A DNA stretch of 64,000 nucleotides, from assembly GCA_910589415.1 (NCBI GenBank), contig OU342637.1:43306162-43370161 (forward strand), written 5' to 3'. The DNA comes from Malachius bipustulatus (Eukaryota; Arthropoda; Insecta; Coleoptera; Melyridae). The first letter of the stretch is position 1, and each line of letters begins with the position of its first letter. The position numbers and the translations under genes are program-made. This document shows positions 1-64,000 of this stretch, one piece after another. The notes under the pieces were generated by a model that saw nothing but the letters and a program-made list of their open reading frames with translations, searched no databases and was not told the DNA's origin.

Positions 1-471
1 GTCTTTATGCACTATGATCCTAAAATAATAAATTCATTAATTATTCATCATTTTATTACTCCCAAAGTAGGCTGCGACAATTACTGTAATTTAGTGTACC
101 TACGTAATAAAAGGTAATAGTTATTTACGTACAGAGGGCCGAAGGAAGAAGATTACGCCCGCGGACGAAGTTTGAGGCCCGACGCGCCAGCGGAGGGCCT
201 TTATTCGGCTAAGGGCGTAATCTTTCCTTCGGGCAGAGGTACGTACAACGTTTTACGCACAATTGCATCAAACAATAAAAATAATATTCTTAATATAAAA
301 TAATAATTTTTGACGTTCGTTTAAAATTAATTATTTGACAGCAGCGTTTGACGTTGAATAATTAATATAATCGATAAGTCAACTTGTAATTATTTCGCAA
401 TGAGACATTCTTCAGAAGCGACTTCTGGTTGATGGAATTACTTTCCAGAATGTTTCCAACTGTGTTTTTAA

Positions 472-664
472 CTGTAGCGACCAGTTCCTCGTTCACACAG
501 ACAGAGAAACAACAACAACTCATATAGCCGATCTGATCAAAGCAACAGTAAGTGACCTGGGTGGTGTAGTGGTAAGCACACCTGACGTGTAATCAGGAGG
601 TCAAGGGTTCGATTCCCCGCTGGGCCACGAACACTTTTGTTTGGTCAGATCCACAGAAACGCTA
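472..664 (+). mobile_element. tRNA-like (SINE-like) insertion with 6-bp TSD
   Basis: The inverted partner at 15.2 kb is an empty site: it runs uninterrupted through the sequence that is split here. The insertion is flanked by TTTTAA at 466-471 and 665-670. Its centre is a tRNA-like fold (554-627), bracketed by an imperfect 12-base inverted repeat, GATCTGATCAAA (530-541) and TTTGGTCAGATC (640-651). About 80 bases precede the tRNA-like part and there is no poly(A) tail, both unusual for a tRNA-headed SINE. It could be a processed tRNA-containing transcript or a novel short element. Confidence 0.6.
554..627 (+). tRNA. tRNA-Thr(UGU)-like sequence, probably a pseudo-tRNA or SINE head
   Basis: The acceptor strands GACCTGG and CTGGGCC pair with wobbles. 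The anticodon stem CCTGA/TCAGG is perfect and its 7-base loop carries TGT at 588-590. The T arm contains the box B sequence GGTTCGATTCC (606-616). Base 33 of the loop is G rather than the near-universal T, and only three of five T-stem pairs form, so a working tRNA is doubtful. Resemblance to tRNA-Thr is judged from the anticodon and the 3' half. Confidence 0.45.
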
Positions 665-1283
665 TTTTAATATTGCAAATAATTAATTATATTTATAATA
701 AATAAATAAATAAAGATAACAGTTCAAACAACAAAGCATACATTAATTATTATAATTGCCGGGCTTTTTCTCTACTTTACGGCCCGCCGGGCTTTTTCTC
801 TACTTTACGGCCCGCTAGTCGTAAAGTCATAGTTTCCGCCATGGTAACTAAGACGTAAACAACCAATTTTGATTCAATTGTGCGTAAAAAAAATTATGTC
901 GTCCTACATAGTGTATTTTTTGATTAAAAAATACACTAAAAATAAGAGTTGTTATCTTGAAAAGGATTTAATTTTAAAATAAACAAATAACAGAACTTGT
1001 TTGTGTTGTAAAATTTTGTTTTTTTAGGGTCATAGTGCATAGAGACTTTTTCCTTTAAAAAAAATTTGCAACCGATCCATCTAAAAATATACAGGTTGTT
1101 CCATAAAAAAATATCCATTTTTTAAAATAGGTATCTCGAAAACGCGACGTTCGATTGCTTTTCTGTTTTCGCCATTTTATCCAGAAGAAAAAATACTACT
1201 AGTTTGCTAATTTAACCGACTTTCTAGCTCAAATAATAACCAAGTTAGCAATAGGTGCCGACTTCACTTAAAACACGGTGTAT

Positions 1284-1990
1284 ATACAGGGTGTTGATTT
1301 TCAAAGGGGCCATAGGGGATTAGCATTGCGAAAGTGGTTTTTGAGGATTCCTGCTCGCCGTTTAAACTGACAGAAATGGTTTTGGTATCAAAATGAAGCT
1401 AAAATTTTTGCGCATAACGCTTGACATCAGAAATTAATTTAATTTCACGTTGTTTTCTAAAATTCTTCAGTAAAAATTCAAGTAATTGTTAATGTTTAAT
1501 CACAAAATAGCATGCCTTGCCTAAACAATAATGACGTTTCTACGTTTTGACAATCCAATATAAAACATTGGCCTATTAAAAAAATTCACGGCAAATAAAT
1601 CGTAAACCCTCCTGTAACACTCTACACTGTAGTAGGTTCTCACCATAAAGACTCTTTCTTGGTTTGTATAACCCATTTTTAAATAGAACCAGACTTTATT
1701 ATTACCTACTGACTTATAAAGTTTTATTATTGGATTGTCAAAACGTAGAAACGTCATTATTGTTTAGGCAAGGCAAAACATTAACGGTTACTTGAATTTT
1801 TACTGAAGAATTTTAGAAAACAACGTGCAATTCAATTAATTTCTGATGTCAAGCGTTATGCGCAATAATTTTAGCTTCATTTTGATACCAAAACCATTTC
1901 TGTCAGTTTAAACGGCGAGCAGGTATCCTCAAAAACCACTTTCGCAATGCTAATCCCCTGCGGCCCGCTTTGAAAATCAACACCCTGTAT
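1284..1990. repeat. Foldback element FB1 (TACAGGGTG ends)
   Basis: The left arm beginning TACAGGGTGTTGATTTTC is repeated in reverse complement at the right end, finishing CACCCTGTA. Arms of about 250 bp are separated by about 200 bp. Reading frames inside mirror each other and are not genes. The outer flanks are TA-rich, as for the other members of this foldback group. Confidence 0.75.
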
Positions 1991-2220
1991 GTATGTGCCA
2001 GCAAAGAATACCAGAACAAATAAGATGTTCTTTATCAGACATCACAGCAACTAACTATTCCTATTATAGTCCCATTAACAGGATGTGCAGAAATGCAAAT
2101 AGGTTAGATTTTGATTTTTTCGCTGACTCCTTGTCGAGACTCAAACATGTTTTTCTTAATAAATAGTTTTTAAGTTTAGAATGTTTGTTTAAGAGTTGAT
2201 GATTATCTATATGTATCATG

Positions 2221-4370
2221 ATTAGATTAGATTAGATTAGATTAGAGTTTATTTGCATATATGACACTAAAGTGTCGTGGCATCGTCAATACAATATAAT
2301 GTAACAGGTACATGAAAAACAAACACAGTAAAAATACATAAACACAGCAAAAGCAAACAACAACAAATGTAAAGATGTAAAAAGGCAAACAGTCAAATGT
2401 ATACTCATATACCTAACACAGAAAAGTTCAAAAATGCAAACAATAAATCAAAGTTCAATACGTGATCCGTCAAAATCATCTGCATCGTAGAGCGGTGTCT
2501 GAAGTAAGTAAGCTTTAACCGTGACTTTAAATTTTTCACTAGCTAGCTGTTTTATGCTTTCCGGAAGTTGGTTATAATATTTAGGACCGTAATAATTCGT
2601 AGCATTTCTACTTGACATTAGACGTACATACTCCACTCTTATAAGATTTGCTCCCTTTGTGTCATGCCTATGTATGTCACTACATAGACTATACAGGGTG
2701 AGACGCGAGAACCTTAGGGCATTTTTATATGGAGAAGTCCTGGGAGTAGAAGTCTAAAAATTTGTGCGTGTATAATTTCGGTTTTGACGAGCTGAACTAA
2801 AATATTCACAACCCCACACCACTTCCGGTTATACCGGAAGTTGCCATATTTTTCTTTTTTTAAATGGTACACCCTGTATATTATTACATTCTCAGATTGC
2901 CTGAAAAACAGCAATAAAAATGATGTTTACAGTTCAAAATTGTACCGAGTGGTTTATGAGTTATAAACAAATGAAAATAGCAATTTTCCATTTTCAAAGC
3001 AGCTTAGCTTGAAAACGGGTCAAGATATCGGAAAACGGCGTACATGTCCCTATCCTAACTTTTTGTATACTACGCTGGAGTACCTACAAAAAAAAAATAT
3101 TTTTTATTAATATTTTTTTGAAAATCGCTTATTTTTCATTACTTTGTATACAAATTTCATCAGCACCATAGGATACTACGTGAAAAGTTAAGATAGGGAC
3201 ATGTAAGCCGTTTTCCGATATCTTGACCCGTTTTCGACCTAAGCTGCTTTGAAAATGGAAAATTGCAATTTTCATTTGTTTATAACTCATAAACCACTCG
3301 GTACAATTTTGAACTGTAAACCCCACTTTTATTGCATTTTTTCAGACAATCTGAAAATATAATAATATACAGGCTGTCCCATTTAAAATAAGAAAGTTGA
3401 TGGCAACTTCCGGTATAACCGGAAATGGTGAGGGGTTGTGAATATTTTAGTTCAGCTCGTCAAAACCGAAATTATACACGTACAAATTTTTAGACTTCTA
3501 TTCCCAGGACTTCTCCATATAAAAATGCCCTAAGGTTCTCGCGCCTCACCCTGTATATGTTATAGTTCCTGTGTACATACACCAAACAGGAATACACATA
3601 CAAGGAAGGCAAAGTGAACAGCTTTAGTTGCTTGAATTTATGTCTAACATCTTCTCTATATCCCAGACCAGTCATCACGCGAAGAACCTTTCTTTGAAGC
3701 CCGAAAATACGCTTTGCCGATGGTGAGTGACCCCAGCTCAACAGACCATAGAACACCTGTGAAACGAATAACGCATGGTATGCTGTCAATAAAGCATTTA
3801 GTGGTGCAAAATTACTTACTTCCGCATTACATAAATGGTTTTCGATAACTTTTTTTGCAAGGTACTCGGTGTGTTTCTCCCAACTAAGTTTAGGATCCAG
3901 GATCACTCAAATCCTTGACAGAAATTTGACAAGCTGAGCATTCTCATGATCAACCATTGGTCTGTGGGTGAAAATCTCATCGACTGTTTTATTTTTATTA
4001 ATACTCAGATAGTTCTTACTGAACCATTGAGTTGCAACTCTCATGGCTTCTACCATTTCACCCTCAAGCACTCCCAGCTGTGGTGACCTCGATAACAACG
4101 TTGTGTCATCAGCATACAACACACAATCACCCACATTCAGTCCGCTTTTAAGGTCATTTATGTATAATGTAAAGAGAGTTGGTCCAAGTACCGATCCCTG
4201 GGGAACCCCATGTGTTACCGGTGCAAAAGATGATGTTTTCTCATTATATTGTGTATATTGTCGTCTGTCCGTGAGATATGAATAAATAAGGTTACACGCC
4301 GATACATCAAACTCAAGATGTTTTAATTTTTTGATAAGGCAGGCATGAGATATACAATCAAATTCTTTCT
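2221..4370 (-). pseudogene. Jockey/CR1-like non-LTR ORF2, 3' part with (GATTA)n tail
   Basis: Minus-strand reading gives the RT palm with VPQGSVLGPTLFTLYINDL and the catalytic YADDTT, then the thumb region (DPKLSWEKHTEYL) and, beyond the foldback, the C-terminal stretch YYNQLPESIK typical of Jockey/CR1-clade ORF2. A stop lies between the palm and thumb segments near 3907. The 5' end is lost at about 4370, inside the palm. The 3' end is a run of GATTA/ATTAG units at 2221-2246. Foldback FB2 (2692-3555) splits the thumb from the C terminus. It is a dead, 5'-truncated copy. Confidence 0.8.
2692..3555. repeat. Foldback element FB2 inside non-LTR ORF2
   Basis: Arms at 2692-3060 and 3130-3555 are inverted repeats starting TACAGGGTGAG and ending CACCCTGTA. 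It interrupts the minus-strand RT reading frame, so it is younger than that element. The centre contains short poly(A)/poly(T) tracts. No coding capacity is seen. Confidence 0.8.
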
Positions 4371-5098
4371 GGAGAATGGATTTATCCGTTAATAAATTAT
4401 TATTATTATTTTGTCAGCGCCATAAGGTCTATTGCAGCTTTTTTTTTCCTTCGGGGCTGTCTGATACAAGAGCGCCGGAAGCACCTCAGCCTCATGGACT
4501 TATTGTGTTAAACCCCATTTGCTTCATGCCACCCATTCTGTCAGCCTGGTCTCGTGAACTAGTTTGTATAGCCCCATCACTTGATTAGTATCATATTCTT
4601 CCAGACTCATTTTTGGTTGTCAGTATATTTCCTGTCTTCTGCGGTCCAGAGCTGCCTACAACTGCATAATGTGCTATAAAAAAAAGAAACACTATTGTGA
4701 AATAATTCGTAATTGAAAATGCTGTCTAATACTTTTCTGTCTAATACTGGTGTACTTTTCTACGAGCCATATAAGAAAATAAAGTTGATGTTGATTTCTT
4801 CGAAACTAAACAATACTCAGCATTGAAAAAGAAGAAAATATGCTTTCAATTTTGTTCTAGCTACTCTACTTTCCGAGATATAAAATTTCCCTAAGACAAC
4901 TTCAAATCATAATTTGGCGTACTCAAATCAAAATTATTATGAAATTTAAATGTAAAACGACATTTTAAGACATATATTACAGAAGCTATGTGTTAAAATG
5001 TTGGTTAACCACAGTTAAGTAATTTTCAAAACACCTGAAAAATAGGGGTGGGAAAAAATCACCAATTGGTAACACTGGCACCAGCAAGTTGAGAAAGT
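4371..5098. other. No gene recognised
   Basis: AT-rich sequence with an (ATT)n tract near 4393 and a moderately GC-richer patch at 4420-4560. No conserved reading frame or repeat structure is evident. Confidence 0.5.
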
Positions 5099-6010
5099 TC
5101 TTCTTCTTCTTTAATCTTTTTGGTCTTTAGCTTACTTAAAAGCTATTTGACCAGACCATTCTAGGTTTGATTTTTTTGAAATCATCAGGGTAACCAGCTA
5201 AGGGTGTCTGAGATGTCTCATCCCCTGAATGAGTTGAGTGTAGTGTATTCACGTTGTTACTTTACTTTTACTTGTGTCCTCCTAATCTTCCACTGGTGTG
5301 TACTTGATGGTTATTGTTAGTAGAGACAGATAGCACCAACACAGGAAAAGACCTTGACGCTCAGGGGCAACAGTTGAGTTGAGCAACATTCCCAAAGTTG
5401 CCTCAGGATTGAAAGCCCTTATGAGATATAAAGATGGAATCTGTAAACAAAAGGTGGAAAATAGATTATTTAATCACAGTCCTAATTATTTATAGTATGT
5501 TCATATTTGATTTAGCTGTGTCGTTTATGTAAAAAATGGTTGTATTCAGCACATCGTAGATATGATCGAGTTTAGTTTCCCAATTTATACCTTGATTTTG
5601 TTGTAGTCTACGGAATTAAAAGGATGATTTTTTGACATTTTCTGTTCATTTCCCGTAGTATTGATTGCAGATTTGTAGGTAGTGTAAGGCCATTGTTACC
5701 AAGGTCAAAGTATAAGTCGTAATTTGCTATTTTGTTAATCGGACATTCCAGTAATAATTGATGTGTGATACTTCCTTACCCTCCACATTCGCAATATGGA
5801 TCTCCTAATATGCCTATCCTATGCAGGTGGGCTTCGCTTAGGCAATGACCTGATCTTCGACATATTATTGTAGTGATGTGTCTTCTATTTTTCACTTTAC
5901 ATGTTGCGAACCATGGTTTTTTAGGGAAGGTCTCTTGGATGGACTTGTTGTACCATTTACCTTTTTCTCTGAATTGCTGTTTCCATTCATTTTTCCAGTT
6001 TTTGAGGACA

Positions 6011-6290
6011 ATCTTTCTTAATGAACTAAGGGAATATTATCGAGATTTTCCATGGAGGAGTGTTTGTTTCGGTTCTAATGATCCATCTGTTTGTGCTAGG
6101 GAAGTTGCTCAAGTCATCCTAACAGGCATGGAAGCCTACATTCCCTTTTCAAAAAAACAGCCCTCAAACAGCAAACCTTGATTCACCAAAAGATGCAAGG
6201 AGGCTGTCGCCTCCAAACAACTGGCTTTTCGCCAATGGCGGGAGAGCCCCGACGGCATAAACCACCACAATTTCATCCTTGCCTATTAGA
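6011..6290 (+). pseudogene. Fragment of Jockey-like endonuclease/linker region
   Basis: This is a near-identical plus-strand copy of the segment at about 17690-17920 in the 16-18.7 kb element (LREYYRDFPWRSVCFGSN onward). A stop codon replaces the Trp codon after SNSKP at 6179, and the copy ends abruptly near 6290 in an AT-rich TTATGATTATT tract. It lies between two pieces of the minus-strand RNase H element. Confidence 0.75.
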
Positions 6291-6758
6291 AATACATTAG
6301 ATGATTATCTAATTATTATGATTATTATAATGATTATTATCTAGTGTATTTGCTATTAGGTTATAGTTTTCGAGTTTATAGTTTTCAATTATTATTTGTC
6401 GCATCAATTCGCTGTCAACGTTCGGGTCCTTTTTGTCAAGTCTTAAGTTAACGATATCATTTCAGTTACCTGATATTTGTAATCTGTCTCGAAGCAAGGT
6501 CGCAGGTTGGCCCTTTTAAAGTTGCTTTTATATCTTGCTATTATTGGCAAAGTGTCTACCAGATAGGGGCTTTTTTGTTGTTCCAGTATGTATTTGTTTC
6601 CTGAGTTGAATTCTATGTGTATGGATCTTATGATTGGTATTAGAGGTATATCTGATTATTTTGCTGTAAAATTTGAGTGCGTCTTTCCTGGAGGGGTAGT
6701 TCTCCACTTTCCGCTAGAATAACATTTTGTAGGTGTTGATTTCATTAATCCTGTGATG

Positions 6759-7412
6759 TTAGCCAGGTGCAACGTGGTGACACTAGTTTGGGTTCCGGGT
6801 CACCGTGGGACGCCTGGTAATGAGGCTGCAGATCAACTAGCCAAGAAAGGCGCTGGGATGAACTACACTGGGCCCGAACCAGTGTTTGGCATCCCAAGGA
6901 ACACTGCACGCGGGGCGGTGGCTCAGTGGGTAAGAACCCAACATAGAGCACACTGGAACCGTATAACAGGAAACAAACATGGTAAGGTGATGACCAAGGA
7001 GCCCTCTCAAAACCTTTCCAGACAGATACTGCAACTAAACAGAATGCAGATCAGAACGGTGGTGGGCCTTCTCACAGGACACTGCCACCTAAGAGTACAC
7101 CTACATTAGCTGGGGATATACACAGAAGAACCAGTTTGTAGACTATGCAATGAAGAAGATGAGACAGCTTCTCATGTGATATTCGAGTGTCCAGCACTCG
7201 CAAGAACGCGCTATGCGGTCCTGGGACTCCTCACCCCGGGGAGCCTGCTGGCGGAAAATACCTTGGTTAGCGGACTGCTGAACCTTGTCAAAGGAACGGA
7301 GCTCTTCTAACCAAGGAAAATTTAAATGTGAGAAATATGATAAGCCCGCTGGTTTCAGTGTTTGGGACCACATAAACCATATCTCACATTTAGTTAAAAT
7401 ACCAATTATCAA
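6759..7412 (+). mobile_element. 5'-truncated non-LTR insertion: RNase H and zinc tail, with TSD
   Basis: The reading frame from about 6770 gives an RNase H C-terminal part (WVPGHRGTPGNEAADQLAKK, then GPEPVFG) followed by LLTGHCHLRVHLH and a CRLCNEEDETASHVIFEC zinc-type motif, with one stop at about 7108. The insert is flanked by the 12-bp direct repeat AATCCTGTGATG (6747-6758 and 7413-7424), and the interrupted minus-strand RT thumb reads on across the repeat. This is classic target-primed insertion of a short 3' fragment. Confidence 0.75.
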
Positions 7413-7940
7413 AATCCTGTGATGGCTCTGAGGGCTTTATATTGTGTGGAGTTAATTTTATTTCTCTGTGGGATTTTTCTGTGCGGTTAAGCAGAATGCT
7501 TCCAAAGTCTAAATGTGATCTCACCATGGTATAATATATCAACATCAGGATCTTCGGGTCAGCGCCCCACCCAACTCCTGATAGTGTCCTAATAATTATG
7601 TTAATACCCTGATTAGCTTTTTTTATCATATTGTTCACGTAAGGTTTCCAGTTAAGGGATTCGTTGAGGGTAATGCCTAAGTATCGTACATTTGATTTTC
7701 TAGATATTTCAACGGGTCCTATTTTAATTTTAGGGCCTGGAATTTTTTATTTTCCCTTCCTGAACCATACGTATTCTGTTTTTGTCGGTGATATTGTAAA
7801 ATCATGGTCAGCGAACCAGGTATCTATTAGGTCTAGTGCTGTATTGATTTGTCTGGTCATGTCAGAAATGTCTTGTCCTTGTGTAAAAATTACTAGATCA
7901 TCTGCATATTTGTTACTTTATCTGGGATGATTTGAAATAT

Positions 7941-8585
7941 GTACCGGGTGTCCCAACACTAGTGTCCACCCCCTAAATCGAGCTTAATTTTAAAGATAAA
8001 AAATTGAAACTTTGAGGATTTGTGTACTTGATATAGGACCACGGAATGGCATAATTAGTTTCATTAAAAAACATTTTTAATATCTTTTTAATAATCACCT
8101 TTTTCATGAGTCCATACTACGACACTGTCCAGTGCAGGTTCAGTGTGCCGGCTAGCCCAGCAAGAGCCGTCCTTCTATTTATTTGGGCCGTATTTACTTT
8201 GTCATAAAACTTATTGCGCCTACCGTTTTTAGATTATATTGATTATATTGTTCAGATTATATTGTCTACCTGTCATTGCTATATAATTATATTTTATTTA
8301 ATTAAAGCCTTATAATTAGTTTTTTCACATTTCTTTCAAGCGATTTTGATTTTATTAATCGATTTCTACGTATGTATTGAAAAAAAAATCAATTTTTTTT
8401 TCGACAATTTACCACCATCTTACAGTTTTTTATCGCTGGCGCCCGAACTAAATTTTTTTTAATGAAACTGATTATGACATTCCGTGGTCCTATATCAAGT
8501 ACACAAATCGTCAAAGTTTCAATTTTTTATCTTTAAAATTAAGCTCTATTTAGGGGGTGGACACTAGTGTTGGGACACCCGGTAC
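7941..8585. repeat. Foldback element FB3, copy 1
   Basis: Inverted arms of about 130 bp start GTACCGGGTGTCCCAACACT and are mirrored at the right end. A near-identical copy lies at 57688-58333, so this foldback family has moved recently on the scale of the window. It sits between two pieces of a minus-strand RT. Confidence 0.85.
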
Positions 8586-9180
8586 ATACGTACGATCTTC
8601 TGGTGCTGCCAGTTCGAATTCCGAGCCTATGTTACAGCTGCAGATTCTGTTTAGTATTTCTTTTGCTATATTTTCCTCCGGTAATAGACTATTAAATTAC
8701 TGAGTGTTATTGTTTGAGAATTTTCTAATTGTTTTACAGACTTGCGAAATGTCTGTCTCTCTATTGAGAGAGCTGCAAAAGTCTTTGAGTTTTTCTTTTT
8801 TTTTTCTTCTTAAGTAGTCTTCTTGCTTTAGCGATTATATTTTTTGTTAGGTAGTTTTTTAATGTGGGTTTGTCTTTAAATTTCTCCAATTGATTTCTTC
8901 TTTCATTTATCGCAGTTTGACATGCGTCATCCCACCAAGCAGCTATTTTCCGAGGACAATCAAAATTCCTTTGCTTATATCTGGGTATATATTTTTCTGC
9001 TGCGTCATTTATTCTCTCAAAAAACATGTATTCTTGAATTTCTTCGTTGTTTGAAAAATCTATATTAACTGTTTCCTCAAATTCCCCCCAGTTAGCTTTT
9101 TTGAGGTTTCTTCTGGTTACGTATATTGTGTTTATTATTTTCTGGGTTTGTCTATGGTTACCGTGGTTGGATAGTAGTAG

Positions 9181-9863
9181 AGTGCCAATCTAACAATAAG
9201 TTGTCACCCTGTGGGCCTTTTAGTGTACAAGGCTGAAATTTTCAGGAATCATAGTTTATGTCCTAAAAAACTCAAATCCGAAGTCGTCAAAAAATCGTCC
9301 TGTGCAAAAAGGCACTATTCAAAATTTTCGACTTTATTTACAGGATGTGGTAGTTCATTAGTGCAACTTTGCCGTGCCAATTTTTCAAAATGTTATCTGT
9401 GATGGTTAAGTTAGGAAAAAATCAAAACCGTTTTAGAAAAGCATTGCGCAAATGGGCCCGTCGTAACTTTAAACAGCAATATCTCGCTTCGGTTTACGTC
9501 AAAAACTGCCTGCTCGGACTACTTTTTTCCACTTAACAACGGCTATCTCAAAAACTAAGCTCTTAATCGAAAATAGCATATCTTTAAAAATTATTCCCTG
9601 ATCATTTCTGATTCCTACGGTGTCATTTTTATATTTTTATCTTTAATAATAAACTAGCAATAAATATAAATGTTAAACGATGCTAAAAAAAGTGAATTGT
9701 ATGTAGCTACCGCATCAAACGTAGGGAAACGTCGATCTCCCTCCTTCGCCTCCGTGCCCCTTACCATGGGTTCAGCGGTCTGCTTGCCGAGAATTTAAAT
9801 AAAACGCCCGCTGACAGGATAATATTTATTAGATCATTTAATAATAATTATTAATGTCAACAA
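9181..9863. other. No gene recognised
   Basis: AT-rich sequence with no recognisable protein or repeat boundary. A CACCCTGTGGG block near 9207 resembles a decayed foldback end. Confidence 0.4.
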
Positions 9864-11514
9864 TGTATTTAACCCAGCAGGACCGGCAAAATAAACAGCT
9901 CGTAAACAGACCGGGGAAATCTTTTTTATTTTTTCAGTCGATGGAGTCGGACCTTCCCTGTCTTTTGACATGTGTCTTAGGTTGGGTCGGGGTGGGGGGG
10001 AGAGGGGGCACGCTTTTAAAATTTACTGAAAATGAATTTTATCGGAAAAACGGGTATATCTGAGCCGGATTTGATCTGACAAAAAAATTATGGTATCGAA
10101 AATTGAAGAGCTTGACTCTAACACGGAAGTTCGTTCCGACCTGAACCCTTTAGCTCAACTGGTTCGCGAAATATTGCGATATTAAGGGTGCAAAAATGAA
10201 TAAAAATTTTACTGACTTTTGCTCGGCAGGTGGTGGAGTTAGGGCATCAATTTTTTGCGAGAGGAAGGGTGCCACCGAGTACTTTGACGGGCCGGAAGGA
10301 GGGGGTGGTGGGCCAATTAGGAGAGGAGATATGGGGGTGAGAAGAAAAATACGGAAACGCTCGTAAAAAGTTTATTTATTGACCTACAGAGACCAGGCAC
10401 CGCTCATTTTCTTCGTTTTTTTATCTACTACCCGGTAGTCATGGCAAAAAAATTATAAAAAAATAAAAAAATAAAAAATAAAAAATAAATGTTTTCGCAA
10501 ATGCGCGCTTGGCGCGCAATTTAAAAAAAGTCATTTTTTTCTCGCGTTTTTGGGGGCGAAAGAAGGGGGTGGGGAATTTTTTTTTCACCACTGAACGGCA
10601 TTTTTTTATCTTTAATTTGAGCCCCAATTGAACCCGATCCGACCATAAATAAGAGCACAACGAACCGGCAAAGTCTAGAGAAAGTTGGAAAACACTCTTT
10701 CATCCATTCTCGAAATAATTTTTTTACCTGAAGCAGCCATGTGCTGCACTCGCTTGACCATGAATAGATCGAGATGCAGTCTTTTGTGTAGCGCCTCTTT
10801 CTATTGTGTGCCTATTGTTTTCGTGAACTCGGCCCGTCATCCCGGGAAAACAATAGAAGGCTAGCAAGATAAGAGAGCGCGACTGAGAATGAAAAACAAA
10901 GCCAACAACGGCCCAAATGTAAGAAAAATCGACCTGCCAGCGGATGAAAAATTAGTAACTCGATGTGTTTTTTCATTCCCGATCGTTCAGCGATCAAAAG
11001 CAAGCAAGACTTTTCAAAATCGATCCATAATTGAGCGAGGTACGAGCGAACAAGCATTCGAAAATAAATTCCGAGCGCGCGTTCCCGGCCGATTGTGACT
11101 ATGCCCGGAGTATAGACAAGCGGAGAGCGTAAGCTCCGCCCACGGCTGCTCGGGTATCTTTCTCGCCCGGTTTAAAGAGAGATCTTCATGTATAACTCGC
11201 GCGCGCGGGCAAGATACGCACGAAAAATAAATAAATAAATAGATAAATAAATGTTTTCTCTTTCCAATGAGCCTACCAAGAACCCCCCACCCCTCTCCGT
11301 TCGCCCGCAATAAAGCCTAGACTTTGCCGGTTCGTTGTGCCCTTATTTATGGTCGGATCGGGTTCAAGTGGGGCTCAAATTAAAGATAAAAAAATGCCGT
11401 TCAGTGGTGAAAAAATTTTTTCCCCACCCCCTTCCTTCACCCTCAGAAACGCGAGAAAAAATACTTTTTTTTAAATTGCGCATTTGCGAAAATAAATACT
11501 CTGTAGGTCAATAA

Positions 11515-12149
11515 TAGTTATTTATTATACAAGAGAAAAAAGTGATAGATTTTAGCTCGAGATGTGATTTCGTCCCCGACGCGTTTAGCGGAGGGGACAA
11601 ACACATCGAGAGCTAACATCGCACTTTTTTCTTGTGTGTAATATACAATTTTTTTCTGCGAGAAGAAATATCAGTGTTAGAATGTCGAAAAACGTAGTTA
11701 GATAACTGAAAATTATGTCGGAAAAATGATTTATGTTAAACTTGGATTTTCAAACTGTCTTTTATCGTAATCGACGTTGCCTGGTAACGAAACGATTTAA
11801 TTCGATAAACGTCATAATTTAATTAAAATTTTAGATAGTTTTGCAAAGATTCTTGTAAGGTCTCAATGAGTGAATTTATTAATATGGATAGTGATTGTTA
11901 TGAAAATTCCCTTAATAATTGCCATTTGGATATTACGGTAACTTTCCTTTACGTATATTTAATATAAATTTAATGATATCTGAGTGTTAATAGTAGCTAT
12001 ACCTAAGCCGCCATTTCGGGGAAATAAGTACTCATTTATTTCACTGCTAATTCATTTATTTCCCCGATAAGATGCAGCTCATATAATGAGGCATTTTTCT
12101 ACCTGTCAACGGGGAAAAAAGGTCAAACTTTTAGCCCGTCGCAGAAAAA
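11515..12149. mobile_element. Insertion in right arm of the palindrome, hairpin-bearing
   Basis: About 635 bp is absent from the left arm, where the flanking sequence is contiguous. It contains a hairpin at about 11554-11615 (TAGCTCGAGATGTG pairing with CACATCGAGAGCTA, enclosing CGTCCCC...GGGGAC), similar in design to the hairpin at 129-243. No reading frame. Confidence 0.55.
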
Positions 12150-12428
12150 ATAAACTTTTTACGAGCGTTTCCGTATTTTTCTTCTCAACCCCATATCTCC
12201 CCTCCTAATTGGCTCACCACCCCCTCCCTCCGGCCCGTCAAAGTACTCGGTGGTACCCTTCCTCTCGCAAAAAATTGACGCCCTAACTCCACCACCTCCC
12301 GAGCAAAAGTCAGTTAAATTTTTATTCATTTTTGCACCCTTAATATGGCAATATTTCGCGAACCAGTTGTGCTAAAGGGTTCAGGTCGGAACGAACTTCT
12401 CTGTTTAGTCAAGCTCTTCAATTTTCGA

Positions 12429-12986
12429 TTGTTTCGTCCTTGTCGAATAATTTGTTTCCTATTCTCTAAGATACTACCGTCTCCTACCCCTTCCTCTCCC
12501 TTTACACATCGGGAAGAAGGAAAAGGACACCTGACCGGAGAGACCACACAAAGAGTCGAAGTTTAACATCGAGAGAGAGTAGAACCCGACAGAGTGCCGT
12601 TCGTACCATCATCGACGTTGGTTTAGACGCGTAGCCCTTTTACTCGAAAAGGAGCTGCGGATCGAGCGAGCATTCGTTATCGTTAATAATAATTAGTGGA
12701 ACAATCGTGGGTACCTACATAGTGGAGCAAAGTGAACAATAATAATAGTTACTACATCTCGCAAATTAAAACAAGTGTCCCTTTTATTCGGACAAGACAC
12801 AAGGTCAGTAATTTCGATAATTATTAATTAATTGTGTTCCTGTCAATCATTGGCAATTATAGCCTGGTCCTTCAATCATCCTATAAATTTTGATCCTTGT
12901 CATTACGTGGCGCTTCGTCATTAGCCCCTTTCAGGATCGAATCGCGTCGTGAACACTTTTGGCTCTTCGACGGGAGTTAACATCGA
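12429..12986. mobile_element. Insertion in right arm of the palindrome, TCGA-flanked
   Basis: About 558 bp interrupts sequence that is continuous in the left arm. TCGA occurs at both junctions (12425-12428 and 12983-12986) and could be a 4-bp TSD. The inside is GC-richer (GAGAGACCACAC, CATCGACGTTGG) and resembles an untranslated leader or LTR, but I cannot assign it. A deletion from the left arm is the alternative. Confidence 0.45.
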
Positions 12987-13384
12987 TACTATAATTTTTT
13001 TGTCAGATCAAATCCGGCTCAGATATACCCGTTTTTCCGATAAAATTCATTTTCAGTAAATTTTAAAAGCGTGCCCCCCCTCCCCCGCACCTCGACTCAA
13101 CCTAAGACACATGTCAAAAGACAGGGAAGACACGGAAGACCGGGGATTTCCCCGGTCTGTTTACGAAATACCGGTCCTGCTGTGTTAATTATACAAATAC
13201 AAAATGCAAAGTAGGTATGCCAATAAAGTTATCCCTGATTTTTAAATTATTTAAGGAGTTCCTGCATGTGCATGACCAGTGATATTGCAGTAGGTATTAT
13301 TATTTACACACCTAAATACCTACCTACCTACCTCGTAGATATTTCTTATTATTTTCACACCTAAACTAAATTTTATCTTCCCTA

Positions 13385-13844
13385 TACAGGCTGTCCCATT
13401 TTAATGTCCCACCCCGGATAACTTTTGTCTGTGACCTTGAATCAAAAATTGTTTGGTACAAAAGTTGTACAACTTGGAGGGGGACATAACTTGTGGTTCT
13501 CTTCTAAACCTCACCATTCTCGACTTGAAAATTAAAAATTTTTAAAATTTTCAATTTTGAAGGCTAAATTAATTGAGAAAATTTGCGTTTTCAGAAAAAA
13601 AGTTTCAGACAAAAGTCTCATATTTTTTCACGCGCAATCGATTGCCGATGTTAAAAATAGGAAGTTCCATTAAAAAAAACAAAGTTGACCTTGAATGACC
13701 TTGAACCTTGTACCCAAGGTCAAAAGTATTAGTGCCATCGAATGTCCCCCTCCAAGTTGTACAACTTTTGTACCAAGCAATTTTTGTTTCAAGGTCACTG
13801 ACAAAAGTTATCCGGGGTGGGACATTAAAATGGGACACCCTGTA
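13385..13844. repeat. Foldback element FB4
   Basis: Inverted arms of about 160 bp, from TACAGGCTGTCCCATTTTAA to its mirror ending CACCCTGTA, flanked by TA. Non-coding. Confidence 0.8.
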
Positions 13845-13862
13845 TAAGTACCTAGTAGGTCT

Positions 13863-13887
13863 GGTCAGGTCAGGTCAGGTCAGGTCA
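13863..13887. repeat. (TCAGG)n short tandem tract
   Basis: Four perfect TCAGG units and a partial one. TCAGG is the telomeric unit of many beetles. A tract this short can arise by chance. Confidence 0.6.
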
Positions 13888-14194
13888 AGTACCTAGTAGG
13901 TCCATATAAATTTTATTGTAGGTGAAAAGTTTTGAATGTTCTTACACTTTAAAATACCTACAATCGTGAGGTAAAAATGTAAAAAATAAGTAATGTAAAT
14001 TTTTAGGGGTGTAATATAACTTTATAGAGCTTTAAAGAGGCTCATAGTTAGCCACCTACATTTTCCCCTGAAAATACTATAAAATTCATACTGCAGGTAG
14101 TTACTACATTCTGCTTTCTGCCAATTTTACCATTTTCATTTTCACAGTTTATCTTGCGTGAAACGTGTTTAGAAGTGCACCTTCTAGTCTGGGC

Positions 14195-14830
14195 AAGAAA
14201 ACCTGCTGGAAAGTTTACCTTATTTGGCATGAAGTTGCCAAGTTAAATGATCTTGTAGTTAGATTTGATGAAACTATATTTGGAAATCTTCACAAATTTG
14301 TTATAAAGCTATACACAACCAACCAAGATATAACTTCCATCAACAACCTTCGAGAACTACTGGTGGTTCTAGAACACTTGATACATTACCCCCAACTGAG
14401 TATAGTCTTTACCAACGTTGCCTAAGAGCTCATTATCAAAGTTATATATGGCTTAATGCCTTGCAACCTATTCAAAGACTATCAAATTATTTGGATTATG
14501 GATGGCAACAGATCGACAACAGATTAGTCCCAGTTTTTCAAACTTTGACACCTTTTCCGGAAGTTATATCATTTCTTACGACCTGTGGTTGTAAAAAAGG
14601 CAAGCTTATTTTTGTAGAGATATAGGTATCCTAATTTCAAACTAAAAAAGAGTATTGTTTTGGATTGTATTGCAAAATGGTGCAGTTGCAAGAAAAATAA
14701 AATCAACTGTATAGGTTCTTGTCGATGTATGGGTCAGAAATCTTGCCGAAATGTCATTACTGAGGCTCCTTCGAAACAATCAATCATAAGACAGAAGAAT
14801 TTTGAAGAGGATGGTGACGACAGTTAAAGC
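14195..14830 (+). pseudogene. Decayed TE-associated protein with cysteine-rich (CXC-like) tail
   Basis: A first frame (to 14425) reads through LNDLVVRFDETIFGNLHKFV. A second frame continues LRAHYQSYIWLNALQPIQR and ends TPFPEVISFLTTCGCKKG. Further downstream comes CSCKKNKINCIGSCRC. This order (RAxYQ-x-WLxAL, then PPxPE, CxCKKGC, and CxCxKxxxxCxxxCxC) matches an uncharacterised protein type found in many copies in insect genomes and ending in a tesmin/TSO1-like CXC motif. Frameshifts and stops show it is dead. Function unknown. Confidence 0.5.
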
Positions 14831-14967
14831 TGCTGCCATGTATGGGTATTTGTACATACCTATTAGGTATACTTATTTTTTATTTTGAAAAAAGTATAAG
14901 GTTTCGATCTTTTAATCACTTAAACAAAAAATGTAAAATATCGAAAATGAGTTCATGATTACATAAT

Positions 14968-15737
14968 TTTTTTTACGCACAATTGAATCAAAATTGGTTG
15001 TTTACGTCTTAGTTACCATGGCGGAAACTATGATTTTACGACTAGCGGGCCGTAAAGTAGAGAAAAAGCCCGGCGGGCCGTAAAGTAGAGAAAAAGCCCG
15101 GCGATTATGAAATAATGTATGCTTTGTTGTTTGAACTGTTATCTTTATTTTTAATAGGTACATACTTTGGGATTATATTATAAAAAATATAATTAATTAT
15201 TTGTAATATTAAAAACACAGTTGGAAACATTCTGGAAAGTAATTCCATTAACCAGAAGTCGCTTCTGAAGAATGTCTCATTGCGAAATTAATACAAGTTG
15301 ATTTATTGATTATATTAATTTTCCAGCGTCAAACGCTGCTGTCAAATTAATTTTAAACGAATGTCAAAAATTATTATTTTATATTAGGAATATTATTTTT
15401 ATTTTTTTGATGCAATTGTGCGTAAAACGTTGTACGTACCTCTGCCCAAAGGAAAGATTACGCCCTTAGCCGAATAAAGGCCCTCCGCTAGCGCGTCGGG
15501 CCTCAAACTTCGTCCGCGGGCGTAATCTTCTTCCTTCGGCCCTCTGTACGTAAATAACTATTACGCACAATTGAATCAAAATTGGTTGTTTACGTCTTAG
15601 TTACCATGGCGGAAACTATGACTTTACGACTAGCGGGCCGTACAGTAGAGAAAAAGCCCGGCGGGCCGTAAAGTAGAGAAAAAGCCCGGCAATTATAATA
15701 ATGTATGCTTTGTTGTTTGAACTGTTATCTTTATTTA
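14968..15737 (+). mobile_element. Hairpin-rich repeat, right copy with directly repeated ends
   Basis: A ~175-bp segment (from ACGCACAATTGAATC to GAACTGTTATCTTTATT) occurs at 14968-15141 and again at 15562-15737, around a ~420-bp middle that holds the long GGGCGTAATC-type hairpin (15445-15545). This may be a tandem dimer of a ~594-bp unit or an element with terminal direct repeats. The same unit lies inverted at 115-893. Each repeat contains the sequence CCATGGCGG and tandem GGGCC/GGCCC hairpins. Confidence 0.65.
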
Positions 15738-15984
15738 TTAATTTATTATAGTCCAATAAAGTCTAAAAAGTCATACGTATCGATTAAGAATACACGTCCT
15801 TTTGATAGTTCGATTTATTTTGTTTTATATACGTGGTTTTTATAGTAACCGTCCAGTTTGTCTAAACACTCCATCCCGCATAAATAAGTATACGTCAACA
15901 TTGGTTTTGAATGAGAATTAAATTAACAGCGCAAAGGATAGAGTGTCATTACGTGAATAAATTTTCTGTAGTTGTCAGTGGCTC

Positions 15985-18678
15985 TCAAACTGACGTAAGC
16001 GGTTCAATTCCCGGAATTGTTCTAGATGGGATTAAGCGGGTCAGGTCATTTGAACACTTTCCATAAAAGTATCTGCAAAACAGACTCAGGTCGGTTACTC
16101 TTCTTCGATGTTGAGTGTCTGAATTTTTTGTCAAATCTGGGTCCCCAATCAAGTGTATGGCTCTTTTCTCGATTGAGTCAAGTAGTCTCAGCGTATGTTT
16201 AGAAGCTGAGCTCCAAATATGTGAGCAGTACTCCAAGGATGGTCGGATTTGAGCCTTGTATAAGAGGAGAAGCTGTTGTGGTGTATAAAATTTCTTCGTG
16301 CGGAAGAGTGTTCCAAGTTTTTGAGAAGCACTCTTCGCTATACCTGCAACATGATCATGCCAAGACATGTTCGCTCCAAGGCTCACTCCAAGTAAACGAA
16401 TAGATGACGCTGGGGTAAGAGAGTGTCCCGCCATCATCATATCTGGCTCCAAAACGTTGGTCTTTTTGGAGAAGATGACTGCTTGGGTTTTTCCAGCATT
16501 AAATTGGACTTGGTTTCTATCGCCCCAAGTTAGAATGTCTTGCAAGTCATTGTTAAGTATGGCAACTTCTTGCTCCCTGCGAGTCTGTGCGTCGATCGCA
16601 GATGTTCGCGCATCTAACGTATAAGAAGATATGAGGGTACTGTCGTCGGCAAAACTGTATATTGGATTTTTGGTTGTTTCAAGCAAGTTGTTTATAAATA
16701 TTAGAAAGAGAGTCGGAGATAAAATGGATCCCTGAAGCACGCCGGCATTGATGGAAAAGGTCTCAGAAAGAACTTCATCGACTGCCACCTGCAATGAACG
16801 ATCTCCGAGATAACTCGCAATCCACAAGCAGAATTTCTCGGGCATGCCATAGGCCTGCAGTGTTGCCAACAGTCCATCATGCCAGATACAGTCGAAAGCT
16901 CTAGAAATATCAAGCGCAACCCCTCGAGACTCCCCATGGTGCTCGATTGCGCTGTTCCACAGCTCGGTGACGTAAGTGAGGAGGTCACCAGTTGACCTCT
17001 GTTTGCGGAATCCGTATTGGCGGTCGCTGATTATATTAGCTCCTTCCAAGTATTTTAAAAGATGTTGGTTAATAGTTTTCTCCATAATCTTGGATATAAC
17101 TGAAAGCAGTGCCACTGGTCGATAGTTACTTGGTATAGTCTTTTTACCTTTCTTGGGAATAGGTTGGATCCGTGCACATTTCCAGCAAGAAGGAAATATT
17201 CCCTTTTTATACGACAAGTTGAAAAGTCGGCAGAAAACATATGACAGCTCAGTGGCGCATTTTCTTGGTACGATAACAGGTACTTCATCGGGCCCAGAAG
17301 CTTTGTTTGGGTCTAAGGCTAACATAATGCTCTTTATGACACGCTGTCGGAAAACAATGTCTGACATTTTGGACTCCACGGAAGGGATTATTGGCGGAGT
17401 TCTTCCATGAAAGTCGACGGAAGAGTATGAAAAAAAGACTCCCGCCAACAAGTTCGCCTTCTCAGTAGCCGTGGATGCGATAGTCCCATCTGTCCGTGTA
17501 AGTGGTGGAATCGTGGATCTGGTTAAGTTCTGGCTGACTGCCTTAGTTACAGACCAAAAAGATTTCGAACCGTTAGGACAGGAGAGAAGTTTGTTCCTAA
17601 TTCTTTGGTTGTGAGTTTCCTTGGTTTGATCTATTATTTCTTTGCATCTGTTTCGAGCAAGGATGAATTCTGATGGTTTATGCCGTCGGGGCTCTCTCGC
17701 CATTGGCGAAAAGCCAGTTGTTTGGAGGCGACAGCTTCCTTGTATCTTTTGTTGAACCAAGGTTTGCTGTTTGAGGGCTGTTTTTTTGAAAAGGGAATGT
17801 AGGCTTCCATGCCTGTTAGGATGACTTGAGCAACTTCCCTAGCGCAAACAGATGGGTTATTAGAGCCGAAACAAACACTCCTCCATGGAAAATCTCGATA
17901 ATATTCCCTGAGTTCTTCCCATTTAGCAGATCTATAGTGCCAGACTACACGAGGTTTACTTGCTTCTTTAACACTAGTAATTGGTAGGACACAAGATGTT
18001 GAGACTAGTTTATGGTCTGAGGAACCTAGTGGGGCTTTCACCGTAATAGTATACATTTGAGGGTTCGTGGTCAAAAACAGATCCAACAAGCTAGCGAATT
18101 CTCCCTCGCGATCGGGAATGCGTGTTGGTTCATCAACGAGCTGGGTAAAACCACAGCTGATCGCAAACGATTCCGCTTCACGGCCTTCTTCATCAGTGAA
18201 GTTTGAGTATTTAAGCCAGTTGATGTTATGTACATTAAAATCACCCAAGATGGATATCTCAGCTTTGGGGTAGTTTATCTGTATGAATTCAACAGTTTTT
18301 GTGAGGAACAAAAAAAGTGTCCTATACTGTGTATCGCTGGGTGGTCGGTATAAACAACAGATGAATCTCGTTGTTTGTCGGTCTGTTATCCTAAGCCACA
18401 CGACGTCGAAGTCATGGGGCTCAAAGACTTCCTCGCGCTGGCAGGAGAGGTCACTTCTGACAAAAATGCCAATTCCGAAGTTATGTCTAAATCGGGAATG
18501 AAAGTCATATCCTGAATAAAGATAATTAACTGTGCTTGATGGCGCTTGGACTTTTGTTTCGCACAGTGCTAGAATGTGAGGTTTATTTGTCTGAAGATGT
18601 TGATGTACTGAATTGATATTCGTATTTAAACCTCTAATATTACAACAGTCGACTTTAAATTATTCCATTCTGGAGGTG
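15985..18678 (-). pseudogene. Jockey-like non-LTR ORF2: endonuclease and reverse transcriptase
   Basis: This is the best-preserved retrotransposon ORF in the window. The N-terminal APE-type endonuclease (18657-17900) shows CCNIRGLN, ILALCETK, GDFNVHNINW and the catalytic SDHKLVS. RT (about 17400-16000) shows LDPNKASGPDEVPV, NYRPVALLSVISKIMEK, QYGFRKQRST, LDISRAFDCIWHDGL, GSILSPTLFLIFINNL and FADDST, with Phe for the usual Tyr of YADD. A stop (TAA at 18660-18662) follows ATG-GAA at the probable start, and a frameshift lies near 17680. The copy diverges from its relatives just after RLIPSRTIPG at about 16015, so the C terminus is lost. Confidence 0.9.
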
Positions 18679-19115
18679 TTATTATTCTTTCTCTTGCATG
18701 AATGTGCCCCTGGATTAGCCCCCGCCCGGAGATCCGAATGGGGGGTCGTTTTAACTCCGGAAAATTTTAACCCCGGGAACGCCATCCATGCATATTAATT
18801 GTTTCTTACCCCAAGGACCGGAATCTCTGGCACAGCAACGAAACGTCAGCTCTTTAAAGCAACTTCACGTCGCCTAAGCCACAAAGATGGTATCGCACCG
18901 GGCGAGGCTGTGTGGGTTCTATGTCCTCTACCATCTGGTTTGCTAGTTTTGGTCAGCCCCGGGGTATTTAATTTCCCCGGTGTCATCTATATGGACGACC
19001 TTCCCCTATCCGCCACCCGGGGAGGCTCCCGATGGGGGACTAGCAACCCCGACAATGGGCAGATTTCTTCATTAAGCGTCTTATTAAGGTATTTTTTACC
19101 ATTTTTAGGTTAGAA
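18679..19115 (-). other. Probable ORF1 end/5' region of the same non-LTR element
   Basis: GC-rich minus-strand sequence directly upstream of the ORF2 start. The frame near 18720-18670 reads ANPGAHSCKRKNNNTSRM into the ORF2 start. CCCCGGGG-type blocks near 18957 and 18775 look like structured leader. The boundary near 19115 is approximate. Confidence 0.4.
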
Positions 19116-19220
19116 GTAGCTCGTTAAGTCGGGGCGATAACTAATCACCAGAATTCTACCGATTAAGGGACTTTTAACGAAATGAAATGTCAAATGAATT
19201 GATATATTTTCATTCTAAAT

Positions 19221-19233
19221 AAATACAATTTTG
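19221..19233. repeat. Target-site duplication of the ribozyme element (left)
   Basis: AAATACAATTTTG here is repeated exactly at 20624-20636, on either side of the palindromic ribozyme-bearing insertion. Confidence 0.8.
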
Positions 19234-19440
19234 CATATTAAAAAGCCGAAGTATACTCAAAAGTCACAACAAACCGTAGGTAGGTAGGTCTTAATGAGTA
19301 TAAAGCAAATCAATAGCCTGTCGTATTGGAGTCGGGTTTTAACCCATCTTCCTGACAGTTGTCAAGTCTGGAGTGCCCGAAAACCCAAATAAAGAGTTTC
19401 TCGACTCAGGCAGCAACACACATCCAACCAGACCACCAAA

Positions 19441-19485
19441 AGCACGGACGGCCGTTTCGGTCTCATTAGACCTCGTCAGCGTACT
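19441..19485 (-). ncRNA. Type I hammerhead ribozyme, family A copy 1
   Basis: Minus strand: stem I AGTACG/CGTGCT (one G-U pair), core CTGACGA, stem II GGTCT/AGACC with a 4-base loop AATG, GAA, stem III AC/GT with loop GGCC, cleavage after GTC. All core positions are intact; position 7 is free to vary. Expected self-cleavage at the 3' edge of GTC. Confidence 0.85.
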
Positions 19486-19891
19486 ATATTGGAGAGTCCG
19501 GAAGGATATGAATCGCTGCACGAATCGAAAACCCTATATGGAATCTCATTCAGCCGGTTACCAGTGGCCTCGAGACAGAGCGACATCTATCAAGAGAAAC
19601 AACAGGCTCCCAGCCAAAACAAAACTCCAGTGTGTATTATGGGTTGCAGACACTCCAGGGGCTACGAGACTGACATCAGAAATGCATATTAAAAAGCCGA
19701 AGTATACTCAAAAGTCACAACAAACCGTAGGTAGGTAGGTCTTAATGAGTATAAAGCAAATCAATAGCCTGTCGTATTGGAGTCGGGTTTTAACCCATCG
19801 TCCTGACAGTTGTCAAGTCTGGAGTGCCCGAAAACCCAAATAAAGAGTTTCTCGACTCAGGCAGCAACACACATCCAACCAGACCACCAAA

Positions 19892-19932
19892 AGCACGGAC
19901 GGCCGTTTCGGTCTCATTAGACCTCGTCAGCG
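19892..19932 (-). ncRNA. Hammerhead ribozyme, family A copy 2, stem I broken
   Basis: The core, stem II and stem III are identical to copy 1, but the sequence that should complete stem I is cut off at the palindrome centre after three bases (CGT, then TCC). Probably inactive alone. Confidence 0.7.
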
Positions 19933-19954
19933 TTCCTCGTCAACTCTCCAATAT

Positions 19955-19999
19955 AGTACGCTGACGAGGTCTAATGAGACCGAAACGGCCGTCCGTGCT
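19955..19999 (+). ncRNA. Type I hammerhead ribozyme, family A copy 3
   Basis: Plus strand, identical motif set to copy 1 (AGTACG, CTGACGA, GGTCT/AGACC, GAAAC, GGCC loop, GTC, CGTGCT). It lies just right of the palindrome centre and faces away from copy 2. Confidence 0.85.
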
Positions 20000-20405
20000 T
20001 TTGGTGGTCTGGTTGGATGTGTGTTGCTGCCTGAGTCGAGAAACTCTTTATTTGGGTTTTCGGGCACTCCAGACTTGACAACTGTCAGGACGATGGGTTA
20101 AAACCCGACTCCAATACGACAGGCTATTGATTTGCTTTATACTCATTAAGACCTACCTACCTACGGTTTGTTGTGACTTTTGAGTATACTTCGGCTTTTT
20201 AATATGCATTTCTGATGTCAGTCTCGTAGCCCCTGGAGTGTCTGCAACCCATAATACACACTGGAGTTTTGTTTTGGCTGGGAGCCTGTTGTTTCTCTTG
20301 ATAGATGTCGCTCTGTCTCGAGGCCACTGGTAACCGGCTGAATGAGATTCCATATAGGGTTTTCGATTCGTGCAGCGATTCATATCCTTCCGGACTCTCC
20401 AATAT

Positions 20406-20450
20406 AGTACGCTGACGAGGTCTAATGAGACCGAAACGGCCGTCCGTGCT
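20406..20450 (+). ncRNA. Type I hammerhead ribozyme, family A copy 4
   Basis: Plus strand, identical to copy 3 across 45 nt; spacing between the two is 451 bp, one unit length. Confidence 0.85.
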
Positions 20451-20639
20451 TTTGGTGGTCTGGTTGGATGTGTGTTGCTGCCTGAGTCGAGAAACTCTTT
20501 ATTTGGGTTTTCGGGCACTCCAGACTTGACAACTGTCAGGACGATGGGTTAAAACCCGACTCCAAAACGACAGGCTATTGATTTGCTTTATACTCATTAA
20601 GACCTACCTACCTACGGTTTGTTAAATACAATTTTGACT

Positions 20640-21165
20640 GAATCTAGTTTTTATTCCATAATCCACCAATTTATAATGCTTTTTTGAATGATTACTACTT
20701 ATAGGTTTAATGAGAAAAAATAATGAATATTGAATTTTTCATTCTTATCAATAGCACTACCTTTATACCTATCTATTAATAGTATGTAGGTACCTATAGC
20801 TTGATAAAACCACACACCCACCGATTTCATTGATGAACTTTATTATAAGTAAGCCAAAATAATAATTTCAATACTTACCTTACGTTTAGGTACTTCTTTA
20901 TTACTCAAATTACACCTACCTACTTCTTGCTAAAAAAGCTAGGAAGGTAATAAATGTGTTTCAAAAATAAATAAATAAAAAGTAATTATCATTACTTCCG
21001 CAGGAGCAAAGTTCAAGTAGGTAGGTAATAATAATAGCACAATCAGCCAATGTATTCTTAACTTCTTTTCTCTACTTTGCCACAGTATCTACTATTATTA
21101 AATAATAAAACCAGCTAAGATTAAACAACAAATTTATTTATGTATTACAGATTGATATTACATTG
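20640..21165. other. AT-rich, no gene recognised
   Basis: Contains scattered TAGGTACCTA-like simple motifs and no reading frame of note. Confidence 0.5.
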
Positions 21166-21169
21166 AAAT

Positions 21170-21460
21170 AAAATAATAATTATTATTAAAAAATAAATAA
21201 ATATCTTATGGCTGTGGTAAAGCCCAAGTGTCAGAAGTTTTCAAGTAGCCTCAAGGGCCTCTGACGTAACTTAACGACTGCTGTGAAGCAGCCGGGACCC
21301 CCTTTTTAACGTACCTCCCGGAGCACGATCGGTCACGGAACTTTTTTATTTACCACTATAAATTGGTCACCCATCTAAGTACTGACCAAGAAAAGTCATG
21401 CTGCACTTTAGAGATCGTTTGACCGAAACTCTAGCAGCTTGGCTATTGTGACCGATATAT
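21170..21460 (-). mobile_element. 5S rRNA-derived SINE-like element
   Basis: On the minus strand, GGTCAGTACTTAGATGGGTGACC (about 21361-21383) matches the conserved box C region of 5S rRNA, preceded by weaker 5S-like sequence (CGATCTC, GCAGCATGAC). Downstream come a ~150-bp body (GACACTTGGGCTTTACCAC near 21210-21230) and an ATTTATTTATTTTTTAA tail. A 5S head, unrelated body and A/T-rich tail is the layout of SINE3-type elements. A plain 5S pseudogene fused to other sequence is possible. Confidence 0.55.
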
Positions 21461-21489
21461 ATAATTATTAATATATGTATACAGCAGAG

Positions 21490-21748
21490 CGATGGTTAAG
21501 ATGTGATACCACGTATCTGCATTTTCAGTGAAAATGAGTTATACACATCAAAATTCGCAGAAAAATTTGCTCTATATTTCTGGTGATACCTTGTATGTAT
21601 TTAACCAATGGATTTCAACAGAACCTCAGTGTAGTGATACCCCGTATTTGTGTTGAGAACTAACTTGTGCGATTCCTCATATCTTCCTCAGTCTTACGTG
21701 TTTTGTTTTTTTTTTTTGTATATACGAGGTATCACATCTTAACCATCG
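21490..21748. mobile_element. MITE-like element with 21-bp perfect terminal inverted repeats
   Basis: CGATGGTTAAGATGTGATACC at the left end is mirrored exactly at 21728-21748. The 259-bp body has no reading frame. The right end abuts an RNase H fragment. No clear TSD is seen. Confidence 0.7.
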
Positions 21749-21754
21749 AGAGGC

Positions 21755-22325
21755 AAATGCTATCAAAATGGCTCTTTCTTGGTGCACTGACGAATCAACA
21801 AAAACAAATAATATTATCATAATCTCAGACTCAGATCAGTATAAAAATTTCAGGAACTCAATTATCTGCCAGATAAGACATCTAAGTTATCAGCTGTCAA
21901 ATAATGGTTTCAAAACCATTTTCATATGGGCCAAGGCTTACTGCGGAACACGATGAAAAAGTTGATGTAGCTGCAAAGGAAGCTCGATTAGCAAGTAACT
22001 ACACAAATATGGCCTGTGATCACGATCTGACCGCTGAATGCAGAAAAGCCATGTTTGGGGATTGGAGTAATGTGTGGAACACATTATTATCTCATTCACG
22101 AATCTCTTCCACCTAAAGTCCCCCATATATTCAGTTTCAATGTAAATAGAAAATACTCCAAAACCATTACCCTGCTTAAATTAAATCATGGATGTTTTCC
22201 TTGTCATTTGCATAAAATAGGAATTATAGATAGATTCACCACACTGTCCTACCGATAACGAGATAGCTGACCTTGACCATATATTTTTGAGTTGCAGTAA
22301 ATACCAAGAAGAAATCAACTCTATT
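21755..22325 (+). pseudogene. RNase H tail of a non-LTR retrotransposon
   Basis: The frame reads EANAIKMALSWC, IIISDS, then FIWAKAYCGT and NEKVDVAAKEARLA (RNase H Asp, His/Cys and Asp positions), followed by HCP-DNEIADLDHIFLSCSKY, a zinc-type tail. Frameshifts occur at about 21950 and 22090. 5' truncated; clade I-like by having RNase H. Confidence 0.65.
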
Positions 22326-22329
22326 GTAT

Positions 22330-23010
22330 TTTGTATTTGTATTTTTTGAGGGTGATCTGCGATTGAGGATGATTTTGAAGTTACTGCGACCTAAAAAAGA
22401 TCTATTGTATCCCCTCTACTGTGCTTCGCCTGGTGTGGAATCCCTTTAGTGAAGCACCCTCTTCAAGTCCGTTTCCTTGAGAAACTTAAGGATTTTGAGA
22501 GGATCAAGGTCGGGTAAATTCCCTGCCTCTAGCCGGTGGTGGCCCAGAACATTACTTCTTTTGAGTTCTATCGCATCGCAGTTGAGCAGCAGGTGACGTG
22601 GTGTCTTGTCTCCTTTCCCGCAGAATCTGCAGACGCCATTTTCTTCTATGTCTAACTTCCTCAGGTGTTCCTTGAGCTTGCAATGTCCCGTTAGGAATCC
22701 CGTCAGTGTTCTGAGACGTTCCTTGCAAGTCGAAGATACTCTTCAACCTCTCTCGGTTAAAATTCCGAGAAGTTCTCTGGCTTGTCTCAACCCCGAGAGG
22801 TTCCTCCAATGGGTTTCTCTCAGTTTTCTTCTTCTTTTTGGAGTTCTGCCTTGAAAAAAGTATCTTCGAAGCCACAGAATGGTTCTGGTCCTATGAAGGG
22901 TGTCGATGGTCCTTTTCTTGCCAATGCGTGGGCATTCTTCTTGCGTTCGAGGTGGTCTCGAGCACAAGGATTGTTTAGATTGCCTTTTCACCTGGTAATG
23001 TCTTTTCACA
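22330..23010 (-). pseudogene. RNase H/zinc tail of another non-LTR retrotransposon
   Basis: Minus-strand frames include ALARKGPSTPFIGPEPFCG near 22920 and, after frameshifts, LTGFLTGHCKLKEHLRKL and CRFCGKGDKTPRHLLLNC near 22620-22560. Order and motifs match the fragment at 6759-7412 but the sequence is clearly different. Dead. Confidence 0.6.
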
Positions 23011-23338
23011 GGTAATGTCTTTTACATTGCAAAATTATGGATTTCAGGCCTGTTTTTCCATCGATAGTAAACTGCAGGTTAAGCTGAAACTGAAAGTAAA
23101 CGTCAAAATTAAGTTGGAAGGCAAGTTGGCAAGACTCAACGATTAACTAATGCATAAAAGACTGAAATGCATGTCAATGAGTACCCATAAAGTACATAAA
23201 GTGAAATTACTAGCCTGTTAGATGGGGTCGGAGAATTCCTCCATCGCCCTAACAGTTGTCATGATGGCAGTGCCCGAAACTTCAACTAGAGAGCTTGCTT
23301 CCGCATCCAACAGCAGAGCCTTCCAGATTACCAGAACA

Positions 23339-23382
23339 AGCACAGACACGTGTTTCGTTCTACTGGAACTCATCAGTGTGCT
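23339..23382 (-). ncRNA. Type I hammerhead ribozyme, family B
   Basis: Minus strand: stem I AGCACA/TGTGCT (six perfect pairs), core CTGATGA, stem II GTTC/GAAC with loop CAGTA, GAA, stem III AC/GT with loop ACGT, cleavage after GTC. All conserved core bases are present, so activity is expected. Confidence 0.9.
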
Positions 23383-23799
23383 GCATCTGGAGTATCCGGA
23401 GGATGCTGTCGGATGAATGGAAGTTGGCCTTTCTTAAGCCAAGAATTAACACGGATCTCCGTGTGGTGTAAATAGAGCGACATCTAGCGGTCAGTCTAAA
23501 GAACTAACCGTGAGTTCACTATAAGTTAATTGCAGTTCCAGACACTACCAAAGCCAGTCTATTGACAATCATGAAGAAGAGGGAAGGCAAGTTGGCAAGT
23601 ATACTCAACGATTAATGCATAAAAGAGTGAAATGCAGGTCAATGAGTATAAAGCACATAAAGTGCAATTACTAGCCTGTTAGTTGGGGTCGGAGAATTCC
23701 TCCATCGCCCTAACAGTTGTCATGATGGCAGTGCCCGAAACTCCAACTAGAGAGCTTGCTTCCGCATCCAACAGCAGAGCCTTTCAGAGTACCAGAACA

Positions 23800-23843
23800 A
23801 GCACAGACACGTGTTTCATTCTACTGGAACTCATCGGTGTGCT
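23800..23843 (-). ncRNA. Hammerhead ribozyme, family B, core mutated
   Basis: Same layout as the copy 461 bp away, but the core reads CCGATGA instead of CTGATGA and one stem II pair is now G-U (GAAT). The changed base is one of the conserved core positions, so activity is probably lost. Confidence 0.8.
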
Positions 23844-23942
23844 GCATCTGGAGTATCCGGAGGATGCTGTCGGATGAATGGAAGTTGGCATCTCTTAAGC
23901 CAAGAATTAACACGGATCTCCGTGTGGTGTAAAATTAAGTTG

Positions 23943-24499
23943 TTTAATCCACTGTAACCTGCAGTAAACTTCAAGTAAGTTTTACTGCCAGTTATACCAT
24001 GACTAAACTGCAGGTAACCTGAAATTGAAGGCTACGAAACTCGTGTTGGTCGTTTGAAATTATTGTCTTGGCATTTTGATGTTATAAGTTGTGAAATGTA
24101 CAATTGAACAAAACGTATTATTTCCATGATGTTAATGGCTTCAGCAGTAAGAAGGAAGGTAAACCAAACTAAGCAACTACCACATGATAGTAATGATGGG
24201 ATGAAACTGATTAAAACTGAAAAGAACAGTGGAACATGTGTGTGCTGAAATAGAATATTGTAGAGGAATAAGATTTAAGAAAATGACATCAAACCGCCCG
24301 AGAATGAAGAGGGAGAGAGAAGCTGTTATATTCTTGTGAATCTTGCTAATCTTGTGAACAACTTTGGTGCAGAAGGCGTTCAAGAATATCTATATTAAGA
24401 GGTGTGCTAAAACAAGATTACTCGAACCAATTTTATTAATAAAGATTTTTCCAGAGTGTAATAATAATTTGGTAAACCTATTATAGAATTGATACATCG
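23943..24499. other. No gene recognised
   Basis: The first 100 bp contains CTGCAGTAAAC/GTTTACTGCAG-like repeats related to sequence at 23060-23100, just outside the ribozyme insertion. The remainder is AT-rich and unassigned. Confidence 0.4.
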
Positions 24500-24669
24500 G
24501 ATTAGGATAGTCAGGCTAGGTATTTTTTCCCTTGCCCTTACGGCTTTTTCTATGTAATCTAAATTTACGGGTCATCTAAATTTTATATTTTACTTACTGT
24601 AAAATTTAGTAATACATAGAAAAGGCCGTAAGGGCAAGTGAAAAAATACTTAACCTGACTATCCTAATC
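24500..24669. mobile_element. Palindromic MITE, 170 bp
   Basis: Imperfect inverted repeat from GATTAGGATAGTCAGG to CCTGACTATCCTAATC, arms of about 75 bp including CTTGCCCTTACGGC. GGATAGTCAGGTT recurs immediately to the right (24673-24685), followed by (TTAA)n. Confidence 0.75.
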
Positions 24670-24689
24670 TGATAGGATAGTCAGGTTAA

Positions 24690-25057
24690 TTAATTAATTA
24701 ATTAATTCACTTCTATAGGATTACCAATAATTTTTTATATGGTCTGCAAAATTAAATAAAATCCTATACTGATTCATTCAATGATTGAGGGCCCCTGGTT
24801 TCTTGTCCTCCACCTTTTTTTTTATGGTTTTTGATAAATGTTACCAATGTTTCCTCCTCCCCTGGAGAAAATATCGCGAATCACTTCTTTATATCATGCA
24901 CTATTGTTGATGATTTTATATTAGGCTCGATCAAAAACTACTGCACATGGATTATAAGAACGGGAAATGGGCATACTTCTACTTCTGCGAGGAAAATTAC
25001 ATCTATCCAAACTTAAAAAACTGAGGATTGACAATTAGACTCATTCGATACATACTA
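24690..25057. other. No gene recognised
   Basis: AT-rich sequence with a TTAATTAATTAATTAA tract at its start; nothing else supported. Confidence 0.4.
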
Positions 25058-25449
25058 TACCTCATTTAATAACTAGGAGGAGTAAATTTAAATAAACCGC
25101 CAAAAAAAGTCGCTTCTCATTGGTGAATTCATAGGCAAAATTACACCCAGCAAAATTTGTACAGGAAATTGAATCTATGCAACACTCAACACTACAGACG
25201 CTTGTTTTTTATTGTTACCTAGGTCATTGTTTACGTTGGCAACGTCGGATGTTAAACATCAGTTATTAATCAGTTATTTCCAAAACCCTATAATTTCTTC
25301 TTCAATAAGTTATTAAAAGTTATTTCAAAACAAAATAAGTTCTTTTTGAAGCCTATTCAGTTCTTTTTAGACACCAGACATCCTTTTGAGAATTTTTTAA
25401 TTATTTTTGGCTTTGCATTTTCATCCTGCAAACGATTTGAAGTACCATT

Positions 25450-27028
25450 ATGGATAATCCTACATCCAGTACAAGTGAGAGGATGTCTCCTCCAAAGAAA
25501 CGTTCCCGTTTAAATTTAGGCCATATGTCTGTCAATGAAAAACAGTGCATTTTGAATATGTATAAACAGCAGTTGAGCGACGAGCCATATAAAAAGATCA
25601 GTGTAACTGTATTGAAAATTTCCAAGTCATTGGGTGGGTATATTTCTATTTTATATTTTAGAACTTCATTTTATTAATTGAAGTGATGTATTAGGTATTG
25701 CGGTGTCCACTGTGTACCGCACCATTAAAGAATACAGAACAACTGGAACAGTTAACGATTCTGCAAAGTGTGGTGCTGGTCGACCTGCTGTTGTTAAAAA
25801 CTTCGATGAAGGAACGAAAAATTCTGTCAGGCAACTCGTTCATGGATTCTTTTTTAGAAACGAATTACCCACAATCGACAAAGTTTTAAGTGAAATAAAG
25901 AAACGATCAGATTTGCCAGAGATCAGATTTGTTCATCATTGTATACATTCTCAAGTCACTTAACTTCAGGGAAGTAAATTATAGATATACAGCTGAAAAC
26001 TTGGCTACATCTTGCTCATGACTGTATAGATAACGGTCTGTGTCCACATTTTTTTAAACTGAAGATAAGTACCTATTTACATATTATATGATGTAAATTT
26101 TCAGATACTTGAAAAGGAATCGCAAGAGTATTTTAATTGAACGTGATGATATTGTCAGGTGGAGACGAATTTATCTAAAATCAATTAAGCAGTACAGAAA
26201 TGCAGGCAGACCTCGACGAAACATGGTTAAATGAAGGTCATACAAAACCAAAAATATGGGTGGATGCAACGATCAAGAGCAAGCGTCAGGCATTCATTGA
26301 AGGGCTATCGACAGGATTGAAAAATCCTTCAGGAAAGGGGAGAAGATTTATAATATTACATGTAGGATGTGAATTTGGTTTTGTGGAAGATGCACTGTTG
26401 ATTTTTGAAGGGAAAAAAGCGGAGACTACCACGAGGAAATGAATTCTAATGTATTTGAGGAATGGTTTTCAAGACTTTTAAATAAATTGCCGGATAATGC
26501 CATTATTGTTATGGACAATGCGTCATATCATAGTCGAAAAATAGGAAAAATCCCAACATCTTCATCAAAGAAAGTTGATATGCAGGAATCAATCAAAAAT
26601 CAGGCTTCGATCAAAAAAAATTAAATTCGATGCAGATATGCTTCGTTCTGAATTATTACATTTGATTCGTCAGCATAAGGACCAACATAATTTATATGTA
26701 ACGGACGAATTGGCAAGAAGTTGCAATAAAACTGTTTTAAGACCTTACCACTGTGAGTTAAATCCAATAGAGCTGATTTGGGCTCAAGTGAAGGGTGAGG
26801 TAGCAGCGAAAAACAAAACTTTTAAATTTACAAGATGCCAAGCAACTGTTCATAGAAGCACTTGCAAACGTTAGTCCTACTCACTGGAGACACTGCATTG
26901 AACATATTATCAAAGAAGAAGAAAAAATGGGCAAATTAGATGGTATTGTTGATGATTTAATCGAAATCGAACCAATTATTATTTCACCCAACGATCATGA
27001 TTCAGATTCTATTTTATCTGAAGATTAA
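25450..27028 (+). pseudogene. DDE transposase (IS630/Tc1-like), spliced, decayed
   Basis: Exon 1 (25450-25633) reads MSPPKKRSRLNLGHMS and a helix-turn-helix-like start. A 61-bp GT-AG intron (25634-25694) joins in phase to GIAVSTVYRTIKEYRTTGTV. A second intron probably ends at the TTTCAG near 26104. The catalytic core shows LDETW, VMDNASYHS and CELNPIELIWAQVK, the D, D and E positions. Frame breaks occur at about 26212 (before LDETW), 26425 and 26750-26860. The C terminus is acidic (DDLIEIEP, SDSILSED). Probably inactive. Confidence 0.8.
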
Positions 27029-27044
27029 ATGACCTGACTTTTCA

Positions 27045-27300
27045 CCTGTTTTCTGTCGACTTTTCAAGATGTCTTATAAAAAGGGAATAGGTATTTCCTT
27101 CTTGCTGGAAATGCGCACAAGTCCAGCTTATTCACAAGAAAAGCAAAAAGACCATACCAACCATACCAAATAACTATCGACCAGTGGCATGACTTTCAGT
27201 AATATTCAAGATTATGGAAAAAGCTATTAACCAACACCTTCAGTACTGGGAAGCAGCTAATATAATCAACAACCACCAATACGAAAACCGAAAATAGCGG
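27045..27300 (+). pseudogene. Jockey-like RT fragment
   Basis: Nucleotide-level match to the RT region of the elements at 16-18.7 and 40.5-41.9 kb (FCRLFN... through NYRPVA...IMEKAINQHL), with stops and small indels. It begins 17 bases after the transposase stop codon. Confidence 0.75.
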
Positions 27301-27429
27301 TAGCGGCACATTCAACATCATATTTCAACAATATAATTAATTTAAAACAGCTATCAAGGTCTCCTAAAAAGTTGACTATACATCCCTTGTTGGTCGAAAG
27401 ACCAACAAGTAGGTAACGATGCTAGGCTG

Positions 27430-27565
27430 AGACCTGAGAGATGTGCGCTAGCTTCAGAGCATGTTCATGACCCGGAATACCACATGAATTTCAATGACAT
27501 TAAATTTCTTGATACTGAAAAAAAGGAGGTACCTATAAGAAAAATATCAGAAAGATCCCACTAGA
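27430..27565 (+). pseudogene. Possible Penelope-like GIY-YIG domain fragment
   Basis: The frame reads ERCALASEHVHDPEYHMNFN followed by DIKFLDTEKK, resembling the C-terminal part of Penelope-type GIY-YIG endonucleases (SALAxHxxxxxHxFDFxxxKILDxE). Short and degenerate; assignment tentative. Confidence 0.45.
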
Positions 27566-27828
27566 GATAACGCTAACGAAATTTTAATTATTGGACAAAA
27601 CGAAGCCGCAGGAAATACAAATGGAACGAACCATTTGATTGAAAAAATGCATTTTGCCTATTCGAGTTGAACTTACTTCTACTCGAAAGTTGAAATTTAC
27701 TTAATAAACTGGGACATAGCAGCAACAGACTAAAGAAACACTCTCTCAACATTTCACCAAATGCAGTTGCATCAAGAATTGTAAATACTTCAAGTTCTGT
27801 TTCAATTTCCAAGACAGAAATTAAAGAG

Positions 27829-28335
27829 ATGAAACTCCAACTTCAGAAGCAAAGGAAAAACGCAAGGAACTCTAGTACAATTTCTCAGGTTTTTACTTTG
27901 GATGAACTAAAGACGACCATTAAGTCTTTAAAGAAAAGCCAAGCTGCCAGTTTTGATGGTGTTTGTCCAGATTTCTTGAAAAAATTGGGGAGTGTTTCAT
28001 TGAACTGGTTATTACATATTTTATTACATACATTCTCATTGAAGGAAAGCTATTTTAAAAAAGCGAAAATAATAGCAACCTTGAAGATAACGCTTCCAGT
28101 TATAGACCGATCTCTTTGCTGAGTGTCACCTACAAGATTTTGGAAAAATAACTCTATATGCGTACTTCACCAATAATTGAAGAACATATTCCAATCGCAC
28201 AAGGTGGATTTAGACCAAACATGGACTGCTGTGATAAAGTTAGCTTCAACAACACATTTTGAATCTGGTCCTACAAAAATCTGAAAATTGGATCAGTATT
28301 TATAGATCTTTCTGCTGCGTATGATAGGTACTGCT
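27829..28335 (+). pseudogene. Second-family non-LTR RT fragment
   Basis: The frame reads FTLDELKTTIKSLKKSQAAS, then FDGVCPDFLKKLG. After a frameshift it reads SYRPISLLSVTYKILEK and EEHIPIAQGGFRPN, the RT fingers/palm start, and breaks near the AAYDR-like motif. Distinct from the Jockey-like family at 16 kb. Stops present; 3' truncated. Confidence 0.7.
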
Positions 28336-29234
28336 TGGAAAAATTGACCCATCCACAAATTATATAAAACAATTAAATGTAAAATAAAAACTTTATTATC
28401 TACGATGTTATGTATTATATAATGCATATATAAAATTTATTTATATGTTACATTGGCAAATATGGTGAAATGGATCGCACCTAGGTAAGATGATAAGGAA
28501 AATATTTCCTTCGCCCTCATTAAATCAGCCCAAATCGAAAAAGCAAATAGTGCAAAAATTAGGTAAGGTAATTAAAATACAGCTACGCGCCGTTACATCA
28601 ATAGAAACGATTCCTGCCTGCACATTAAATATTCATAAAATAGAAGCGCTCTAGATAGCGGAGTTCCAGCACTTTTAACAAACATCCGAAGAGACGGCCA
28701 CCGCAAGGGTAGATAAATATTGCCAGATGTTAACGCAGGGTATTGTAAAAGACAGTCTCTGCCCGCGTGATGAAAAGAAGAGCTGACCTACATACAAGAA
28801 CGGGTGGAAAGAAACAGACCGGGTGAAGGAATGTGAAATCAAAATAAACAATAACACCTCGCAAGAACAATAGTAACTCGTTAGTTATACTACCTACGAT
28901 AATGAAAAATTCACCAATCGATAGGGCGAATTAATAAACTGCAATAGCCGAAAATTCGCTGTGGTCCTGGAAAAGCCAGTAGGGGAAAACGCGAAGTGAA
29001 AGTTGAGCCGGTGTAATTATAATAGATAGGAACAATAGAAAGGTGCAGAACGCGTCGGCCGATTTGAAGGAAAATTTAGGTAGTTCAGGTTCAGGACAAA
29101 TCAGTAAGGTAGCCGCGAGGTCAACTCGCCAAATCTCAAGACAAATGAGATATGATTAAGGAATAAATCACGGCAAGAGGCAATGTCAACAAGGTGCATT
29201 GTTGCGTGGTGTTTAGAAGGCGGGCTGCGGCATC

Positions 29235-29242
29235 TATAAAAG
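29235..29242 (+). promoter_or_regulatory. Candidate TATA box
   Basis: TATAAAAG, with CTCAGAAC about 25-30 bases downstream as a possible initiator and ATCAGACTTCG slightly further. Such a core promoter is common in insect LTRs; no transcript evidence. Confidence 0.4.
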
Positions 29243-31159
29243 CAAACGGCTTACCACTGCTCAGAACAGAGTGAGATCAGACTTCGATCGAGCTCTGTCA
29301 TATTCCTTAACCCTTGCTTGGAAGATCAACGAGATGGCTTTTATTAGCGCACTCCAGGTCTGCCATTCTTTCAACCAAATTTGTAGATGAGATGGTAGTT
29401 TCTATGCACTCGCTACAAATTTCCTAACCAATCAACCCAGAAAAACCGTGAATTTTCCTATCCAAAAGGAGCGTAAACGAGATGGTAGATTCTATGCACT
29501 CCATACGCTCTTTCCTTTACAATTAGGGAAATTTCCACATACAATCAGTTAGAACAAATCATTATTCAAACGAAATCCAAATCAATAAATAAATACTGAT
29601 TCATAAACCCCAACCAACGCCAGTTGAATTTCCACATACAATCAGTTAGGGAAGATCTCTTCAAAACAAAATCCACATAAATAAATAATCAAACCGATTC
29701 GCAACATTCACGTGTGCAGGTCCCATTTTAAATCAGGCAAAACAATTAGTAAGGAAACAGACGGCAGCACCAATAATATTAGGTACCTACTTCATCCCGG
29801 TATAGGAAATCGAGATATAGCTAGGAGAGAAAACAGACCCAGGTCAGGAATTAATAATCTGTAAACAAAACGGCCCATTATTCAATCAACCTATTCTTCG
29901 AAGAGTCCGAGTTTATTTAGTGCAGATGTAGGCCGGCACCTGCTGTCCCTTTAAATACGATTTAGAAAGTGAAAACGAGCCATTCTTCCCATTGTGTGGC
30001 GCTATATGACAGGAACTCGCCACAGTAGGTTACAGGTCTAGATAGAATAAGGCAGCGTTGTCAGATGTAGCAGCAGCCACTCATTTACATTATCAGGAAA
30101 TACTAATTCCATTACAACACCCAATTAGGAGTTAAAATAGGTACTCGATTAACACACGGGGGAGGGATTCACCTCGATGTCCAGGTGAAGACCTCCGTTG
30201 TACGGGAAAGTGAAAATCGTAGAACACAACAGGGTAAAAAGCACCCGCAGTTGTAGGTATAGGCAAATCAGCAAATAGAAATTCAAAGCAACCAAAAACA
30301 AATTAGTCTCGAGTATGTGAAAAGCCATTCAAAATCAATCAAAAACAAAACTCCTTTAGCACATCATACGAATGTCAACTCCAACCAAAATTTAAAAACA
30401 AACTCCGCAGAAAATTGCTATAAAATGTTATTGCCAGTCTGGACTGAGTTATCTGCTTTCTACACAGGTGTTAGGGGTAAAACCTTGGACCACGGTGGAA
30501 TCGATGGTTGGTCTCGATATCCGTAAACACGCCGGCTCCAGAATAGGTATTCGTAAAAATTCCAGCATTCAATTATTACCCAGGCAAGCCTGCGGAATAA
30601 TCTTAGAATAGCGGCCTAGTTTGGTCAGTTGGTCATCACATTTAAAATAGCAAAACACAACTGCGAATTGCAGAGAACGTCGTATTCGAAATGATAAGGT
30701 ACTCGTATATTGACTCATCGCCTTACGAGGCCAGGTAGAACAAAAAGGTAGCCGCAGGGCAAATAGGTATTGACGGTCCAAAAGAGGCCAAATAAAGGTA
30801 GCCCAGTGAGGCAAAACGACAACACAACAAATAAACAAAATGAGTTAAAACAACTATCATGAGTATGACGTTAGTTCAGGAAAACCCGCTTTCACAAATT
30901 GAGAAAAGCAAATTGGAAAGAAATTCGTATAATGTTAAAAGAGGAGGTAGAAATCAAACAAACATGGCAACACTGCTCTCAACATTCAGGCCAAGCTAGA
31001 AACTCGACTAACCAACAAGCGGTCATAAAAGTAGGGTGGAGTGTGCCTGTGTATCAGGTTAAAGCCCACAACAATAGACGCTCATAAAAATTCCCAAACG
31101 AAAGGAAGAGCGAGTCAACGAGTAAAGTTCATTAAAATACAAAATGAGAATTCGAAAAT

Positions 31160-31540
31160 CATCGAGTAGATATCCCGCAATATCCCGGATCGTCTGAAAC
31201 CCACACGGTTGTATTCTTTAATTAATTCAAGCAGTTGCTTGAAATGAAATTAAGAAACTAGAAAAAGGAAATTAGGCAAAGAAAATCGTCGAATAGGTAA
31301 TGAGTCAGACATTTCCGCAATATCCCGGATCGTCTGAAAGCAAAGTGGTTGTATTCTTTAATTAATTCAAGCAGTTGCTTGAAATGAAATTAAGAAACTA
31401 GAAAAAGGAAAATAGGCAAGGAAAATCATTGAATAGGTGAATCACACAGACATTTCCGCATATACCGGATAGTCTGTAACCGAAATAAAGCGAAACGAAA
31501 TAATAAGACATTCCCGCAATATACCGGGTCGTCTGTAAAC
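31160..31540. repeat. ~140-bp tandem repeat
   Basis: The segment CCGCAATATCCCGGATCGTC through GTTGCTTGAAATGAAATTAAG occurs twice with period about 143 bp, followed by two shorter partial copies (31455 and 31510) that keep the CCGCAATATACCGGGTCGTC block. Non-coding. Confidence 0.7.
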
Positions 31541-32389
31541 CAAAACAAAAGCAAAACGAAATAATAAGAAAGCACAGGTGTGCAAAAGAGTGGTTTTTGA
31601 AATAGATAGAAGTGTGAAAGATATATGAAATATATCTATCTTCGTTTTCCACTTTTTTGTACTCTCTATGTAAAATCACAGCCCATCTCGCACTTCACCA
31701 TTTTACGCCCCTGCAAACGAATTCTCTCGCTCATCATTCACTTTTAAACTCCCTGATAGGAAGCCAACAGTTAACAGCGAGTCTCAGTAAATTTCCCCGC
31801 TTTTCCGAAAGAAATCCCAATCAGCCGAGACACAATGAGTCATAGTAGGTTCTTTTGTCATCCGTTTCGGCCATGGTAGTCCTGGCATACCTCAATCAAA
31901 GAGCAGGGGTGACAACGGTAAACACAACGAGGAAAACACAGCGGTCCTATTAGGGGAAACCCAGAGGGAAACTAGACGATCACACGGTGGCTTTTCACGA
32001 CAAACCAACGGGCCGGGGTCCTCACCGTTACAATTGCCTAAAATAAAGTACTTTCAATCAATTTAATATGAATGTTAATAATTACTTACCCTTAATATTC
32101 TACCAAATATCTATAAATTATTCAATTTCATTCTATTTTCAGAAAATCATTCAGCACTATAATACTGATATATTATGCAAATCACAATGATTTGTGATAC
32201 TGCTGTAGAGTCTCTCCTGAAAAGTAGACTTCCTACACCGAAAACAAGTCCTATCTTCCTTATTAATAATTATTGTTTCAATTCAAATTTGCCGCCAAAA
32301 AAAATCTGGTGATTTAATCTGGTGACTTTTAGTGGTGTAAATGATACTTTACAGTTTACTCCTCCCAGTTATTAAATGAGGTATAATCA

Positions 32390-33750
32390 CACCAAAATTT
32401 AGTAAAACTACAAGTTTGCTTACTGTCACTAATATTACAAATGAAAAACGAATGCCAGTGTCCACTTCGAGTAAACGTTTCATCCTCAGGTTCACTAACC
32501 CTGAAGGTTTACTGTCGATTGAAAAACTCGGCCTAAACGTTACTAGAATTTTGATGCATACCTAATGTTATTATTCCTAATGATTAGGAACAACTTCAAA
32601 TATCTAAAATAAAATGAAATAAAAAAATAAAAAACGGTGCACCCTATGAAGAAAATGCAAGAATACCTTTTGTTTTTGTTCTAAAATGTAGGGGCAATTG
32701 AATAACGGTTTTGTAATTGCATAAAGTCATTGGCGTAAAAGATAAAGAGGGAAAAGAGGCCCCAATTATGAACATCTGCGCCACTGGAAGACGTCTACAA
32801 AACGTGGAATAGCCAAATTAAAGATCTTTGTTATTATTGTTCATGCAAAGTTTTATCAAAATTGGTTTAAATTTACATGAGTTATAACCAAAAAGTGTTA
32901 TATTTTATTAAACTTTGGCACTCTGTATCTTTTGAACTAAACGTCATTTTGATCAGAAATGAATTATTCAACTTATATTTTTATGAAAGAAACTACCCCT
33001 TTAAATTTGGCCCTATACCCTGAAACACCTCGTATGTCTATCTTAATTAAAGATAGATATAATTAATTAATTTTAATTAATTAACTTTACATGGTTTAAA
33101 AAAGAAATTGAGTTAAATGTTATGTAAAAATTATAAGAAACTTGCATGTTTTGCTTGCAGACATTTTTTTAAAGAGTATTTAGACAACAATACAATTGGT
33201 GATCAAGAAATACTGGAAAGATAATTTTGGTGTGAAGGAGTAATTCTGTTAAAGTTTGGCGAAATTTTATTATCTGGAAGGCACAGTTTAAAAAATTGAT
33301 ATTTTTTATTCGATATGTGATAATTTTAATGGTGTCTGTGCTGTTTTTTTTTTTTTAATTTTCATCCCGGGTTGCTGTGCAATTTTTTTTTTTTTGGTCT
33401 CCATAACTAAAAATCCTAAATTATCACTATCACTATTTCAAATTTTTAATTACCATTCGTTCCAAACCGGACACCCCTGTATTTAATTTTTTTTAATTGA
33501 TTATTTTGAAGAATCAGCTTGTAAAGTTTTGACCAGTTTGACTGTAAAGTTTGTATACAATCTTAATCTAAATGTTGACAGCAATATGTTGGAAAATGTG
33601 AGTCACCTAACAGTGAGTCACCCCGGGACGAAAAAAAAGTCTTATTACACCTGACCTGACCTGCCACAACTAAATATCCCTAACTAGTTCCATAACTGTG
33701 AATAACAATTTAGAGGTTCCCAGAATGTAGCGGCAACAATTATCAGTGCT
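32390..33750. other. Decayed repeats, no gene recognised
   Basis: Contains isolated foldback-end-like blocks (GGACACCCCTGTATT near 33471, TGCACCCTATG near 32637) and A/T runs. Two CCTGA units at 33650-33662. No coding evidence. Confidence 0.4.
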
Positions 33751-33756
33751 TCTTTT

Positions 33757-33900
33757 AAGTAGATTAGATTAGATTAGATTTATTTTGAGTGGGCCATTGT
33801 GACACCTCCACTGCGACCGTAGGTCTATTATTGTGGCACACATCTAGTCGTTATACATTAACCCCATCAGAAGAGAGAATCTCAAGGCCAGGGTGAAAAA
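33757..33900 (-). mobile_element. 3' end of a non-LTR element with (TAATC)n tail
   Basis: On the minus strand a short 3' UTR ends AATAAATCTAATCTAATC, the same tail type as at 2221-2246. The body (GTCGCAGTGGAGGTGTC) is unlike that copy. 5' extent unknown. Confidence 0.5.
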
Positions 33901-34159
33901 ATGAGCCATAACGTCTCAATTCGTATATTAATACAGTGAAAATTAGATAAACAGCTTTAAATAATTAATGTAAGTAGGTATGTATTATACTACTTATGGA
34001 GATCAAATGTAACTCCTTAGTTCTCTGTGTTTGAGCCAAAGTCACATATCCGTGACTTCTCTAAAATTATAGAGTGGATTATGATGCACATCTGTTTCAC
34101 TCGTGGCCTACTAATCATTAAAAATTACAAGTCACTACAACTATCGAACACCAGTTAAG

Positions 34160-34375
34160 ACTAAATATTAGTTCCAAGATTTTGCATAGTATGTGTAGTG
34201 TGTTCCTGACTGATGTGACATGCTGATGAGTCCAAAAAGGACGAAACGGTACCGGAAATGTCTTCAGTTTCACCTCACATACTGTGCGAAAGTTTTCTAA
34301 TGCGTTCTGTAAAAGGAACCTATAGTGCCAATTGAATTAGAACCTAAATCTCAACAAATTTCTCAAATATTTATT
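34160..34375 (+). repeat. Dispersed repeat containing a hammerhead-like motif
   Basis: Its right part (34266-34372: GCGAAAGTTTTCTAATGCG, TTAGAACCTAAATCTCAAC) recurs in diverged form at 36470-36562. The left part holds the ribozyme-like motif. Confidence 0.55.
34217..34262 (+). ncRNA. Degenerate type I hammerhead ribozyme
   Basis: Stem I GACATG faces AATGTC (five of six pairs), core CTGATGA, stem II GTCC/GGAC with loop AAAAA, GAA, stem III ACGG/CCGG. The U16.1 equivalent is G rather than T, next to the expected cleavage site, so cleavage is unlikely. Core and stem II are otherwise exact. Confidence 0.65.
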
Positions 34376-35689
34376 ATTATTACATATTTATGAATTCTTA
34401 TTTTAACCCAGTGGATTTGAATATTAGTTTGATTTTCAAAATAAAATAAAGTATAAAGAGTTAATTCCTGCCCTAAAAATTCATTAAAAGCCATTGAAAA
34501 ATGGAGAATAAAAACCATGACACATGCAGACGGACCGACTGACATGAAGAATTTACAGAAGTGTTTGGAATATCAATCATTTGGAAGAATTATCTTGAAA
34601 TAATTATACACGTTCAACACAATAATTCCCTTTGAATGAGTTTCTTTTAATTTTTGCCTCCATTGATTTTTTTCACAAGAAATGCTCATGACAATAAATA
34701 AATAAAATCACAATACCTATTCACGGTATGCAAATGGTAACTGCAAGCTGTAAGGGTGACTGGTGAATGACCAGTCTTTCCGGCTTGAGCCAGTTCAAAA
34801 AATTATTTCCGACAGAGTGACGTAGCATTCTTCCATGAATTCTAGGTCATGAAATATTGAATCGGCTGTATCACAATGTTTTCTGGTAACAATATTAATA
34901 GACTATTGAATATTAAGTATTTTAAATCTTTGCTATTCTGATTGCTTATTTTTGTTACAGGAATACAAAATTTACCTCAAATGGCTAATCGTCCCATGAT
35001 TTTAATAGGAGGATGATGGGATTTTGATATGATAGTTTCCATTTATAATAATTATAATCTTTATATTTTATCTTTCGTTGGCAATAAATCTAAAAACAGA
35101 AAATGTACTTCTTAATTTTTGTGTCCAAGGATTATTTGTTGTCTTACTTTTGATTATAAATAGATCAACAAAAAATGTTTGTCAATCAATAAATGAACAA
35201 ACTTTTTATAGTTATTTAACGAACTAGCCTACTGATAAAGACGAAAAAGGTTTTCAAGGAACTTGTAATTTATTAATTATTTTTATTTAAATTTTTCTTA
35301 AAACTTCAGAAAATAAATAAGTATTTACTCCAAAGTCAATATATTTTTTGAATTTCTGAACCTGATTTCATAAGCTGGCTATTAATAAATTAAACTTTTT
35401 TTAAAACAAAAATATTACAGTTTATTAGTTGTAGACAAAGTATAGTATTCTATACGCATGTAACGGCTATTATTCACTGGGGTGATTTACAAAACTCGCC
35501 TACGGCTTGTTTTGTAATAATTAAAAGCAAAGATCCTTGTGTTTAGTCATATGTGTATATGTGAAATGTTTATTCAAAATAATTGACTGGCATCATATCA
35601 GTTTGCCCTAGGACTAAATATTGCTCATGAAAGAAACAAATTAATAAATTAAAATTATTAGAATTTAATAAACTTTGTTTTTTTTAAAC
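34376..35689. other. AT-rich, no gene recognised
   Basis: No reading frame, repeat boundary or protein motif that I can support. Confidence 0.5.
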
Positions 35690-36028
35690 AAAAAATCGAA
35701 TAGGTAGGTAACCGAAAAATGTATTGCAGTTGTGTTATGTAAACCATCGAATATTCAAAAGTTGGCTTTTAAATGAAATGCCAAACTTGACGATCAGGAA
35801 GAAAAGTTGAAAACGACAAAGATTTTTGAAAAATAACAAGAGAAAAGCTTGAGAATTCAATTCTCCATAGAATAAAGTACTTAATAATTTCTTATTTTTC
35901 CACAATCTTTGTAGTTTTAAACTTTTCTTCCCGATTGCCAAGTTCCGATACTTAAGTCAAAAGCCAACTTTTGAATTTTTGATAATTTAAAAAAACACAA
36001 CTGCAATACTTTTTCTTAGTTATTCGGG
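35690..36028. repeat. Foldback repeat
   Basis: Imperfect inverted arms around AAAGTTGGCTTTTAA / AAGCCAACTTTTGAA and TTGCAGTTGTG / CACAACTGCAA, enclosing about 90 bp. Ends are not CAGGGTG-like. Confidence 0.65.
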
Positions 36029-36464
36029 TTTTTGTGGATAACGACAATTTTTTTTTTTAATAACAAGAAAATTAGAAGAAAATTAAGGAAAACTCTAGAA
36101 AACTCTACTTACTGTCGATGAATGCTCTTGGTACTCGTACATTCACGTGTGCCAAATTTGGTTTTTCCAAGTTCAAATACAACGAGATATTGTTTTTTTT
36201 TCGAAATTTGAAACCCCAATTTCAAGGCTTCCTGCTCTGTGTCGGTTCTTATGCGAAACAACCTGTGTATTAAAGCTGTAAGATTCAATATAATGACATT
36301 TTATGTTCTGGGTGAAAATAGACGTCAATTGAAGAAAATTACCTGAAAGTAAAATTGACCCAAACCCAATTACTTCGTATTCACCACTTGAAAACTAAAT
36401 CTCTTCTAAGTGATTCTCACTGTAAGTAAAGTAGAATAAGCTGGGACACCCTGTATAATATTTG
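36029..36464. other. No gene recognised; one orphan foldback end
   Basis: AAGCTGGGACACCCTGTATAA at 36438-36458 is the same terminus as that of FB5 and may be the remnant of a lost or partial copy. Otherwise non-coding. Confidence 0.45.
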
Positions 36465-36466
36465 AT

Positions 36467-36564
36467 TGATTGCTGTACGAAAATTTTCTAATTTGTTCTC
36501 TAAAGAATCTTTAGTGGCAAATTTAAATTAGAACCTAAATCCCAATAAAATTCATCAAATATTA
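36467..36564 (+). repeat. Diverged copy of the 34.2-kb repeat (right part)
   Basis: Similar to 34266-34372 across about 95 bp. It lacks the hammerhead part and ends where FB5 begins. Confidence 0.5.
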
Positions 36565-37445
36565 TACAGGCTGTCCCAGCTTATTCGAAGCGGTCTCTGT
36601 AGGCCAAACGATGGACTTTTTCGAAAAACTTTTTGAAAATTCAAGTACAGAATCACAATGGCCATAATTTAAAATTATTTTGGAGTATAAAGAGTGTCCC
36701 ATATGACACTGACATATCAAAGTTATGTTTTTTAAAATGGAAAGCTCCTATGTTATTGCATTTTTAGATTGTCTGAGAAGAGAAAATAAGATTGGCTTTT
36801 ACAGTTGGTGTTTAAATTCAGAAGTTTTTAAGTTATAAACAAGTGAAAATCGTCATTTTTCGAGTTCAAGGCCCTGTACAACGAAAACGGTTCAAGATAG
36901 AGAAAAACGGCTTACATGTCCCTATTTTAACTTTTCATGTACTATTCTATGATGTAGATGAAATGTTTATACAGGGTGATAAAAAATTTGAAAAAATCTG
37001 AGATTTCTCCACTCGTCGCCAAATAAAAAAATCAAAGAAAGTACAAATGTTTCTATACCATAGGATAGTACATAAAAAGTTAAAATAGGGACATGTAAGC
37101 CGTTTTTCTCTATCTTGAACCGTTTTCGTTGTACAGGGCCTTGAACTCGAAAAATGACGATTTTCACTTGTTTATAACTCAAAAACTTCTAAATTTAAAC
37201 ACCAACTGTAAAAGCCAATCTCATTTTCTCTTCTCAGACAATCTAAAAATGCAATAACATAGGAGCTTTCCATTTTAAAAAACATAACTTTGATATGTCA
37301 GTGTCATATGGGACACTCTTTATACTCCAAAATAATTTTAAATTATGGCCATTGTGATTCTGTACTTGAATTTTCAAAAAGTTTTTCGAAAAAGTCCATC
37401 GTTTGGCCTACAGAGACCGCTGCGAATAAGCTGGGACACCCTGTA
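36565..37445. repeat. Foldback element FB5
   Basis: Inverted arms of about 410 bp from TACAGGCTGTCCCAGCTTAT to its mirror ending CACCCTGTA, flanked by TA. The arms share the block CTTACATGTCCCTATTTTAAC with the FB2 and FB7 arms (AAACGG...ACATGTCCCTATC), so these foldbacks are related internally too. Confidence 0.8.
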
Positions 37446-37985
37446 TAATCAAATAAGTGGTTCAATAAAAATAATTATAAATCTAATTATAAAAGTAAAG
37501 TAGAACATACACATAAGAGTTTTATTCTAGAATTAAGGATCAGATCAGGCTGGCTAAATGAACCACTTGGTTAAGTTAGTCAACACATTCATGAATAAAA
37601 GATACCTACCTACTTGTTGACAAGCGATGCTTTCACTCCTAGTAAAAAAATAAATTTATTAAAAAAAAAAATTAATTTATTATTAAATTATTAAATTTAT
37701 TATTAAATTTAATAATTTAAATTTAATATTAACAACAGACAACAGTTTTCAAACAAATCTCGATGCACCACGGCAAAACAGCCTGGAATAACTTATGACT
37801 TCAGTTGAAGCCAGCAGTGAATCCACATGCTAGCTAGCAGCACACACGTCAATCACATAAACACCAACGCAGTATATTTTTGGATCTCTAATCGTATTTT
37901 GTCGGTTTTCAGCATTTTTCCCATAAACTGTTGTTAAAACCTAAAAAAACTTCAGGAAGCGAAAATGCTGGGGACCAAGTTCTAC
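37446..37985. other. AT-rich, no gene recognised
   Basis: Includes a poly-A/T segment of TTAAATTTATTAT units (37650-37730). Nothing else supported. Confidence 0.45.
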
Positions 37986-37989
37986 ATAA

Positions 37990-38100
37990 GAAGCGAAGTA
38001 TTTCCTGAGGAATATAACCTGCAACGATTCAAAGTGCGCGTGAATCGATATCTCCGCTCATGCACCGTTCCCAGAAGGCCATAGAAATTTCCCTGCAGTT
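37990..38100 (+). pseudogene. 3' end of a Jockey-like ORF2
   Basis: FPEEYNLQRFKVRVNRYLRS then CTVP and a stop, nearly identical to the C terminus at 44800-44883, followed by the shared 3' UTR start TTCCCTGCAG. FB6 begins 35 bp further on. Confidence 0.75.
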
Positions 38101-38134
38101 CCTTTTCAATAAAAAAGAACTATTATATAATATA

Positions 38135-38865
38135 TACAGGGTGGCCCATCGAAAACGTACCAGGCCTAATAACATGAAAACTGAAGATGTACGCGAAAAA
38201 CGCCGAAACAGGTCGATTTTGTTATCGAGGGGGACATATTTTCGTAAAAAATTTAACTACCCAAGTTCACCCCCTTGGCAGGGGTAGCTACCCTATTGCT
38301 TATCATCATAGGGAACAGATATCGAGTAAGACATCATTTGAAAGCTACTTGAATTCTCTTTACAACGATATTTAACGTTTTGGGTTTCGCTTACATACAG
38401 GATGGCCCAACGAAAACGTAACTCGCCTTAATAACTTGGAAACTGAAAATGTACGCAAAAAACGCCGAAACAGGTCGATTTTGTTATCAAAGTAGGCATA
38501 TTTTCGTGACAAATTTAACCACCCAAGTTCACCCCCTTGGCAGGGGTAGCTACCCCTTTGATTATCATCATAGGGAACAGCCATTGAGTGATACATCATT
38601 TGAAAGCTACTTGAATTCTCTTTACAACGATATCCAACATTTTGGGTTTCGCTTACATACAGGCTGGCCCAACGAAAACATTTTTTTTGGGCCAGCCTGT
38701 TCAAAGGGGTAGCTACCACTACCAAGGAGGTGAACTTGGGTAGTTGAATTTACAACTAAAATATGTCCCCCTCGATAACAAAATCGACCTGTTTCGGCGT
38801 TTTTCGCGTACATCTTCAGTTTTCAAGTTATTAGGCCCGGTACCTTTTCGCTGGGCCACCCTGTA
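38135..38865. repeat. Foldback element FB6 with internal duplication
   Basis: The left side contains two direct copies of a ~255-bp segment (from 38150 and 38405) and the right end (38690-38865) is inverted. Termini TACAGGGTGGCCCATCG and CACCCTGTA. The conserved block AACGCCGAAACAGGTCGATT occurs three times. Confidence 0.8.
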
Positions 38866-38900
38866 TAATAATATATGTATACAAAAAAACAAAACAAATC

Positions 38901-40490
38901 ATGGCCTCGGACGTGAATGTTGTGAAAACAATTATTGCTCCAAGTGTTTTTGAGTGTTGTAAGGATAAACCTGAGGCGAGGATCTGCGTGTGTGTTCTAT
39001 GAGGATCACTTCTTCATATAAGTTGTGCAGAGAGAAGAAAATTTCAATCAATAGGAGGTATTTTTGGATATTGTCAGTGTAATACAGATATGATCTCAAA
39101 ATTGAGCTCGTGTGGCACTGTTCCAACTAACGGTGGCAAACAGGTCATCAATGAACTACTTAAAGTAAGTCTCAATGTTATGATGATCTAGAGGTGCGAT
39201 TGAGAGAAAAGAGTTCTACAAAGAAGCGAATATAAACTTATGTAAACTTATAAAGGAAAAAGCGAAAGATGAGAGTAACATTGCTAAGATGGTAGACGAA
39301 CTAAAGTCAATTAGACACGGAAATACTAGTTTGAAAAATGAAATAAAACTAGCAAAATTAAAGAAGGATGGTGGAAAATGTGAAGATAAGGATAAAGAGA
39401 TACATGCATTGAATGAGAGAATTGAAGAATTGACTCAGCTAACTGCTGAAATGAAAAGTAAAAACAAAGTACTATAATATCCACGATCAAAATTGTTGGC
39501 AGTAACTGACATTACTAAAAAAGTCATTTCGGAGAAGCGGCAAGCAGAAAATTTTCCTCGAACCAGATATTTCAGCTTGCCGCTTCTCCGAAATGCCTTT
39601 TTTAGTAACGTCAGTTACTGCCAACAATTTTGAACAAGGATTATAGAAGATTATGTCACGTTTACTTAAGAATACCAAAGCATATGCAAAGGCCATGAGA
39701 GATGAAAATACACTTGAAATTAGAAGATATAATATAATATAATATAAAGTTAATAAATAACTCAAAAAAAGGTACCTGAAATAGTGGTTCGATGTATGTA
39801 CAGAAAAAAGTGAGATGACTGCAGTGATGAAAAATAAAACAAGCTGACTAGTACTAAAGTTAAAATTAATATTTTGAAAAGGATAAGTGATGATAAGGTA
39901 GTGATTAAGTGTGAGAATAAAGACAATGTAAATTATGTTGATCAACAGTTGGCACAGATACCTTAAACTTAAAACAAAGTACTAAAACTAAAACCGAAGT
40001 TAAAAAATTAAAAAATCCACTTATTAAAGTTGTTGGAATTGAAATTAGGTACTGAAGAAATTGACTAGGTACACTGAAATGGAAAATGATCTTGTACATA
40101 AAAACAATCTTGAAGAGGGTACTTTAGGAGTAAACCATATTTATATAGTTTATACAGGCCTAAATATTTTTAAATATTTATCATATTGTATAGGCCTAAA
40201 AATGGGACAATAACTAATTAACTAGTGCCATTCTTGAAGTGAGTAGAAACACCTATGCAGAGATAATGTCCAGGTGTTTTGTCTATTATGGTTGGCAGAG
40301 TTGCAGAGTATTCGACGAGTTCAATATGTCATAGGTGTTGTAGATATTTTCACAGTAGTAAAAAATGTAATCATGATGTCAAGTGTTCCAAGTGTGGAGG
40401 GAACCATGAACTTGAAAGGTGTAGAAATAATGAGGCGAAATGTGTTTTATGTGAGGAAGCTAATGCCAAATTTGGACTATCAAACCAAGG
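38901..40490 (+). pseudogene. Non-LTR ORF1 with PHD-like finger, coiled coil and zinc knuckles
   Basis: Starts MASDVNVVKTIIAPSV. A Cys/His finger (CCKDKPEARICVCVLC, then after a frameshift LLHISCAERR and GYCQCN) resembles the PHD-type domain of some CR1/Jockey ORF1 proteins. A charged coiled coil follows at 39289-39477 (LNERIEELTQL). At 40330-40460 there are two CCHC-like knuckles (CHRCCRYFHSSKKC and CSKCGGNHELERC). Stops, a frameshift and a hairpin MITE interrupt it. At about 40487 the frame passes directly into the middle of ORF2, indicating an internal deletion. Confidence 0.65.
39487..39633. mobile_element. Near-perfect hairpin MITE, ~147 bp
   Basis: CAAAATTGTTGGCAGTAACTGAC and its reverse complement close a long stem that continues through GCATTTCGGAGAAGCGGCAAGC-like sequence; the loop is about 30 bases. 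It interrupts the non-LTR ORF1. Confidence 0.8.
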
Positions 40491-41878
40491 AAAGCCACAA
40501 CCAAAGAATTAGGAACAAACTTCTCTCCTGCCCTAACGGTTCGAAATCTTTTTGGTCTGTAACTAAGGCAGTCAACCAGAACTTCACCAGATCCACGATT
40601 CCGCCACTTACACGGACAGATGGGACTATCGCATCCACGGCTACTGAGAAGGCGAACTTGTTGGCGGGAGTCTTTTCTTCATACTCTTCCGTCGACTTTC
40701 ATGGAAGAACCCCGCCAATAATCCCTTCCGTGGAGCCCAAAATGTCAGACATTGTTTTCCGACAGCGTGTCATAAAGAGCATTATGTTAGCCTTGGACCC
40801 AAACAAAGCTTCTGGGCCCGATGACGTACCTGTTATCGTACTAAAAAAATGCGCCACTGAGCTGTCATCTGTTTTCTGCCGACTTTTCAACTTGTCGTAT
40901 AAAAAGGGAATATTTCCTTCTTGCTGGAAATGTGCACGGATCCAACCTATTCCCAAGAAAGGCAAAAAGACTATACCAAGTAACTATCGACCAGTGGCAC
41001 TGCTTTCGGTAATATCCAAGATTATGGAGAAAGCTATTAACCAACATCTTTTAAAATACTTGGAAGGAGCTAATATAATCAGCGACCGCCAATACGGATT
41101 CCGCAAACAGAGGTCAACTGGTGACCTCCTCATTACGTCACGGAGCTGTGGACCAGCGCAATCGAGCACCATGGGGAGTCTCGAGGGGTTGCGCTTGATA
41201 TTTCTAGAGCTTTCGACCGTGTTTGGCATGATGGACTGTTGGCAAAACTGCAGGCCTATGGCATGCCCGAGAAATTCTGTTTGTGGCTTGCGAGTTATCT
41301 CGGAGATCGTTCATTGCAGGTGGCAGTCGATGGAGTTCTTTCTGAGACCTTTTCCATCAATGCCGGTGTACCTCAGGGATCCATTTTATCTCCGACTCTC
41401 TTTCTAATATTTATAAACGACTTGCTTGAAACAACAAAAAATCCGAGATACAGTTTTGCCGACGACAGTACCCTCATATCTTCTTATACGTTAGATGCGC
41501 GAACATCTGCCATCGACGCACAGACTCGCAGGGAGCAAGAAGTTGCCATACTTAACAATGACTTGCAAAACATTCTAACTTGGGGCGATAGAAACCAAGT
41601 CCAATTTAATGCTGGAAAAATCCAAGCAGCCATCTTCTCCAAAATGGCCAACGTTTTGGAGCCAGATATGATGATGGCGGGACACTCTCTTACCCCAGCG
41701 TCATCTCTTCGTTTACTTGGAGTGAGCCTCGGAGCGAACATGTCTTGGCATGATCATGTTGCAGGTCTGGCGAAGAGTGCTTCTCAAAAACTTGGGACAC
41801 TCTTCCGCACGAAGAAATTTTATACACCACAACAGCTTCTTCTCTTATACAAGGCTCAAATCCGACCATCCTTGGAGT
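40491..41878 (+). pseudogene. Jockey-like ORF2 (RT) before the insertion
   Basis: Same family as 15985-18678. Endonuclease is missing. RT motifs: LDPNKASGPDDVPV, NYRPVALLSVISKIMEK, QYGFRKQRST, then a frameshift at about 41120-41240, VPQGSILSPTLFLIFINDLL and FADDST. Unlike the 16-kb copy, VPQGS is intact (the other reads VLQGS). The frame is cut at the codons for RPSLE by the 2.57-kb insertion and resumes at 44452. Confidence 0.85.
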
Positions 41879-42350
41879 TGTAACCGGCGGGGAGAGAAAG
41901 GGGAGAGTTTTTCCGAGCGAGAGCGTGATTTCTGTCGATAATCACCGCGCACGTACGTACGTAAATAAACAAACAAATTTCTTTATTTATTTATCTACCT
42001 ACTACTCTCTCCATTTTTCCCTGTCACAATAGTCCTTTTGGCTGGCCGAGCGGTTTGTCAGTTAAAGGCTTCGAAAGAAATGAATAGGTAGGGGCCACAC
42101 TGTACAATTTAATTCACAGCGGCTCTAGCGAAAACGATCCAAGAAAACTCAAAAATCTGCACTTACCTTTTGTTTTGTGAAATTTCAGAAAATCTGCCAC
42201 CTTTTGATTATTCCAAATTCTTTTCGTCTGGTTGGATACTTACTTATATTGTACTATTAGTCAAATCGATTCTCATTCAGTATAGGGCATTGCCAGCTCA
42301 GTAATTTTGGTACTTATTTTTCTTTTTATGGACTCACTTTATTTTGCTTA

Positions 42351-42755
42351 TTTTAATTCATTGATTGACTCTATAAAATTCCACTGGCTCTCTTTAAATA
42401 TTTTCATTTTCTATTTTCAAAATCTTGAGTTTCCCAAAACTAATTTATTTTTAACACTGCTGAGGTTCTAGTGTGATTTTTCTTGAATGAAAGAGGAGAA
42501 GATAAATTTAACAAATTTATTATTGATAAAATAAATCATTTGGATATAATATATATTTTAATTCATTGATTGACTCTATAAAATTCCACTGGCTCTCTTT
42601 AAATATTTTCATTTTCTATTTTCAAAATCTTGAGTTTCACAAAACTAATTTATTTTTAACACTGCTGAGGTTCTAGTGTGATTTTTCTTGAATGAAAGAG
42701 GAGAAGATAAATTCAACAAATTTATTATTGATAAAATAAATCATTTGGATACATG
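42351..42755. repeat. ~205-bp tandem duplication
   Basis: Two almost identical copies, each beginning TTTTAATTCATTGATTGACT and ending near AAATAAATCATTTGGATA. Confidence 0.85.
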
Positions 42756-43404
42756 AATTACAAAAAAATTTGAATTACCCTTACTAATATCTTACTTTTT
42801 CTTTAGGCACTTGTAAAATACAAAATAATTAACTCTGCATTATTAAATTATTAATTTTAAATTTTCGAAAAGGAGGATAGACGGATGATTCAGATAGTTA
42901 ATCGTTAGTCATCACTCTCTCTCCTCTCTTATCTACTTCAATTGATTATACAATATGACTATTACCAAACCAGGAAAATTAATTCAAATAAAGTAATGCT
43001 ACATTCTGTAACTAAAATATCCTCTTAAGCGGCACTCAAGTTTGGGACTTATATATATTATTTCCACATTTCTACTCAATTAAAAGTTTGTTTATGAGTC
43101 TTACATTCTGACACTCTCAATAACCATTACTTCATAAATTCCCAAATTTGAGGGCTTCCAGTGGCCAAAACACTACATCTGTGACAATTAGTAATCTACC
43201 ATTCTACTCTTACATCTTAACACTTACATTAGAAAGTTGGAGGGGTGATTTCTTCAAGTAATCCTTTAAATGACACTCACTACAGTTCAACACATTTACG
43301 CGCGCTCACGGTACGACTTCTAATTCGAGTTCTACTACCCAATTAATTATTTGCTCGGAACAAAGATCCGACTACCTAACTTGACTCAATTTTTACAATT
43401 CAAC

Positions 43405-43692
43405 TAAAGGGACTCTAACTCTCCACCAGTTATGTACGAGGACTCTAACCCTTCACCAATCATTATATCTCGGGGACTCTAACCCTTCATCAATTATATT
43501 TCAGGGACTCTAACCCTTCATCAATTATATTTCAGGGACTCTAACCCCTCACCAATTATTATAACTCAGGGACTCTAACCCTTCACCAATTATATTTCTC
43601 GGGGACTCTAACCCTTCACCAATTATATTTCTCGGGGACTCTAACCCTTCACCAATTATTATATCACGGGGACTCTAGCCCTTCATCACCCG
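43405..43692. repeat. Minisatellite, ~33-bp unit, nine copies
   Basis: Units of the type GGGGACTCTAACCCTTCACC followed by AATTATATTTCTC, varying by a few bases and by 1-4 bp in length. Confidence 0.85.
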
Positions 43693-44447
43693 CCCTCGGT
43701 ACCTACATTTACTCAATACTCTAAACTCTAAAACTTGGTCCCAGCACTAAAACTCAACTAAAACTTAGTAACTCTTGAAGTACGAAATGCCGCGTAAGAA
43801 GCCCGGAACTCTCGGAAACTACGACTAAAAACTACGACTGACTAAAAAGTCTTAGGAACTACCCCACAAAACTCCTCAACGGAACTAACACTGACACCGA
43901 GACTGGTCACCAAACTCCGAAAAACTGACGCCGAGCGAGTAAGTCAGTTAGTGAGTAACAGTAAAAAGTGGCCGACCGACTAAAAAGTAACTAAAACTGA
44001 CTCTTACTCCCTTTTTTCCTCTATTTAATACCTCGCTTCCCTCTCTTAATTTCTTTCCGCGTACCCTCTGTTTGCATCTCACGTTCATGATTTTTTTTTA
44101 TATTAAACCTCCTGTCCCAGCTATTATTTAATGACTCTTGTTCTATTTTCTCACTCGTGGCGGCGGTGAATAAAGAGCAACATTGTTGTAGTAATAACCT
44201 GATACCACGTTTTGTTAAAATAATGACGACTCAACTTCCTACCAACCGTGTGAGCTCGTATTATTAATTATTCCCATATACTTAATGCATATTTTCACGT
44301 CTGACTGCCGCCTTTATTTCAGCCAGACGCTCGCTTTGACTCAAATTACTATATCCTTCAATTTATTCATCCTTTTCATTTCAATATTATCAAGAAAATG
44401 AAAGAAATTATTTTCAACTGATGATCGATATTTTTCGATCTATCACA

Positions 44448-44928
44448 GAGTACTGCTCACATGTTTGGAGCTCAGCTCCCAAACATACGCTGAGACTACT
44501 CGACTCTATTCAGAAAAGACCATCCGCTTGATTGGGGACCCAGATTTGACAAAAAATTTAGACACTCGAACATCGAAGAAGAGTAGCTGACCTGAGTCTA
44601 TTTTACAGATATTTTAATGGAAGGTGTTCAAAAGACGTGGCCCGCTTGATCCCACCAAGATCAAGACCGGGCAGAAATACATGCCGAGCCGCAGACGCTC
44701 ATCCATATCAGGTTCAGCTCGTTACACCTCGTACCACCCTATTTCAGATTTCTTTTATGTATAGAACCGCATCACTTTGGAATAGCATTCCAAAGGGCGT
44801 GTTTCCCGAAGAATACAACCTACAGAGATTCAAGGCCAACGTGAATCGATATCTCCGCTCATGCACCGCTCCCAGAGCGTCATAGGGATTTCCCTGCAGT
44901 GCATGTGCATTTTTAATAAAAAAAAAAC
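44448..44928 (+). pseudogene. 3' end of the interrupted Jockey-like ORF2 and its 3' UTR
   Basis: Continues the RT thumb (HTLRLLDSIQK, LIPPRSRPGR, ASLWNSIPKGVFPEEYNLQ) to a stop at 44883-44885, then a short 3' UTR ending AATAAAAAAAAAAA. A frameshift lies near 44520 and a stop near 44590. This gives the true 3' end of the family, missing from the 16-kb copy. Confidence 0.85.
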
Positions 44929-44934
44929 CCGGCC

Positions 44935-46960
44935 GTCTCAAAAACAATTCTTTATTAAAGTGTATGAACGTCAGCCACAACAGTAACGTGTAGGTCGTCG
45001 CCTCTCTGAGCCAAGTGAAGTCCCCCGTTCGCCCGCTTCTTCCATTGGTGTCGACTGGGCGACTCGTGCACTGGGCCAGAGGCGGCTTCAGGCGCCTTCA
45101 GTTTCGGCCAACGCTACTTTTTCCACGCCCTCGTGGACCAGCGCCAATCTGCACAATATGAAACCCTGTATTAGTAAGGAAAAACTAGCTGACGTAGTTA
45201 TCTAGTGTGTTCAGGATGGCACCAAGCCTGCTCACATCAGTTTCTTTGCTTGCTCTTTGCATGCTTCGTGTACGTTACACGAGTGCCTTTGCACCTTTGC
45301 AGAGGACAGTTGACGGTGGCATTGAAGACTACCTTCATACCGATTCTTCTGCAATATTCAGAGAACTTCTTGCTCGTATAGCAACTTCCTCTACCGCAAA
45401 CTAGTCTATTGGGGACCCCGAAAGTTTCGATTATCGCTTCCATGAAATTAATAACGGGCCCAACTTTACTACTCTGCACCGCTTTCATAAAGACATACTT
45501 CGTGAAACCGTCAACAGCAACAATAAGATAGGTATTTTTCTTTTTACTTTTCACAAACGGTCCCAGATGATCAATGTGAAGAGTTTCTAATGGTACGGAA
45601 CCTTTGGGTATTGAATGTAAATACCCCTCTTTCTTGCCTCCTGCTTCCTTGTTAAATAAGCATTCTAAACAACAGGAGATATAGCGGTTAGTATATTTCT
45701 TGATTTGTGGGAACCAATAGTGTCGCTTGATCATGTTCAACGTTTTCTCTACTGAAAAATGGCCTGCCTTATCGTGGTAGTACATGAGGATCTGGCGTCG
45801 AGCCCCCTTGGGCACAACTCATTTGTCTCCTTCTGACGTTACACGGTATAGCCGATTTTTTTTCAGTTTATATTCCTTGTGTAACATTTTCTCTTCTTTA
45901 TCTTCTGGTGTCCGTTTGAGAATTTCATGAATATACTTGCATCTCTCATCTTTAAGTTGGGCAGAAAGTATCCAATCATCTTCTGTAATATTAATAGTGA
46001 GTACCTCGATCTCTTCAGAGATTTCTCCTCCTTCACTTACAGCGTTCCGACTAAGGGCATCTACATGACCCATCTTGCAGCCGGGGCGATATTCTATTGT
46101 GAAGTCATATTCTTGTATAATCATTCACCACCTTCCCACTCGTGGAACTAAGTCCGTTTTCGAGAGCGTACTTCGAACTGCACTGCAGTCTGTAACGACC
46201 TTAAAGTTTCTTCCTATCGAATAGGGTCTAAACTGTCTTAGTGCATTAACTCGTACGAGTGGTACATCTGTTCCTGCTTGGTAGTTTGCCGACTATAATA
46301 CAAGACAGGTTTAATTGAATTATCCTCTTGTTTTTGGAGAAGTATGGCTCCGATTCCCCATTTACTGGCATCAGTATGAACTTCAGTTTCTAGTTCGTGA
46401 TTATATGTCGCTAAAATTGGTCTGGTTGCCAGTTTTTGTTTGAGGGTCTCGAAGGTCTTTTGTTGCGATTCTTCCCATACAAACTGGGAATCTTTCTTTG
46501 TAAGGGACGTGAGGGGCTTTGCAATCAGCGCGAAATTTTGTATGTACTTCCTAAAATAGCTGGCTAGCCCCAAAAATTGTCGAACCTCATGAACGTTCTG
46601 AGGCCTTGGGAAATTTTCAACTGCCAGAATTTTCTTGTTACTTGGCCTTATTCCTTCCGGAGTGATTTCATGACCTAAGTACTCAATATTGGTATGGAAA
46701 AAGGAGCATTTAGAAAGCCTGAGAGTTAGGTTGACTTCTCGCAACAACACCAAGACTTCTTCTAACACGTGGTAACCTTCTTCTAAGTTGAGACTTGGTA
46801 GTAAGATGTCATCCATATAAGCTAAGGCGGTCGAGAAACGTAACGGGCCCAATATATTATTGATCGTTCGTTGGAAAACCGCGGGGGCGTTCGCCAAACC
46901 AAAAGGGACTCTTAAATACTCATAGTGCCCATCTGGGTGACAAACGCGGTCTTGGGAATA
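44935..46960 (-). pseudogene. Gypsy-type pol (element A), RT to integrase
   Basis: Minus strand. RT second half with PFGLANAPAVFQR, catalytic YMDDIL, FLGLASYFRKYI; RNase H start (TEVHTDASKWGIGAIL), then EYRPGCKMGHVDALSRN. Integrase with zinc residues H-H-C-C (HDKAGHFSVEKT, CCLECL) and HIDHLGPF. The second catalytic Asp region reads RLVCGRGSCYTS where SDRG is usual, so integrase is probably dead. Breaks at about 46235, 45817 and 45290. The RT first half is 8.3 kb away at 55305-55655, displaced by element B. Confidence 0.85.
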
Positions 46961-46965
46961 GAATC
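46961..46965. repeat. TSD of element B (GAATC), left
   Basis: GAATC here and at 55300-55304 brackets element B; the interrupted pol reads on across it. Confidence 0.85.
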
Positions 46966-47145
46966 TGTTGTGTCAGTTAGTATATTGTTATATTTCGTAG
47001 GTAGGACTTGGCAATTATTGTGCTTTTAGAAATGTCATGCATCTGATGTTACTGTTATGTTGTTGCACTTGTGCAGCTAATGAAATATATTAAAGTAACA
47101 AGTTATGTGTAGTTATTATAATTAATCGAACCCGATAACGAAACA
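46966..47145 (+). repeat. 5' LTR of element B
   Basis: 180 bp. Compared with the 3' LTR it lacks a ~70-bp segment after TGTTATAT and has no foldback; otherwise nearly identical, serving as the empty site for FB7. Confidence 0.85.
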
Positions 47146-47313
47146 TGGTGGCAGCGGTGGTGGCTAAATAATTTAGCAAAGCAAGTAATGTTGGCAGATT
47201 AGTGAGAGAAGTGCTACGAGAGTAATGTCGGACTCAGAGAACGGCCAGACTCCGACGCAATCAATGGTCACTGTCATTTCACCGGTAGGGGTAAGTCCTC
47301 CGGAGAAGTTTAA

Positions 47314-47602
47314 TGTAGGAATTTTAATGTAACCCACGTAGTGATGATGTTAATATTTTATTAGTTGAAAAGGTTATTAAAAAATACTTAAATGAAATAA
47401 GTTGATGTTAAGAACAGCACAGTAGTGAAATAATAACAGTCTTGGAACCTTCGCTTCGCTTCGTTCTCGCTCGACGACGTCTTACGCTCTTCTCCCCGAA
47501 CAGCGCGTTCCTGAACTTCTAAACATCCCCTGTCCATCGACAAGGTTGCCAAATCAAACAAAATATCTCTTGAAGCAAAACTTAAAATAATTGAATCCCA
47601 CA
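47314..47602 (-). repeat. 3' LTR of element C
   Basis: 289 bp, nearly identical to 52510-52798 (for example GGAATTTTAATG versus GAAATTTTAATG at the start), implying relatively recent insertion. The identical mirror frames in the two LTRs are not genes. Confidence 0.9.
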
Positions 47603-47842
47603 CTCGGCCTTCCTGCTAAAAATTCGCCCTCGAATTTATCCATCATCAGATGAATCACTTGAGTAATTTACCCATAGTTTTAGGTATTCTGCACATGTAG
47701 AGGTACGAATAGGACCCTCTTGTGTTCCTACCTTGACAACATCATACCTCTCTTTTGGTTTCACCTTAACAATCTCATAGGGACCAAGGTACTTACGATG
47801 TAATTTGCTTCCTTTACTAAACTGGGTCCTCTTTATTGCTAC

Positions 47843-48157
47843 CTAATCACCCTTCTTGTACTGAGTTGGTGGTTTTCGCCTCAAATTGTACACTTTTTTA
47901 TTTTCTTCTTGTACTTTCACTAGCTGTTTCTTACATTCTTGTCGGATGTTTTCCCTGTCTTTATCAAATTGTGCTAAAACTTCTTGTTCAATCATCTCCT
48001 TAATTATCAAATCATCCTTATTTTTCATTTTCAGTCCAATCAGCACTTCGAACGGTGTATATCCAATACTACGCTGATACGTCGAGTTCATAACTTGTTG
48101 CACTCTACCAACATGTTTATACCAGTCGCCTGGATTTTCTAGACTGAGTTTTGTCAA
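47843..48157 (-). pseudogene. Integrase C-terminal part of element C
   Basis: LENPGDWYKHVGRVQQVMNS then TYQRSIGYTPFEVLIG, the conserved Gypsy integrase segment after the catalytic core, followed by a basic coiled region. Separated from the core by stops around 48170-48235. Confidence 0.8.
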
Positions 48158-48234
48158 AATGGATATGATAATGCGATTTATTCGCTACACCTGGCCGTTA
48201 CCACGAGGTACGCCTGTAGTCGTCGTCAGATGCT

Positions 48235-49461
48235 CTATGTTTTCTTCTTCACAATACAATTTGAAATCCTGGGAGGTAAAAGCTGTTCCTTGTCAGTTAT
48301 AATTCTTAATGGATTTCCAAAATCCTTCTGCTGTCTAGTAAAACAGTTTATAGTTTCTTTAGATGTTACCGTCTTCACTGGATAAAGCCAAACAAATTTT
48401 GTAAAATCATCAATGATCGCCAAAATGTGTTGGTACTTCTTGTTGGTTGTCGCTAGTGGTCCTAAGTGATCAGCATGGTATGTTTGTAATGGGCCTTCTT
48501 TTGCAATTGGATGAAGGTAACCCTCCTTCTTTCCTTCCTTTCTGGTACTTAGAATACAAACGACACAGCTATCGATACAGTGTTGTATCTTCTCCTTTAA
48601 TTTAGGAATGTAAAACTCTTGCCTTATCAGTTCTTCAGTCTTTTTAATCGCAAAATGTCCATTTTCATGACACTTTCTTATAATATTCTTCTGTAACGCA
48701 CTGGGTACTACTATAAGCTCTCTTCCATTCTCGTACTTATATAATAAATCGTGTCGCACTAAATAGTCTTCGTAATTAGTCGTCTCCAAAATCTTCTTAA
48801 TCACCTGAATCCTTTCGTCGTCGTCCTGAGCTTTTTTAATCCCTTCTTTGATTCCACTTTCCAGCGAAACAATGTATACTACCGGATATCTGCTCAAAGC
48901 ATCTACATGACACATTCGAGTTCCTTTACGATGTTCTATCACATAATCGAACTCTTCTAGCAGTAATGCCCATCTTGCCACCCTAGTCGTCAATTCTTTT
49001 TTCATCATGGTCTTTTGGAACGCAGCGCAATCAGTAACAATCTTAAAAGTTGCTCCTAATAGGTATACTCGAAATCTCTTGATTGCTTGAATAATGGCCA
49101 AATATAAAAAAATATAGCATATAGCTATATTCTTCAATGTAAGAGGTCTAAATATATGGTTGATGAATCTCTGAAAAACTAATGGACTATTGCATAATCC
49201 AAAGGGACACTTCAAAAATTCAAAATGGCCACTTGGTGTTACAAACGCAGTATATTTGACACTACCAGGCTCTATGCCTACGTGGAAGAATCCATTTCTC
49301 AGATCAATTGTACTATAAAACTTTGCTCCCTCTAGCATGTCCATTACGTCTTCTATAAGCGGAAGTGGATACCGGTCCTTGACAATTAGTTTATTTAACC
49401 TTCGATAGTCGCAACAGATTCGCGTGTCGCCATTTTTTTTTTCACCAAAACTATGGCACAT
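48235..49461 (-). pseudogene. RT (palm-deleted) to integrase of element C
   Basis: RT fingers/palm start (KKNGDTRICCDYRRLNKL, STIDLRNGFFHV, KCPFGLCNSPLVFQRF) is followed after about 20 residues by the RNase H middle (FKIVTDCAAFQKTM). The YMDD palm motif, thumb and RNase H start are absent, with the frame kept open. Then HRKGTRMCHVDALSRYP and integrase: HENGHFAIKKTEELI with CVVC, HADHLGPL as first catalytic Asp, IIDDFTKFVWLYP, and IITDKEQ in place of TDRG. RT cannot function. Confidence 0.85.
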
Positions 49462-49486
49462 GCATAATCCGAAAAACTAGGTCTTA

Positions 49487-50234
49487 TTATTTCAGCCATT
49501 CCTCCATTTGCTTATCCACAATTTCTCTCTCAGGCGCAGATAGTCTGCGAGGCCTCTCATAAATAGGAGTTTCATCCTTTAGAACTATCTTCATTTCTAT
49601 ATTGGTACTCTCTGTCTTTTCTGGCTTATAATTTGTAATTAAGCTTGTAATTTCTTCTCTCATATTCTTCTCTTCTATATGATCAACATTCAAAGAGCAA
49701 TCCTCACTTCTAAGCTCCTGCGTACGAATTTGCATCAAAAAGTTCTCAACGTTCTTCTTGTAAATAATAATTCCATCACCTGTTATGGAAATTTCTGCCT
49801 GTTGCAAAATATTAGTTCCTATTATAGCTCTGAAATTCGACACATCCTTCGGTATAACATTAAAAGTTAACCTAAATGACTCATCATTAATTGTGACTTC
49901 CGTATCAAAAGCCCCAATCGTTTCTACTCGATCCTTTCCTAGTCCTCTTAATGTAATACTAGATTTTTCTTTGAGAGGGATATTATTGATTTTCTCGATA
50001 GACATCTTCTCTAATGGCGCTTATGTCACTTCCAGTGTCTAAGAGTGCCTTAACTCTAAAATCTCCTATTTGCAGCTGAACTCCATTCTCTGGAACAGTC
50101 TCAACAATATTGACGGTACTTTCCTCTTGAATTCGTCCCTTATCGTCCTTTCTGCTCTTGCAGTTTTTTGCTACGTGTCCATACTCGTTACATCTAAAAC
50201 ATTTTGTACCTTTATCTTTCATCGAACATTCCAT
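49487..50234 (-). pseudogene. Zinc knuckle and protease of element C
   Basis: CCHC knuckle CFRCNEYGHVAKNC, then protease LLDTGSDISAI (catalytic DTG) and, in an overlapping frame, FRAIIGTNILQQAEI, the protease C-terminal part, leading into the RT start (YERPRRLSAPEREIVDKQM). One frameshift near 49990. Confidence 0.85.
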
Positions 50235-50496
50235 AGCTCGATGCCCTCTATCTCCGCAGTTGTAGCAAATATCTCGAATGTCGGTCGTCCTTCTAGTCTC
50301 TTCTCTACTTCCTCCTTCTCTCTTGTATTTATTTATGAACTTTCTCGGTGCTTCTCCTCTTCTTTTGATATCAGAACTTCTTTCGTTTGCTTGCTTCTTA
50401 TTTGTTCATAAACCTTAATTTTTTCCTTAAAATCATTAAAAATTTTTGCTCCATAGAGTACAACCTTACTTGTTGCATCATCTTGAATTCCGTCAA

Positions 50497-51378
50497 TCAC
50501 ACATATTGAATAATAACCTCTGCTTCCAAATTAGCGCGACTGCCAATTTCTCTCATTACCAGAGTATATTCTTGCACCGACTCCTCTCGTCGCATTCTCC
50601 TGTTCATTAGCATCTTATGGATTTGAGCACTACTGACAGAAATTCTAAACTCCCATATCAAAGATGCTTTAAGAGTTTTCCAATCAGTTAATCCCTTTTC
50701 CGATTGCACGTACAACTTGGCTAATCCCTGGAGACATTTTTTAGCATAAATGACTTTTTGTAAATCATTCCACCCTGTAACTCCTGCTATCTCTTCGAAG
50801 TCCTTAATCCAATTTTCTATCGGATATCCGTCTTTTCCGCTAAAAGGTCGTATGCTGTCTTCAACGTCTCGAAATGTTAAAGAAAAACATTCATTCTTCC
50901 TACTTCGCGCTTCGTTTATTCTTCCTCCATATTCTGTTATTTCGCTGTGAAAATCTTCATCTGTTTTTTCGCTGTGACTACCTCGATTTATTTCATTGCC
51001 GTTCACAACTTCTTCTTCATCTTCTTCTTCGTCTGGCTCTGTATCATCTTTATCACCGTCGATTTTCAAATCATTTAAAAATAAACAGATCTTGTTAATC
51101 AATTCATCTTTCTCTCCTCGATAATCTATTTTCAAAACATTACACACCGATATCAAATCAGGTAAGTCTACGTTATCTTTTACGTAGGCCAGTTTTTTCT
51201 TAAAAAGATCCGAACTTGCATCTATATTAAATCCTTCAAAGCTTCTCAGTGCCTTTCTCGTTTTTCTCGGTTCACTTTCTTTACTAAATGCGATACGATG
51301 TAACGCCTTCATCACATTTAAATTTCCTCTAGAAATATTATCCTCAATCTCAGGAATACAACCTAGTGTGGAAGTCAT
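50497..51378 (-). CDS. gag-like protein of element C
   Basis: A 293-residue open frame starting MTSTLGCIPEIEDNISRGNL. Residues ~125-150 form a very acidic stretch (DEEEDEEEVV). The second half (PFSGKDGYPIENWIKDFEEI, KKCLQGLAKLYVQSE) is the typical retrotransposon gag/capsid fold region. It ends in a stop before the zinc knuckle region, probably by decay. Confidence 0.75.
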   Translation of the reverse strand: MTSTLGCIPEIEDNISRGNLNVMKALHRIAFSKESEPRKTRKALRSFEGFNIDASSDLFKKKLAYVKDNVDLPDLISVCNVLKIDYRGEKDELINKICLFLNDLKIDGDKDDTEPDEEEDEEEVVNGNEINRGSHSEKTDEDFHSEITEYGGRINEARSRKNECFSLTFRDVEDSIRPFSGKDGYPIENWIKDFEEIAGVTGWNDLQKVIYAKKCLQGLAKLYVQSEKGLTDWKTLKASLIWEFRISVSSAQIHKMLMNRRMRREESVQEYTLVMREIGSRANLEAEVIIQYV

Positions 51379-52059
51379 TATCTATCTCTATTTAAAATGC
51401 GGCTATTTAGACCACTCAAATTGATTCAGAAATGAATAAAACGCTTGACAACCTCTTTGATGAACAATCAAAATTATTACACAGCAAATTTCAATAAAAT
51501 ATCAATAATAGATATAGGTACCCTCTATAAACAATTATGTGACCCTCAATTAATTTGCCTAATCTAAGAAAATAATTAAATTCGATAAAAACTTCTCAAA
51601 TAGTTAATTGAATTTAAAAGTAAAGCCTCCAAGACGTTAAAAATTATTATTCTTAAAAATTAGTCGTTCATTTATTTCCGATTTGGCTTCCTTTGAAATG
51701 ATGGAACTCAGATAATAAAATCAGGATTTATTACTCACAGTCGTTGCAGCAAGCTTCAATAAAATGACCTTCAAACCTTGAATCTGTACTCCGTCTCTCT
51801 CGTCTCAATCTCGAAGTATTGCTCCTGTGAACTGGAAGATGGAATAAACCAGCTGGGCAATTCAGGATATCGATTTTCTTTCCGGGGACAACAACAGCAC
51901 CAGCACCTCGCCTACCAGCACACCAGCCTTTGAACGTCGACGGTCTTCTCTCGCTGCTGCTTCGGTGTTGCCAACTGAACGTTGGGTTGCTTCCGATGAA
52001 TGATGATTGCAAATTACGATGAAGTTTAATTAATTACTTCAGCTAATCTAGTCGCGCCT

Positions 52060-52475
52060 TCTTCTCGTCTTCTCTATTTGTCGTCTTCTTCTTCTATAAA
52101 TTTACTTATCGTCGTCTTCTTCCTTTCGTCTTCTCGTTTTATCAACTAATCAATTAATCATCCAATTAATCTCGTTATCGTCGTCTTCTTCTTCTCGTCT
52201 TATCAGTTAATTAATTAATCACTCAATAAATTTTGTTATCGTCGTCTTCTCTTCTGGTTTTATCAATTAACCAATTATTAATCACTCAACTAACCTCGTT
52301 ATCGTCGTCTTCTTCTTCTCGTCTTATCAATCAATTAATCAATCACTCAATAAATTTCGTTATCGTCGTCTTCTTCTTCTCGTCTTCTCGTTTTATCAAC
52401 TAATTAATTAATTGTTCAATCAACCTCGTTAGCGTCGTCTCTTCTGTTCTTCTCTCGTCTTCTGGGCTTTTCAAC
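52060..52475. repeat. Leader repeats of element C, ~60-68 bp units
   Basis: About six units of ATCGTCGTCTTCTTCTTC plus TATCAATTAATTAATCACTC, in the untranslated leader between 5' LTR and gag. Confidence 0.75.
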
Positions 52476-52484
52476 TAATTAATA

Positions 52485-52503
52485 ATCCTCGGCTGAGCCC
52501 CCA
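52485..52503 (-). promoter_or_regulatory. Primer-binding site of element C, tRNA-Pro type
   Basis: Seven bases inside the 5' LTR edge the minus strand reads TGGGGGCTCAGCCGAGGAT. Its first nine bases and last four match the tRNA-Pro primer site known from gammaretroviruses (TGGGGGCTC...GGAT). Confidence 0.6.
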
Positions 52504-52509
52504 AATTAC

Positions 52510-52798
52510 TGTAGAAATTTTAATGTAACCCACGTAGTGATGATGTTAATATTTTATTAGTTGAAAAGGTTATTAAAAAATACTTAAATGAAATAAGTTG
52601 ATGTTAAGAACAGCACAGTAGTGAAATAATAACAGTCTTGGAACCTTCGCTTCGCTTCGTTCTCGCTCGACGACGTCTTACGCTCTTCTCCCCGAACAGC
52701 GCGTTCCTGAACTTCTAAACATCCCCTGTCCATCGACAAGGTTGCCAAATCAAACAAAATATCTCTTGAAGCAAAACTTAAAATAATTGAATCCCACA
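52510..52798 (-). repeat. 5' LTR of element C
   Basis: 289 bp; partner of 47314-47602. Flanked by TTAA at 52799-52802. Confidence 0.9.
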
Positions 52799-52802
52799 TT
52801 AA

Positions 52803-53305
52803 TTTTCCAATGCTGAGCTTATGACCTCAATGGCGTAAACGTTTTGAACGTTACATGTCTGTGTCAGGACAGATAAATAAGTCGGAAGAAGAAAAAATTA
52901 ATATTTTCATTTATATGTATAATGGGAGAGGAATCAGAAGAAATATCGCTGCAATTCGTTAGGGCTCCAGTAACTTATGCAGAGACATTGCAGTGTTTTG
53001 AGAATCATTTTATTCCACGTAGGAATGTTATCTTCGAGAGATATAAATTCAATTCACGTGTACAACGACAAGGAGAACCAGTGGAATCATTTATAACGAA
53101 TTTACATTCCCTTGCAGAGAGCTGCGATTACGGTCAATTAAAAGACGAAGTAATTCGGGATCGCATCGTCGTAGGTATGCTTGATATCACTACAAGCACG
53201 CGTCTTCAGTTTCAAGAGAAATTGACTCTCAACGAATGCATATTAGCAGCCAAGCAGGCCGAAATTCAAGCGAATCAATCTAAGGAATTGAAAGGTCATG
53301 GGTAG
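52803..53305 (+). pseudogene. gag of element B
   Basis: After the C insertion the frame continues with RKRFERYMSVSGQINKSEEE, then (one-base frameshift near 52915) FENHFIPRRNVIFERYKFNS and LHSLAESCDYGQLKDEVIRD. This is the standard insect Gypsy gag core. A stop is present near 52822. The N terminus lies at 47225-47313 (MSDSENGQTPTQS). Confidence 0.8.
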
Positions 53306-53489
53306 GTCAGAGTCGTCCAGCAGCAGTATCATCGTCATCGCGTAGGCGAGCACGAACACGGGTCGAGCGGCGTAGCGGCCTACGAACGTAGCGGAAAGTC
53401 AGCAGGCGGTGATTGCAGCTTTCCCAAAGGTAACAATAAATCCTATTTTTCAAAGAAAAAAGGGAGGAAACCTGGAGAAGCTCAGAAAA

Positions 53490-54345
53490 ACAAGTCTTGT
53501 GGATTTTGTGGGTTACAAAATCATTCCAGGGATGAATGTCCTGCTAATTAGGTCAGTATGCCAGAAGTGTAAGAAAAACGGCCATTGGGCAAAAATGTGT
53601 CGCAGTAATAATACTAGTTCGGTGCAAGTAGTTCATAATCATTCAGCTTCTCAGAATAATAATGATTGTTATTCTTTTATTAATTTTTTTATTATCTCTT
53701 ACTTCTAGCATGTCAAATAATGTAAATAAAGAATGGATAGCTTTAGTTTATGTAACTGAGTTTCAGAAGAATGTAAAATTTCTTGTAGATACGGGGGCAG
53801 ATATTTCATGTTTTCCTAAACATATGATAACTAGTAATAAGTTGTTAAAAAGTATGCAAATTACAGATAGAAAGGTAACTGATCCATCTGGAATTGAACT
53901 AAAGGTAGCAGGTATAATACCAGTAACTTTGAATATACATAAGAAGCTGTGTAGAACTGAACTTTTCGTAATACAAGATTTAACTATGCCAATTTTAGGG
54001 AGACAAGCTATAACGGAATTAGGTATTCTTGAATTTCGTAACGATGAAGTAAGTATTCATTTAAATAAGGTTGAAAATAATAACCTAGAAGCATCAATAA
54101 AGCAGAGATTTCCTAAAGTGTTCATATATGTAGGTACTTTCAAAACTGAAATGGAAATTAAACTGAAAGATGAGGTTAAACCTTTTATTCAGTCGGTTCC
54201 TCGAGTAGTTCCGATACCTCTATTGAAACCTCTTAAAGAGGAATTAGATCGTTTAATAAAGCTTGATATTATAGAGCCGGTCGATTATTACACAGCTTGG
54301 GTAAGTCCAATCGTCGTAGTATCCTTATCAGCGATTATGTTTGCT
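53490..54345 (+). pseudogene. Zinc knuckles, protease and truncated RT of element B
   Basis: Knuckle 1 CGFCGLQNHSRDEC and knuckle 2 CQKCKKNGHWAKMC sit in different frames. Protease: KFLVDTGADISCFP with catalytic DTG, and PILGRQAITELGI. RT begins (RLIKLDIIEPVDYYTAWVSP) and stops at about 54325, only ~20 bases before the purine tract, so a deletion removed the rest of pol. Confidence 0.85.
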
Positions 54346-54358
54346 AAAAAGGGGGAGA
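54346..54358 (+). promoter_or_regulatory. Polypurine tract of element B
   Basis: AAAAAGGGGGAGA immediately upstream of the 3' LTR start TGTTATGTCAG. Confidence 0.8.
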
Positions 54359-55299
54359 TGTTATGTCAGTTAGTATATTGTTATATTCCCACCGCAACCC
54401 TGTCAAACGCGCCCTCAAACACGAAGGTCGCATGGAATAGTAATAGCCCGTATCCGATTTCGTAGGTAGGACTTGGCAATTATTGTGCTTTTAGAAATGT
54501 CATGCACGATGTTACTGTTATGTTGTTGTACTTGTGAAGCTAATGAAATACAACGTGATTCTTTTAAGGCGCCCATTAGAATATTTTCCACTTCTAATTG
54601 ATCTAGAGATCTAAAACTTGTAGCCTAGGTAACATAAACAATTACGAGTCAAAATGAAATATAAGCAAGATGGCGGCACATTTAAAAATGGCGAAAGCAA
54701 TGGCCATCGTTGTTTCTTTAATTGGAACACCCCATATATTATTGCATTTTCAGATTGTCTGAGAAAATGTAATAACAATGGTGCTTTAGTTGTATTTTAA
54801 ATTGAGTAGGCTATGAGTTATAAACAAGTGAAAATCGTGATTTTCCAACTTCAAAGACATTTACCACGAAAACGGCTCAAGATATCAGAAAACGGTTTAC
54901 ATGTCCCTATCTTAACTTTTCATCTGGTATCCTACTGTATAGTTGAAATGTTTATACAGGGTGATGAAAAATCAGTTAATTTTCACCATCCTGTATAAAC
55001 ATTTCAACTCCATAATAGGATACCTCTTTAAAAGTTAAGATAGGGACATGTAATCCGTTTTCCGATATCTTGAGCCGTTTTGTTGGAAATGGCTTTCGCC
55101 ATTTTTAAATGTGCCGCCATCTTGGTAATATTTCATTTCGACTCGTTATTATGTATGTTGCCTAAATTCCAAATTTCAGATTCCTAGATCAACTAGAAGT
55201 CGTACTTTTTCTAATGGGCGTTTTAAAAGAATCATCCTGTATATTAAAGTAACAAGTTATGTGTAGTTATTATAATTAATCGAACCCGATAACGAAACA
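54359..55299 (+). repeat. 3' LTR of element B, carrying a foldback
   Basis: The LTR proper is 54359-54550 plus 55240-55299. It has ~70 bp (about 54387-54459, including CACCGCAACCCTGTCAAACG) that the 5' LTR lacks. Confidence 0.85.
54551..55239. repeat. Foldback element FB7, TA-flanked, empty site known
   Basis: 689 bp between TA and TA. The 5' LTR of the same element has the uninterrupted target GAAATATATTAAAG. Arms of about 200 bp include GCGCCCATTAGAA and AAGATGGCGGCAC; the centre contains a CAGGGTGATGAAAAATCAG core. Left terminus is decayed (CAACGTGATTC versus CAGGATGATTC mirrored at right). Confidence 0.85.
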
Positions 55300-55304
55300 G
55301 AATC

Positions 55305-55655
55305 TTCTTCTAAGGGAATTTGGTGGTACCCAGAAGTCAGATCAAGGCTTGTAAATATCTTCGCGTTTTTCAATTTGTCGACTAAGTCGTCGATTCTTGG
55401 TAAGGGATAACGATCTTTGATGGTTTTGGCATTTAGAGCTCGGTAGTCCACACACATACGAGTTTCTCCATTTTTCTTTTTTACCAAAAGGATTGGGCTT
55501 GAATAAGGTGAACATGACTCTTGTATAATTTGATTATCCAAAAGTTCTTGTACAATTTCTGGTGTCTTTTGCCTTTCTGAAATTGCTAGGCGATAGGGTT
55601 TGTAAGTCACGGGCTTATCATCCGTAAGACTGATCTTCATTTTAGTGATACTTAT
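55305..55655 (-). pseudogene. Gypsy-type pol (element A), RT N-terminal part
   Basis: Minus strand: KPYRLAISERQKTPEIVQEL, SPYSSPILLVKKKNGETRMC, DYRALNAKTIKDRYPLPRID, SLDLTSGYHQIPLEEDS. The codons for EEDS fall at the GAATC duplication and the frame picks up at 46960. 5' truncated here; protease and gag of A are not visible. Confidence 0.85.
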
Positions 55656-55835
55656 CCTTTTTCCTCCTGCATGATGACTTCCTTAAGAATATAATTCCTA
55701 TAATTATCAGACCTATAAATAATAATTAGTGGGTATTAAATCATCTTACATTTTAGCAACTCAGATTAAAAGTAAAAACTGCCATAATATTACATGTTTT
55801 TTTCAAAGTTTGTTTTTTCAACTTTTTTTTTTCAG

Positions 55836-56464
55836 CTAAACCAACAATGAAACTGCCATTCAATACTCCGATTCTTAAATCACTTAATCAACAGTTTTTA
55901 CGCCAATATTCAACCTCTGAACTTCCAAATTTGTCTCACATAGATGCAGAAGGACATGCCCGTATGGTTAATGTGTCTTATAAACCAATTACCCATCGTA
56001 CAGCAATCGCCAAAGCACATGTCAATATTCCAGATACCCTCGTCAGGGCAATCAAAGAAAACTCACTGAAAAAAGGCGACGTACTCAGTGTCTCCCAGAT
56101 TGCTGGAATCGCCGCAGCAAAGAAAACTTCTGAACTACTTCCACTGTGCCATAACATTTCCCTTTCTAGTATTGTGGTGAATGCACGACTGGATGAGGCA
56201 AATAAAAAAGTAGAACTGGTAGCGACAGTTGAGTGTGATGGAAAAACAGGTGTGGAAATGGAGGCGCTGACTGCAGTAAGTGTTGCTGCTTTAAATGTGT
56301 ATGACATGTGCAAAGCAGTTAGCAGGGAAGTGGTCATTACAGATATATGCCTTGTGAACAAGACTGGAGGTAGTAAGAGTAGTAAAGACAATAAGTTGAA
56401 GATTAGGCCATTAGATACAACACCAATTGAGCCAAATTATGCTGTACAAGTTGGGATTGTATGA
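55836..56464 (+). CDS. MOCS1: MOCS1 terminal exon, MoaC (cyclic pyranopterin monophosphate synthase) domain
   Basis: The MoaC domain converts the MoaA product into cyclic pyranopterin monophosphate in molybdenum-cofactor synthesis. A pyrimidine-rich TTTTTTTTTTCAG at 55823-55835 is a good splice acceptor. The frame is open through it (codons for K-P-T precede the first ATG at 55847), so this is a last exon and not necessarily a gene start. Counting from that Met (205 residues): LSHID at 29-33, KGDVLSVSQIAGIAAAKKTS around 76-94, LCH at 100-102, DGKTGVEMEAL at 131-141, and VYDMCKAVS with the expected active-site Asp153 and Lys156. No break or odd residue is seen. The MoaA part is not in the window; the upstream intron is at least filled by the 45-55.7 kb nest if the gene extends that way. 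Confidence 0.85.
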
Positions 56465-56485
56465 ATCGTAGTTGAATTTTTATGA

Positions 56486-56491
56486 AATAAA
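56486..56491 (+). terminator. Poly(A) signal of the MOCS1-like gene
   Basis: AATAAA 22 bases after the stop codon; a GT-rich TTTTTGTTACTGC segment follows. Confidence 0.65.
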
Positions 56492-56499
56492 ATTTTTGT

Positions 56500-57687
56500 T
56501 ACTGCAGTTCTAAAGCGCTTTTTCTTGTTGCAGCAACTTCACTCACATTTCAAAACTCTTTCAACTACTATGTTATTAAAATTATGATCGCAAAAATGAA
56601 CTAATTCAAAATGTTGAAACTGATATTGTTGATATTCGTAAATTGGGTCAACGTATACAAAAAATTGAAACAAAAAATTACTAGTAATCATCACTATCGA
56701 AGATTGATTGACATTCATTATAGAAATGATCGCATGTTAGAATTAACTTTAGTATTCTTTTTATACTTTAATCTTTTGGTTACGTTTCAAAAGCAGAGGT
56801 TCCAGCGGTTTGAAACTGTTCAAAAACTGTTTGACCAGTTTTATTCCGAGGTCATTACAGTTTAACACAAAAACTATTTGATTCAAAATCTTCAGACCTG
56901 GTTTGAAACTGCTGCATCAAGAAAACCCGTATCTTAATGTAGAGAGAGTTAATGTGAAAATCTGCAAAATTCATATTGAGATGTATAATTCTGTGAATTT
57001 TTTAATCTTTTATCCAAAGATGCACATTAACTCTCCCAATATAAGGAATTCAAATTGAGACTAATGGGATGGGGACTATTACTTATCTGTTAATTTTTTT
57101 TGATTAATATATAAAACACTTACAGGTGGTATTATTATAAAGTCATCACACGTCCCGATTTTGGCGGGACTGTCCCGCTTTTTGGTGAACTGTCCCGCGT
57201 CCCGCCGATTTTAAAAAGTGTCCCGCTTTTTAGAAAATTGTGATAAACTCGCAGGATCGGCATGTGATAAATTGAGATTATTGGTTCATTAAATTCAGGA
57301 TCGCCATTCGATACAAGGTGGTGGTGAGGTTTGAGATACTTACTTGGTTTCAATAGGTTTTACTTTTATTAACAAATAACAAATACATGTTTAAGTTTAA
57401 CTATTGCAGCGTGCTATGCTCGCTACGATTTTCAAATTTATTGGGATTCTTATACTATTGATTAAAGTTCAGAAATGTCGCGCTCAACTGTACATTTTTC
57501 TTGGTGTAAACGAGAGTACAAGGCAAAAACTGCATGTACACACCTGACAGCAATTAAGACTTCCGCTGTCTGGTGAATTTGAGATAAAACGTAATAGAGC
57601 ATTTTATCAATTTTCTCTTTCATTTCGAGCTTTCTGTAGTTGAAAATTATACCATCTTATGTGGAATAATTTTCCGTATCTAGTGGT
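56500..57687. other. Intergenic, small hairpin and simple repeats
   Basis: An imperfect inverted repeat at about 56938-57045 (GAGAGAGTTAATGTG and CACATTAACTCTC) looks like a ~110-bp MITE. At 57150-57235 the word GTCCCGC recurs about five times (GTCCCGCTTTTT-type units). An 84-codon open frame at 56611-56865 has no recognisable similarity and is probably chance. Confidence 0.45.
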
Positions 57688-58333
57688 GTACCAGGTGTCC
57701 CAACACTAGTGTCCACCCCCTAAATCGAGCTTAATTTTAAAGATAAAAAATTGAAACTTTGAGGATTTGTGTACTTGATATAGGACCACGGAATGGCATA
57801 TTAATCAGTTTCATTAAAAAACATTTTTAATATCTTTTTAATAATCACCTTTTTCATGAGTCTATACTACGACACTGTTCAGTGCAGGTTCATTGTGCCG
57901 GCTAGCCCAGCAAGAGCCGTCCTTCTATTTATTTGGGCCTTATTTACTTTGTCATAAAACTTATTGCACCTACCGTTTTCAGATTATATTGATTATATTG
58001 TTCAGATTATATTGTCTACCTGTCATTGCTATATAATTATATTTTAGTTAATTAAAACCTTATAATTAGTTTTTTCACATTTCTTTCAAGCGATATTGAT
58101 TTTATTTATCGATTTCTACGTATGTATTGAAAAAAAATCAATTTTTTTTTCGACAATTTACCACCATCTTACAGTTTTTTACGCTGGCGCCCGAACTAAA
58201 TGTTTTTTAATGAAACTGATTATGCCATTCCGTGGTCCTATATCAAGTACACAAATCCTCAAAGTTTCAATTTTTTATCTTTAAAATTAAGCTCTATTTA
58301 GGGGGTGGACACTAGTGTTGGGACACCCGGTAC
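57688..58333. repeat. Foldback element FB3, copy 2
   Basis: Almost identical to 7941-8585 over its whole length (for example GTGTCCCAACACTAGTGTCC ends and GCCGGCTAGCCCAGCAAGAG inside). Its right end abuts the ribozyme array. Confidence 0.9.
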
Positions 58334-58430
58334 AACTCGAGATGCACCACTCGGAGATCCGTGTTAATTCTTGCCTTAAGAGGCCCCAACTTCCGTTCAT
58401 CCGACAGCATCCTCCAGACACTCCAGATGC

Positions 58431-58474
58431 AGCACACTGACGAGTTCCAGTAGAACGAAACACGTGTCTGTGCT
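58431..58474 (+). ncRNA. Type I hammerhead ribozyme, family B
   Basis: Stem I AGCACA/TGTGCT, core CTGACGA (free position 7 is C), stem II GTTC/GAAC with loop CAGTA, GAA, stem III AC/GT with loop ACGT, cleavage after GTC. Fully intact. Confidence 0.9.
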
Positions 58475-58887
58475 TGATTTGGTACTCTGGAAAGCTCTGC
58501 TGTTGGATATTGGAAGCTCCTTCTCGATTGGAGTTTCGGGCACTGCCAGCATGACAACTGTTATGGGCGATGGAGAAATTCTCCGAACCCACCTAACAGG
58601 CTAGTAATTGCACTCTATGTGCTTTATACTCATTGACCTACAATTCACTATTTTATGAATTAATCGTTGAGTATACTTGCCTCCTGTCTTTTTCATTATT
58701 CGATTGTCATCGACCGGCTTTGGTAGTGTCTGAAACTGCAATTAACTTAGAGTGAACTCACGGTTAGTTCTTTGAACTGACCGCTAGATGTCGCTCTATT
58801 TACACCACACGGAGATCCGTGTTAATTCTTGCCTTAAGGGCCCCAACTTCCGTTCATCCGACAGCATCCTCCAGACACTCCAGATGC

Positions 58888-58931
58888 AGCACACTGATGA
58901 GTTCCAGTAGAACGAAACAAGTGTTTGTGCT
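58888..58931 (+). ncRNA. Type I hammerhead ribozyme, family B, GUU cleavage site
   Basis: Core CTGATGA and all stems intact; loop III is AAGT and the cleavage triplet is GTT instead of GTC. GUU fits the NUH rule but usually cleaves more slowly. Confidence 0.85.
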
Positions 58932-59345
58932 TGATTTGGTACTCTGGAAGACTCTGTTGTTGAATATTGGAAGCTCCTTCTCGATTGGAGTTATGGGCAC
59001 TGCCAACATGACAACTGTTATGGACGATGGAGGAATTCTCCGAACCCACCTAACAGGCTAGTAATTGCACTCTATATGCTTTATACTCATTGACCTACAA
59101 TTCACTATTTTATGAATTAATCGTTGAGTATACTTGCCTTCTGTTTTTTTTATTATTCGATTGTCATCGACCGGCGTTGATAGTGTCTGAAACTGCAATT
59201 AACTTAGAGTGTACTCACGGTTAGTTCTTTGAACTGACCGCTAGATGTCGCTCTATTTACACCACACGGAGATCCGTGTTAATTCTTGCCTTAAGAGGGC
59301 CCAACTTCCGTTCATCCGACAGCATCCTCCAGACACTCCAGATGC

Positions 59346-59386
59346 AGCACACGGATGAGTTCCAGTAGAACGAAACACGTGTCTGG
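59346..59386 (+). ncRNA. Hammerhead ribozyme, family B, decayed
   Basis: Core reads CGGATGA and the 3' strand of stem I has lost two bases (TGGCTT for TGTGCT). Probably inactive. Confidence 0.75.
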
Positions 59387-59808
59387 CTTGATTTGGTACT
59401 CTGGAAGGCTCTGCTGTTGGATATTGGAAGCTCCTTCTCGATTGGAGTTTCGGGCACTGCCAGCATGACAACTGTTATGGGCGATGGAGGAATTCTTATT
59501 CTTATTATTATTATTCACTTTCTCCACGCACATGCAGAAGAATAGACAAATGACAAGACCTAAACAGTGACATTCCTTAACACACCCCCTCAATGCATAT
59601 TTTGTCAAGACCAAAATATACATTATATTTCAATAACTCGTCCAATCAGATATTGCACAGTGGTCACACTGCGTTGCCTTGTCGAGCACTTTTTTAAAGT
59701 AAAATTAATCATTTCTGCCGTCGTTATCAACCGTCTCATACCTACTCATCCTTCATTACACTGTTGTGCTTTGATCGAGCAGTAGCGGCAAGAATTGTTC
59801 CGACCAAA

Positions 59809-59949
59809 ATGCCGAAATATTACAGAAATAATAGTGAAGATAGTGATGTAGAACTTTCTAGGAAGCGAAGAAAACTTATTAAGAAGCTAGAGCAACTAGA
59901 TAAACTAGATCAAAAGCAAAAGCGTCGGAGTACTAGCAGTTGCTCCTCA
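59809..59949 (+). pseudogene. DIRS-like gag, probable exon 1
   Basis: MPKYYRNNSEDSDVELSRKR and a charged, coiled-coil-like KLIKKLEQLDKLDQKQKRR, then SCSS. CAG/GTAGTT at 59949/59950 can serve as a splice donor; joining to TTTTAG/GTGAATC at 62459/62460 keeps an open frame (SSG then ESTVSRYQ). The start of DIRS ORF1 proteins is typically short and charged like this. Confidence 0.5.
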
Positions 59950-61129
59950 GGTAGTTATCTATCCATACTGTATATTGTTGTACAATATAATAGCAAAATA
60001 TTCAGCTATAAAAATTAAAATTAAAAGAGTATAAAACTATTAATGTGTGGGACAAAACTTTCAATCCCCAATTTCTTTATACAGGGTGTTACAAAAAAGG
60101 ATGTCAAGCTCTTGGCCACAGATTGCTGGGCCAAAAATAATGAAGCTTTCCTTATGCCATTTTTCACATAGGCGTCCCATTTTCAAGATACAGGGTCAAA
60201 CTTTAAATAAAAAAAAAGTTTTTTATCAATAACTCCGTTATTTTTTAAGATACTCACTTGAAAATTTGCATAGCCTTCTTTCTTATGCAGACACACATTT
60301 TTAGGAAAAAAAATCAAAGAAAATCCAAGCGCGAGCGCACGAAAGGGGGTTTATGGCAGACCTTGGCCCCCCAACATTTTTCTGCGTACGCCTATGGCTC
60401 TGATGTATGGTTTTTTTGATTGAGCGTTTATTTGTTTTACTATCCTCACTCTTATATCATTTTGATTTAGGCCTTCGTTTACGAGATATATCAACATGTT
60501 TGGGTGTGTGTCATTGATCAACTTACTGATATTTAAATTTCCCAATTTCTTTTTAGAGCGGTGATTCGGTGGTGGCTGGTTCGGATATGTTTCTGCATAA
60601 CGTGTTCGTCTAATAGTCAAAGTATAATAGGTAAATTCGGATTAAAATGCTGACTGTAATTTATTTAAGACTTACTTAGACTAAAATTATTCCTTACGAA
60701 AATCTTGGCCTGCCGGCGGCGTCGGGTCTTCGGCCCTCTATGGCGGGCCTTCGGCCCGTAATGTCAGTAGATCCCAGTCAAAGTTGAAATTTGTCATCAG
60801 TTTTTTTTTTTTTTAATTGCAGTTTTTCTTTATCAGTACGGCCCTGAAAGCAGTAGATTCCCCGTCAAAGTTAACGCCTGCCACCTCCTTTTTTGTGACT
60901 ATTTTTTCTATATCGCTCCTGAAGGACCAATATGTGAACTTACGAAAATTCGCGTAGAAATTAGTTTCGCGTCCAAAATATGACGTCCCAAAGTTTGAGA
61001 GTAACTTGGATCGTTACTAGTATTTACTGTAGTTTTCCCTATGTTACCTTTCCTATGAAATACTAGTGTACAATATTTCACTAAAATGGTTAAGTTTTTA
61101 AAAGGTTTTCAATTTATTAATGATGATTG

Positions 61130-61440
61130 TTAGCCATGGTACACCTACCCAACGATGAATAAATAAAAACGCAATTGTAGGTCAATGGGTACAACATTTA
61201 TTGAAATAGTCTGCCTACCGGTTTCGGGCAAGGTCACCCATCATCAGGACAACTGAAAGTATAAGTTGAGTAGGATGGTAAATTTTTTCAAACACTTTAG
61301 TGTGTATCGTTAAGATGAAAAATTTACCATCCTCTTAAACTTACTTTCAGCTGTCCTGATGATGGTTGACCTTGCCGGTAGACAGACTATTTTAATAAAT
61401 TTTATACCTAGTGACCTACAATAATTGCATTTTTATTTAT
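61130..61440. repeat. Inverted repeat carrying hammerhead-like motifs
   Basis: Left and right halves mirror each other around 61285 (AAATTTACCATCCT both ways; CCTGATGATGG near each outer side; ACCTACAAT at the edges). The left half has a complete hammerhead-like motif on the minus strand; the right half has a deleted one. Confidence 0.65.
61211..61252 (-). ncRNA. Hammerhead-like motif
   Basis: Minus strand: stem I TTGTC/GGCAG (with wobbles), core CTGATGA, stem II TGGG/CCCG-type with loop TGACCTTG, GAA, stem III ACCGGT with almost no loop, cleavage triplet GTA. Such minimal stem III forms are known mainly as dimers. The mirrored copy at 61352-61385 has lost the GAAAC segment. Confidence 0.55.
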
Positions 61441-62459
61441 TCAATTTGTTGACTCTTTGAATAATTTAGTCCGTGAAATCTTCAAATTGTTTATAATAAA
61501 AATTCGAATTATGTATTAACATGAAAAAACACCACAATTATTATTATACAGGGTGTTAAAAAATGACGGACAAACTCTTCAGTACATTGTAGGGGACACT
61601 CAGTACAGTACGGGAAAAATAATTTAAAAAATTCTGGTCTTCAATTTGGTGAGATAAAAAATGCCAAAGTTAACATTTTACTATCTTTGTTTTTCAGTAT
61701 TTGCAAAAAAATAAATGATTTTACAGATATAAAAAGGGTAAGTACTTAAATCATTATCAATTAAAAAAATTGCTTAAGATGTATTACTGGCTTGGAAAAT
61801 TTAATAAGATTTTTTTTTCTTTTCTAAGATGCTGAAAAAAAAGCATTTGGCAACAACGGTTTTGATACCTTGACTACATGCATTGTTAGAAATTAAAAAC
61901 AGAAAATAAAAAAGAAATTGGGAAATTTAAATATCAGTAAGTTGATCAATGACACACACCCAAACATGTTGATATATCTCGTAAACGAAGGCCTAAATCA
62001 AAATGATATAAGAGTGAGGATAGTAAAACAAATAAACCATACATCAGAGCCATAGGCGTACGCAGAAAAATGTTGGGGGGCCAAGGTCTGCCATAAACCC
62101 CCTTTCGTGCGCTCGCGCTTGGATTTTCTTTGATTTTTTTCCCTAAAAATGTGTATCTGCATAAGAAAGAAGGCTATGCAAATTTTCAAATGAGTATCTT
62201 AAAAAATAACGGAGTTAGGTATTGATAAAAAACTTTTTTTTTTAAAGTTTGACACCCTGTATCTTGAAAATGGGACGCCTATGTGAAAAATGGCATAAGG
62301 AAAGTGTCATTATTTTTGGCCCAACAATCTGTGGCCAAGAGCTTGACCTCCTTTTTTGTAACACCCTGTATAGGTAAAACTGTCAACCTATTAATTATTA
62401 TTCCTGAAACTTAAAATAGCAAAAGAACAATGGGGTAAGTAATGAAAAATATATTTTAG

Positions 62460-63378
62460 GTGAATCAACGGTCTCCAGATATCAGACTCGTAGACCAAAT
62501 TACCAGGAGTCCGATATGGTAGAAATACCGGATGTTGATGAATTAGTAAGTGCCGTCAGTGTCAGTATCCAGGGAAGGCAGGAACAAGATAACACAAACA
62601 AATATATTCACCCTCAATTGAGTGATGGTATTATGAAATTATTTGGGGAAGAACCCGCCGGTTCAGAACCGATATTTGATCGGAAATACACACAGTAGTA
62701 GCAGATCGGTGGAATAAATACTTAACACAAGGGTTGGAGAAACCTGAACGAGAGGATATTACTAAGAAATATTACATTCCCAAAAATATCCCACGACTAC
62801 GACCACCCGAATTAAATCCCGAATTGATTGCATCAATGAGTGAATTATCAAAGAAAGACGATAAATACATAACTACAGTGCAAGCACAAATGGGATTGGG
62901 CCTAACATCCATTTCTCAAGTAATTAACAAAACCTTACAAAGGACCTAAACTGCTGGTGAATCAGAGGACGATGCAAGCCTAGTACACCTTATTGATGCA
63001 GGAAAACTAATATGTAATGCTTTTTATATGTTGTCTGCTACAAGAAAATTTCATGTAGAGTCTCAAACAAATGTGACTGTAAGGAAAATTGTCAAGGAAA
63101 GTCCCATCGACGAGTACTTATGTGGGAAAAATTTCGCTGAGAAATTTAAGGAAATGAAGAATCAGTGGCGTACGGGTAAAGAAATGAAATCTACCGCAGC
63201 CTCAACTAAGCTTTTTGCAAGACCATCATCCACATCGAATTACAGAAGTCAAAGAAGCCATTCGTCGCAGTCTTTAAACTTCAGGCCCACGTATCCAAGG
63301 TCAAGAATGAGAGAATGGAGACAGCAAAGTCAAGGGAAAATGGAATTTCCCCGGAAGAAAATTGCTTACAAAAAGTAA
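62460..63378 (+). pseudogene. DIRS-like ORF1 (gag), main part
   Basis: IPDVDELVSAVSVSIQGRQE; KYYIPKNIPRLRPPELNPEL; SLVHLIDAGKLICNAFYMLS; ESPIDEYLCGKNFAEKFKEM. These match the general DIRS gag plan, a helical body with a Ser/Arg-rich tail (SNYRSQRSHSSQS). Breaks at about 62697, 62947 and around 63000. Overlaps the next ORF by about 60 bases in another frame, as is usual in DIRS elements. Confidence 0.65.
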
Positions 63379-64000
63379 ATGTAAGTAAACAATATGCTGC
63401 TAGACTCCAAAAAATTTCCAACCAGTGGAAAATAATCACTCATGATATTCGTATTCTGTCATGGGTAGAAGGGTATAAAATTCCATTTAATAAAATTCCT
63501 GTCCAGTATTACTTATCAGAGTGCCACAAAATGGCGAAAGATGGAATTTATAAACTTACTTCATGTATAAATGAACTGCTAAAGAAAAATGTGATATCAG
63601 AATGTAAATCGTCTGAAGGTCAATTTATCTCCTCATTTTTTCTGATAACGAAATTAGACAACAGTTTATCGTTTTATTCTGAATTTGAAACAGCTAAATA
63701 AATTTATATCAGTTCCTCATTTTAAAATGGAAAATTTTAAAACTGTTAAAGATTTAATAACTAAAGACACCTTCATGGCAACTATTGATCTTAAGGACGC
63801 CTATTATATTTGAGTTTAATTGTTTACCAAATGGATTATCATTAGCCCCGTATATGTTTACTAAACTATTAAAGCTGTTTTGAAATTCTTTAGGGAAAGA
63901 AATATTATGTGCGTAATTTACTTAGATGATATTTTAATTCTAAGTCATACAGCAGACGAGGTTGCAATAAATGTAAAATTTATTTTATCCACTTTAGAGA
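63315..64000 (+). pseudogene. DIRS-like reverse transcriptase, cut by window end
   Basis: WKIITHDIRILSWVEGYKIP, CINELLKKNVISEC, GQFISSFFLITKLDNS, then MATIDLKDAYYI, LSLAPYMFTKLL and catalytic IYLDDILILS. The HD-ILSWVEGYKIPF lead-in is characteristic of DIRS RT. A small deletion/frameshift lies at 63808, right after DLKDAYY, and another near 63700. A tyrosine recombinase would be expected beyond 64000. Confidence 0.75.

Follow-up and report, generated by a model that had tools for sequence, protein, structure and literature searches.

The window, i.e. the whole 64-kb stretch of DNA that we analysed (37% GC), contains a 1390-bp insert at 19234-20623, here called F1, which lies in an AT-rich target site and is enclosed by one 13-bp target-site duplication (TSD). 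Within the insert two arms derived from the same 451-nt unit stand head-to-head, a 700-nt arm on the minus strand followed by a 681-nt arm on the plus strand, and the longest stop-to-stop frame is 131 aa per arm. Two related retrozyme arrays (F2a and F2b) and a putative Penelope-like pair are found further along the window. The features are as follows.

19221-19233, left TSD, AAATACAATTTTG, exact repeat of 20624-20636 (14 nt counting an ambiguous T)
19234-19933, left arm of F1, sense on the minus strand, 700 nt, 1.55 units of 451 nt
19234-19267, extra "tail" of the left arm, its outermost 34 nt
19252-19302, minus strand, stem-loop TATACTCA-35 nt-TGAGTATA, outer left copy, complete
19441-19485, minus strand, type I hammerhead core, outer left, 25.9 bits to RF00163 (below gathering)
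19703-19753, minus strand, stem-loop, inner left copy
19893-19936, minus strand, type I hammerhead core at the join, stem I altered (GAACG for GUACG), 21.8 bits to RF00163
19934-19942, filler TCCTCGTCA at the join, 9 bp
19943-20623, right arm of F1, sense on the plus strand, 681 nt, 1.51 units of 451 nt
19955-19999, plus strand, type I hammerhead core, inner right, 25.9 bits to RF00163 (below gathering)
20138-20188, plus strand, stem-loop, inner right copy
20406-20450, plus strand, type I hammerhead core, outer right, 25.9 bits to RF00163 (below gathering)
20589-20623, plus strand, stem-loop, outer right copy, cut off by the arm end with 27 of 35 loop bases remaining
20624-20636, right TSD, AAATACAATTTTG, exact repeat of 19221-19233
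23117-23930, minus strand, F2a, related retrozyme, direct tandem with a 12-bp TSD
58345-59496, plus strand, F2b, related retrozyme, 2.5 direct units of 457 nt
61156-61443, putative Penelope-like (pLTR-like) head-to-head pair with a similar stem-loop

Other parts of the window are occupied by repeats and by one gene-like frame. A LINE with endonuclease and reverse transcriptase frames lies on the minus strand at 15985-18659, and a copy of about 1.4 kb with 96.6% identity to it is present at 40479-41878. Palindromic repeats at 2690-3557, 36561-37449 and 54711-55096 are related to one another and are perhaps fold-back or MITE-like. The open frame at 55757-56464 is MoaC/MOCS1-like and 50-59% identical to named beetle proteins; among the 120 matches listed, seven carry an organism name (five beetles, one mosquito and one grasshopper), with the best beetle identities in Cryptolaemus (59%) and Exocentrus (55%). 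To judge from these names the window looks like insect DNA, perhaps from a beetle.

The original prediction described F1 as an inverted dimer with arms of 1.5 units, and the sequence bears this out: the arms hold 1.55 and 1.51 units, the 451-nt direct repeat is present within each of them, and 664 of 666 nt match between the mirrored stretches 19268-19933 and 19958-20623. The mirror does not take in the whole insert: one arm runs 34 nt further outward, and the inner ends differ. It is the left (minus) arm that reaches further, so that the two outer ends are offset by 34 nt within the unit. Two mismatches occur in the mirrored stretch (19325/20566 and 19349/20542), one private to each outer unit, and so small a number over 666 mirrored positions suggests a young insertion. 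The 13-bp TSD was correctly predicted at 19221-19233 and 20624-20636. The longest word common to both flanks is 14 nt if an ambiguous T is counted, and when 50- and 60-nt stretches of the window were drawn at random, they had a word of at least 13 nt in common in 6 of 3000 draws. Integration as a single event, also predicted, is well supported by one TSD around the whole and none seen at the join; a nested double insertion was rejected because the join has no visible TSD.

At the join itself, the homology of the left arm ends at 19933 and that of the right arm resumes at 19943, with the 9-bp filler TCCTCGTCA between them, and the inverted join, which had been placed at 19935, is not a simple axis. 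Eight of the nine filler bases repeat 19922-19929. Since only 128 of 20000 random 9-mers from the window match the surroundings of the join as well as the filler does, the filler was probably templated, and either arm could have served as the template. The inner ends of the two arms are unlike each other, and both lie at most 18 nt upstream of a hammerhead CTGA core. The Rfam family MIR6136 gives a score of 55 bits across the join at 19898-19993 (gathering score 99). We rejected a miRNA at this position: the matches to MIR6136, mir-1890 and mir-9449 all fall below gathering and reflect the hairpin. The consensus of MIR6136, a plant family, has GUUUCGGUC/GACCGAAAC in common with the hammerhead, so that inverted copies of hammerheads might be the origin of some hairpins annotated as miRNAs.

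F1 carries four type I hammerhead cores, two per strand, all of them within the mirrored stretch or at its edge. The expectation of four hammerheads holds to the extent that all four cores are matched by the Rfam family Hammerhead_1 (RF00163), with scores below its gathering score of 34 and, in the 1.7-kb search in which they were scored, E-values of 0.0014 for the 25.9-bit cores and 0.032 for the 21.8-bit core; the minus-strand copy at the join is damaged, with its altered stem I. A search of the whole window at the gathering score lists none of the four F1 cores, and lists the F2b hammerhead at 58431 with 34.5 bits. Inspection by eye shows stem III as an 8-nt palindrome (ACGGCCGU in F1, ACACGUGU in most F2 copies) that could form a short hairpin or pair two molecules. 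A further hammerhead-like core was found by pattern on the plus strand at 34223-34247, unmatched at Rfam gathering. In the best predicted fold of an isolated F1 hammerhead piece stem II is kept and the core is paired differently, giving a structure other than the catalytic one; the piece is no stabler than shuffles (z -0.62), and the predicted fold counts against ribozyme activity. Transcripts from either strand had been said to contain ribozymes and to fold into a long duplex. The duplex is right by sequence, and transcripts could form about 666 bp of it with the hammerheads inside; the activity of the four ribozymes is putative, since all of them are caught up in the mirror or border on it, the join copy is altered and the isolated piece folds otherwise. 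If the duplex forms around the hammerheads, cleavage of RNA from the F1 locus may be suppressed and small RNAs may be produced.

The outer ends of F1 fall at a stem-loop. In a 541-nt piece of F1, a perfect 8-bp stem enclosing a loop of 28-42 nt occurs once, as TATACTCA/TGAGTATA with an AC-rich 35-nt loop (GACCTACCTACCTAC). The right arm breaks off within this loop, and the left arm ends 15 nt past the ACTT that contains the last stem base, 34 nt beyond the right-arm end. Intact F2 units have the stem TATACTCA/TGAGTATA too, with a loop that is likewise 35 nt long. The window holds 97 perfect 8-bp stems with loops of this kind, so that they are not rare, and in isolation the F1 stem-loop is mildly stabler than shuffles (z -1.69, against z -2.59 to -4.36 for F2). 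At the priming ends the overlap is 1-2 nt, which is little informative.

The related arrays allow the ends to be compared among copies. F2 units measure about 457-466 nt, and most have the 16-nt hairpin sequence ACACGGAGATCCGTGT just inside their start. F2a spans from its 5' start through two hammerheads up to the stem-loop, and it ends 15 nt beyond the CTT of its last unit, a unit with a small deletion at that place. By alignment this end coincides, within about 1 nt, with the end of the F1 left arm past the stem-loop; given a 451-nt unit, we estimate the chance of such agreement at around 1% or less. The 5' starts of F2a and F2b are nearly equal (within a few nt). The last unit of F2b halts upstream of the stem-loop and provides no 3' end matching F1, and we found no repeat of 6 or more in the F2b flanks; taken by themselves, its ends neither help nor hurt the interpretation in terms of Penelope-like elements (PLEs) that we develop below.

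The pair at 61156-61443 is older than F1, its arms being identical at 111 of 135 columns, and it may be two pLTRs of a Penelope-like element, paired and lacking the element's gene. A pattern scan places a hammerhead-like core in its minus copy, and part of the core is lost from its plus copy; Rfam returned no hammerhead match at 61156-61443, and the PLE label, putative as it is, comes from the architecture and this core. The stem-loop of the pair, TACCCATTGACCTACAATT...TCGTTGGGTA, agrees with that of F2b, TACTCATTGACCTACAATT...TCGTTGAGTA, at 40 of 50 columns, and with that of F2a at 38 of 50. When 6392 80-nt tiles were scored against this stretch, the F2 arrays scored best outside its own locus (48 and 38), with values of at most 28 elsewhere. 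As to the stem, one pair is changed on both sides, from U-A to C-G; a second covarying pair comes from a decayed copy, and 16 of 500 shuffles reach as high as two pairs. The arm homology of the 61156-61443 pair breaks off inside the loop. F1 resembles this pair by position and architecture and not by sequence, and the link between the two runs through F2.

We consider F1 to be, on balance, probably a young insertion of a non-autonomous retrozyme, produced in a single event by a Penelope-like enzyme that primed on both target strands. Such an enzyme would cut the two strands of an AT-rich site 13 nt apart, and each 3' DNA end would prime reverse transcription of sense retrozyme RNA longer than one unit, beginning at the stem-loop, in one case within the loop and in the other about 15 nt beyond the stem. 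The cDNAs would each extend for about 1.5 units and halt a short way upstream of a hammerhead core, their ends would be joined with a short templated filler, and fill-in of the overhangs would yield the TSD. Two separate priming events at a staggered cut would thus account for the two outer ends of F1 together with its TSD. Because each cDNA needed at least 1.5 continuous units, the template would be either a multimer with uncut hammerheads or a circle; the near-equal 5' starts of the F2 arrays hint at a linear template, and a structural stop could also produce them.

Several of these steps have been reported for PLEs. A purified Penelope-like protein is reported to cut and extend both target strands and to begin reverse transcription within an AC-rich stem-loop that lies at a distance from the RNA 3' end (PMC11167929). 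The same work attributes an optional tail of 30-40 bp to the distance between two start sites, and finds that hammerhead mutants have no effect on insertion in vitro, unprocessed RNA being the main substrate. In PMC3846280, head-to-head is called the inverted arrangement seen most often among Penelope elements of Adineta vaga, and the copies described there have TSDs of 8-10 bp and, on one arm, a tail of 31 bp. F1 is like these elements in its head-to-head arms, its TSD, its stem-loop ends and its AT-rich target, as PMC3846280 and PMC11167929 describe them; its one-sided tail of 34 nt compares with 31 or 30-40 bp reported there, and its TSD of 13 bp with the 8-10 bp of A. vaga Penelope. Unlike PLEs, the F1 insert has no reverse transcriptase or endonuclease gene, and its unit is 451 nt. 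F1 as an autonomous PLE was rejected: it does not show the combination of reverse transcriptase and GIY-YIG endonuclease, the longest frame being 131 aa per arm. A PLE enzyme was not found among the 10 translated frames of the window that we scanned against Pfam, which counts against the PLE reading, as does the fact that the F1 stem-loop is unlike the PLE-like one in sequence. To these we add the basis of the PLE label at 61156-61443 (architecture, and a core that Rfam does not match), the commonness of 8-bp stems, the mild stability of the F1 stem-loop, the thin covariation and the F2b ends.

The original prediction implied strand switching or snap-back during reverse transcription, in which one cDNA or antisense RNA would have folded back and copied itself, with the hairpin inserted afterwards. 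The palindromic joins of A. vaga Penelope copies are read in this way by the authors of PMC3846280, and the filler, which can pair with bases of the other arm, could have arisen when copying of a folded-back strand first began and was aborted. The 34-nt outer offset, the unlike inner ends and the filler nevertheless fit such an origin less well, and it is possible in one direction: had the right arm come first, its copy could not hold the 34 extra nt of the left arm, and had the left arm come first, its copy must by chance have halted inside the loop of the stem-loop. The private substitutions are not common to both outer units, although later mutation could explain this, and the filler requires a second slip. 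We therefore regard self-priming as unlikely. Lower still we place twin priming by a LINE enzyme on retrozyme RNA, as for 5'-inverted L1 copies. It gives an inverted segment within one TSD (PMC2912911), and a LINE with endonuclease and reverse transcriptase frames adjoins the insert. Twin-primed LINE-1 copies, as described there, share with F1 the inverted segment in one TSD, an irregular inner join and the use of both target strands, which are thought to prime; F1 is unlike them in that it lacks a poly-A end and in that both its arms begin at one stem-loop and cover the same sequence, for which either the template must have been multimeric or circular or two RNA molecules must have been used. 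Neither outer end of F1 has a poly-A or microsatellite tail, and the ends lie at a stem-loop common to the PLE-like copy and not at an RNA 3' end.

Mirror repeats are known to provoke errors in reads and assemblies, and an artefact would have to be considered here, together with a later rearrangement of an ordinary direct tandem insertion; we hold either to be very improbable. The mirror ends before the unlike flanks, which makes an artefact unlikely (a missed adapter in a read would have mirrored the flanks too), the TSD is intact, and each outer unit has a private substitution. As for a rearrangement, turning the left half back brings AATATG against ACTCTCC, which are not adjacent in the unit, and does not restore a continuous tandem. 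A fold-back DNA transposon that carries hammerheads by chance would have the long inverted arms, and the further palindromic repeats of the window, in its favour, but is scarcely credible when the outermost ends are not inverted repeats of each other (the 34-nt offset), when each arm is a partial direct tandem, and when the relatives F2a and F2b are direct tandems.

The component parts of F1 are of known kinds. Metazoan non-LTR retrozymes (PMC7229834) resemble F1 in that their repeat unit measures a few hundred bp and that coding capacity is not evident; their type I hammerhead has candidate counterparts in the four F1 cores, which score below Rfam gathering, and in the F2b copy, which scores above it. 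Their repeats of about 150-450 bp stand in tandem, compared with a 451-nt unit in F1 with 1.5 direct units per arm and inverted arms; the GC content of F1 (46.6%) is below the 50% stated for them and above the 45% of the figure legend; and the TSD of F1, at 13 bp, agrees with their TSDs of more than 4 bp. F1 is unlike them, as they appear there, in being head-to-head and not a direct tandem, and in ending at a stem-loop common to the PLE-like copy. The word "inverted" does not occur in PMC7229834. A literature search that missed most subscription papers returned no report of a head-to-head retrozyme, and, with the same coverage, none of a stem-loop common to retrozymes and a PLE. The original prediction called F1 an unusual product, which is true for retrozymes as described in the literature and less so for PLEs, the head-to-head form being frequent in A. 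vaga Penelope (PMC3846280). A pattern for the F1 core gave no match in viral_contigs, a zero that means little for an animal element, and the core common to F1 and F2 gave none in genome_contigs or viral_contigs, which are bacterial, archaeal and viral, so that these zeros also mean little. One contig matched a pattern of hammerhead plus stem-loop; we rejected it as a chance match, with phage-like frames by eye and no hammerhead core.

Published work has already put PLEs forward as the helpers of animal retrozymes, naming them as candidates, strong or likely, and not as demonstrated helpers. A wider and more doubtful possibility, which we offer tentatively, is that animal retrozymes are parasites of PLEs and bear a copy of the stem-loop at which the helper starts reverse transcription. 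Both target strands would then prime on uncut multi-unit RNA, not necessarily circular, and the abundant circular RNAs would arise on the side, transposition proceeding through a different intermediate. The F2 arrays give a hint in this direction, with 5' starts within a few nt of each other and F2a continuing through two hammerheads to the stem-loop. What the window adds is that retrozyme ends are tied to a stem-loop common to a PLE-like copy, and this bears on which enzyme moves animal retrozymes and from what RNA. F1 would be the natural product expected if both target strands prime, as reported in vitro for one PLE protein, and the question turns into one of counting copy ends genome-wide.
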